A stretch of 37,938 bases of DNA. Origin: Natrinema pallidum DSM 3751 (lineage in GTDB: Archaea; Halobacteriota; Halobacteria; Halobacteriales; Natrialbaceae). This document shows positions 1 through 37,938 of this stretch, piece after piece. Each line of letters begins with the position of its first letter. Within the stretch, counting starts at the first letter, position 1. The stretch spans positions 1-37,938 of the forward strand of contig NZ_AOII01000085.1 of assembly GCF_000337615.1 (NCBI RefSeq), given 5' to 3'. A program made the position numbers and the translations under genes. Under the pieces are notes generated by a model. The model searched no databases and was not told the origin of the DNA. It saw only the letters and a program-made list of their open reading frames with translations.

Positions 1-24
1 CTCAGAGATGTGTATAAGAGACAG
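1..24. other. Sequencing-library adapter (Tn5/Nextera mosaic end)
   Basis: Bases 6-24 read AGATGTGTATAAGAGACAG, the 19-base mosaic end used in Tn5 tagmentation libraries, preceded by five further non-genomic bases. It is not haloarchaeal DNA. Translating across it gives the peptides MCIRDR and MYKRQ forward and VSYTHL in reverse, familiar artefacts of untrimmed adapter. Real sequence begins at about base 25, so the contig edge here is technical. Confidence 0.97.
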
Positions 25-605
25 AGCCGGTCGAGGTCCGCGACGAGGCCGCACGCGAGAGCCTCGACCTCGAGTCCGCCGAAGTGCTCGACATCGAGCG
101 GGCCGGCAGCGCCGATCGGGTTTGCGTCGACACCGGCACCTTACTCGAACACGACGAGGGAATGCTCGTGGGTTCGATGGCCCGCGGTCTGGTCTTCGTC
201 CACGGCGAAACCGCCGAATCACCATACGTCGCGTCCCGCCCGTTCCGGGTCAACGCGGGCGCGGTCCACGCCTACGTCCGCACGCCCGACGGCGGCACCA
301 AGTACCTCTCGGAGCTCCAGAGCGGCGACGAGGTCCAGGTCGTCGACCTCGAGGGCAACACTCGCGAGGCCATCGTCGGCCGCGTCAAGATCGAACAACG
401 CCCGATGTTCCGGATCGCTCTCGAGACCGAGAGCGGGGATCGGGTCGAAACCCTGCTCCAGAACGCCGAGACGATCAAGGTCGCCTCGTCGGAGGGGCGC
501 AAAGCGGTGACGGACCTCGAATCGGGCGACGAGATCCTGCTGTACTACGAGGACACGGCTCGTCACTTCGGCGAGGCCGTCGAGGAAAGCATCATCGAGA
601 AGTAA
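24..605 (+). CDS. aroB': 3-dehydroquinate synthase II, C-terminal part (5' truncated)
   Basis: This is the C-terminal 193 residues of the archaeal 3-dehydroquinate synthase (DHQS PF01959 family). It forms 3-dehydroquinate from the aldol product 2-amino-3,7-dideoxy-D-threo-hept-6-ulosonate in the archaeal entry to the shikimate pathway. Diagnostic segments are DEGMLVGSMARGL, SPYVASRPFRVNAGAVHAYV and the C-terminal ESGDEILLYYED region. Haloarchaeal family members are nearly 400 residues, so about half is missing. The gene stops at the adapter junction, so the loss is a contig-edge effect and not a biological truncation. aroD lies 520 bp downstream on the opposite strand, so the two enzymes for adjacent steps are neighbours. 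Confidence 0.93.
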   Translation, partial: EPVEVRDEAARESLDLESAEVLDIERAGSADRVCVDTGTLLEHDEGMLVGSMARGLVFVHGETAESPYVASRPFRVNAGAVHAYVRTPDGGTKYLSELQSGDEVQVVDLEGNTREAIVGRVKIEQRPMFRIALETESGDRVETLLQNAETIKVASSEGRKAVTDLESGDEILLYYEDTARHFGEAVEESIIEK

Positions 606-628
606 TATCGTCGACCGAGACAGGGGAG

Positions 629-1066
629 TCAGATGTCGTTCGTCTCCGACTCGGGCTCCATCGGTTCGAGCCGCGTCGTACACCAGTGACAGAACTGCAG
701 GTCCTCGTCGATTTCCTTTCCGCACTCGGGACAGGTCGGCCCCTCAGCGCCGCCGGTGCCGCCGGGCGAGTGGCCGAGCGCACGGAAGGTCGCGTCGATC
801 GCGGCGAACAGGGCGATAAACGAGAGGAAGAACTGTGCGATCACGTCCGTCTCTTCGGCCATGACATCCGCGTACGCGTTGATATCGCTGACGCTCGTTA
901 CCGGTCCGACAGCGGACAACTGATCGATCGGCAGGAAGACGGCACTAGCAGACAGGAAGAGGCCAGCAAAGAGGGCGGCACGGAGCCAATCTCGAACGAG
1001 GACGTGGCCTGCACCGGGCATAATCACCGAGAGACCGGCGGCGAGGAGCGCACGGAACCATGTCAT
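629..1066 (-). CDS. Small membrane protein with C-terminal zinc ribbon
   Basis: A 145-residue protein. Hydrophobic stretches at about residues 4-22 (ending in a MPGAGHVLVRDWLRAALFAG-type motif seen in small TM2-like haloarchaeal proteins), 28-48 and 78-92 suggest two or three membrane passes. They are followed by a cytosolic zinc ribbon, CPECGKE...CHWCTTRL, with a CxxC-CxxC pattern, and an acidic tail. It lies between the truncated 3-dehydroquinate synthase gene (convergent, 23 bp apart) and aroD on the same strand. A weak TATA-like GTTAAG sits 31-36 bp upstream of the ATG. Function is unknown; the architecture is common in haloarchaea. Confidence 0.8.
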   Translation of the reverse strand: MTWFRALLAAGLSVIMPGAGHVLVRDWLRAALFAGLFLSASAVFLPIDQLSAVGPVTSVSDINAYADVMAEETDVIAQFFLSFIALFAAIDATFRALGHSPGGTGGAEGPTCPECGKEIDEDLQFCHWCTTRLEPMEPESETNDI

Positions 1067-1124
1067 TGTATGTGAGAACGGTAGGGATCGGTCGTCCTTA
1101 ACATTCCGATTCTCGTTATTTTTC

Positions 1125-1799
1125 TCAGCCGAGGCGTGTCACCAGCCCCGCTAGCGTCTCGAGATCGTACTGTCCGGGCGCGGTCGCATCGGCCGGGTCG
1201 ACGGGTGCGTACCCGATTTTCGACCCGTAGACCGGGGCCACGGCCCGCGTGTGACTGCCGACATCGCCCATCGCCATCGTCGCGACGGACTCCCCGCGAG
1301 CGGTCAGTTGCTCCGTCACCGAGAGCAAGGCGAGCGTGTCGGCCGTCGATTCGGCCGTGACGGCCAGCTTCGCGACGTCGGCGTCCGTGCCCGCCTCCGT
1401 CAACGTCCGTACCATCGCCTCCCGAGGCGGGGTGCCCTCGAAATCGTGGGCCGACGCGACGATCGACACGTCCCGGTCGCGAGCGGTCTCGAGCACTGCC
1501 GCCGCCGACCCGTCCTGAATCGACTCGAGTTCGAGATCGATCGCCCCGACGGCGTCGACCGCGGTCGCCTCGGCGAGCGCCTCGAGTCGCCCCTCGGCTG
1601 CGGCCTCTCCACCCTCCCACTCGGCCCGATTGGTCGCCAGAATCGGCAACTCGCCGTCGTAGGCCTCGAGCGCGGCTAGGGGCTCGTCGGCCAGGTCCAT
1701 CCGAAATTCGATCGCGTCAGCGTGCTCGCGGGCCGCGGGCTCGTCGGTGAGCGCGGCCGTCGACGCTGCGAGGACGAACGAGTCGAACTGTAGTTCCAT
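1125..1799 (-). CDS. aroD: 3-dehydroquinate dehydratase, type I
   Basis: A 224-residue class I dehydroquinase, which dehydrates 3-dehydroquinate to 3-dehydroshikimate through a Schiff base. The substrate-binding EFRMDL segment is at residues 31-36. The general base His118 lies in SAHDFEGTPP and the Schiff-base Lys144 in DVAKLAV. The frame stays open upstream to 1952, but ATG at 1799 (MELQFDSFVL) matches the family N-terminus, and a TATA-like TTTTT lies 27-31 bp upstream, fitting a leaderless mRNA. Length is normal for the short haloarchaeal form. The gene sits near the preceding-step enzyme at the window edge. Confidence 0.95.
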   Translation of the reverse strand: MELQFDSFVLAASTAALTDEPAAREHADAIEFRMDLADEPLAALEAYDGELPILATNRAEWEGGEAAAEGRLEALAEATAVDAVGAIDLELESIQDGSAAAVLETARDRDVSIVASAHDFEGTPPREAMVRTLTEAGTDADVAKLAVTAESTADTLALLSVTEQLTARGESVATMAMGDVGSHTRAVAPVYGSKIGYAPVDPADATAPGQYDLETLAGLVTRLG

Positions 1800-1824
1800 T
1801 GGGACCAACTGCGAGCGAGCGCGG

Positions 1825-1832
1825 CAAAAACG
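1825..1832 (-). promoter_or_regulatory. TATA-like element of aroD
   Basis: The minus strand reads CGTTTTTG here. The T-run is 27-31 bp before the aroD ATG, the usual TATA-to-start distance for leaderless haloarchaeal genes. It supports the short start at 1799. Confidence 0.55.
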
Positions 1833-1869
1833 ATATCGGTCCGGCGAATACCTGCGGCGAGCGCCGTCC

Positions 1870-2850
1870 TTACGCCATCCCGATGGTCTCCTCGGCCTCG
1901 AGGAGTTCGTGGTAGCGGTTCCGGATCGTGACTTCGGAGATGTCGGCGACATCGGAGACGGCGGCCTGGGTGGTCTTCTCGTTGGTCAGCAGTGCGGCGG
2001 CGTAGACCGCGGCGGCCGCGAGGCCGACCGGCGACTTGCCGGAGTGGACGCCCTTCTCCTTGGCGTTCTGGAGCAGCGAGCGCGCGCGGTGTTCGGCCTC
2101 GTCGGAGAGTTCCAGTCCCGAGGCGAAACGAGGGACGTAGCTCTCGGGGTCGGCCGGCTGGACCTCGAGACCGAGTTCACGGACCACGTAGCGGTAGGTG
2201 CGTGCGATCTCGTTTTTCTCGACGCGGGAGACGTCGGCGATCTCGTCGAGACTGCGGGGGACGCCGGCCTGACGGGCGGCGGCGTAGACACAGGCCGTCG
2301 AGACGCCCTCGATGGAGCGGCCGGGGAGGAGGTCCTCGTCGAGCGCGCGGCGGTAGATGACGCTGGCCGTTTCGCGGACGTTCGTCGGGAGACCAAGCGC
2401 GGACGCCATGCGGTCGATCTCGCCCAGCGCCTGTTTGAGGTTGCGCTCCTTGGAGTCGCGGGTACGGAAGCGCTCGTTCCACTTGCGCAGGCGCTGCATC
2501 TTCTCGCGCTGGCGCGAGCCAAGCGAGTTGCCGTAGGCGTCCTTGTTGCGCCAGTCGATGTTCGTCGAGAGCCCCTTGTCGTGCATCGTGTTCGTCGTGG
2601 GCGCGCCCACGCGGGACTTCTCGTTTTTCTCGGCGGCGTCGAACGCGCGCCACTCGGGGCCGCGGTCGACGGAATCCTCCTCGACGACCAGTCCGCAGTC
2701 CTCACAGACGGTCTCGCCGTGTTCGTCGTCGACGACGAGATTGCCCGCACACTCGGGACAGGCCAGGTCCTGCTCCTCGCTTTCGGTCTCCTGTTCGTTC
2801 GTTTCGGGTTCGCTACGTCGTACTCTCGTGTTCGATGGTGCGTTAGTCAT
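1870..2850 (-). CDS. tfb: Transcription initiation factor IIB (TFB)
   Basis: A 326-residue archaeal TFB, which bridges TATA-bound TBP and RNA polymerase. The N-terminal zinc ribbon has Cys31, Cys34, Cys49 and Cys52 (ACPECAG, CEDCGLV). The B-finger/linker carries GPEWRAF and HDKGLSTNIDW. Two cyclin-like repeats follow (about 125-215 and 225-315), ending in the DNA-binding helix TIRNRYHELLE that reads the BRE. The ATG at 2850 gives MTNAPSNTRV with an acidic linker typical of halophiles; an in-frame start 12 codons earlier is less likely. Haloarchaea carry many TFB paralogs, so which one this is cannot be told here. A weak T-run lies 34-40 bp upstream. Confidence 0.96.
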   Translation of the reverse strand: MTNAPSNTRVRRSEPETNEQETESEEQDLACPECAGNLVVDDEHGETVCEDCGLVVEEDSVDRGPEWRAFDAAEKNEKSRVGAPTTNTMHDKGLSTNIDWRNKDAYGNSLGSRQREKMQRLRKWNERFRTRDSKERNLKQALGEIDRMASALGLPTNVRETASVIYRRALDEDLLPGRSIEGVSTACVYAAARQAGVPRSLDEIADVSRVEKNEIARTYRYVVRELGLEVQPADPESYVPRFASGLELSDEAEHRARSLLQNAKEKGVHSGKSPVGLAAAAVYAAALLTNEKTTQAAVSDVADISEVTIRNRYHELLEAEETIGMA

Positions 2851-3069
2851 ACGATGGCGATTGCTGCCCGGCCGAACCGATCGCAAAAGCCCGGACGGTT
2901 CCGTTACCTCCCACGTTCAGAGACTCGAGGGTTAAGGGTTTCGGAATCTCAATCCCATATCCCGCGAAAACCAGTAATTCGGGCGAAAGAGCATGATGGA
3001 TAGAAACATTGAAGCAATGGAACCGGTCGGAAACGCAGTCCCCAAATCGGTCCCCGCCAAACGACCGGT

Positions 3070-3594
3070 ATGGACCTCGCAGTCGGAAGCACGAATCCCG
3101 TCAAGATCGACGCGGTCGAACGAACGCTCGAGCGCTACGAGCCGACCGTGACCGCCGTCGACGTGGATTCCGGCGTGGCCGAACAGCCGCGGTCGATCGA
3201 CGAGACCGTCACCGGTGCGGAGAACCGTGCCCGGCGAGCGCTCGCGGCGACCGACGCCGACTACGGGGTGGGACTCGAGGGTGGCGTCGCTCGGCTGGAC
3301 GGGACGCCGGGACTGTCCCTGATTATGTGGGGGGCCGTGACGGACGGCGACCGAACGGCGCGGGGCGGTGGGCCGACGCTGCGTCTCCCCGACGGGATCG
3401 CGGAACGAGTCGCCGACGGGGCCGAGCTGGGACCGGTAATGGACGACCGCCTCGGTACCGACGGTATCGCCGAGGCCGACGGTGCTGCAGGCGTACTCAC
3501 GGACGGGCTGACGGACCGAACACAAGCGCTCGGCGAGGCCGTTGCGTCCGCGTTCGGACCGTTCGTCACGAATTACTACGACGGCGACGGCTGA
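3070..3594 (+). CDS. DUF84 family inosine/xanthosine triphosphatase (YjjX-like)
   Basis: A 174-residue member of the DUF84/YjjX family in the Maf/HAM1 superfamily. These enzymes hydrolyse ITP and XTP to keep deaminated purines out of nucleic acids. The N-terminal phosphate-binding motif GSTNPVK is at residues 6-12, and the middle carries the family signature GLEGGV with a following Trp. The length is normal. ATG at 3070 opens directly on the family N-terminus MDLAVGSTN. It is transcribed away from tfb, with a 219-bp intergenic region shared by both. Family assignment is firm; substrate preference is inferred from the family. Confidence 0.88.
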   Translation: MDLAVGSTNPVKIDAVERTLERYEPTVTAVDVDSGVAEQPRSIDETVTGAENRARRALAATDADYGVGLEGGVARLDGTPGLSLIMWGAVTDGDRTARGGGPTLRLPDGIAERVADGAELGPVMDDRLGTDGIAEADGAAGVLTDGLTDRTQALGEAVASAFGPFVTNYYDGDG

Positions 3595-3680
3595 TCGTCA
3601 CCGGGATGCGATCGACACCTGAACCGGCCGGTCGAACCCCGCGTCCGACACGGTCACGGACAAACGACACTCACGAATGG

Positions 3681-3690
3681 GTATATATTA
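3681..3690 (+). promoter_or_regulatory. Strong TATA box for a leader RNA upstream of the small wHTH gene
   Basis: GTATATATTA in an otherwise GC-rich stretch is one of the best TATA matches in the window. A transcript should start near 3710-3715, about 105 nt before the next ATG at 3819. That implies an unusually long 5' leader, or a separate small RNA, in an organism that mostly uses leaderless mRNAs. Confidence 0.6.
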
Positions 3691-3709
3691 ACCTGCCGTA
3701 CCAACGAAA

Positions 3710-3751
3710 GCTTTCCGCTCGGTTATTCATCTCTTACTCCCGACGGAAAGC
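3710..3751 (+). ncRNA. Candidate structured leader/hairpin
   Basis: GCTTTCCG (3710-3717) and CGGAAAGC (3744-3751) form a perfect 8-bp stem closing a 26-nt loop. The 5' arm falls where transcription from the 3681-3690 TATA box should begin. A second short palindrome, GGTTAACC, follows at about 3764-3771. It may be a 5' leader structure for the 3819 gene or an independent small RNA. Chance cannot be ruled out without transcript data or comparison with relatives. Confidence 0.35.
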
Positions 3752-3818
3752 GCATGACGGCGGCGGGTTAACCGCGCGTACCAAACCCCCTAAGGGTATT
3801 CCTGTCGTCCGATCGTGT

Positions 3819-4052
3819 ATGAGCACTGCAATGGCCCCCGACCTCACGAGCAAGCAACGGCGGATTCTGGAGTACCTCCGGAACAATGCAGCGACGAAGA
3901 CGTACTTCAAATCCCGCCTCATCGGCAACGAGCTCGGTATGACGGCGAAAGAGGTCGGCTCGAACATCACCGCCCTTCAGGAGGGCGACTACGATATCGA
4001 GATCGAAAAATGGGGCTACTCCTCGAGCACGACCTGGAAAGTCGATACGTAA
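3819..4052 (+). CDS. Small winged-helix-like protein (DUF7123-type)
   Basis: A 77-residue protein whose sequence reads as a compact helix-turn-helix. LTSKQRRILEYLRNNA is a typical first helix. SRLIGNELGMTAKEVGSNI is a recognition-helix-like segment, and the C-terminus IEKWGYSSSTTWKVDT is a probable beta wing. It matches what I know of a small conserved haloarchaeal family, but no target is known. ATG at 3819 (MSTAMAPDLT) is chosen over longer readings because upstream codons look non-coding and Arg-rich. A strong TATA box at 3681 and a hairpin-forming leader precede it; a weaker element near 3790 could drive a leaderless form. Confidence 0.8.
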   Translation: MSTAMAPDLTSKQRRILEYLRNNAATKTYFKSRLIGNELGMTAKEVGSNITALQEGDYDIEIEKWGYSSSTTWKVDT

Positions 4053-4166
4053 CTCCGCGGTGGCGACGCAGTGGACGCTGCTCGTATTTTACCGATCGTC
4101 AGGAGTAGCCAGCGACGGCCGTCGCGACGCCGAACGCTCTTTTCTCACGAGCCCCAGTATCGGGAT

Positions 4167-4823
4167 ATGACGACGGTACTGTTCGATATGGATGGCGTCA
4201 TCCTCGAGGGGCCGCGGACCGACCCCCAGGTGTACGCTGCCGCCGCCGACGCAGCGCTTGCCGATCTGGGGGCCGACCCGACGCCGGCCCAGCGTCGCGG
4301 CGTTCGCACTCACGATCACGAACGGATCAAGACGCACTGCCGCGAACTCGGGATCGATCCCGACCGGTTCTGGAAACTGAAGGAAACGCACGCCTCGAAG
4401 GGGACCCACGACCGGCTCCGGTCAGGGGAGCGCGGCATCTACGACGATATCGATGCGATTCGCGACCTCGGTGACCGGACGGCGATCGGCCTCGTCACCA
4501 ACAACCGCCACGAGACGGCCGCGTTCGTCGCCGACTACGTCGGGTTCGACTTCGACATCGTCCGCGGTCGAGACCCCACGTTCGAGGGCTACGAGCGGCG
4601 CAAACCCGATCCGTATTATATCGACGACGCGCTCGACGCCCTCGGCGTCACCGACGGCATCTACGTCGGCGATTCCCCGACGGACGTAACGGCCGGCCGA
4701 GCGGCCGGCCTCGAGACCGCGTTCCTCCGGCGGCCACACAATCGCGACCGGGAGCGGCCACGGAACGCGACACACGAACTCGCATCGCTGGCCGACGTGT
4801 CCTCACTCGTCGGACCGGAGTAA
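4167..4823 (+). CDS. HAD-superfamily phosphatase
   Basis: A 218-residue haloacid dehalogenase-type hydrolase. Motif I FDMDGV is at residues 6-11, with Asp7 the nucleophile and Asp9 the acid/base. An alpha-helical cap follows (about 20-90). Motif II is VTNN, motif III the Lys of RRKPDPYY, and motif IV GDSPTD. The layout resembles phosphoglycolate phosphatase/beta-phosphoglucomutase-like HADs, dephosphorylating a small sugar phosphate. The substrate cannot be read from sequence. A RuBP phosphatase role in pentose catabolism is conceivable because the window encodes other steps of that route, but this gene is 16 kb away from them. ATG at 4167 is set by the motif position, with a T-rich element 24-30 bp upstream. 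Confidence 0.88.
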   Translation: MTTVLFDMDGVILEGPRTDPQVYAAAADAALADLGADPTPAQRRGVRTHDHERIKTHCRELGIDPDRFWKLKETHASKGTHDRLRSGERGIYDDIDAIRDLGDRTAIGLVTNNRHETAAFVADYVGFDFDIVRGRDPTFEGYERRKPDPYYIDDALDALGVTDGIYVGDSPTDVTAGRAAGLETAFLRRPHNRDRERPRNATHELASLADVSSLVGPE

Positions 4824-4850
4824 GATGCTCTTACAGCGGGAGCCACCGGC

Positions 4851-5468
4851 TTAGCCCTCGTACGTGAGGAACTGATCCGCGTTCCGGGCGAGCGCTCGAG
4901 CCCGGTCGCCGAACGAATCCGCGTGGCGGACGACCAGCACCAGCACCGTTTCCGGCCGTTCGACCGCGTAGCCGTCATCGCGAGAGAGCAGGCCGGCCTC
5001 CTCGAGTTCGCCGGCGTACTTGCTCACCGTCGGTGCCGAGACGTCGAGGGCCGCGGCGAGGTCGCCGGCAGTGGTCTCGGAGTTCAAGAGGAGTTCGATC
5101 AGCATGCCGCGGGGCGTCTCCCGGCGGAGGTATCCCAGGGCCCGCTTCTCGAAATCGTCGAAGCGGCCGGCGGTAACGAACCGCTTGTAGTCGCCGTCGC
5201 GATAGCGCTCGATCGCACCGACGTCCTCGAGTCGCCGCAAGTGGTGTTGGGTTTCGCCGGTCCCGAGTTGGAGGTCGTCGCGGATCTTGGAGAAGTGCGC
5301 GCCGGGCGTCGTCGAGAGATACCCCGCGATCGCGTCGCGAGCGTCGCTTTCGCCCGTGTCAGCGGCCGCTGCGTCCGCGCGGCCGACCAGGGGAGAAGCA
5401 GCACCGAGAGCGGCGAATCGGCGCAGGGTCGCTCGTTTGTCGTCGTCGACCCCATCGGGCGATGTCAT
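4851..5468 (-). CDS. Tandem winged-helix transcriptional regulator with Tat-like N-terminus
   Basis: A 205-residue protein with two winged-helix domains. The first (about 50-100) has GAHFSKIRDDLQLGTGETQHHL and RFVTAGRF. The second (about 110-170) has TAGDLAAALDVSAPTVSKYA. A paralog with the same layout is at 15956-16483. Unlike that paralog, this protein begins with about 40 extra residues containing a twin-arginine and small hydrophobic stretch, TLRRFAALGAASPLVG (14-29), which resembles a Tat signal or short membrane anchor. That would be odd for a DNA-binding protein. The promoter region holds repeated ACCCGTAA sequences that may be an operator. The ligand and targets are unknown. Confidence 0.85.
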   Translation of the reverse strand: MTSPDGVDDDKRATLRRFAALGAASPLVGRADAAAADTGESDARDAIAGYLSTTPGAHFSKIRDDLQLGTGETQHHLRRLEDVGAIERYRDGDYKRFVTAGRFDDFEKRALGYLRRETPRGMLIELLLNSETTAGDLAAALDVSAPTVSKYAGELEEAGLLSRDDGYAVERPETVLVLVVRHADSFGDRARALARNADQFLTYEG

Positions 5469-5479
5469 AGCTACCTACT

Positions 5480-5502
5480 ACCCGTAACGGGACGACCCGT
5501 AA
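5480..5502. promoter_or_regulatory. Candidate operator: direct and inverted repeats in the regulator's promoter
   Basis: ACCCGTAA occurs at 5480-5487 and again at 5495-5502, spaced 15 bp. The first copy is also part of the perfect inverted repeat CCCGT-A-ACGGG (5481-5491). They lie between the TATA-like GTTTTAC (minus strand, 5499-5505) and the start codon at 5468, where binding would block transcription. Autoregulation by the encoded winged-helix protein is an inference. Confidence 0.4.
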
Positions 5503-5540
5503 AACAGGTTTCGCTCCCCGTTGTGCACCGACTACGATCG

Positions 5541-5557
5541 GTTAGTCAGGTACTAAC
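5541..5557. repeat. 6-bp inverted repeat between the SPFH gene and the regulator
   Basis: GTTAGT (5541-5546) and ACTAAC (5552-5557) are perfect arms around a 5-nt loop. The site lies 36-50 bp upstream of the regulator's TATA-like element and about 85 bp beyond the stop of the SPFH gene. It could be an upstream regulatory site or a weak transcript-end hairpin. The short arms make a chance occurrence possible. Confidence 0.3.
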
Positions 5558-5639
5558 GAGCGTGGCAGCCGACCCATTGCCGGGGCCTCGAGCAAAAATT
5601 GAAGTCGGGAACGCGTCGAGACTGCTGCCGACCGACCGA

Positions 5640-6818
5640 TCAGTCGCCCGTGGACGACCCGTCCTCGTCGGCCGACATCTCGGTGCCGCCGTCGGCCTGA
5701 CTCTGGAAGTCCTGATCCATCTCCTCGATGACTTCGTCGGGGTCGGATATCTCGGCCGGGTCCTTCCCCTCCTTGATCGCCTGGGCTTCCTGTTCCATCG
5801 CTTCGACGTCCATATCCGCTTCCTGGTCGATCTCGCCGATGATCTCGGCGATGTCGTCCAATCCGATCAGTTCGCGCGTCTCGTCGTCGAACTCGCGGCT
5901 CTCGAGTTCGTGGCCGTCCGCCTCGACGTCGCTGCCCGAGAGGTGCTTGCCGTAGCGGCCGACCAGCGAGGTGAGTTCCTGGGGCATGACGAACGTCGTC
6001 GATTCGCCCTGGCCGATGTCGGCCAGCGTCTCCATCCCCTTGTCGATGACCGCGCGTTCGCCCATCGATTCTGCCGAGCGGGCGCGCAGGACGGTCGAAA
6101 TCGCGTCACCCTGTGCTTCGAGGATCTGGCTCTGCTTTTCACCCTGGGCGCGGATGATCTCGCTCTGTTTGTCACCTTCCGCCTTCTCGACGGCGCTGCG
6201 GCGTTCACCCTGCGCCTCGAGAATCATGGCGCGGCGTTTCCGCTCGGCGGAGGTCTGTTGCTCCATCGCGCGCTGGACGTCCTTCGAGGGGTTGACCTCG
6301 CGGACCTCGACGCTCTCGACGCGGATACCCCACTCGTCGGTGGGTTCGTCGAGTTCCTCGCGGATGCGGGCGTTGATTTCCTGGCGCTTGTTCAGCGTGT
6401 CGTCCAGTTCCATGTCACCCAGTACGGCGCGCAGGGTGGTCTGGGCGAGGTTCGAGACGGCTTTCTTGTAGTCGTCGACCTGCAGGAACGCCTTCTTGGC
6501 GTCCATCACTTTGATGTAGACGACGGCGTCGGCGGTCACCGGCGAGTTGTCGCGGGTGATCGCTTCCTGCCGGGGCACGTCCAGCGTCTGCGTTCGCATG
6601 TCGAACGCGTACGTGTTCGAGACGAACGGCGGGACGAAATTGATCCCCGGCTCGAGCAGTTTGCGATACTCGCCGAAGACGGTCAGGGCGCGTTTCTCGT
6701 AGGCATCGACGATTTCGATCGCGCTGAGCAACGCGACGATGACGACGACGAGGACGAGGGCACCGACGAGCAACAGCGCACCGCCGGCGGTTTGCATTGG
6801 GAACAGTTGGACCACCAT
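5640..6818 (-). CDS. Stomatin/prohibitin-like SPFH (Band 7) membrane protein
   Basis: A 392-residue protein. An N-terminal membrane anchor (about 10-35) is followed by a Band 7/SPFH domain (about 35-200) with the typical YEKRALTVFGEYRKLLEPGINF and VTADAVVYIKV segments. A long charged coiled coil follows (about 190-260) with repeated EAQGE/RAQGEK units, then a strongly acidic tail. Such proteins oligomerise into membrane rings or microdomains and are partnered by NfeD proteins, as with the gene 72 bp upstream here. The halophilic acidic tail makes it longer than bacterial homologs. A TATA-like TTTT lies 26-29 bp before ATG 6818, so it may have its own promoter besides read-through from nfeD. 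Confidence 0.93.
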   Translation of the reverse strand: MVVQLFPMQTAGGALLLVGALVLVVVIVALLSAIEIVDAYEKRALTVFGEYRKLLEPGINFVPPFVSNTYAFDMRTQTLDVPRQEAITRDNSPVTADAVVYIKVMDAKKAFLQVDDYKKAVSNLAQTTLRAVLGDMELDDTLNKRQEINARIREELDEPTDEWGIRVESVEVREVNPSKDVQRAMEQQTSAERKRRAMILEAQGERRSAVEKAEGDKQSEIIRAQGEKQSQILEAQGDAISTVLRARSAESMGERAVIDKGMETLADIGQGESTTFVMPQELTSLVGRYGKHLSGSDVEADGHELESREFDDETRELIGLDDIAEIIGEIDQEADMDVEAMEQEAQAIKEGKDPAEISDPDEVIEEMDQDFQSQADGGTEMSADEDGSSTGD

Positions 6819-6841
6819 ATTTCGGCCTTACGGCGGTGGGG

Positions 6842-6848
6842 AGAAAAG
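6842..6848 (-). promoter_or_regulatory. TATA-like element of the SPFH gene
   Basis: The minus strand reads GCTTTTC. Its T-run is 26-29 bp upstream of ATG 6818, supporting that start and a promoter internal to the nfeD-SPFH pair. Confidence 0.45.
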
Positions 6849-6890
6849 CGTTCCCTTGTCTCGACAACATTTGGGGGCCGCTCGCGTTTC

Positions 6891-7496
6891 TCACCCCGAG
6901 TTTTCGGTTTCCGTTTCGGTCTCGGGTTCCGGGTCGGAGATGGATTCGCCGCTGCCGTCCGTGGCCTCCCGATCGGCTCTCTTCGTTTCCTCGTCGCGTG
7001 CGAGCGCGCGATCGATTTCGTCCTCGCCGATCGCGTTGACGGATTCGACCGTCAGGACGTTCCCGCCGCCGGGATCGATGACGATGACCTCCTCTCCCTC
7101 CTCGATCGTCCCGTCGGTCGTCCGCGCGCTGTAGTAGGGAGCGAACCCGCCCTCGTCGAGTTTCACTTCGCCGCTGCGGGTCGTGACCGTCTCGGTGACG
7201 TAGCCCGTCACGCCGGACAGCGAATCCGAATCCGTCGTTCGAGCGGTGCCTTTCCCGCCGTAGAAGTCGAACTCGTTGTAGACGTACGCCGCCGCGAGTC
7301 CGATCGCGAGGGTGAGACCCGCCAAGATGATGGGGCTAAGCGGGCTCGGAAAGAGGACGCCGATCAACCCCGCACCGACCAGGGCGATCCCGATCACGAT
7401 GAGGTGGGCTCCCGGTGAAATGGCCTCGAGCACCATCAACACGAGACCAACGACCAAGAGCAGGAGCGGCACATTCCCCACGAGGGATTCGACCAT
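6891..7496 (-). CDS. NfeD-family membrane protein
   Basis: A 201-residue NfeD protein of the short class that lacks the ClpP-like protease. Three transmembrane segments (about 9-25, 30-50, 55-72, including VLEAISPGAHLIVIGIALVG) precede a soluble OB-fold domain (about 95-155: TGYVTETVTTRSGEVKL, GEEVIVIDPGG, LTVESV). A low-complexity acidic tail of Glu/Thr follows. NfeD OB folds bind stomatin-like partners, and the SPFH gene follows directly on the same strand. A clear ATTTAAT TATA box (7520-7527) precedes the ATG by 24-31 bp. Confidence 0.92.
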   Translation of the reverse strand: MVESLVGNVPLLLLVVGLVLMVLEAISPGAHLIVIGIALVGAGLIGVLFPSPLSPIILAGLTLAIGLAAAYVYNEFDFYGGKGTARTTDSDSLSGVTGYVTETVTTRSGEVKLDEGGFAPYYSARTTDGTIEEGEEVIVIDPGGGNVLTVESVNAIGEDEIDRALARDEETKRADREATDGSGESISDPEPETETETENSG

Positions 7497-7519
7497 ACTT
7501 AGCGCTATAGCCTCGCACG

Positions 7520-7527
7520 AATTAAAT
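7520..7527 (-). promoter_or_regulatory. TATA box of the nfeD-SPFH pair
   Basis: The minus strand reads CATTTAAT, 24-31 bp before the nfeD ATG. This is a good haloarchaeal TATA match at leaderless spacing. Confidence 0.65.
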
Positions 7528-7710
7528 GTTTGTCAGCGCCACGGCACCGTTCGGATCGACAGCCTATGCGACGCTTGCGTCGCGGCCTCGTGAACGCTCC
7601 GACGGCGATGAGTCAGCGGTCGATCGATCGGCGGTCCTCGGCAGCGGCGCTCGCGGCGGCAGCACAATCGCTCGGGGACGGAAGACGATACCCGACCGAA
7701 ACGTTCGGGG

Positions 7711-7719
7711 AAAATTTTT
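7711..7719 (+). promoter_or_regulatory. TATA-like element of the M48/DUF4129/DUF58 operon
   Basis: AAAATTTTT lies 36-44 bp upstream of ATG 7755, implying a short leader of about 10-15 nt. It is the only A/T-rich block in the 258-bp gap before the operon. No other convincing gene is seen in that gap. Confidence 0.5.
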
Positions 7720-7754
7720 GATCCCGCGGGACGGAACTCGACCGAACGCCCGCC

Positions 7755-8840
7755 ATGATCCTTCGCCTGCGTATCGGTGCCGTCCTCGGCGTGTTCGTCG
7801 CGGTTACAGGCGTGTTCGTCCTCGCGCTGCTGTGGGCGTACGGCGTCCTAGTACCGGGACTCGTCGGCGGGACGATCGTCTACCTCCAGCATGGAACCGT
7901 CGAACTCGATCTCGTTCGGTTGCCGGTCTCGCGTCTCACGGCGCTGGTCCTGATCGGCGGTTTCCTCGCCGTACAGACGTATTACGGCTACCAGCGCGTT
8001 CTCGCCGGGACCCACGGCAGCGCCGACGACGAGGACCACGCCATCGCCCGAACGGTCCGACGACTGGCGATGCGAACCGATATTCCTGAGCCGGCCGTCC
8101 GCGTCGTCGCCGACGAGACGGCGAGTTGTTACACCGTCGGCCGGCTCACCGACGCGACGATCGTCGTCACGACGGGGCTGGTCGACCGTCTCGACGCCGA
8201 CGAACTCGAGGCCGTGCTGGCCCACGAGATCGCCCACGTTGCCAACCGTGACGTGACGCTGATGACGATCACGACGCTGTTTCTGGAGATCGCCGATCGA
8301 GCGTACCACGCGGCACGGCTGGCCCGTCGCGCACTGGCCGAACCGCGCGACCTGTCGGACGGCGGCCGGATCGCGCTGTACTGGTTCCTCCCGCTGGTGG
8401 CGCTGACGTACGTCTTCGTTGCGCCGCTGCTATGGGTGTTCCCCGCCGTCGCCGACTGGGCGACGCGCACGCTCTCGCGGAGCCGGGAGTTCGCCGCGGA
8501 CGCCGCGGCCGCCCGGATCACCGGCAATCCGCTGGCTCTCGCGAGCGCGCTGGTGATCCTCGCCGAGACGACCGGGACGCCCGAGACCGACCTTCGAACC
8601 GCCAAAACTCGCGCGCTGTGTATCGTCCCGACGGACCTCGTCACGGGCGCGGACACGTCGTCGCTGCCCCGGATCGTTCGGCCGACGGCCGACGCCCGTC
8701 GCCGCGAGCGCGTGACCTCGTGGCTCGAGGCCGCCACGCCACCGGGGCCGGTCGACGACGGCTCCGCGACGCACCCGCCCGTCGACGACCGCGTACGGCG
8801 ACTCTCCGAGATGGCGGCCGAACGGAGGGGACGAGCGTGA
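7755..8840 (+). CDS. M48-family membrane metalloprotease (HtpX-like)
   Basis: A 361-residue integral-membrane zinc protease. Two N-terminal transmembrane helices (about 7-30, 60-80) precede the zinc motif HEIAH (157-161), with His157 and His161 as ligands and Glu158 catalytic. The third ligand is Glu245 in SREFAADAAAA. Another hydrophobic hairpin lies at about 207-232. This is the HtpX/M48B layout, with the active site facing the cytoplasm in known members. Its stop overlaps the next gene's GTG by 4 bp (GTGA), so translation is probably coupled. Being first in a DUF4129/DUF58 operon suggests a role in envelope protein processing, but this is inferred from context. Confidence 0.92.
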   Translation: MILRLRIGAVLGVFVAVTGVFVLALLWAYGVLVPGLVGGTIVYLQHGTVELDLVRLPVSRLTALVLIGGFLAVQTYYGYQRVLAGTHGSADDEDHAIARTVRRLAMRTDIPEPAVRVVADETASCYTVGRLTDATIVVTTGLVDRLDADELEAVLAHEIAHVANRDVTLMTITTLFLEIADRAYHAARLARRALAEPRDLSDGGRIALYWFLPLVALTYVFVAPLLWVFPAVADWATRTLSRSREFAADAAAARITGNPLALASALVILAETTGTPETDLRTAKTRALCIVPTDLVTGADTSSLPRIVRPTADARRRERVTSWLEAATPPGPVDDGSATHPPVDDRVRRLSEMAAERRGRA

Positions 8841-10480
8841 CTCGGGCGCGCCGACTCCTGTTCGTCGTCGGCTGCCTGTGTTGCCTGCTCGCGGTGGCGA
8901 CCGCGCTCCCCGCGGCCGATCCGCGACTCGAGAACCCCGGCACTGGCGGTGACGGAGACCCGGTCGCCGGCGACTGGGAGACGTTGGAAGACCGGCCGAA
9001 TTTCAGCACGACGCCGCGGGTGGACGGGAACGAGTCGGACAACGAGCCACAGTCGACGGACGGTGTCCAGATCGAGGGGGTGGTCGAGCCCGGGAACGAC
9101 GTGACGGTCAATATCGGCGTTAGCGGGTTTGCGTCGACGAAGACGATCACGGTGAACGGTGCGTCCGTCGCGACGGCCGACAGGATCGGACGCGCCACGG
9201 TCACCGTGCCGTACGCCGAGGAGATGACCGTCGGGGTTCCCGAGGACAACCGCTCGCGGACCGTCGACGTGGCGACCAACGCAACGATCACCACGCACAG
9301 CGGGGCGGCACCGGCTCGCGATCTCGAGGTGAAAGCGACGGTCGGGGAGACACCGGTGACAAACGCCACGGTGACCCTCGACGGGGACGCCGTCGGGATG
9401 ACGGACGAGGACGGCGAAGCCGAAGTGAGGCTGCCGGAGACCGCCGGCCCGGTCGATCTGCACGTCGCACGCGGTCCGGTAACGGGCAACCGGACCGTCG
9501 ACGTCGACGAGCCGCGGATCGAGTTCGTCTCGCCGTTCCTGTTCCCGGGCTCGCCCGCTCCCGTCCAGGTGTCCGCCGACGGAACGGGCGTTTCGAACGC
9601 GACGGTCTCCCTCGAGAGCGGCGGGACGGCGACGACCGGCAGCGGTGGGCGGACCCACGTCTGGCTGCCGATCGACGACGAGGCGACCGTCACGGTCTCG
9701 GTCGGCGAGGAGCACGCGACGGCGACCGTCGGAAACCTCTATCTCCGGCTGACGGCGGTCGTCGTGTTCGTCCCCGGGTTCGTCATCGGCGGCGTTGTGA
9801 CCTATTTCCGACTGGTTGCAAACGCCGAGCGGGGACGCGCGGGCGGGGCGACCGATCTATTCGTCGCGCTCGCCGACGTGTTCGGGGCGCTGGCCGACGC
9901 GCTCGGCGCGCTCGTGAGCGGCATCGGCCAGTTCGGGTGGCCGTCGATATCGCTGCCGACGATATCGCTGCCGCGTCTCGAGTTCGGCGGGAGCGGTCGC
10001 GAGTTCCCGTCGCTCGGACCGGCCCTCTCGTCGATCGGCCGGGCGTTCGTGACCCTCCCGTCGCTGGGATCACTGGGATCGCTCGGGCGGTCGTCGAGTG
10101 GCGGCGACGGATCGGTGCTCGCGGCCGTGTTCGGAACGCGCGACGACGAATCCGAGACGTCGAACGAGTCCGCGGACGACAGCCCCGACCTCGCGGCCGC
10201 CCCGCTCGCGCCCCGCGGGCCTCACGCCGAGATTCGCGCGGCGTGGCACGCGTTCCTCGACCGACTCGAGGTGGACGACCGCGAGACGGCAACCCCCGGC
10301 GAAGTGGCCCGCGACGCGCTCGCCGCCGGGTTCCCGGCCGAGAACGTGCGTCAGCTGGTCGCGATCGTTCGCGACGTCGAGTACGGCGGTCACGAGGCGT
10401 CTCCGGATCGGGTGGCGGCGGCGCGCGCGACGGCCCGTGAACTGCTCGCTCACGACCCCGACGAGGAGGGATTGGAATGA
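8837..10480 (+). CDS. DUF4129 domain membrane protein
   Basis: A 547-residue protein starting with GTG at 8837, which overlaps the protease stop and places a hydrophobic signal or anchor (about 5-26) at the N-terminus. Extracellular beta-rich repeats follow (about 75-290), including TPVTNATVTLDGDAVG and SNATVSLESGGTATTG, like carboxypeptidase-regulatory/Ig-type modules. A transmembrane helix lies at about 303-325. A Gly/Ser/Leu-rich linker with ISLP and SLGSLG repeats precedes the C-terminal DUF4129 domain (about 465-535: AWHAFLDRLEV, TPGEVARDALAAGFP). DUF4129 proteins occur with DUF58 and MoxR proteins. Overlap with the next gene is ATGA. Confidence 0.88.
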   Translation: MTRARRLLFVVGCLCCLLAVATALPAADPRLENPGTGGDGDPVAGDWETLEDRPNFSTTPRVDGNESDNEPQSTDGVQIEGVVEPGNDVTVNIGVSGFASTKTITVNGASVATADRIGRATVTVPYAEEMTVGVPEDNRSRTVDVATNATITTHSGAAPARDLEVKATVGETPVTNATVTLDGDAVGMTDEDGEAEVRLPETAGPVDLHVARGPVTGNRTVDVDEPRIEFVSPFLFPGSPAPVQVSADGTGVSNATVSLESGGTATTGSGGRTHVWLPIDDEATVTVSVGEEHATATVGNLYLRLTAVVVFVPGFVIGGVVTYFRLVANAERGRAGGATDLFVALADVFGALADALGALVSGIGQFGWPSISLPTISLPRLEFGGSGREFPSLGPALSSIGRAFVTLPSLGSLGSLGRSSSGGDGSVLAAVFGTRDDESETSNESADDSPDLAAAPLAPRGPHAEIRAAWHAFLDRLEVDDRETATPGEVARDALAAGFPAENVRQLVAIVRDVEYGGHEASPDRVAAARATARELLAHDPDEEGLE

Positions 10481-11151
10481 GTCGGCGCTCGTCGCCGGGA
10501 CCGTGGCAGCGACTGCTGGGCCGACTCGAGGCGATCCATCCGGAGGCGATCGCGGTGGGGATCGTCGGTGCCGGGGCCGCCCTGGCGGTCGGTGCGACGG
10601 TCTTCGGCGGCTTTCTGCCGTCCGTCCAGTCGCTCACCGTGTTACTGTATCCGTTCGCGATGCTGTTTCCGGCGATCGGAGCCGTCCTCGCTGTCGGCGC
10701 GTGCTGGTGGGTGTGGGCCGCCGACCGGTCGGACGGCTCGCAGCTACTCGAAGGACCGCCGCCGGAAGCGGCGGTCACCACAACCGAGCACCCGGTCGGT
10801 CGCGAGTCGGCGAAGACCCTCCTCGTCGCCGGGGAGGGACGATACCGCTGTCGGCGAAACGAGTCGGCCGCGGCGGTTCGACGAGGGCTCGTCGACGGAG
10901 CGGTTCGCGTCGTCACGACGAGCCGCGGCCTCGCAGCCGACTCAGCTCGGGAGGCGGTCCGCACGGGAACGTGGACCGACGATCCGGTCGCCGCCGCGTT
11001 CCTGGCGGAGGAGCTGCCCCAGCCACCCCGCGAACGGTTGCGAGCCGCGGTCGACCCCGGGGCAGCGTACCACCGCCGCGTCCGTCGCACGCTCGCGGCG
11101 ATCGAGCGGATCGACGACGGGACGGCGCGGAACGCGGAGGTGGATCGATGA
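10477..11151 (+). CDS. Membrane protein of the DUF58 cluster (DUF7269-like)
   Basis: A 224-residue protein with two hydrophobic segments near the N-terminus (about 27-48 and 53-80, VGIVGAGAALAVGATVFGG and AMLFPAIGAVLAVGACWWVW). A soluble Arg/Ala-rich helical domain follows, ending AYHRRVRRTLAAIERIDDG. It has ATGA overlaps on both sides, with the DUF4129 gene before and the DUF58 gene after, so it is almost certainly co-translated. I recognise the type from haloarchaeal DUF58 clusters, where it is conserved but of unknown function. It may bridge the DUF58 protein to the membrane complex. Confidence 0.78.
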   Translation: MSRRSSPGPWQRLLGRLEAIHPEAIAVGIVGAGAALAVGATVFGGFLPSVQSLTVLLYPFAMLFPAIGAVLAVGACWWVWAADRSDGSQLLEGPPPEAAVTTTEHPVGRESAKTLLVAGEGRYRCRRNESAAAVRRGLVDGAVRVVTTSRGLAADSAREAVRTGTWTDDPVAAAFLAEELPQPPRERLRAAVDPGAAYHRRVRRTLAAIERIDDGTARNAEVDR

Positions 11152-12476
11152 CGGAGCGAACCGTCGACCGGTTCACGGACGGCGACTGGGCCGTCGCCGC
11201 GACGGTCGCGCTCGCCGGACTGGGCATCACCGTCGGGAGTCAACTCCTCGTCGCCGCCGCCACGCTCCCGCTGTGGTACGTCGCCGCGGCCGTCCTGGGA
11301 AGCGATCGGTCGGCGATGGTCCGCGTCCGTCGCCGCGTGACGGTTCACGACGCCTCGAGCGAGAGCGGTGATGCTGACGAGGGCGAGGGACCGATACCCG
11401 CCAGCCCGGGGGCTACCGCGACCGTGCGAACGACCGTCCGAAACGACGGTTCGGGGACGCTCGTCGATCTGCGCGTCGTCGACGGCGTTCCGGACGCGTT
11501 GCCGGTCGTCTCCGGCTCGCCGCGCGCTTGCGAGACGCTCGAACCCCTCGAAACGGCGACACTCGAGTACGAGGTCGAACTCCGGCGGGGCGAGCACGCG
11601 TTCGGCGACGCGACGGTGCGAACGCGCGATCTCACCGGCACGGTCGCCGAAACCTGGACGGCGGGCGTCGAGGGCGACGATGCGGTCCACTGTTCGCCAA
11701 CGGTCGAGACGGTGCCGCCGGGCAACGGGACGAACGAGTACGCGGGTGAGGTGCCCACCGATGAGGGCGGCAGCGGCCTCGAGTTCTACGCCGTTCGGGA
11801 GTACGAGCCGGGCGATCAGGTACGCGCGATCGATTGGCGGCGGTACGCCGGCACGCGGGAGTTGGCGACCGTCGAGTACCGCGCCGAGCGGTCGACACGG
11901 ATCGTCTGCATCGTGGACGCGCGGCCGAGCCAGTTCCGTGCGGCGACGACCGACCGGGTGCCGGCGATCCAGCGCTCGGCCGACGCGGCCGGGCGAGCGT
12001 TCGAGGCGTTGGTGGCCGCGGGCCATCCGACCGGCATCGTCGGCATCCACGAGCAGGGGGTGACGAGCGTCCCGCCGGGAACCGGTCCCGCAACGAGGCA
12101 GGAGGCGACGGACCTGCTGGACGCGATGCAGGTGCCCGGTTACGTCGCAGCCGCCCGCTCACGGACGGGTGACCCGTTCGCCGCCCTCCTCCAGTCGCTT
12201 CCCGGTGACGTCCAGGTGTACCTGTTTTCCGCGTTCGTCGATGACGATCCGCTCGAACTCGTCGAGGCGCTTCGGGCGAGAGGATACGGCGTTCGCGTCG
12301 TCTCCCCGGACGTCACCGCCGACACTGCCGACACTGCGACGCGGCTGGCGGCTCTCGAGCGGGGGACGCGACTCGCTCGCGCCCGCGAGACCGGCGCTCA
12401 GGTCCTCGACTGGGACCGCGAGCGATCGCTCGGCGCGGTACTTCGCACTGTCGTCGGGGAGGTGGCGACCGAATGA
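11148..12476 (+). CDS. DUF58 domain protein
   Basis: A 442-residue protein. Two N-terminal membrane segments (about 15-48) precede a beta-sandwich region (about 55-190) and the DUF58 core, with the hallmark REYEPGDQVRAIDWRRYAGT at about 225-244. A degenerate von Willebrand A-like fold follows (VCIVDARPS, VYLFSAFVDDDP). DUF58 proteins pair with MoxR ATPases, and a moxR gene converges on the end of this operon. Such pairs are thought to act as chaperone or metal/envelope-assembly systems. ATGA overlaps link it to both neighbours. Confidence 0.92.
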   Translation: MTERTVDRFTDGDWAVAATVALAGLGITVGSQLLVAAATLPLWYVAAAVLGSDRSAMVRVRRRVTVHDASSESGDADEGEGPIPASPGATATVRTTVRNDGSGTLVDLRVVDGVPDALPVVSGSPRACETLEPLETATLEYEVELRRGEHAFGDATVRTRDLTGTVAETWTAGVEGDDAVHCSPTVETVPPGNGTNEYAGEVPTDEGGSGLEFYAVREYEPGDQVRAIDWRRYAGTRELATVEYRAERSTRIVCIVDARPSQFRAATTDRVPAIQRSADAAGRAFEALVAAGHPTGIVGIHEQGVTSVPPGTGPATRQEATDLLDAMQVPGYVAAARSRTGDPFAALLQSLPGDVQVYLFSAFVDDDPLELVEALRARGYGVRVVSPDVTADTADTATRLAALERGTRLARARETGAQVLDWDRERSLGAVLRTVVGEVATE

Positions 12477-13855
12477 GCCCGCCCGACGATCGGTTGCCGA
12501 CGACCGTCACACGGGGACTCGTGCTCGCCGCCCTCGTGGGTACGCTCGCACTCGCCGTCTCCCAACCGATCGTCGCCGCCGGCGTCCCGATCGGGCTCGG
12601 TCTCGCAGTCGCGGTCGGGGCCGCCGGCGGCTCCAATCGTCGCGTCGCGCTCGGGGCCGCGTTGCTACCGGTCGTCGTCCTCGCCGGCGTCGCAACCATC
12701 GGGCTCGCGGGGACGCCGATCGCCGGTCTCGTGGCGGTCGTCGGAGCGGCTCTCGCGGCCGCCGTCTGCGGTGTCGTCTGTGGCCAGCCGACGGCGGTCG
12801 CACTCATGCGAACGGGCGGGGCCGCGCTCTGTGCGTCGGTCCTCGCCGGCGGGAGTGCACTGGTCGCGATCGGTATCGATACCGTGGGCGGGATACAGGC
12901 GGCGCTCACCACGGCGCTGTGGCTCACCGGCGACGGCGTCTCCGGACTGCTCGTTGCGCTCATCGTCGCCCCCGTCGCAGTCGTGGCTGCACTCCTCGTC
13001 GTCCCGCCGGCGGCGGTTACCGTCCCCTCGAGATACGATTCATACGTCACGAGCAGAAACGCACTCGCGAAGCTCATCGGGATCGCAGCCGCGGTCGCGA
13101 TCGGCGGGCTCTCGATACTCACGGTCGGGTCGATGCTCGTCCCGACACTCGAGCCGGTCGTCGAAGCGGTCACCGGCAGCGCCGCGGTCCGCGGACTGCT
13201 CGCGGCCGTGACGGGAACGGCTCTCCTCGGCGTCGCGGTAGCGGTCATCGCCCGAAGCGTCTGGAGCCAGACGGGAGGCCGCCGGAACGCCGCGGTCGCG
13301 ATCGTCGCAGGCACGCTCCCGGGCGTGGGGCTGCCGTTCGCGGCGGCAATCGGGAGCGGCGGCATCGGGACGACGACCGTGGCGACGCTCTTCGGCGCGG
13401 CGGCGGCCGCACTCGGCGTCGGCTGGCTTGCAGCCTGGCTCTACGAGGGCGTGGTGGGACGAAACGAGGCCACGAATCCCGAAACCGCCGTCGCGGCCGC
13501 GCTCGCCGTGGGCGGCGTCGTCAGCGGGGCGAGCGTCGACACCGCGACGCTCAGCCTCGAGCTGATGCGGGCGGGAGTGGCAACGTTCATCCCGATCGCG
13601 GCCGCGCTGTTCGCGTACGATGTCGGTCGGTACGGACGGACGCTGGCCCGCGAGATCGGGGCCGAGGCGTCCCGCCGGCCACAGCTCGTGCGACTCGGCT
13701 GGAGCGGCGGCGTCGCGGCCGTCGGCGTCCCCGTCGGCGCGCTCGGGATGGCGGGGGCGACGGCGTTCGCACCGACACTGTCGGTCCCGGCGACCGCGGG
13801 CGTGATCGTCGCCGTGGCCGCGGTCGTGGGCGGAACGTGGGTGCTAGTCCGCTGA
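12473..13855 (+). CDS. Polytopic membrane protein of the DUF58 cluster (DUF7519-like)
   Basis: A 460-residue, Ala/Gly/Val-rich, very hydrophobic protein with roughly ten or more predicted membrane helices over its whole length. Examples are VLAALVGTLALAVSQPIVAAG near the N-terminus and VPATAGVIVAVAAVVGGTWVLV at the end. No catalytic motif is visible. It overlaps the DUF58 gene by ATGA and converges with moxR, their coding ends overlapping by 12 bp (13844-13855). I recognise it as the membrane partner usual in haloarchaeal DUF58 clusters; transport or scaffold function is unproven. Confidence 0.82.
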   Translation: MSPPDDRLPTTVTRGLVLAALVGTLALAVSQPIVAAGVPIGLGLAVAVGAAGGSNRRVALGAALLPVVVLAGVATIGLAGTPIAGLVAVVGAALAAAVCGVVCGQPTAVALMRTGGAALCASVLAGGSALVAIGIDTVGGIQAALTTALWLTGDGVSGLLVALIVAPVAVVAALLVVPPAAVTVPSRYDSYVTSRNALAKLIGIAAAVAIGGLSILTVGSMLVPTLEPVVEAVTGSAAVRGLLAAVTGTALLGVAVAVIARSVWSQTGGRRNAAVAIVAGTLPGVGLPFAAAIGSGGIGTTTVATLFGAAAAALGVGWLAAWLYEGVVGRNEATNPETAVAAALAVGGVVSGASVDTATLSLELMRAGVATFIPIAAALFAYDVGRYGRTLAREIGAEASRRPQLVRLGWSGGVAAVGVPVGALGMAGATAFAPTLSVPATAGVIVAVAAVVGGTWVLVR

Positions 13856-14809
13856 CGGCGGGTCCATCGCCGGGACGTCACAGTTCTCGAGGACGGCGTC
13901 GATAACCTCGCGTCGCGAGACGCCATCGACGATCGCGTCCGGGGTCAACACGAGCCGATGGGCGAGCGCGGGCCCGGCGATTCGTTTGACGTCTTCCGGG
14001 ACGACGTACTCGCGGCCCTCGAGGACGGCGCGGGCACGACTGACTTCGAACAGCCGCTGGACGCCGCGGGGCGAGACGCCGACGTCGACGCGGCCGTCGG
14101 TCCGCGTGGACCGACAGACCGCGCCGATATAGTCCCGAACCGGTCCCTCGACGGCGATCCCCTCGGGAACGGCCTGGAGTTCGAGGACGTGCTCACGATC
14201 GGTGACCGGTTCGACCGTCGGCGTCGGCCGATCGCGGTCGGCCCGGCGGTCGAGCAGTTCGCGCGTTCCCTCGGCGTCGGGATAGCCGAGCGATGTCTGT
14301 ATCATGAATCGGTCGCGCTGGGCCTCCGGCAGTTCGAAGGTCCCCTCCTGCTCGACCGGGTTCTGCGTCGCGATGACGACGAACGGGTCAGGGAGTTCGT
14401 AAGTGTCGCCGTCGACGGTCACCTGCCCCTCCGCCATCGCTTCCAGCAGCGCGGACTGTGTCTTCGGCGGCGCGCGGTTGATCTCGTCGGCCAGCACGAC
14501 GTTCGCGAACACCGGACCCGGGGTAAAGTGAAACTCGCCGGTCTCCTCCTCGAAGACGTACGAGCCGGTGATGTCGGCGGGCATCAGGTCCGGTGTAAAC
14601 TGGATGCGAGAGAACTCGAGGCCGAGCGCGGTCGCGAACGACCGCGCGGTGAGCGTCTTGCCCGTTCCGGGCACGTCCTCGAGCAACACGTGCCCGCGGG
14701 CGAGCACGCCGGCGGTGATCTCCTCGAGGACGGTGCGATCGGCGACGACTGCGGAACGGATCTCGTCGACGACGGCTGCCACCGTCGTCGCGGTGTCGGG
14801 GACTGACAT
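13844..14809 (-). CDS. MoxR-family AAA+ ATPase
   Basis: A 321-residue MoxR ATPase. Walker A DVPGTGKT is at residues 45-52 and Walker B VVLADEI at 104-110, followed by NRAPPKTQSALLEAM. Sensor 1 ATQNPVEQEG lies near 150, and the C-terminal lid carries SPRGVQRL. MoxR ATPases remodel or activate partner proteins, often with VWA/DUF58 partners, which this one faces in convergent orientation. Being on the opposite strand is unusual because moxR normally leads the DUF58 operon. It has a strong TATA box (GATATAAG, 14833-14840) 24-31 bp before its ATG. Confidence 0.95.
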   Translation of the reverse strand: MSVPDTATTVAAVVDEIRSAVVADRTVLEEITAGVLARGHVLLEDVPGTGKTLTARSFATALGLEFSRIQFTPDLMPADITGSYVFEEETGEFHFTPGPVFANVVLADEINRAPPKTQSALLEAMAEGQVTVDGDTYELPDPFVVIATQNPVEQEGTFELPEAQRDRFMIQTSLGYPDAEGTRELLDRRADRDRPTPTVEPVTDREHVLELQAVPEGIAVEGPVRDYIGAVCRSTRTDGRVDVGVSPRGVQRLFEVSRARAVLEGREYVVPEDVKRIAGPALAHRLVLTPDAIVDGVSRREVIDAVLENCDVPAMDPPSAD

Positions 14810-14832
14810 ACCGGTAGCGGCCCCTCCGGGAA

Positions 14833-14840
14833 CTTATATC
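14833..14840 (-). promoter_or_regulatory. TATA box of moxR
   Basis: The minus strand reads GATATAAG, 24-31 bp upstream of ATG 14809. This is a strong archaeal TATA sequence at leaderless spacing, showing independent transcription from the convergent DUF58 operon. Confidence 0.7.
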
Positions 14841-14877
14841 TCACGACGGCCGACACGATCGACTCGGATCGGACGGC

Positions 14878-15237
14878 TCAGTCGTTACGAGAATCGCCCG
14901 GTTCGGGAGCGGGAGTGTCGTTTGCCGGCCCGCTTCGATAGACGGCATAGAGGACCAGCACCGCGATCAGGAAGTCGAAACCGTGCTCGACGAGGTGGTG
15001 GACCGTCATCGGGACGAGTCCGAGGACGGTCCCCAGCCCGGTCACCGAACGGACGACGAGCACGCCCAGGACCACCGTGATCAACAGGTAGCGGAGCGTC
15101 CGACGCCGGGAGTAGGCGACGAGGCCCGCGACGAACAACACCGTCGTTCCCAGCGCCGCGAGCGTGATCACGCAGACGAGGACTGGCGCGAGTTGGGGGT
15201 CCAACCACTCGCTGGTGACCGACAGTGCAAGCACCAT
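14878..15237 (-). CDS. Small four-helix membrane protein (DUF7471-like)
   Basis: A 119-residue protein with about four membrane segments (about 16-42, 48-66, 70-80, 84-102). These include VLVCVITLAALGTTVLFVAG and LITVVLGVLVVRSVTG, and the tail is short and acidic. His80, His81 and His85 in MTVHHLVEHGFDF could bind metal or haem. The family is haloarchaeal and of unknown function. It lies upstream of moxR on the same strand, 68 bp apart, but moxR has its own TATA box. No clear TATA box for this gene is seen. Confidence 0.75.
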   Translation of the reverse strand: MVLALSVTSEWLDPQLAPVLVCVITLAALGTTVLFVAGLVAYSRRRTLRYLLITVVLGVLVVRSVTGLGTVLGLVPMTVHHLVEHGFDFLIAVLVLYAVYRSGPANDTPAPEPGDSRND

Positions 15238-15376
15238 GAATCGATATCAATACTGGGCCGGACAGTCACCTATTCGCTTCGGTGTTTCCCGACCGGCAGC
15301 GACCGCGCTCGAGTCAGCCCGAACGCGGATACATATATTTGACTTCGATGTGCCGACGTTGTAACTCCTCCTCCCG

Positions 15377-15383
15377 GTTTATC
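15377..15383 (+). promoter_or_regulatory. TATA-like element of the YbjQ-like gene
   Basis: GTTTATC lies 27-33 bp before ATG 15410, consistent with leaderless transcription. Confidence 0.5.
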
Positions 15384-15409
15384 CCTCACTCGGGCGTACG
15401 CTCCCCCGT

Positions 15410-15751
15410 ATGAGTGATGCAGACGTGACGATCACGACAACGGACAGTCTCGAGGGACGGGAGATCACGGCGTACCGCGGCGTGATTTCGGGCGAAGCGG
15501 TCATCGGTGCGAACGTCGTCAGCGACATCGCCGCCGGCATCCGGGACGTCGTCGGCGGCCGGAGCGGGTCCTACGAGAAGAAAATCGAGAAGGGGCGGAC
15601 GGAAGCGATCGCCGATATCGAGGCCGAGGCGCGGGAGGTCGGTGCCGACGCCGTCGTCGGCGCGACGTTCGATTACGAGGAGATGGGCGAAGGCATGCTG
15701 TGGGTCAACCTCTCCGGAACCGCCGTCGAGACGCGTCGCTCGAGCGAGTAA
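15410..15751 (+). CDS. UPF0145/YbjQ-family protein
   Basis: A 113-residue protein of the YbjQ (putative heavy-metal-binding) family, which forms pentameric rings in solved structures. Family landmarks are ITAYRGVISGEAVIGANVVSD near the N-terminus, the central GGRSGSYEKKIEKGRTEAI, and the C-terminal GADAVVGATFDYEEMG. No cysteine is present, so metal binding is doubtful for this member. It is a single gene with its own TATA-like element. The role is not established. Confidence 0.88.
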   Translation: MSDADVTITTTDSLEGREITAYRGVISGEAVIGANVVSDIAAGIRDVVGGRSGSYEKKIEKGRTEAIADIEAEAREVGADAVVGATFDYEEMGEGMLWVNLSGTAVETRRSSE

Positions 15752-15905
15752 CGCGGCGGTATTTCGACGGGCCGATCGGATAGAGACGGCGCGCGCCCGC
15801 TCGAGCGACCGAGGCCGCGAACGACAGCGCCCGTCGGCGGCCGCCAGCGATCGCCTGTGAGCCCCGTCGCCGTCGTTCCCGGGGGTTGGGAACGCGCGAA
15901 ACCCG

Positions 15906-15953
15906 TTATATGCACCACGGCACTAGCGCCGAGTACGTTCCACCAAGGGAGAG
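15906..15953 (+). promoter_or_regulatory. TATA box and Shine-Dalgarno of the second tandem wHTH gene
   Basis: TTATAT (15906-15911) lies 45-50 bp before ATG 15956, too far for a leaderless start. GGGAGAG (15947-15953) just before the ATG can pair with the 16S rRNA 3' end. Together they predict a leader of about 20 nt and SD-dependent initiation, unlike most neighbours. Confidence 0.5.
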
Positions 15954-15955
15954 CT

Positions 15956-16483
15956 ATGACTGACACTCGAGAACGGATTCGGACGCACGTCGGCGCGAAC
16001 GCCGGCGTCCATTTCAACGAACTCGTCAGGGAGTCCGACTTCGCGCCGGGACAGGTCCAGTACCACGTCCGACGGCTACGCGAGGAGGGACGACTCGTCC
16101 GCGAGGAGTTCTACGGCCGAACCCACTACTACCCGCCGACGTACGACGAGTGGGAGCGGGCCGCACTGGCACTGTTTCGGCGGGAAACCGCCCGCGAGAT
16201 CGTCGTCTACCTGATCGAGCACGAACCGGCCGGCCCCGGAGCGATCACCGACGCCCTCGATATCGCTCGGAGCACGCTCGAGTATCACGTCGACCGCCTG
16301 GTCGACCACGGCCTCGTCGAGAAGCGCTACGACGAGCGGAACCGCGTCGTCCTCGAACTCGCGGAACCCGAAGCGACGGGGCGACTACTGACGACGGTGA
16401 CGCCGACCGTTCCCGATCGGCTCGTCGATCGGTTCACGCGGCTCGTCGACGAACTGCTCGCGGGGACACAGGAACCACAGTAG
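15956..16483 (+). CDS. Tandem winged-helix transcriptional regulator
   Basis: A 175-residue protein with two winged-helix domains. The first (about 5-60) has GVHFNELVRESDFAPGQVQY, HVRRL and the wing GRTHYYPPTYDEWE. The second (about 75-140) has GAITDALDIARSTLEYHVDR and LVDHGLVEKRYDERNRVVLE. The layout matches archaeal ArsR/MarR-like regulators and the paralog at 4851-5468. ATG 15956 gives MTDTRERIRTHVGANAG directly on the first helix, with a Shine-Dalgarno sequence; the longer reading frame upstream is rejected. The targets are unknown. The AI-2E/PerM-like gene converges with it, 20 bp apart. Confidence 0.88.
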   Translation: MTDTRERIRTHVGANAGVHFNELVRESDFAPGQVQYHVRRLREEGRLVREEFYGRTHYYPPTYDEWERAALALFRRETAREIVVYLIEHEPAGPGAITDALDIARSTLEYHVDRLVDHGLVEKRYDERNRVVLELAEPEATGRLLTTVTPTVPDRLVDRFTRLVDELLAGTQEPQ

Positions 16484-16503
16484 GACCGCGACCCGCCGGC
16501 CGG

Positions 16504-17523
16504 TCACTGCATTCCGGGTTCGTTCTCGAGGCGATCGTAGTGGTCGTTCATGACCGCCAGCGTCGCGATCAGCGCGCCGAGGACGACGGGGCCGTAGAAC
16601 AGCCCCATAACGCCGAACGCGTAGACGCCGCCGAGCACCCCGAGGATGATGACGGAGGGATTGAGTTCGGCGTAGCGATCGACAACGATCGGCCGAAGGT
16701 AGTCGTCGGAGAGGCCGACGACGATCACGCTGTATCCGAACAGCCCGGCGGCGAGCAGGAGGTCGCCGGTCAGTCCGAGGTAGATCACGGCCGGCCCCCA
16801 CACCATGAACGACCCGATCAACGGGATCAGCGAGAGGATGATCATGACGAACGTCCAGAACGCGGCGTTGGGAACGCCGGTCGCGAGGAGTCCGAGTCCG
16901 GCGATGGTCCCCTGGATGATCGCGATCAGGACGTGTCCGGCGAGGACGGCCCACATGACCTCGTCCAGTCGCTGATAGAAGTCGTCCTGAACGTCGTCCG
17001 GAAGCGGCGTCAGCTCCCGCATCCAGGCCAGGAGATCGCTGCCGTCCTTGAGCAGGTAATACAGCAGGAAGACGGCGAGCCCCAACCCGACCAGGACGTG
17101 CGTGATCGCGCTGAACCACTCTGTCGAACGGCCGAGCACTACCGATCCGACGTTCTGTGCGGCGTCGGCAAGCACCGACGGCAGGTCGACGGTCCGGCCG
17201 GTCTGTTCCTCGATCGCCCGCTCGAGTTCGGCCATCTCCAACGAGTCGGTGTTGACCTGCTCGAGGAGTCGCCGGGCGTCGCTGGCGACCGCCGCGACGA
17301 CGACGAGAAGCGGGACGACGAAGCCGGCGATCGCGAGCGCGACGAGTCCGCCGGCGGCGATCGCCGGCGACATGCGCCGCTCGAGACGCTCCTGAATGGG
17401 ATAGAGAACGTACGCGATGAGGATGGCCCCCAGAATGTACTGGGAAAACGGCAGGACGAGCAACAACGAGAGGTACGCAAAGAGGGCGATAAGCGCGAGG
17501 AGGAACCCCTTACTGAGATTCAC
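16504..17523 (-). CDS. AI-2E/PerM-family membrane transporter
   Basis: A 339-residue protein of the AI-2E (UPF0118/PerM) family with about eight transmembrane helices. An N-terminal pair (SKGFLLALIALFAYLSLLLV, YILGAILIAYVLYPI) is followed by an extracellular helical region (about 85-135) and C-terminal helices with the conserved SLIPLIGSFMVWGPAVIYL. Family members export small molecules or act as Na+/H+ antiporters; the substrate here is unknown. GTG at 17523 is preferred because a TTTTAT TATA box (17549-17554) sits exactly 26-31 bp upstream. An in-frame ATG at 17550 would lie inside that TATA box, and the frame stays open to 17754 without protein-like content. Confidence 0.9.
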   Translation of the reverse strand: MNLSKGFLLALIALFAYLSLLLVLPFSQYILGAILIAYVLYPIQERLERRMSPAIAAGGLVALAIAGFVVPLLVVVAAVASDARRLLEQVNTDSLEMAELERAIEEQTGRTVDLPSVLADAAQNVGSVVLGRSTEWFSAITHVLVGLGLAVFLLYYLLKDGSDLLAWMRELTPLPDDVQDDFYQRLDEVMWAVLAGHVLIAIIQGTIAGLGLLATGVPNAAFWTFVMIILSLIPLIGSFMVWGPAVIYLGLTGDLLLAAGLFGYSVIVVGLSDDYLRPIVVDRYAELNPSVIILGVLGGVYAFGVMGLFYGPVVLGALIATLAVMNDHYDRLENEPGMQ

Positions 17524-17548
17524 ACGGCTTATTTTCGAGCACGTCGGC

Positions 17549-17555
17549 ATAAAAC
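17549..17555 (-). promoter_or_regulatory. TATA box that decides the AI-2E/PerM-like start
   Basis: The minus strand reads GTTTTAT, 26-32 bp before GTG 17523. Its position makes the ATG at 17550 unusable for a normal transcript and supports the GTG. Confidence 0.6.
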
Positions 17556-17640
17556 CACGGCTTGGACCTGTTCCCACATCGGACTGTCGTGTGAATTCGT
17601 CACACGGCTTCAAGAGCCTGCTCGGTGAATTTCGACCCGA

Positions 17641-18378
17641 ATGTCGACCCAGCTCGATCCCCTCTCGCTCTCGGCCGATCTCCTGTATACGGTCAAGACT
17701 GAGGGCGACGCCGACCCGCTGCGGGAGCATCTGGCGTCGGTCGAGCGATCGCAACTCGAGCGGGCGCTCGCCAGTCGCGAGGAGAAACTCTCCTTCTGGC
17801 TTAACTGCTACAACGCCTACGCGCAGTTGCTGTTAGAGGAGGAAGAGCCCGACCTAGGCGAGGGCGGGCTCCTCGATAGCTGGAAGTTCTTCGCGCGCGA
17901 CCAGATCCCCGTCGGCGGGGTCTGGCTGAGTCTCAACGACATCGAGCACGGGCTGCTCCGCAGTTCGAAGCAGCCGTGGGGCTTTGGCTACCTCCCTCGG
18001 CTGTTTCCCTCCTCGTTCGAACGGCAGTTCCGACTCGCCGACTGTGACCCGCGCGTGCACTTCGCGCTGGGTCATAGCTCGGAGCACTGTCCGCCGATCG
18101 CGGTCTACTCGCCGCGAGACGTCGACGAGGAACTCGACATCGCGATCGAGTGGTTCCTCGAGGAAAACGTCACTTACGACGACGCGGCAAACACCGCGAC
18201 GGTCCCGCGGCTGTTCAGGCAGTACCGCGGTGATTTCGGCGGCAAACGCGGTATCGTCGGGTTCCTCCGGGAGTACAACGCCGTCCCCGACGATACCACG
18301 CCCGTACTCGAGTACGAACGGGTCGACCACTCCGCGGAGCTCGACGTGGATCTCGAGGCCGACGACGTTCGGCCGTAG
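17641..18378 (+). CDS. DUF547 domain protein
   Basis: A 245-residue protein of the DUF547 family, often compared to papain/transglutaminase-like folds. Signature segments are SFWLNCYNAYAQ (about 51-62), VGGVWLSLNDIEHGLLR (about 90-107), and DPRVHFALGHSSEHCPPIAV (about 137-156), whose His/Cys residues could be catalytic. The C-terminus ends in VGFLREYNAVPDDT. No signal peptide is seen, so it is probably cytosolic. Length matches the haloarchaeal form. It diverges from the AI-2E/PerM-like gene with about 117 bp between starts. Function is unknown. Confidence 0.88.
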   Translation: MSTQLDPLSLSADLLYTVKTEGDADPLREHLASVERSQLERALASREEKLSFWLNCYNAYAQLLLEEEEPDLGEGGLLDSWKFFARDQIPVGGVWLSLNDIEHGLLRSSKQPWGFGYLPRLFPSSFERQFRLADCDPRVHFALGHSSEHCPPIAVYSPRDVDEELDIAIEWFLEENVTYDDAANTATVPRLFRQYRGDFGGKRGIVGFLREYNAVPDDTTPVLEYERVDHSAELDVDLEADDVRP

Positions 18379-18402
18379 GTCGCCGACGGCGTGCCGGGGC
18401 GT

Positions 18403-19113
18403 CTACTCGAGTCGCCGGATATTCGCCGTCGGTGCGCTGCGCATGACGCCCCGGGCCGCCCGTTCGGCGTTCGATCGCGAACTGTACCCTTCGCCGCTGT
18501 CGGCGACGATGTTCCCGTTCCAGTGGACGAGTCGCCAGCGCCACTGACCCGCGTTGTCTTCGTAGACCTCGAACCGGCTGGTCCGGCCGGAGTCGTCCGA
18601 TCGGTCGGTCCCCTCGGCGGTCGTCACCGCCGTCTCGGCCGTCTCGGCGTCGTCCGTCCCATCGTCGTGGTCCGCACCCACGTCGAGGGGCATCACCGCC
18701 GCCGCGGGATCGACGGCCGTCGGGTCCGCCGCACCGCGCTCGTCGCCGTCGTCGATCCCGTCGGCGTCGGCGGACTCGGCAGTGTCGGCGGTCGAACCGC
18801 GATCGGAGAGACGAACGCTCGAGCCCTCGGGATCGTCCCACTCGAGTTCGAGTTCGAGTTCGCCGACCGGCGGGTCGGCGTCGGAAGCGTACTCGGCCTC
18901 GAATTCGGCGACGACCCGCTCCGGCACGGCGATCCTGGCGGCCCGGTCCACGCCGGTCAGGCGGACGGGGCGGCCGGACTCGAAAGCGGTCGCGAACTCG
19001 CGGAAGACGGCGGCGAGGTCGGCACGGTCGTACGCGCGCTCGAAGTCGAACTCGTCCCCGTCGGCCGCGGCCGATTCCTCCGGTCGGTCCGTGTCGTCCG
19101 GCGCGTCGCTCAT
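18403..19113 (-). CDS. Two-domain amphi-Trp / DUF1508-like (HVO_2922-type) protein
   Basis: A 236-residue protein joining two small domains. The N-terminal amphi-Trp domain (about 20-90) reads FDFERAYDRADLAAVFREFA, VRLTGVDRAARIAVPERVVA and ends LELELEWDD. A long acidic low-complexity linker (about 95-175) follows. The C-terminal domain resembles the YegP/DUF1508 fold (about 180-232: SRFEVYEDNAGQWRWRLVHW, SGEGYSSRSNAERAARGV). In haloarchaea these domains often occur as separate small proteins, so the fusion is notable. The strong TATA box TAATATTAAC (19138-19147) lies 25-34 bp upstream of ATG 19113. The role is unknown. Confidence 0.82.
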   Translation of the reverse strand: MSDAPDDTDRPEESAAADGDEFDFERAYDRADLAAVFREFATAFESGRPVRLTGVDRAARIAVPERVVAEFEAEYASDADPPVGELELELEWDDPEGSSVRLSDRGSTADTAESADADGIDDGDERGAADPTAVDPAAAVMPLDVGADHDDGTDDAETAETAVTTAEGTDRSDDSGRTSRFEVYEDNAGQWRWRLVHWNGNIVADSGEGYSSRSNAERAARGVMRSAPTANIRRLE

Positions 19114-19137
19114 AGGTGAACGTACGATCGGCTATGT

Positions 19138-19147
19138 GTTAATATTA
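19138..19147 (-). promoter_or_regulatory. TATA box of the amphi-Trp fusion gene
   Basis: The minus strand reads TAATATTAAC, 25-34 bp before ATG 19113. It is among the strongest TATA matches in the window. Confidence 0.7.
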
Positions 19148-19230
19148 CCCACTCGCCGGGCGGGATAGTAACAGATGTCGACCGCACGACTGTCGGAGCG
19201 TTTTTGTCGCCGCGCTGTCTTCGCTCGCCC

Positions 19231-20034
19231 GTGACTTCACGCGACTGGCGTGCCGACCGAGAGGCCGTTTTCGACCGCGACGCGTTCACGTGTCGCCACT
19301 GCGGGACCGACGGCGGCGACGACCCGGCGACGCTCCGAGCCTACCCCGTCGGCGACGTCCCGCTCGAGGGACGGGTCCACGAGAGTGCGCTCGTCACCGT
19401 CTGTGACGACTGTTTCGAGACGCTCGAGGGGTCGGTGGCGACGGAGCCGATCGCAGCCGATGCGTTGTTTCACCGCGTCCGGGAGACCACCCGACTCCAG
19501 GGGACGACGATTTCGGCGGTCGCCGATTTCGCGTCGCTGGCGACGGCGCTCCCGTCGACCCTCGAGACCGCCCTCGAACCGGGGACCGACGCCGACATCG
19601 ACGACTCGGTCTCGGAGTATCGCCGAACCAGACGCGACATTCTGCTCGCCATCGCCGTCGTCGACGCCCGACTCGAGCGACTCGCGGCGCTCGACGACGA
19701 GGACTACGAGCCGGCGACCCGGCGCGCGCTCGCGGCGTTTTCGGACACCGCGGCGGACCTCCAGTCGACCCTCCGCGAGGTCGTCGGACTGAGCGAAACG
19801 GTTCCCATCGGCCTCGAACGCTGTCAGGGCTGTTTCGAGTCGCTCGAGGGCGAGTCGTGTGCGACCTGCGGGCTCGCAGCCCGCGAGGCAGCGGCGTGGC
19901 GGAAAGACGACGGCACCCTCGCGTTCGAGGGACTGTTCACGACGATCAACGACCGGCTCCAGGGAGCCTCCGAGACGACCGAAACGCTGACCGAGCGGAC
20001 GACCACGCTGGCCGAACGGCTCACGGCGGCGTAG
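19231..20034 (+). CDS. Degenerate HNH-like / double zinc-binding protein
   Basis: A 267-residue protein starting with GTG at 19231, supported by a GTTTTT element 25-31 bp upstream. The N-terminus looks like an HNH-nuclease zinc site (WRADREAVFDRDAFTCRHCG: Cys21, Cys24, then Cys58 and Cys61 in VCDDCF). The catalytic His-His/Asn residues expected between them are missing, so nuclease activity is doubtful. A helical middle (about 75-190) leads to a second zinc ribbon (Cys198, Cys201, Cys210, Cys213: CQGCFESLEGESCATCG) and a helical tail. It may be a nucleic-acid-binding or structural derivative of an HNH protein. Confidence 0.78.
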   Translation: MTSRDWRADREAVFDRDAFTCRHCGTDGGDDPATLRAYPVGDVPLEGRVHESALVTVCDDCFETLEGSVATEPIAADALFHRVRETTRLQGTTISAVADFASLATALPSTLETALEPGTDADIDDSVSEYRRTRRDILLAIAVVDARLERLAALDDEDYEPATRRALAAFSDTAADLQSTLREVVGLSETVPIGLERCQGCFESLEGESCATCGLAAREAAAWRKDDGTLAFEGLFTTINDRLQGASETTETLTERTTTLAERLTAA

Positions 20035-20176
20035 CGACAGCGCGACGCGCGAGGTCGGCGGGGCGTTCCGCACCGGGCGGCCGACCGAGCGGTCGCTTCG
20101 CGAACGGTTGGTGGTCACTCGAGAGAGGCACAGAACGGCCGTCGCTCGACCCGCGACGACCGGTCGCGTCGAACCG

Positions 20177-20905
20177 CTACAGGTGGGTCGCGGCCTCGAG
20201 CGAGAGATCGATCGCGCGGCCGACGTTGTTCTTGGCCTTTTCAGGGAGTTCGTCGTCCTCGGTGGCGGTTCCCTTCTGGGTTCCTTCGACGAGGTTCCCG
20301 TCGACGGTACAGATCGCACCGGCGCGCAGGCCCTTGCGGCGGGCCAGCGAGAAGACGGCGGCGGCCTCCATCTCGACGGCGAGCATGCCGGCGGCCTCCC
20401 AGTCGTCGACGGCCGCGTCGGTCTCGGCGTAGTAGGCGTCGTCGGAGGCGATCGGACCGACGTGGACGTCCTCGTCGTTCGCCTCGGCGGCGTCGGCTAA
20501 CGCCGACAGCACGTCGTAGTCCGGAACCGCGGGGTACTCGGCGGCCTCGTACCGTTTCGACGTGCCCTCGTTTTTCGCTGCGCCCGTCGCGACGATCATG
20601 TCGCCGATCTCGATACCCGACTGGAGCGCGCCGGTCGTGCCGACGCGGATGAACGTCTCGACGCCGACGTTCGCCAGTTCTTCGATGGCGATCGCGGCGG
20701 ACGGGCAGCCGATCCCCGTCGAACAGATCGTCAGCTCTCGGCCCTCGTAGGTTGCGTTGACGACCTTGTACTCGCGGTTCTGTGCGATCGTCTCCGATTC
20801 GTCGCAGTGGTCGGCGATGCGATCGACCCGCCCGGGATCGCCCGGGATGAGCGCGATATCTGTCAGGTCGCCGTCGTCGACCAACAAGTGTGGCTGCGTC
20901 GCCAT
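20177..20905 (-). CDS. udp: Uridine phosphorylase family nucleoside phosphorylase
   Basis: A 242-residue PNP/UDP-family enzyme that cleaves nucleosides with phosphate to base and (deoxy)ribose-1-phosphate. Phosphate-binding GDPGR is at residues 22-26, the second phosphate/ribose motif VGTTGA at 88-93, and the ribose-binding EMEAA at 178-182. ATG 20905 (MATQPHLLV) is preferred over an upstream in-frame start because the TATA-like TTTTTT (20931-20936) is 26-31 bp upstream. Uridine is the most likely substrate by similarity, but guanosine or broader use is possible. It opens a block with a PfkB kinase, R15P isomerase and deoC, which would consume its sugar phosphate products. Confidence 0.92.
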   Translation of the reverse strand: MATQPHLLVDDGDLTDIALIPGDPGRVDRIADHCDESETIAQNREYKVVNATYEGRELTICSTGIGCPSAAIAIEELANVGVETFIRVGTTGALQSGIEIGDMIVATGAAKNEGTSKRYEAAEYPAVPDYDVLSALADAAEANDEDVHVGPIASDDAYYAETDAAVDDWEAAGMLAVEMEAAAVFSLARRKGLRAGAICTVDGNLVEGTQKGTATEDDELPEKAKNNVGRAIDLSLEAATHL

Positions 20906-20930
20906 ACCGTCGGGTTCCGTGGGCGGTGGC

Positions 20931-20936
20931 AAAAAA
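20931..20936 (-). promoter_or_regulatory. TATA-like element of udp
   Basis: A T-hexamer on the minus strand lies 26-31 bp upstream of ATG 20905, fitting a leaderless message and deciding the start. Confidence 0.5.
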
Positions 20937-21027
20937 GGTTCGAGGGAGGGCCACGCAGCGATCGGTGTGACCGGTGCTCATCGATGCCACCCCCGTCCCC
21001 CGCTCGACGGCGGCTCCGCCCGCGATC

Positions 21028-21330
21028 TCACTCGGCCGGACGAACATCGACGCGCTCCGGGCGAATCGTAACGACCGCGTCGTCGATCTCGAACTCGACT
21101 AGCCCCGTCGTCCGGGTATCGCCGCGGTTCGTCTCGGCGAAGAGGCTGTCGAGTGCGTCCGGGTCGATGTACTCGTAGAGCTGCGTACTGGTTCCGGTGG
21201 CGTCGTCACCGTAATACCGGGCCAGTGCCATCGCAGCGGCGATACTCGGCGGTTCGTCCGCTCGTCGCTCGTACCGGACCGGCCGTCTAAAGCCGCATCC
21301 GTTCGAGTCGTTTACCCTTCCTTCCGTCAT
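21028..21330 (-). CDS. HalOD1 output-domain protein
   Basis: A 100-residue stand-alone HalOD1 domain, a haloarchaeal output module thought to work in signalling. The family core is seen in the SIAAAMALARYYGDDA-like N-terminal helix, DPDALDSLFAETNRGDTRTT and the C-terminal beta strands VEFEIDDAVVTIRPERVDV. No sensor domain is attached. Its ATG (21330) is preceded by a perfect 8-bp inverted repeat and a TATA-like element further up, so it may be regulated. It lies between uridine phosphorylase and the PfkB kinase on the same strand. Confidence 0.85.
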   Translation of the reverse strand: MTEGRVNDSNGCGFRRPVRYERRADEPPSIAAAMALARYYGDDATGTSTQLYEYIDPDALDSLFAETNRGDTRTTGLVEFEIDDAVVTIRPERVDVRPAE

Positions 21331-21336
21331 GTCTCT

Positions 21337-21356
21337 CAGTCACGGGATCGTGACTG
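21337..21356. promoter_or_regulatory. 8-bp palindrome in the HalOD1 gene leader
   Basis: CAGTCACG (21337-21344) and CGTGACTG (21349-21356) are perfect inverted arms around GGAT. The TATA-like TTATATG on the minus strand (about 21384-21390) predicts a start of transcription near 21357-21360, so the palindrome covers the first 20 bases of the message. It could be a repressor operator or an RNA hairpin just before the start codon at 21330. Confidence 0.45.
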
Positions 21357-21470
21357 TTCACTCAGGTGGCCAACGTCCCCACGCATATAACTACCGTCAG
21401 ACGACACCCGGTGAGAATCGCGTGACTGCGGTACTGGTCCCAGCTCACACGGCTCATAAGAATCCATCGG

Positions 21471-22355
21471 TTACGACCGCTCCGTGAGAACGTCCTCGAC
21501 GGCCGCGGCCGTCGGCGCGCTCCGCGCGCCGTCGCGACCCGCAGTCAGCGCACCACAGGCGTTCCCGAACGCGAGCGCGCAGTCGATATCCCCTCCCTCG
21601 AGCCACGTCGCGAGAAAGCCGGCGGCGAAGGCGTCGCCCGCTCCGGCGGTATCGACGGGATCGACATCGAATCCCGCGTGAACGACGGTCCGATCCGGGG
21701 TGTACGCTTCGGCCCCGTCGGCTCCGCAGGTGACGACGATGATGCTCCCGTCGGCCGCGTCGGTCCGATCATCCCCGAACAGCACCGTGGCTTCCCGCTC
21801 GGTCACGAAGACGACATCCGCGAGCGCGAGCGCCTCGCCGTACTCCCGGTCCCCGAGCCGGCGACCGGGATCGAAACTGACGGATCGCCCCGCGTCGCTC
21901 GCGAGTCGGGCGATCGCAGCGGCGGTGTCCGGCCGTTGCCCCGTGAGGTGAACGTGATCGGCCGACCGAACGCGCTCCGGGTCGACATCGTCGGGTGCGA
22001 CCGCCTCGTTGACCCCGTCGTTGCCGAGTATCGCGACCTCCCCCGTCTCGTCGACGAGGAGGTACTTGACCGCCGTTTCGGCTCCCTCGACCACGCGAAC
22101 GCCGGACAGCGAGACGCCCGCCGCCTCGAGTTCACGGCGGGCGAGCAGGCCGTGATCGTCGTCGCCGACGCTGCCGATCAGCCCGGTCTCGACATCGAGG
22201 CCGGCGAGTGCGGCGGCGACGTTGGCGGCGCTACCGCCGCCGGACTGGCGTTGCGAGCGGATCGACGCCTCGCCGTCGGGTTCGGGGAACCTGTCGACAC
22301 GGAGGGTCACGTCCCAGTTGACGTGTCCGGCAGCGAGTACCGTAACCGAATCCAT
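21471..22355 (-). CDS. PfkB-family sugar/nucleoside kinase (candidate ribose-1-phosphate kinase)
   Basis: A 294-residue ribokinase-family enzyme. The substrate-binding GGGSAANVAAALAGLD is at 39-54. The anion-hole/catalytic DTAGAGD is at 235-241, with Asp241 the base, followed by AFAAGFLATW. ATG 22355 (MDSVTVLAAGHVNWD) fits the family N-terminus; a T-run at 22387-22391 would give a short leader. Substrate is not readable from the motifs. Halophilic archaea are known to use a PfkB-type ATP-dependent ribose-1-phosphate kinase feeding R15P isomerase. The location between a nucleoside phosphorylase and R15P isomerase makes that role attractive; ribokinase or nucleoside kinase are alternatives. Confidence 0.9.
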   Translation of the reverse strand: MDSVTVLAAGHVNWDVTLRVDRFPEPDGEASIRSQRQSGGGSAANVAAALAGLDVETGLIGSVGDDDHGLLARRELEAAGVSLSGVRVVEGAETAVKYLLVDETGEVAILGNDGVNEAVAPDDVDPERVRSADHVHLTGQRPDTAAAIARLASDAGRSVSFDPGRRLGDREYGEALALADVVFVTEREATVLFGDDRTDAADGSIIVVTCGADGAEAYTPDRTVVHAGFDVDPVDTAGAGDAFAAGFLATWLEGGDIDCALAFGNACGALTAGRDGARSAPTAAAVEDVLTERS

Positions 22356-22434
22356 TCGATGACAGTGGGACGACGACCGCACGCGGCAAAAACCTAGGTG
22401 ACGACGGGCAGCCGGCCGGTAGAATCGACGGCGC

Positions 22435-23256
22435 TCAGCCGACCGCGAACAACAGCGTGTTGTGAACGGCCGGCCCGAGCCCGACCGCGGCGACCAACGC
22501 GAGGACGGTCCGCGCCTGCTGGGGTCGGTCCTCGACGTACTCGCGGAAGAGCCCGAGGATGACCACCGCGAGGACGACCTTGACGAGGACGAACAGCCAC
22601 CCGGCACCGATGTACTGCGCGGTCGGCAGCGCCTTGCCGGCCTCGAGGATCAACAGGGAGAGCGGGACGTCCTCGCCGGCCGTGAGGACGTCGTATCCGA
22701 TCGCGGTCGTGACTCCGTCCAACGCGTGGCCGAAGACGACGAGCACGCCCGTTGCACCCGTGGTCGCCGCGATGTCGGTGACCCAGAGACTCACCACGAG
22801 CCAGACGACCGCGGTGACGATGCCGGCGGCGACGACGCCGATAACCGGCCAAAAGGGCGCGATGGTCCCGGTCTCGAGACTGAGAAGGATCGCGCCGGTC
22901 GCGAAGACGGTGAAAAACGCCGTGCCGGCGATGCCGACGAACCGGGGGATCGTCCGCTGGAGGCCGCCGACGTGGAGGAAGACGGCGACGATCCAGACGG
23001 CCCCCGCGACAGTCGCCGTCACCGCATAGACCATCGGCGCGGTAAACAGCGGCTCGATGCTCGGCGGGAACGCGGCCAGTTTGTAGAGGACGTGGAGCGT
23101 CGCACCGAACATCATCCACGGCGCGAAGGCGATGACCGTCCGGTCGGTCACCGGCGGCTCGAGCGCCCACAGCAGTGCGATGATGCTGCCGAGGATAACG
23201 ATGACCGGTACCAGCAGGTACCACGGCGGGACGACGAACCCCTCGGGTAATACCAT
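22435..23256 (-). CDS. DUF63 family membrane protein
   Basis: A 273-residue protein with about seven to eight transmembrane helices, matching the archaeal DUF63 family. Landmarks are the N-terminal LPEGFVVPPWYLLVPVIVIL, the FAPWMMFGATLHVLYK segment after helix 2, the central FGHALDGVTTAIGYDVL with conserved His/Asp in the membrane, and the C-terminal LGLGPAVHNTLLF-like end. No function is known for the family. Lying 79 bp upstream of the PfkB gene and 117 bp downstream of the R15P isomerase gene, all on one strand, it could belong to nucleoside metabolism, but DUF63 is also found elsewhere, so this is weak inference. Confidence 0.87.
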   Translation of the reverse strand: MVLPEGFVVPPWYLLVPVIVILGSIIALLWALEPPVTDRTVIAFAPWMMFGATLHVLYKLAAFPPSIEPLFTAPMVYAVTATVAGAVWIVAVFLHVGGLQRTIPRFVGIAGTAFFTVFATGAILLSLETGTIAPFWPVIGVVAAGIVTAVVWLVVSLWVTDIAATTGATGVLVVFGHALDGVTTAIGYDVLTAGEDVPLSLLILEAGKALPTAQYIGAGWLFVLVKVVLAVVILGLFREYVEDRPQQARTVLALVAAVGLGPAVHNTLLFAVG

Positions 23257-23373
23257 AGGGCCAATAGCTCACACCAGGAACTAACACTTTCCGATTATCG
23301 AAGATTCAGTCCGGTGAAAAATTCTAGTCCGACCGGTGGCGAATACAGCACAGGTCGTCGAGTTGCGGCCGCT

Positions 23374-24372
23374 TCAGACCGTCCACGGTTCGTCGGTCGT
23401 CTCGCCGAAGAGTTCTCGCATGAGTGTCACAATGCTTTCCGGGGGGAACTGGCCGCGCTCGGTGACGATCGCATCGACGTACCGCGCCGGCGTCACGTCG
23501 AAGGCGGGGTTGTCGACGGTCAGGCCGTCGTCTTCGGCAGCGGATTCGTCCTCGTCCCCTTTGCCGATGATCGTCGCTCGCTCCTCGTCGGAGAGTACCT
23601 CGCGCTCGTCGCGCAGTTCGATCTCGACGGTGTGGCCCGTCATCGTGTCCGGATGGAGTTTGATCGTCTGGGCCGCGACCATGACGGGGACGCCCCGCTC
23701 GCGGGCGTTGACCGCGAGCCCGCTCGTTCCGACCTTGTTGATCACGCTGCCGTCGGCCGCGATGCTGTCGGCCCCGACTAACACGTGGTCCACCCTGTCG
23801 AGGTACCGGCGGGCCGCGTTGTCCACGATCACGGTCACCGGAACGCCCCACTCCCGGAGCTGTCGAGCCGTGATGTGGCCCTGTTTTCGCGGCCTGGTTT
23901 CCTTGACGATCGCTTCGATCGCTTTCCCCGACTCGAGGGCGACGTCGATACAGGCGAGCGCGTCCGTCGAGTGGCAGTGGGTCATCACGACGTCGCCGTC
24001 TCGGAGCCGGTTCGCGCCGATCTCGCCGAGCGTCTCCTGGGCGCGCTCGAGGTCCCGACGGAAGGTCTCGGCGCGGGCGATCGTCGACGCCCGGAGGTCG
24101 GCGACGGTCTCGCCGTCCATCCCGCGGAGCACGTACCGGAGGGCGTTCGGGAGACTGACCGCGGTGGGCCGGGTCTCGTAGAGCGTTCTGGCGGCGGCTC
24201 GCAGGTGGCGTCGGAACGCCGCCGGGCTCTCGGCTCCGGAGCGGTCGGCCTGGGTCGCCAGCGCCGCGGCGGCCGCGTCGGCGATCGTCGCCGCGCCCCG
24301 AATCTCCATGGTGGCGATATCGTCGGCAGTGGCTTCGACGGCCGGGACGACTCCGGGTTCGGCATCGGCCAT
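23374..24372 (-). CDS. Ribose-1,5-bisphosphate isomerase (eIF2B-alpha-like family)
   Basis: A 332-residue enzyme converting ribose-1,5-bisphosphate to ribulose-1,5-bisphosphate. Both residues known as catalytic in the Thermococcus enzyme fall at the same numbers here: Cys133 in [11 protein letters not shown] and Asp202 in [12 protein letters not shown]. The N-terminal [17 protein letters not shown] (22-38) and [10 protein letters not shown] are also typical. An acidic insertion (about 265-285) is a halophile feature. No Rubisco is in the window, consistent with the halophile route that dephosphorylates RuBP instead. The alternative, methylthioribose-1-phosphate isomerase, is less likely given Cys/Asp and context. 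TATA-like CTTTTG (24397-24402) precedes ATG 24372 by 25-30 bp. Confidence 0.92.
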
Positions 24373-24396
24373 GCCGGGGGATTACACGCCGCCGCT

Positions 24397-24402
24397 CAAA
24401 AG
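24397..24402 (-). promoter_or_regulatory. TATA-like element of the R15P isomerase gene
   Basis: The minus strand reads CCTTTTG, 25-30 bp before ATG 24372. The 231-bp region shared with the divergent deoC holds both promoters and no visible gene. Confidence 0.45.
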
Positions 24403-24572
24403 GATACTGTCGGTCGTCCCCGTGTGGACCCGTCAGCGGACGAATCGGCGTCGCTCACGGCACCGGTCGGACGAGGTGTCCCGGTAGGTCCGTTTTTCGG
24501 CGAGGGATACAGCAGCGTCAGGGCGGCTCGAGTGCCGGTCACGAACGGTGCCAGTCGAAGACGATCGGACGG

Positions 24573-24579
24573 CTTTTTG
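24573..24579 (+). promoter_or_regulatory. TATA-like element of deoC
   Basis: CTTTTTG lies 25-31 bp upstream of ATG 24604, supporting that start and a leaderless message. A similar CGTTTTTCGG lies further up at about 24490-24499. Confidence 0.5.
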
Positions 24580-24603
24580 CCCGTCCGGCGAGTCCGCTCG
24601 GGT

Positions 24604-25239
24604 ATGGATCGCAGCGAACTCGCGCCCCTGATCGACCACACCGTCCTCGGCCCCGCGACGACTCCCGCCGACGTCCGGGGCGTCCTGGACGAGGCTACCG
24701 AGTACGGCATGAACGCCTGCATTCCGCCGTACGCGGTCGAACTGGCGGCCGAGTACGCCCCTGACGTAACTCTCGCGACGGTAATCGGATTCCCCCACGG
24801 CCAGCACGCGCCCGCCGCGAAACGGAAGGAGGGAGTCGCCGCCTGGCAGGACGGCGCGGACGAACTCGATGTCGTGCTCAACATTGGTCGGCTGAAAGCC
24901 GGCGAGGACGACGCGGTCAGGGACGAACTCGCAGAATTGGTTGCCGCGGTACCGATTCCGGTCAAGGTGATTATCGAAACCGCGCTCCTGACCGACGTGG
25001 AGAAACGGCGGGCCTGCGAGGCCGCCGCGGCAGCCGACGCCGCGATGGTCAAGACCGCGACCGGGTTCGCGGACGGCGGGGCCACGGTCGACGACGTGGA
25101 CCTCATGAGCGACTTCCTCCCCGTCAAGGCCAGCGGCGGGATCGGCAGCTACGAGGCTGCCGTCGCCATGCTCGAGGCGGGTGCCGAACGGATCGGGGCC
25201 TCGAGCGGAGTCGACATTCTCGAGGGCGCACCGGAGTAG
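24604..25239 (+). CDS. deoC: Deoxyribose-phosphate aldolase
   Basis: A 211-residue class I aldolase splitting 2-deoxyribose-5-phosphate into glyceraldehyde-3-phosphate and acetaldehyde. Substrate-binding IDHT is at 10-13, Asp89 lies in ELDVVLNIG, the Schiff-base Lys150 in MVKTATGF, and the proton-relay Lys175 in VKASGGIG. All catalytic residues are present and the length is right for archaeal DeoC. It is divergent from the R15P isomerase gene and would handle the deoxynucleoside branch of the same block, while the isomerase handles the ribose branch. Confidence 0.95.
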
Positions 25240-25408
25240 CCGGGCACGGGGGACCGTCTTCGAGCAGCGGTTATCGAAGCGGAACGCGGACTCCGACACG
25301 GGGTCCTCCTATCGGATGGACTGAAACATCGCTCAGCGGCCGGTTTCGAACCGTGGCGTCGTTCGGTCGCAGGTGTCCCGGTCGACGCGCTCCCGACCCA
25401 AGCCGAAC

Positions 25409-25414
25409 GGTTTT
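25409..25414 (+). promoter_or_regulatory. TATA-like element of the HPP-Usp gene
   Basis: GGTTTT lies 27-32 bp before ATG 25441. The 201-bp gap after deoC shows no other feature. Confidence 0.45.
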
Positions 25415-25440
25415 CCTCGCGCCACGAGCAACGACTCCCC

Positions 25441-26868
25441 ATGCTCGAGCAGGTGCGGGTTCGGCTCCACGCGCTCGCGAGACGACTCCGTCGGTTAGAG
25501 CGACGCGAACTCGACGCGTTCGTCCGGTGGCTCGAGCACACGGGAAACCTCCTGCAGCTCTCGGTGCTCGTCTTCGTCCCGCTGTTGATCGCCGCGGTGA
25601 CGTGGCTGACGAACATGACCGCGGCGGTCTCGTTTCTGCTGTTCCCGCCGCTGGCCTCCGGCACGTACACGCTCTTTGCCGACCCGGAAGGGAAACACGC
25701 GACGCCGTGGGTGTTCGTCGGCGGGATGACCGTCGGGGCGTGTTGCGGGTGGCTCGCAGTCGTAATCGCGGCCGCGATCGGTCTAAGCGGCGGCGGAGCT
25801 AGCGCGACCGGGGCCGCCCTCAGCGTCTTCTTCACCGGGGTGTGTACCTGGGCGCTCGATCTCGAGGTGCCGACCGCGTTTTCGACCGCGCTGCTGGTCC
25901 TCGTCACCGGGAACGCACAGGTGGCCTACGTCCTGGGCATCGTCGTCTCGAGTGCGTTCGTCGCGGGCGCGTTCGTCCTCTGGCGGAACCGCTTTTACGA
26001 GAAACGCGCGCGCTACCTCTACCAGACGACCAGCGGGGACGACCACGTGCTCGTCCCGCTGGGCGATGGCGAGGAGACGGTCGCCCGCTTTGCCGCGTCG
26101 ATCGCCGGAGCACACGACGCCGGAAAGGTCGTGCTTTTCGATGTGATCGACGAGACGAGCGTCGAACGACAGTCCGAAGACCACCCCGAGAGCGGTCGGC
26201 CGGCCGAGGCGGACCGCACCGAACGCGCGGCCACCGAGGCCGCACGCCGTCTCGAGTCGCTCGCGGCGGACCTCGAGATGGCGTACGACGTTCCCTGCGA
26301 GGTGGTCGTCGCCGGTGACGGCGGTCGCTCGGCCGGACTCGTGCTCCAAACTGCCCGCGAGAAAAACTGTGATCTCATCGTCACACCGTACGCCGAACGC
26401 GAGAGCGGCGGCCTTTCGTCGTTCATCACGGGCCTGTTCGACAGCGAGATCGACGTGATCGCGTTCCGATCGACCGGCGTCCCGCGACGCCGCTGGCGGG
26501 ACAGCCTCGTTGCGGTCCGGGGTGCCGGCGACACCGCTCGCGCGATGCTCGACTTCGCGATACGGGTGAGCGAGCCCGGCCGGCCGGTCAGTGTCTGTAC
26601 CTGTATCGATAACGAATCGCGACGGCGGACGGCCGAAAGCACGCTCGCCGACCTCGTCGACGCGTTCTCGGGACGCTTCGAGACCCACGTCGTCACCGCC
26701 GCGGTCGCGTCCTACCTCAGCCGTGCCGCTCCCCGGTACGACGTCTGTTTCGTCGGCTCGAGCACCGATCGCTCGGCCGCCTCGCGGTTCGTCTCCCCGC
26801 CGACGTTCCGGAAACTCAGCGATCTCGAGACCGACGTGGCGATCGTCCACCGCGGCCGTCGTCGGTGA
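25441..26868 (+). CDS. HPP-family membrane protein fused to UspA-like domains
   Basis: A 475-residue protein. The N-terminal half is an HPP-type membrane unit with about four to five helices (38-62, 65-80, 90-118, 125-150, 153-178), including LLFPPLASGTYTLFADPEGK, the family's LFPPLA-like core. The C-terminal half (about 205-475) holds two Usp-like alpha/beta folds: DDHVLVPLGDGEETVARFAA...CDLIVTPYAERESGG, then RDSLVAVRGAGDTARAMLDF...YDVCFVGSSTDR. Only partial nucleotide-binding motifs remain. Such fusions are haloarchaeal and may sense stress or regulate transport. It faces the K+ channel gene, converging with 3 bp between stops. Confidence 0.87.
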   Translation: MLEQVRVRLHALARRLRRLERRELDAFVRWLEHTGNLLQLSVLVFVPLLIAAVTWLTNMTAAVSFLLFPPLASGTYTLFADPEGKHATPWVFVGGMTVGACCGWLAVVIAAAIGLSGGGASATGAALSVFFTGVCTWALDLEVPTAFSTALLVLVTGNAQVAYVLGIVVSSAFVAGAFVLWRNRFYEKRARYLYQTTSGDDHVLVPLGDGEETVARFAASIAGAHDAGKVVLFDVIDETSVERQSEDHPESGRPAEADRTERAATEAARRLESLAADLEMAYDVPCEVVVAGDGGRSAGLVLQTAREKNCDLIVTPYAERESGGLSSFITGLFDSEIDVIAFRSTGVPRRRWRDSLVAVRGAGDTARAMLDFAIRVSEPGRPVSVCTCIDNESRRRTAESTLADLVDAFSGRFETHVVTAAVASYLSRAAPRYDVCFVGSSTDRSAASRFVSPPTFRKLSDLETDVAIVHRGRRR

Positions 26869-26871
26869 CGC

Positions 26872-28056
26872 TCACTCCCGCTCGAGGATACGATCGATCA
26901 GGTCGCTTTCGTCGCTGCCGAGCGCCGATCGCACGAGCAGGTGGCCGCCGAGCATCGAGGGGCTAATAACCGTGTCAGCGCCGGCTCGCTCGAGTTTCTT
27001 GACGTTCTCGCGGTCGGTCGCGCCGGCGACGATCCGCCTGTCCGGCGCGAGCTGGCGGGCAGTGAGGATGGCGAGCGCGTCTTCGGCGTCGTGGTTCGTA
27101 GCGACGAGGATCGCGCTCGCCCGGTCGATCTTCGCGCGATGGAGCGGGTCCTCGTCACTGGGATTGCCGGTGACGACCGCGATATCCCGTTCACTGAGTT
27201 TGGTTGTGGCCTCGCGGTCGTTGGTAACGACGACGAACTTCCGACCGCTGTCGGCGAGTTCGTCGACGATCGGTTCCGTCAGTTCGCCGTAGCCGAGCAC
27301 GAGGAGATGCTCCTCGAGGAGTTGGAGTTGTGATTCGCTCATCTTGCCGAGTGTTTTCGAGATGCGGTCTTGAATCAGCGGACCGACGAGTGCACCGATG
27401 GCGATACCGAAACTGGCGACGCCCAACACGAGCACGGTCATCGTGAACAACAGCCCCTGAACCGACTCGGGGTTGGGTGTCACGTCGCCGTAGCCGACCG
27501 TACTCGAGGTGATCAGCGTGAAGTAGAACGCATCGAGGATGGTGTTGATGCCCTCGAAGTGCTCCCGGAGGGCGTAGCCGCCGATGGTACCGTACAGTTG
27601 CACGCCGACGAGCGCCGAGCCGGCGGCGATCTGTGTCGTGGTCAGCGAGAGCGGTTTCTCGAACCGGTCGCGAGTGAGCAGGAGGATCGGCATCGCGACC
27701 AGCGAGAGGACGACCAGCGGGACCGAGTACTGGCTCGTCTGGAGCAGTCCCTGCGCTGCGGTCAGCGGCAAGAGCAGGAACGTCGCCCGCCATCCCGCTT
27801 TGAGGCCGCGCCGGAGCGCAAGCGCGCTGCCGACCATCAGAAACCCGGTGAGTGCGCCGGTAAAACCGGCGGCGTCCTGAACGACATCGGGGATGTACTC
27901 CGCGAGCGGCCCATAAACGGTCTCGGTCCCGATGTTGATGACCGCGGTGGCGACCGAGAGCAAGGCGACGAGCAACACGAGCACGACGGCGATCCGCGTC
28001 GTGACCACTCGTCGCCAGTTCTCCGGGAGACGCGCTCGAGGCGACCGGTCGACCAT
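26872..28056 (-). CDS. Potassium channel with cytosolic RCK (TrkA-N) domain
   Basis: A 394-residue ion channel protein. Several N-terminal hydrophobic segments (about 20-42, 66-83, 92-106, 110-128, 140-158) precede the pore loop with selectivity filter TVGYGD (186-191) and inner helix LLFTMTVLVLGVASFGIAIG. The Rossmann RCK domain (about 248-390) starts HLLVLGYGELTEPIVDEL and contains the switch-like VTNDREATTKL and GNPSDEDPLHRAKI. RCK domains gate K+ channels in response to nucleotide or ions. ATG 28056 is supported by TATA-like GTTTAAC at 28081-28087. K+ handling is central to salt-in halophiles, and K+/stress genes surround it. Confidence 0.93.
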   Translation of the reverse strand: MVDRSPRARLPENWRRVVTTRIAVVLVLLVALLSVATAVINIGTETVYGPLAEYIPDVVQDAAGFTGALTGFLMVGSALALRRGLKAGWRATFLLLPLTAAQGLLQTSQYSVPLVVLSLVAMPILLLTRDRFEKPLSLTTTQIAAGSALVGVQLYGTIGGYALREHFEGINTILDAFYFTLITSSTVGYGDVTPNPESVQGLLFTMTVLVLGVASFGIAIGALVGPLIQDRISKTLGKMSESQLQLLEEHLLVLGYGELTEPIVDELADSGRKFVVVTNDREATTKLSERDIAVVTGNPSDEDPLHRAKIDRASAILVATNHDAEDALAILTARQLAPDRRIVAGATDRENVKKLERAGADTVISPSMLGGHLLVRSALGSDESDLIDRILERE

Positions 28057-28080
28057 ACACACCGCTGTGCGACAGCGTTA

Positions 28081-28087
28081 GTTAAAC
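28081..28087 (-). promoter_or_regulatory. TATA box of the K+ channel gene
   Basis: The minus strand reads GTTTAAC, 25-31 bp before ATG 28056, a good match at leaderless spacing. Confidence 0.6.
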
Positions 28088-28140
28088 GTCTCCGTTTGAA
28101 CTTCGCTCGGAACGACCATCGCGTTCGCGACCGAACTCGG

Positions 28141-28560
28141 TCAGCGGACGACGATCACCGGAACGGGAGAGCGCTCGAACACCGTTTCGGCGACGTTGCC
28201 GACGAACAACCGATCGACCACGTCACCACCGTGGCTGCCGATCACGACCGCGTCGTACTCGTCAGCCCGCGTGACGATCGCTCGTGCGGGACGGCCGACA
28301 GCGACGACGGTATCGATCTCGGCGTCGTGGTCGGCGGCGATTTCCCGAGCGCGATCGAAAATCGGCTCGGCGCGGTCCGTCGCGGCCGTCTCGAGGTCGT
28401 CTTCGAAGGCGAGACCTACCGCGTCCCCCAGCATCACCGACGGTTCGCCGACGACGGTCATGACGGTAACCGACGCGTCGGGATGGTTCTCGAGGGCATA
28501 CGTGAGCGCGCGCTCGGAGAGCGTCGAGCCGTCCATCGGGACGAGAACGCGAGAGAGCAT
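28141..28560 (-). CDS. Universal stress protein UspA
   Basis: A 139-residue single-domain Usp. The N-terminal strand VLVPMDGS (5-12) binds nucleotide in this family, and the C-terminal ATP loop GSHGG...GNVAE with following SPVPVIVV is complete, so it is likely an ATP-binding Usp. ATG 28560 (MLSRVLVPMDGS) fits; an upstream in-frame extension is rejected because TATA-like GTTTATC (28584-28590) is 24-30 bp from 28560. It lies just upstream of the K+ channel on the same strand, where Usp proteins are often found with ion transport genes. Confidence 0.93.
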   Translation of the reverse strand: MLSRVLVPMDGSTLSERALTYALENHPDASVTVMTVVGEPSVMLGDAVGLAFEDDLETAATDRAEPIFDRAREIAADHDAEIDTVVAVGRPARAIVTRADEYDAVVIGSHGGDVVDRLFVGNVAETVFERSPVPVIVVR

Positions 28561-28583
28561 AGGTCCGCTACCGTCGGCGGAGT

Positions 28584-28590
28584 GATAAAC
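28584..28590 (-). promoter_or_regulatory. TATA-like element of uspA
   Basis: The minus strand reads GTTTATC, 24-30 bp upstream of ATG 28560; it sets the start. Confidence 0.5.
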
Positions 28591-28628
28591 CCCACACCGA
28601 GCACGTCGAGAGAGGATGCCGGGACGAT

Positions 28629-28742
28629 TCACGTCGGGTCTTCGATCTCACCGGCGTCGTCGGACAACGCTGCGGCCGAAGTCATCGGCCCCGCGAAAGA
28701 TCGGATGGTCGACAGGGCGATACAGATGAGTGCCGCCGGCAC
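28629..28742 (-). CDS. Possible 37-residue hydrophobic small protein or gene remnant
   Basis: An open frame from GTG 28742 encodes a hydrophobic segment VPAALICIALSTIRSFAG followed by an acidic end DDAGEIEDPT, typical of halophile proteins, with G/C at most third positions. It sits in the 256-bp gap between uspA and the first RCK-C-like gene. The frame stays open upstream into the divergent gene's start, so the true N-terminus is unclear. No promoter is evident. It may be a tiny membrane protein, the end of a decayed gene, or chance. Confidence 0.25.
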   Translation of the reverse strand: MPAALICIALSTIRSFAGPMTSAAALSDDAGEIEDPT

Positions 28743-28787
28743 GGTGATCGCCGTCGGGACACCGTCACGACGCCCGTGTCGGTGCTG

Positions 28788-28794
28788 ATTTAAC
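28788..28794 (+). promoter_or_regulatory. TATA box of the paired RCK-C-like genes
   Basis: ATTTAAC lies 23-29 bp before ATG 28817 and probably drives both downstream paralogs. Confidence 0.6.
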
Positions 28795-28816
28795 GAGGCC
28801 GGCCCACGGTCCCACA

Positions 28817-30091
28817 ATGCAATCGCTTCCGGTCGACCTGCTGATCGAAGTCCTGCTCGGGCTCTATCTCGGGCTCCTGACCGGGATCGTCCCCGCGTTC
28901 GTCGCCGGGTCGCTGGGCTTTCTCGTGCGATATTTCACCGGCGTCACGCTGCCCGGGTTCGGTGTCGTCGTCCTCGCGCTGTCGATCGCCAGCGTCCAAG
29001 GTGGGCTGCTCGGACTCGTCGAACCGACGATTGCGCAGTCGCCGCGGCTGTTCATTGCCGTCCTGATCGTCCTCATGCTCGCGCTCTACGCCCACAACCA
29101 GGGCGACAAACTCGGGGCCGAACTCCCGCGCCGGCTCTCGTTTACCCGTCTGCGACAGCGGACCCTCTCGGCCGACGTCGTCGAACTCGTCGGCTCGGTC
29201 GGACAGGTCACGGTCCGTCCGACCGGCGAGGTCCGCGACATGGAAGGCTACCCGCCGCTCTCGCCCGCCCTCCGTGGGACACTGAAGACCGGATCGTGGC
29301 GACTGCCGGCCGACCTTCCCCTCTCGGAACTCGAGGCTCGACTCGAGGAACGGCTCCGAACGGACCACGACCTCGCGGATATCGACGTCGCGATCGACGA
29401 ACGGGCGCGGGCGACGATCACCGCAGCACCGCCGTCCGGCAGCCTCTCGCGACGCGTGCCGGCGGGCCAACGGGCCGTCTCGATCGCGACCCTCGTCCCG
29501 ACGGGCATCGCTCGCGGCGACGAGGTGACCGTCCGCACCGGCGACCGCTCGATCACCGGGACGGTTCTGAGCGCCCGGACCGATATCGACGGCGACCGCG
29601 CGACGGCCGCCGCCCCCGAGACGCCGGACGAGGTGGCGACCGATGGCGGGGACGCCATCGAACCCGCAAGCGCCGACGCGAAACCGAACGCGGCGACCGC
29701 CGGCGGTCCGGGCCGCGTGACCCTCGCCGTCGCTCGGCGGGACGTGAAACCCGTTCTCGAGGGCGAGTCGCCACGCCTCGTCGTACGGTCCCGGGGAACG
29801 AGCCGCGAGTTCGAGGCGCTCGCGCTGGTCAAACGCGAGGGGTACGCCATCCGTCGATGCACCGTCGGTGCGACCGGTGTGGACGACGAGACCGCCGGCC
29901 TCGAGACGACGGCCTCGCCGGCGGACGTGACGATCCTCGCCGTGCGGCGGCAGGGCAGCGAAACGAGCGGCCGCCGCCACGACTGGGTGTTCGGTCCCGA
30001 CATCGAACGCCGACTCGAGGCCGGCGACGAGGCGTTCGTCGCGGGGCCGGACGACGCAACTGAGGCGTTCGTGGAGGCGATCGCGCGATGA
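28817..30091 (+). CDS. Membrane protein with RCK-C-like soluble region, copy 1
   Basis: A 424-residue protein. Three N-terminal hydrophobic helices (about 7-30, 33-60, 72-92) precede a long soluble part (about 110-424). That part shows repeated beta/alpha units resembling TrkA-C/RCK-C domains: LVGSVGQVTVRPTGEV...SELEARLEERLRTDHDL, ARGDEVTVRTGDRSITG, and the final LEAGDEAFVAGPDDATEAF, the classical RCK-C ending. It lacks a pore motif and a Rossmann domain, so it is not itself a channel. It is clearly paralogous to the next gene and probably acts with it. A role in K+ regulation is inferred from fold and from the K+ channel nearby. Confidence 0.83.
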   Translation: MQSLPVDLLIEVLLGLYLGLLTGIVPAFVAGSLGFLVRYFTGVTLPGFGVVVLALSIASVQGGLLGLVEPTIAQSPRLFIAVLIVLMLALYAHNQGDKLGAELPRRLSFTRLRQRTLSADVVELVGSVGQVTVRPTGEVRDMEGYPPLSPALRGTLKTGSWRLPADLPLSELEARLEERLRTDHDLADIDVAIDERARATITAAPPSGSLSRRVPAGQRAVSIATLVPTGIARGDEVTVRTGDRSITGTVLSARTDIDGDRATAAAPETPDEVATDGGDAIEPASADAKPNAATAGGPGRVTLAVARRDVKPVLEGESPRLVVRSRGTSREFEALALVKREGYAIRRCTVGATGVDDETAGLETTASPADVTILAVRRQGSETSGRRHDWVFGPDIERRLEAGDEAFVAGPDDATEAFVEAIAR

Positions 30092-30147
30092 GCGGGCACC
30101 CCCGTGCGGTCAGCCGCGATACCGACGGCGGTGAGCGGTCGTGGTAG
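30088..30147 (+). CDS. Possible 19-codon coupling ORF between the two paralogs
   Basis: ATG 30088 overlaps the preceding stop (ATGA). It opens a 19-codon frame, MSGHPRAVSRDTDGGERSW, whose TAG (30145-30147) overlaps the start region of the next gene (GTG 30141). The arrangement would carry terminating ribosomes from copy 1 to the weak GTG start of copy 2. The peptide resembles nothing known, and chance is possible. Confidence 0.25.
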   Translation: MSGHPRAVSRDTDGGERSW

Positions 30148-31367
30148 CCCTCGTCGTCGCCCAGTTGGTCCCGACCGAGACGCTTCTGGAAGCGCTCGTT
30201 CGGATCCTCGCGTTCGCCCTGCTGGCGGCCGGAGCCGGAGCGAGCGTGGCGTTTCTCTACCGGTGGTACAGCGCCGACGAGATCCCGGAGGGCATCGCGG
30301 TCCTCGTCGGCGTCGCCCTCGTCGCGATCTGGTTGAACACCCAAAGCGCGCTGTCCCAGGCGATCATCGGGAACACCGGCCTGACCGAACCGACCACCGC
30401 CGTCTACACCGTCGCCGCGTTCGTCGCCAGCGCGATCGCGGCCGACGCGGGACGACGGCTTGGCGACTTCCTCGCGGTGGACGTGTTCGTGGTCGCGACC
30501 CCGCGGACGATCACCGAAGTCACGCAACTCGTTCGCTCGGCTGGCCGCGTCGTCACGGTCGAACTGCCGGCCGAGATCGGCGATATCGACGGCTACGACC
30601 CCGTCGACGAGTCGGTCAAGACCGACCTTGCGGGCCAGACGTTGCTCTTCCCGCGCCGGCTTACCGTCGAGGAGTTGCGCGACCGGCTGATCGCCCGCCT
30701 CGAGCGCGACTTCGGGATCGGCCACGTCGATGTCGATCTCACCGCCGACGGGACGGTGGACTACCTCGCGGTCGGGAGCCGACCGGCGGGGATCGGGCCG
30801 ACGCTCGCACCTGGGACCGTCGCGGTCGCGCTGGCGGGCGATCCCGCGGCCGACGCCAGCCCGGGGGACGCGGTTCGGATCTGGGCGCGCGACGAGGACG
30901 GGACCGCCAGACGGATCGCCGGCGGCGAACTGCGCGCGACCGTCGACGACACTGCGACCATCGCTCTCGACGCCGACGACGCCCGCGACCTCGACCCCGA
31001 GCGGGGCTATCGGCTCGTGACGCTGCCCGGCAGTCCGGACGCCGAGCGGGACCTCGTCTCCCTGCTCCGGGCGGCCGACGAGACGGTCACGACCGTCTCG
31101 GTCGAGTCCGACGATCCGCTCGTGGATGTCCCGATCGAGTCGCTACCGGTGCTGGTGCTCGCGCTCGAGCGCGAGACCGCCGCGGGCGACGGCGACGAGC
31201 ATCTGCCGCTGCCGGCCGGCGATCTGCGACTGGCCGCCGGCGATGTGGCCTACGTGCTCGGCCGGCCGGAGGCGCTTCGCCGGGTGACGGAGCGGACGCT
31301 GGTCGAGACGACGGAGCAACGCGCGGACCCCGACCGCGAGTCCGACGTGGCGTCCGAGCGGAACTGA
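30141..31367 (+). CDS. Membrane protein with RCK-C-like soluble region, copy 2
   Basis: A 408-residue paralog of the preceding gene, starting with GTG at 30141. Three N-terminal hydrophobic helices (about 15-38, 50-65, 85-103) come first. The soluble part aligns with copy 1 along the core (copy 2 IGDIDGYDPVDESVKTDL...EELRDRLIARLERDFGIGHV against copy 1 VRDMEGYPPLSPALRGTL...SELEARLEERLRTDHDLADI). It ends in LAAGDVAYVLGRPEALRRV, an RCK-C-type end. The 49-bp spacing and shared promoter suggest the two form a heteromeric complex. No upstream ATG in frame is available. Function is inferred from domains only. Confidence 0.82.
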   Translation: MVALVVAQLVPTETLLEALVRILAFALLAAGAGASVAFLYRWYSADEIPEGIAVLVGVALVAIWLNTQSALSQAIIGNTGLTEPTTAVYTVAAFVASAIAADAGRRLGDFLAVDVFVVATPRTITEVTQLVRSAGRVVTVELPAEIGDIDGYDPVDESVKTDLAGQTLLFPRRLTVEELRDRLIARLERDFGIGHVDVDLTADGTVDYLAVGSRPAGIGPTLAPGTVAVALAGDPAADASPGDAVRIWARDEDGTARRIAGGELRATVDDTATIALDADDARDLDPERGYRLVTLPGSPDAERDLVSLLRAADETVTTVSVESDDPLVDVPIESLPVLVLALERETAAGDGDEHLPLPAGDLRLAAGDVAYVLGRPEALRRVTERTLVETTEQRADPDRESDVASERN

Positions 31368-31418
31368 AACCCGACCGGGAGCGGTAGCTACTTGCCGTCG
31401 GCACCGATAGCGCCACGT

Positions 31419-31700
31419 ATGCCCACGGAGTGGAAACTGTTTGCCGACCTCGCCGAGCGTGCGGGCGACAAACACGTGACCGTCGACGCCGCGGCCGGCG
31501 ACACCGTCGGGGACGCGCTCGAGGCGCTGCTCGAGGCGGCACCCGAACTCGAGGGCCGCGTGCTCGAGGACGGCGAGTTACGATCGCAGATCAACGTGCT
31601 TCGCAACGGCACGAACGTCCTGGTCGAAGAGGAGGGCATGGAGACGGTACTCGAAGCGGACGACGAACTCGCGCTGTTCCCGCCCGTCAGCGGCGGGTGA
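31419..31700 (+). CDS. samp1: Ubiquitin-like small archaeal modifier protein SAMP1 (MoaD-type)
   Basis: A 93-residue beta-grasp protein ending in the di-glycine PPVSGG needed for adenylation and conjugation. The start MPTEWKLFADLAERAG and the body INVLRNGTNVLVEEEG...DDELALFPPVSGG closely follow the known haloarchaeal SAMP1. It works both as sulfur carrier (MoaD-like, molybdopterin synthase small subunit) and as a protein tag attached to lysines by the E1-like UbaA. ATG 31419 is chosen over a start nine codons earlier because it matches the family N-terminus. It follows copy 2 by 51 bp on the same strand. No E1 or MoaE gene is in the window. Confidence 0.95.
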   Translation: MPTEWKLFADLAERAGDKHVTVDAAAGDTVGDALEALLEAAPELEGRVLEDGELRSQINVLRNGTNVLVEEEGMETVLEADDELALFPPVSGG

Positions 31701-31769
31701 TCGGTTCGATGCGCGAGGCGGGGCACGGAAATCGGTGACCGGACGACGATCCGGGCTCGAGTCGGCGTC

Positions 31770-32717
31770 CTAGGACACCAAGTCGATCGACAACACGACG
31801 TCCGGTTCGTCGGCGAGTTCGGCACCCGTTGCGGCGGCATCGGTGACGAACCGCGCCGTTTCGGGGAGCAAGACGCGCGTCCCGTCGGCACCGATTTCGG
31901 CCGCGTCTCGCGCGATCGCGGCGAAGAGTGCCCGCGCCGCCTCGAGATCGTCCCAGGCGCTGACGGCGTATTCGGCTCGCGTCTCCGTTTGTCCATCGCC
32001 TACCACGTCGTCGACCGTCCGTTCGACGGTCCGTATCCGAGCGGCCGTTCCCACGAGTCCGTCACTGCGCTCGAGCGCGAAGACGGCCGTCTCGTCGGCC
32101 GCCCGCTCGAAGTCGGCCCGCGTGAGTTCCCGCATCGCCCAGGTCTCCTCGGGTGCCAGCCCCAACCCGCACAGATGCGAGCGGGCATCGCTATGGGTCC
32201 AGTAGCGCCATGCACTCGCGGGATCGGTGGAGACGGCGTACTCGGTCGGCAGTTCCGCGTCGTGATCGGGGTCCGGATTCGCAAAGCGGAACTCGGTGCT
32301 CGGTTCGAAGCCGCTCGTCCGCGCCGCGCCCAGCGAGACCGCGTTCCACGAGAAGACCATGACGCGGCCGACGGTCGCTCCCTGTTCGCGGGCCCATTCG
32401 AAGGACGCCTCGTTCAGCCGGCGGCTCACGCCCTGCCGGCGATACTCCGCCGCGACCCGCATTCCCTGGAACCAGGCCTCGTCCGGCGAGAGCATGACCG
32501 CCTGTACGATCCCCGCAGCCTCGCCGTCGACTTCCGCGAGGAAGGTCTTTTTCCCCTGACCGGGGCCGTCCTCGAGCCAGTCGTGGTAGACCCGCGGGAT
32601 GTAATCGCCGCCCCGGTCGGGCCAGATGTCACTCGTGAAGTCGGCGACGGCCTCGTAGTCGTCGGGAGTCGCGCGACGGATCTCGATCGGAGACGCGAAA
32701 TTTGTATTGGTTGTCAT
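31770..32717 (-). CDS. GNAT-family N-acetyltransferase
   Basis: A 315-residue protein. The N-terminal GNAT domain (about 11-150) has ATPDDYEAVADFTSDIWPDR, GIVQAVMLSPDEAWFQGMRV and the acetyl-CoA loop RRQGVSRRLNE. The C-terminal half looks like a second, divergent GNAT-like fold (LTRADFERAADETAVFALER...YAVSAWDDLEAARALFAAI), making a double-domain enzyme. Substrate is unknown. ATG 32717 is placed before the conserved start; a TATA-like CATATA lies slightly close (about 20-25 bp upstream). The 213 bp before gatD's end show no other gene. Confidence 0.87.
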   Translation of the reverse strand: MTTNTNFASPIEIRRATPDDYEAVADFTSDIWPDRGGDYIPRVYHDWLEDGPGQGKKTFLAEVDGEAAGIVQAVMLSPDEAWFQGMRVAAEYRRQGVSRRLNEASFEWAREQGATVGRVMVFSWNAVSLGAARTSGFEPSTEFRFANPDPDHDAELPTEYAVSTDPASAWRYWTHSDARSHLCGLGLAPEETWAMRELTRADFERAADETAVFALERSDGLVGTAARIRTVERTVDDVVGDGQTETRAEYAVSAWDDLEAARALFAAIARDAAEIGADGTRVLLPETARFVTDAAATGAELADEPDVVLSIDLVS

Positions 32718-32930
32718 TATTCGTTGGACAGTGCTATATGATGTAGTCAGACGGGAAAGAATTTCGCAGACGAAGAGACGGTACCAACGTCGGGAACCCA
32801 CACTGTGTCCGAGGTGATCGGTGGACCGGACGCATCGAGCGTTCGTCCTATGGGACGGAACACCGGCCATCAATGGGGACGATCGCCCCGTCGATCCGGT
32901 CAGAGTTGTCGGGACCTGAGTGACCGCGAT

Positions 32931-34190
32931 CTACTCCCAGGGGACCGACCGCTCCTGAATCTCGCCGGCCAGAGAGGTCCCCATCGCCTCCGCGACGTTC
33001 TCGCTGTTTGCAAGCGCCCACATCAACTTCACTTTCGCCGTCCCGGGCAGCGTGTCGCCGGCTTCGACGACGCCGGCCTCGAGCAGGTCCCGCCCCGTAT
33101 CGTAGACGCGGTCACAGACTCGGCCCTCGAGACATTGACTCGTCATGACGACCGTCGTCCCGTCCTCGATCAGTTCCTCGATGTGGGGAACGAGGTCGGT
33201 GTGGACGTGGCCGAGCCCGGTTCCCTCGATGATCAGCCCCTCGCTTCCGTCGACGACATCGAGGAACGCGGGCTCCATTCCGGGCGTGAATTTGAGGAGT
33301 TCGACGTCGCTCTCGAGGTCAGGACTGATCTCGAGGTCGGTGTCGCCGCGCCGTCGGTAGTCGCGCCGGAAGCTGACCGTCTCGGTCTCGTAATCGACCT
33401 CGCCCAGCGGTTCCGCGCCGACGGTCTCGAAGGCGTCCCGGCGGGATGTGTGGTTCTTTCGCACGCGCGTCCCCCGGTGGAGGGCACAGATGTCGTCGGA
33501 TTCGGTGGCGTGCATACAGACCAGCACCTCCGCACAGTCGCTCTTGGCGGCCTCGACGGCCGAGACGGCGTTCATGACGTTGTCCGAAGACGGCCGGTCG
33601 GCCGAGCGCTGGGAGCCGGTGAAGACGATCGGGACCGGCGTCTCGAGCATGAACGACAGCGCCGACGCGGAGTACTGCATCGTGTCGGTGCCGTGCATGA
33701 CGACGACGCCGTCGGCACCGGCCGCGATCTCCTCGTGGACCGCGTCGGCGAGGTCCCGCCAGATCGGCGGTTCCATGTTCTCCGAGAGGATGTTCGCGAC
33801 GACGCGACCGCGGTAGTTCGCCCGGCCCGCCAGGTCCGGGACGGCCCGCAACACGTCCTCGGCGTCGAACTGGGCCGTCACCGCGCCGGTCCGGTAGTCG
33901 ACCGTCGACGCGATCGTCCCGCCGGTCGAGATCAGCGAAATCGTCGGCAGGTCCTCGTCGAATTCGATTTCGGAACTCGCGTCGTCCTCGTCGCCGCCGG
34001 CGGCGTCCGTTCCGTCGATCCGATAGACGTCCTCCGCGAGGACCTCCACATCGGCCCCGTCCCGGTCGACGCCGACGTTGTACCCGCCCTCGAGTTTCAC
34101 AACGAGCTGGTCGTCCGTGCTCGAGGGGAGCAACACGCCTTCGTACGTGCGGTCCGCGCGATCCACGCGGACGCGGTCGCCTGGGTTCAT
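32931..34190 (-). CDS. gatD: Glu-tRNA(Gln) amidotransferase subunit D
   Basis: A 419-residue archaeal GatD, the asparaginase-like subunit that releases ammonia from glutamine or asparagine for GatE to amidate Glu-tRNA(Gln). The N-terminal SH3-like AnsA-associated domain (about 1-60: GDRVRVDRADRTYEGVLLPS) precedes the catalytic part with the nucleophilic Thr in STGGTIAS (88-95) and HGTDTM (166-171). A further family segment is FTGSQRSADRPSSDNVMNA. The start at 34190 fits the family; the open frame continues upstream through the neighbouring gene in another frame. GatE is not in the window. A weak CTTCAAG element lies 26-32 bp upstream. Confidence 0.95.
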   Translation of the reverse strand: MNPGDRVRVDRADRTYEGVLLPSSTDDQLVVKLEGGYNVGVDRDGADVEVLAEDVYRIDGTDAAGGDEDDASSEIEFDEDLPTISLISTGGTIASTVDYRTGAVTAQFDAEDVLRAVPDLAGRANYRGRVVANILSENMEPPIWRDLADAVHEEIAAGADGVVVMHGTDTMQYSASALSFMLETPVPIVFTGSQRSADRPSSDNVMNAVSAVEAAKSDCAEVLVCMHATESDDICALHRGTRVRKNHTSRRDAFETVGAEPLGEVDYETETVSFRRDYRRRGDTDLEISPDLESDVELLKFTPGMEPAFLDVVDGSEGLIIEGTGLGHVHTDLVPHIEELIEDGTTVVMTSQCLEGRVCDRVYDTGRDLLEAGVVEAGDTLPGTAKVKLMWALANSENVAEAMGTSLAGEIQERSVPWE

Positions 34191-34276
34191 GTGGTGGCGT
34201 TGCGCAGCGGCGGACTTGAAGGCACGCTTTCCGTCGGACGGCGGACGATCAGTTCGCGACCCCGTCGGCCCCGCGG

Positions 34277-35569
34277 TTACGATCCCGTTTTGTCGACGTG
34301 GTACCAGGTTCCGTCCCAGCTGAGCCCGTACTCGAGCAGCGATTTGAGCGACAGGACGCCGAACGCGGGGTAGAGCAGCGGTGCAAGGACGACGCTCCAG
34401 TGGAGGCCGTCGATCCGACCGTCGCTGGCGTCGCGCCACGCGACGCCGCCGATGGTCGCGACGAGGATCGTCGCCAAAACGAGAAACGCCGACTCGACGC
34501 CCAAGACGAGCAACAGGAGCAGTTTCGAGGTGAGCGCGAGAGTGAACAGACATCCGAGCAGGCTCGAGCACATGCGGCCGATCGAGACGAGCCCGCGGCG
34601 ATCGATGTCCCCGCTCAGTAGCTCGAGGGTGGTCGCGTGGAGTACCTCGACCTGCCCGACGCGCCAGCGTTTCCGCTGCCCCCAGAGGTCGCGCAGGGTG
34701 TGGGGTGCCTCCATCGTGTTCGTACACTGGCGGGCCTGTCTGACGGTCAGCCCCTCGCGGTAACAGTCGTGAGCGAAATTGAGGTCCTCGGTGAGCATGT
34801 CGTCGTAGCCGCCCACCCGGTCGAACGCCTCGCGGCTCAGCACCGTCGAGGAACTCCGGCAGTTCGCGAAGCCGGAGAGTTCGACCAGCTTGTAGCTCGC
34901 GTGGAAGACGACCCGCTCGCAGTAGGCGATCGTCTCGATGACGCCGTTGGGACGCGGAATCCGGCGGCCCTGGAAGACGTCTACGTCCCCGCGCAACGCG
35001 CTCATCGCCCGCGGGAGGAACGAGGAAGTGATCGACTCGTCGGCGTCGAAGACCGCGATATACTCGGCGTCGGTCTCGCGGACGGCGTAGTTGATCGCAC
35101 CCGCTTTCGAGCCCGGGTTCTCGTTGACCAGACACTCGACGCGGTCGTACCCCTTCGCGAGTTCGCGGGCCCGTTCGAGGGTCGGCGCGTCGTTGGGTTC
35201 GGCGACGACGACGATCTCGAGGGGGTCGTACGCGCTCTCCCGGAGGCTCTCGACGCTCGTCTCGAGCACGTCGTGATCGCGGTACACCGGAACGATGGCG
35301 GTCAGCCGCGGCCCGTCGGTTACCGGCTCGATGGCGTCTCGCGACGACCACACCTCGCGGACCAGCAACAGGCCGGTAACCGCCACGAAGCACGTGAACA
35401 CGGCCATCGACGACAGCGCATCGAGGAACACGACCTGTACGGAGACGACGAGCAGATCAAGCGAGTACTGCTGGATTTCTCGTCCCTGCGCGAATCCGAA
35501 CACTAATAGGGTGAGCACACCGACGGCGGTGGCCCCGTGTTCGACGGCTCGAGGGACTGTCGAAATCAT
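34277..35569 (-). CDS. Family 2 membrane glycosyltransferase
   Basis: A 430-residue processive-type GT2 resembling cellulose/hyaluronan synthases. Two N-terminal membrane helices (about 11-30 and 40-70) precede the GT-A domain starting LTAIVPVYRDHDVLETS. It has the metal-binding DAD (175-177), the catalytic TED (260-262) and the product-binding QRKRW (298-302). Three to four C-terminal helices follow. The acceptor and sugar are not predictable; secreted polysaccharide or glycolipid synthesis is likely from the layout. ATG 35569 is preferred to a TTG five codons earlier because the TATA box (35592-35601) is 23-32 bp upstream. It is divergent from mfnA. Confidence 0.93.
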   Translation of the reverse strand: MISTVPRAVEHGATAVGVLTLLVFGFAQGREIQQYSLDLLVVSVQVVFLDALSSMAVFTCFVAVTGLLLVREVWSSRDAIEPVTDGPRLTAIVPVYRDHDVLETSVESLRESAYDPLEIVVVAEPNDAPTLERARELAKGYDRVECLVNENPGSKAGAINYAVRETDAEYIAVFDADESITSSFLPRAMSALRGDVDVFQGRRIPRPNGVIETIAYCERVVFHASYKLVELSGFANCRSSSTVLSREAFDRVGGYDDMLTEDLNFAHDCYREGLTVRQARQCTNTMEAPHTLRDLWGQRKRWRVGQVEVLHATTLELLSGDIDRRGLVSIGRMCSSLLGCLFTLALTSKLLLLLVLGVESAFLVLATILVATIGGVAWRDASDGRIDGLHWSVVLAPLLYPAFGVLSLKSLLEYGLSWDGTWYHVDKTGS

Positions 35570-35591
35570 TGCTGGGGGTTTCAAGTCGACG

Positions 35592-35601
35592 TTTTATTAA
35601 T
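35592..35601 (-). promoter_or_regulatory. TATA box of the glycosyltransferase gene
   Basis: The minus strand reads ATTAATAAAA, 23-32 bp before ATG 35569, a strong A/T block in the 208-bp divergent region shared with mfnA. Confidence 0.65.
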
Positions 35602-35745
35602 ATTGTCATGAAACGATCCAATCTGGCCGTCGACGGTCACCGCCCGCGTTCGGGACGGGGTCGTTGAGCGCGACTGCGCCTGTCCGTGGCTGCGGCGGGC
35701 CGACTCGAGACGAAGGCCGGCCGCGAGAAACATCGCCAAACACAA

Positions 35746-35753
35746 CAAATAAA
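35746..35753 (+). promoter_or_regulatory. TATA-like element of mfnA
   Basis: CAAATAAA lies 25-32 bp before ATG 35778, which supports that start over a GTG/ATG-rich extension upstream. Confidence 0.55.
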
Positions 35754-35777
35754 CCCACGACCGATTACATACGTGAT

Positions 35778-36863
35778 ATGCAAATCGAGCCGCAAGCGTT
35801 CGACCGGGTCCTCTCCTCGATGTGTACGGACCCCCACCCGGCAGCGCGTGACGCGGCCGAACGGTTTCTCGCGACGAACCCCGGCGATCCAGGTACGTAC
35901 CCGGCCGTCGCGGCGCTCGAGGACGACGCGATCGAGCTGTTAGGCGATATCGCGGGGCTGGACGATCCGGCGGGCTACATCACGAGCGGCGGCACCGAGG
36001 CCAACATTCAGGCCGTCCGGATCGCCCGCGAACGGGCCGACGGCCGGACGCCGAACGTCGTCATGCCTGACTCCGGCCACTTCAGTTTCCGAAAGGCCGC
36101 GGACCTGCTCGGCGTCGAACTGCGAATCGTCCCGACCGACGACCGGCACCGGGCCGATCTCGGGGCCGTCCGCGCGTCGGTTGATGAGGACACCGCGTTG
36201 GTGATCGGCGTCGCGGGAACCACCGAGTACGGCCGCGTCGATCCGATTCCGGAACTCGGGGAGATCGCGCGATCGGTCGGTGCGATGTGCCACGTCGACG
36301 CCGCGTGGGGCGGCTTCGTCCTCCCCTTTACCGACTACGACTGGCACTTCGACCATGCCGCGGTCGATACGATGGCGATCGATCCCCACAAGATGGGACA
36401 GGCCGCGGTCCCCGCCGGCGGACTGCTCGTCCGCGATGCGGCCCTGCTCGACGAACTCGCCGTCGATACGCCCTACCTCGAGTCGACATCCCAGGCGACG
36501 CTGACCGGCACTCGCTCGGGCGCGGGCGTCGCCAGCGCCGTCGCCGCGATGGACGAGCTGTGGCCGGAGGGGTACCGCCGGCAGTACGTCCGCTCGCAGA
36601 ACAACGCCGAGTGGCTCGCCGACGCCCTCGAGAAACGCGGCTACGAGGTCGCCGATCCGACCCTGCCGCTGGTAGCGGCCGACGTGCCGCGGTCGACGTT
36701 CGACGCCTTGCGAGCCAAGGGCTGGCGCATCTCCCGGACCGCGACCGGCGAGCTCCGCGTCGTCTGTATGCCCCACGTTACGCGCGAGATGCTGGCCTCG
36801 TTTATCGGCGATCTGGATCGGCTCGAGGTGCGTGCGAGCGTGCCGGTTGCGAGTGACGACTGA
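35778..36863 (+). CDS. mfnA: Group II PLP decarboxylase MfnA (L-aspartate/tyrosine decarboxylase)
   Basis: A 361-residue PLP enzyme. The motif [16 protein letters not shown] is at 69-84. Asp174 in CHVDAAWGG contacts the PLP ring nitrogen, and the Schiff-base Lys205 lies in IDPHKMGQ. Archaeal MfnA decarboxylates tyrosine for methanofuran in methanogens. In non-methanogens such as haloarchaea the likely job is aspartate decarboxylation to beta-alanine for coenzyme A, replacing bacterial PanD. ATG 35778 (MQIEPQAF) is set by the family N-terminus and the TATA element. It is the last typical host gene before the low-GC segment. Confidence 0.93.
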
Positions 36864-37068
36864 ACTGCCATCGTGACTCTATTTCGACCGAATCAGTTCA
36901 GTGTTATCGTGCTTCTTATCCGTTTTGTCTCCTCGGGCAACCTTCTGCCGGATTTCTGAATGTCATTCTATTGGATTATTTATTGCTCGTAGTGTATCTC
37001 GTTTGAGAACAGCACTCCTCGACGTGCAAAATAGTTAGAATTAAAAGATAGTATTAAAAATTTGTGGT
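36864..37068. other. AT-rich transition into foreign-looking DNA
   Basis: After the mfnA stop the sequence turns A/T-rich (for example 36961-37020 and 37021-37068), unlike anything before it. No gene is visible. It includes the TATA-like TTAAAAG (37041-37047) that sits 22-28 bp before the MFS start. This marks a composition boundary, likely of horizontally acquired DNA. Confidence 0.6.
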
Positions 37069-37890
37069 ATGGAATATAACGCTGTTCTGCAAAATCGACA
37101 CTACCTATCACTCTGGTTTGCACAGCTAATTTCGCGACTCGGAAAAATTATACATGAAATTGCACTGGTCTGGATCGTCTATGAAGTAACAGAGAGTCCA
37201 GCCCTGATTTCACTTATTGTCTTGGCGAATATCATCCCGAATATGATTGCGGCGGTGCCCGCAGGCGTCATCGTTGATCGGGTTAACAGGAAATACCTAA
37301 TCGTCGCAACCGAGTTTACTTCTGCGCTCGCCGTCCTCCTGATTCCCCTAGTGGGTCGCAGTCGCTTCTTAGTGCCAATCGTTCTGGGAGTTGCAGTGAT
37401 ATTGGACTTGCTGGAGGCGGTATTCGTCCCTGCACGACAAGCGCTCATTCCGAACGTTGTTGCCAAGTCCGAACTTGATGCTGCGAATAGCCTCTCGCGG
37501 CTAACCATCAGCGTTACACAGATGCTGTATGTCATTGGGGGATTAGTTGTTGGTCTATTCGGTGTGTTCGCTGCTTTCTATCTCAACTCAGTCTCGTACG
37601 TCATTTCGGCTCTTATACTACTCATAGTACCGACCGAAGCTGGCAAACCTGAGAGCGGTAACGAAACAAAGTCCAGTGCTAGCGAGTTTTTCCAGGAGAT
37701 CAAGCAAGGAATCAAGTTCATCCAAACCCACACAACTCTTCCTTGGGTGTTACTGTTGGTTCTACTTAGTAATTTTTCGACGGCTCCCGCTGGTGTCGTC
37801 CTTCCATTCTTTGCCGATGTGATTCAAACAGACAGAAGTATAAATATACGTACGTGTTTAGCCCCAGTAAATTTCGCCACTGTCTCGTAG
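37069..37890 (+). pseudogene. MFS transporter, interrupted at its 3' end
   Basis: The frame encodes 273 residues. About 257 of them follow the major facilitator superfamily, with an N-terminal NRHYLSLWFAQLISRLGKII (9-28), the loop-2/3 motif GVIVDRVNRKYLIV, and seven or so membrane helices. Homology ends at FFADVIQTDRS, where family members (about 400 residues) continue into the C-terminal helices. The last 16 codons after about 37840 look unrelated and end at a chance stop. Codon use is A/T-tolerant and GC is near half, far below neighbours, so the gene looks acquired. It is most simply a transporter cut by an inserted sequence, though a misassembly at the contig end is possible. Confidence 0.75.
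37839..37848 (+). promoter_or_regulatory. TATA-like sequence at the MFS breakpoint
   Basis: TATAAATATA starts where MFS homology stops and is followed by the palindrome ACGTACGT (37848-37855). It could be the outward or inward promoter of an inserted element. Confidence 0.4.
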
Positions 37891-37938
37891 CAGGCGGCCA
37901 ATCGGGGAGATATGCACCCTCAGCAAGGGCTAATTGAA
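37840..37938 (+). mobile_element. Possible left end of an inserted element (incomplete)
   Basis: The sequence from about 37840 is unrelated to the MFS gene it interrupts and runs off the window. It contains a TATA-like block and a new ATG at 37912 preceded by GGGGAGA, opening a frame (MHPQQGLIE...) that is still open at the last base. This fits the left end of an insertion sequence with its transposase start, but only 99 bases are visible. No family-specific terminal repeat was recognised and the right end is absent. Confidence 0.3.

What the first reader, a model, noticed from the sequence alone, without database searches (positions are those of the whole stretch)
20177..25239. Gene block for a Rubisco-free nucleoside/pentose bisphosphate pathway
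Uridine phosphorylase, PfkB kinase, R15P isomerase and DeoC lie within 5 kb. A non-carboxylating pentose bisphosphate pathway has been described in halophiles (nucleoside phosphorylase, ATP-dependent R1P kinase, R15P isomerase, RuBP phosphatase, ribulose-1-phosphate aldolase). The window supplies the first three steps plus the deoxyribose branch through DeoC. A uridine-fed entry and the DeoC link would extend the guanosine-based description.
Basis: partly seen in the sequence, partly recalled or inferred. Interest (0 to 1): 0.7.

Follow-up and report, generated by a model that had tools for sequence, protein, structure and literature searches.

The report
Nucleoside pentose-bisphosphate operon, Rubisco present
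This salt-loving archaeon (a Natrinema species) carries the already described gene cluster that turns the ribose of nucleosides into ribulose-1,5-bisphosphate, but its genome has a Rubisco to use that product and lacks the Rubisco-free enzymes, so the finding is a known pathway variant rather than a new one.

Summary
In detail: guanosine/uridine-type phosphorylase, PfkB kinase, R15P isomerase and divergent DeoC lie at 20177-25239 of a Natrinema contig. [quoted passage not shown] Sato et al. 2022 (PMC9700705) described these genes, their operon and the pathway. The headline is wrong: the genome (99% complete) encodes a full-length type III Rubisco on another contig and has no class II (FucA-type) aldolase, no RuBP-phosphatase ortholog and no NMP phosphorylase. 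[quoted passage not shown] The uridine entry is also disfavoured: the phosphorylase misses the uridine-phosphorylase cut-off and lacks the uracil-binding Gln/Arg/Arg triad, while a paralog on contig C31 appears to keep it. The DeoC link is real as synteny (divergent within 1 kb in 46 of 69 haloarchaeal loci), but its metabolic meaning is inferred. Across 101 genomes, R15P isomerase occurs only where Rubisco III or RuBP phosphatase occurs (81/82 versus 0/19). Two combinations go beyond the 2022 paper: both RuBP outlets together (Haloarchaeobius, Halorubellus), and NMP phosphorylase with the Rubisco-free branch. One Natrinema keeps a decayed Rubisco remnant at the original site.

The parts
20177..20905 (-). 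Nucleoside phosphorylase, Urdpase1 type (probable guanosine/purine nucleoside phosphorylase)
   Evidence: PF01048 159 bits; TIGR01718 uridine phosphorylase 218.8 bits, below cut-off 280.3; Urdpase1 position in the operon; no Gln166/Arg168/Arg223 equivalents
21028..21330 (-). HalOD1-domain small protein, function unknown, conserved in the operon
   Evidence: PF18545 61.3 bits; present in 36 of the fetched loci
21471..22355 (-). [quoted passage not shown]
   Evidence: NF053626 462.4 bits, cut-off 330; PF00294
22435..23256 (-). DUF63 multi-helix membrane protein between isomerase and kinase genes
   Evidence: PF01889 57.6 bits, cut-off 25; conserved position; confident helical model, pLDDT 93, no solved relative found
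23374..24372 (-). Ribose-1,5-bisphosphate isomerase
   Evidence: TIGR00511 456 bits, cut-off 314; aligns over its length with solved R15P isomerase 5yfj, E 1.3e-87
24373..24603 (.). Divergent intergenic region (231 bp) between R15P isomerase and DeoC, presumably carrying both promoters
   Evidence: gene coordinates; promoter role inferred
24604..25239 (+). Deoxyribose-phosphate aldolase DeoC
   Evidence: TIGR00126 193.6 bits, cut-off 117.3; aligns with solved DERA 5dbu, E 3.3e-50, vKTaTGF and vKaSGG motifs kept

Best explanation
The block encodes the upper half of the carboxylating pentose bisphosphate pathway in a Natrinema. A purine-type nucleoside phosphorylase releases ribose-1-phosphate, the PfkB-family ATP-dependent kinase makes ribose-1,5-bisphosphate, and R15P isomerase makes ribulose-1,5-bisphosphate. 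RuBP is then consumed by the type III Rubisco encoded elsewhere (contig C91), giving 3-phosphoglycerate. [quoted passage not shown] DeoC, transcribed divergently, probably handles the deoxyribose of deoxynucleosides in parallel (deoxyribose-5-phosphate to glyceraldehyde-3-phosphate and acetaldehyde). Shown here: gene content, curated family membership, absence of the alternative branch, conserved synteny. Inferred: substrates and flux in this organism, co-regulation, DeoC's role.
For: R1P kinase and R15P isomerase exceed curated equivalog cut-offs. Type III Rubisco in the own genome: 614 bits, cut-off 497, full length, with the KPK, KDDEN, HRAMH, SGGLHPG and GGG motifs aligned to solved archaeal Rubiscos. 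No PF00596 aldolase. No RuBP-phosphatase ortholog. Only a 31.6-bit NMP phosphorylase match, on a TrpD-like protein. Operon and variants published. Over 101 genomes R15P isomerase occurs only with Rubisco III or RuBP phosphatase (81/82 versus 0/19).
Against: No activity, transcript or growth data for this organism. Rubisco is unlinked to the operon. The assembly is 115 contigs, so a missing gene cannot be wholly excluded (99% completeness). A non-homologous RuBP phosphatase or aldolase would not be seen.
Confidence: 0.87

Rival explanations
1. [quoted passage not shown]
For: The same upper operon serves the non-carboxylating pathway in other haloarchaea, and two other genomes of the same genus carry the phosphatase and aldolase (G055, G080).
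Against: Own genome has intact Rubisco III, no PF00596 aldolase and no phosphatase ortholog.
Confidence: 0.04
2. The operon phosphorylase is a true uridine phosphorylase, so the pathway is fed mainly by uridine.
For: Best NCBIfam and PDB matches are uridine phosphorylases.
Against: Below the uridine phosphorylase cut-off; no Gln166/Arg168/Arg223 equivalents in 45 Urdpase1 proteins; the triad appears to be kept in the paralog on C31; a Halorubrum Urdpase1 prefers guanosine and then adenosine/inosine.
Confidence: 0.1
3. The product R15P/RuBP serves nucleotide salvage (reverse flow) rather than catabolism, with Rubisco in another role.
For: In Thermococcus, R15P is a node between nucleosides and NMPs.
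Against: NMP phosphorylase is absent here, so R15P cannot be turned into NMP by that enzyme.
Confidence: 0.05

Closest known systems
[quoted passage not shown] 2022, PMC9700705, Fig. 5b)
   Same: Urdpase1, ATP-R1P kinase, R15P isomerase and Rubisco present, NMP phosphorylase absent; gene spacing fits the published Haloterrigena locus tags Htur_0567/0569/0571, with one gene in each gap
   Different: DeoC, DUF63 and HalOD1 neighbours are not discussed in the parts of that paper read here; no biochemistry for this species
Non-carboxylating pentose bisphosphate pathway (same paper, Fig. 1b/5c)
   Same: Identical upper three steps and operon
   Different: RuBP phosphatase and Ru1P aldolase absent, Rubisco present
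Carboxylating pentose bisphosphate pathway of Thermococcus kodakarensis
   Same: R15P isomerase to RuBP to Rubisco III
   Different: ATP- rather than ADP-dependent R1P kinase; no NMP phosphorylase
Bacterial deo gene clusters (own knowledge)
   Same: DeoC close to a nucleoside phosphorylase gene
   Different: Here DeoC is divergent and next to R15P isomerase; no phosphopentomutase gene in the block

Membership tests
Non-carboxylating pentose bisphosphate pathway | Nucleoside phosphorylase, ATP-R1P kinase, R15P isomerase | tested here: met
Non-carboxylating pentose bisphosphate pathway | RuBP phosphatase (HAD) | tested here: not met
   best own-genome match 48.9 bits, partial; orthologs elsewhere 266-505 bits
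Non-carboxylating pentose bisphosphate pathway | Ru1P aldolase (class II, FucA-like) | tested here: not met
   no PF00596 match in own genome; 60 of 101 genomes in the family sample have one
Non-carboxylating pentose bisphosphate pathway | Absence of Rubisco | tested here: not met
   Rubisco III, 614 bits
Carboxylating pentose bisphosphate pathway without NMP phosphorylase (Sato Fig. 5b) | R15P isomerase plus type III Rubisco | tested here: met
Carboxylating pentose bisphosphate pathway without NMP phosphorylase (Sato Fig. 5b) | No NMP phosphorylase | tested here: met
   only 31.6 bits, cut-off 535, on a TrpD-like protein
Carboxylating pentose bisphosphate pathway without NMP phosphorylase (Sato Fig. 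5b) | Enzyme activities R1P to R15P to RuBP to 3-PGA in this organism | not testable with these tools
   needs assays
Uridine phosphorylase (TIGR01718) | Curated cut-off 280.3 bits | tested here: not met
   218.8 bits
Uridine phosphorylase | Uracil-binding Gln166/Arg168/Arg223 | tested here: not met
   role of the triad from PMC5238616
[quoted passage not shown]
   462.4 bits
R15P isomerase (TIGR00511) | Curated cut-off 314.1 bits | tested here: met
   456 bits
Deoxyribose-phosphate aldolase (TIGR00126) | Curated cut-off 117.3 bits and Schiff-base lysine motif | tested here: met
   193.6 bits; alignment with 5dbu

The most novel reading that the evidence does not exclude
The haloarchaeal RuBP node is modular: one conserved upper operon is plugged into Rubisco, into RuBP phosphatase plus Ru1P aldolase, or into both. 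The outlet has been exchanged within single genera: one Natrinema with the phosphatase and aldolase keeps a truncated Rubisco at the ancestral site. Haloarchaeobius and Halorubellus keep both outlets, so RuBP must be partitioned between CO2 fixation and cleavage. Nine genomes feed NMP phosphorylase into the Rubisco-free branch. DeoC and DUF63 would be further members of this nucleoside-catabolism module.
Probability: 0.55. Interest if true: 0.45.

Novelty: already known. Interest (0 to 1): 0.25.

Why it matters
The block is a textbook case of a pathway published in 2022, and the check shows that the upper operon alone does not tell which way RuBP is used: the same operon sits in genomes with Rubisco, without it, and with both outlets. 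Calling a genome 'Rubisco-free' from this operon is therefore unsafe. The exchange of outlets within a genus, and genomes with both, make it testable why an archaeon would keep or lose Rubisco for nucleoside breakdown.

Tried and rejected
Rubisco-free reading: rejected. NMP phosphorylase: the only match is a TrpD-like anthranilate phosphoribosyltransferase. Third PF01048 protein of the genome (C84, L082) resembles a methylthioadenosine/purine nucleoside phosphorylase by its N-terminal motif and is not part of the block. A MAFFT alignment of E. coli UP with the two haloarchaeal paralogs misplaced the GQxR motif of the C31 paralog; the HMMER pairwise alignment was used for that protein instead. 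DUF63 function: profile search found no solved relative, and Foldseek/VIA gave only weak, tied matches (best Z 6.4, E 0.43), so no fold or function is claimed. This pathway in Haloarchaeobius: no paper found in the library. DUF63: the search returned 122 papers, but the ten listed matched longer names (DUF630, DUF632, DUF637 and the like), so nothing useful was found.

Full report
WHAT IS THERE. The window is a whole contig (G000:C85) of a haloarchaeal genome of 3.9 Mb in 115 contigs, 99% complete. Its R15P isomerase is 98% identical to that of Natrinema altunense and 97% to that of N. gari, so the organism is a Natrinema. The block reads, on the minus strand: R15P isomerase (23374-24372), DUF63 membrane protein (22435-23256), PfkB kinase (21471-22355), HalOD1 protein (21028-21330), nucleoside phosphorylase (20177-20905). 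DeoC (24604-25239) is divergent, 231 bp from the isomerase start. Curated models confirm R1P kinase (462 bits, cut-off 330), R15P isomerase (456, cut-off 314) and DeoC (194, cut-off 117). The phosphorylase is a PNP/UDP-family member that misses the uridine phosphorylase cut-off (219, cut-off 280).

WHAT IS ALREADY KNOWN. Sato et al. 2022 (PMC9700705) found these genes in operons in halophilic archaea. They showed R15P isomerase activity (Htur_0571), ATP-dependent R1P kinase activity (Halxa_1682) and guanosine phosphorylase activity of a so-called uridine phosphorylase (Hlac_2318). They described three outlets for RuBP: (i) Rubisco with NMP phosphorylase, (ii) Rubisco without NMP phosphorylase, (iii) RuBP phosphatase plus Ru1P aldolase. 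The locus-tag spacing in Haloterrigena turkmenica (0567 phosphorylase, 0569 kinase, 0571 isomerase) fits the gene order seen here. I infer that 0568 and 0570 are the HalOD1 and DUF63 genes; I did not read that locus.

WHICH VARIANT IS THIS. The genome carries a full-length type III Rubisco on contig C91 (614 bits, cut-off 497). Its alignment with solved archaeal Rubiscos keeps the lysine, acidic, histidine and phosphate-binding motifs (reading of motifs from own knowledge). No class II aldolase was found (the same model rings in 60 of 101 genomes of the family sample). No RuBP-phosphatase ortholog was found: the best own-genome match to the HAD protein beside the aldolase in G022 (L094) is 48.9 bits over a part, whereas 55 genomes score 266-505 bits. 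That this HAD protein is Sato's RuBP phosphatase is inferred from its position beside the aldolase gene, as in their Fig. 3, not from a direct sequence comparison. NMP phosphorylase is absent: the 31.6-bit match is on a TrpD-like protein. This is variant (ii).

THE ENTRY SUBSTRATE. In E. coli uridine phosphorylase Gln166, Arg168 and Arg223 recognise uracil (PMC5238616). The window protein, aligned with that enzyme, has a deletion and other residues at this place, and so do all 45 operon-type proteins compared. A second family member on contig C31 (L083) aligns with the same enzyme with DSFYAGQGR against DTFYPGQER and a downstream NR, so it is the better candidate for a uridine phosphorylase. 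Together with the published guanosine preference of Urdpase1, uridine feeding through the window enzyme is unlikely, though not excluded without an assay.

DEOC. Of 79 fetched loci, 69 are haloarchaeal by their record titles. DeoC lies in 51 of them, divergent and within 1 kb of R15P isomerase in 46; several loci are cut by contig ends, and the sample is weighted to relatives of the query. The linkage spans Natrialbaceae, Haloarchaeobius, Haladaptatus and Natronomonas. The main text of Sato et al. does not mention DeoC or deoxyribose. A parallel deoxyribose branch is the natural reading, but it rests on family function alone.

CO-OCCURRENCE ACROSS THE FAMILY. In 101 genomes (table) R15P isomerase above cut-off is found in 82; 81 of these have Rubisco III or RuBP phosphatase, and the exception is a 66% complete genome. 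None of the 19 without it has either. Rubisco III and RuBP phosphatase tend to exclude each other (26 and 48 genomes alone, 7 with both). The Fisher values ignore shared ancestry and should not be read literally. The seven with both are six genomes of one genus and G006. Identical DNA names three of them: Haloarchaeobius iranensis, Haloarchaeobius sp. FL176 and Halorubellus salinus. Nine genomes have NMP phosphorylase and the phosphatase/aldolase branch but no Rubisco. Sato et al. found neither combination among their 63 species by their text. Named examples of the second are Natrialba swarupiae, Natronolimnohabitans innermongolicus, Natronococcus pandeyae, Natrarchaeobius chitinivorans AArcht4T and Natronosalvus hydrolyticus. 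A 2025 paper already reports that two Natrarchaeobius strains differ in the outlet (PMC12343721).

EXCHANGE WITHIN NATRINEMA. In the window's genus, G000, G008, G068 and G089 have Rubisco alone, and G096 has Rubisco and NMP phosphorylase. G055 and G080 have phosphatase and aldolase. G036 has neither and has lost R15P isomerase from inside the otherwise conserved operon. G055 retains only the last 116 residues of Rubisco (90% identical) between the same flanking sequences as in the window's genome, so Rubisco was lost there in place. Whether the loss came before or after the other branch was gained is not known.

OPEN POINTS. Absence calls rest on a draft genome. DUF63 sits between the isomerase and kinase genes in most loci. 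It has invariant acidic and basic residues and a confident helical model, but no recognisable solved relative. Its role is unknown; a transport or membrane role in nucleoside use is a guess.

Noticed in passing
L121 4762-5106 (G055:C59): Decayed Rubisco: only the C-terminal 116 residues remain, between the same flanks as the intact gene of the window's genome, in a Natrinema that has RuBP phosphatase and Ru1P aldolase.
   Followed up: yes
L105-L111 (Haloarchaeobius, Halorubellus): Seven genomes carry Rubisco III, NMP phosphorylase, RuBP phosphatase and a class II aldolase together, a combination absent from the 2022 survey by its text.
   Followed up: partly
L112-L120: Nine genomes have NMP phosphorylase with the RuBP phosphatase/aldolase branch and no Rubisco, against the 2022 statement that NMP phosphorylase occurs only with Rubisco.
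   Followed up: partly
window 22435-23256: DUF63 membrane protein conserved between R15P isomerase and R1P kinase genes; model pLDDT 93, no solved relative found; a second DUF63 protein lies on C92 of the genome.
   Followed up: partly
L124 (G036): Natrinema-genus operon from which only the R15P isomerase gene is missing; this genome also lacks Rubisco and RuBP phosphatase.
   Followed up: partly
G025, G049, G062, G064, G088: Rubisco-like proteins of about 250-283 bits, well below the type III cut-off, in haloarchaeal genomes; possibly another Rubisco form or a Rubisco-like protein.
   Followed up: no
window 21028-21330: HalOD1 protein in the operon has a weak match (44.6 bits, cut-off 70) to the DdfA disk-determining factor family.
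   Followed up: no
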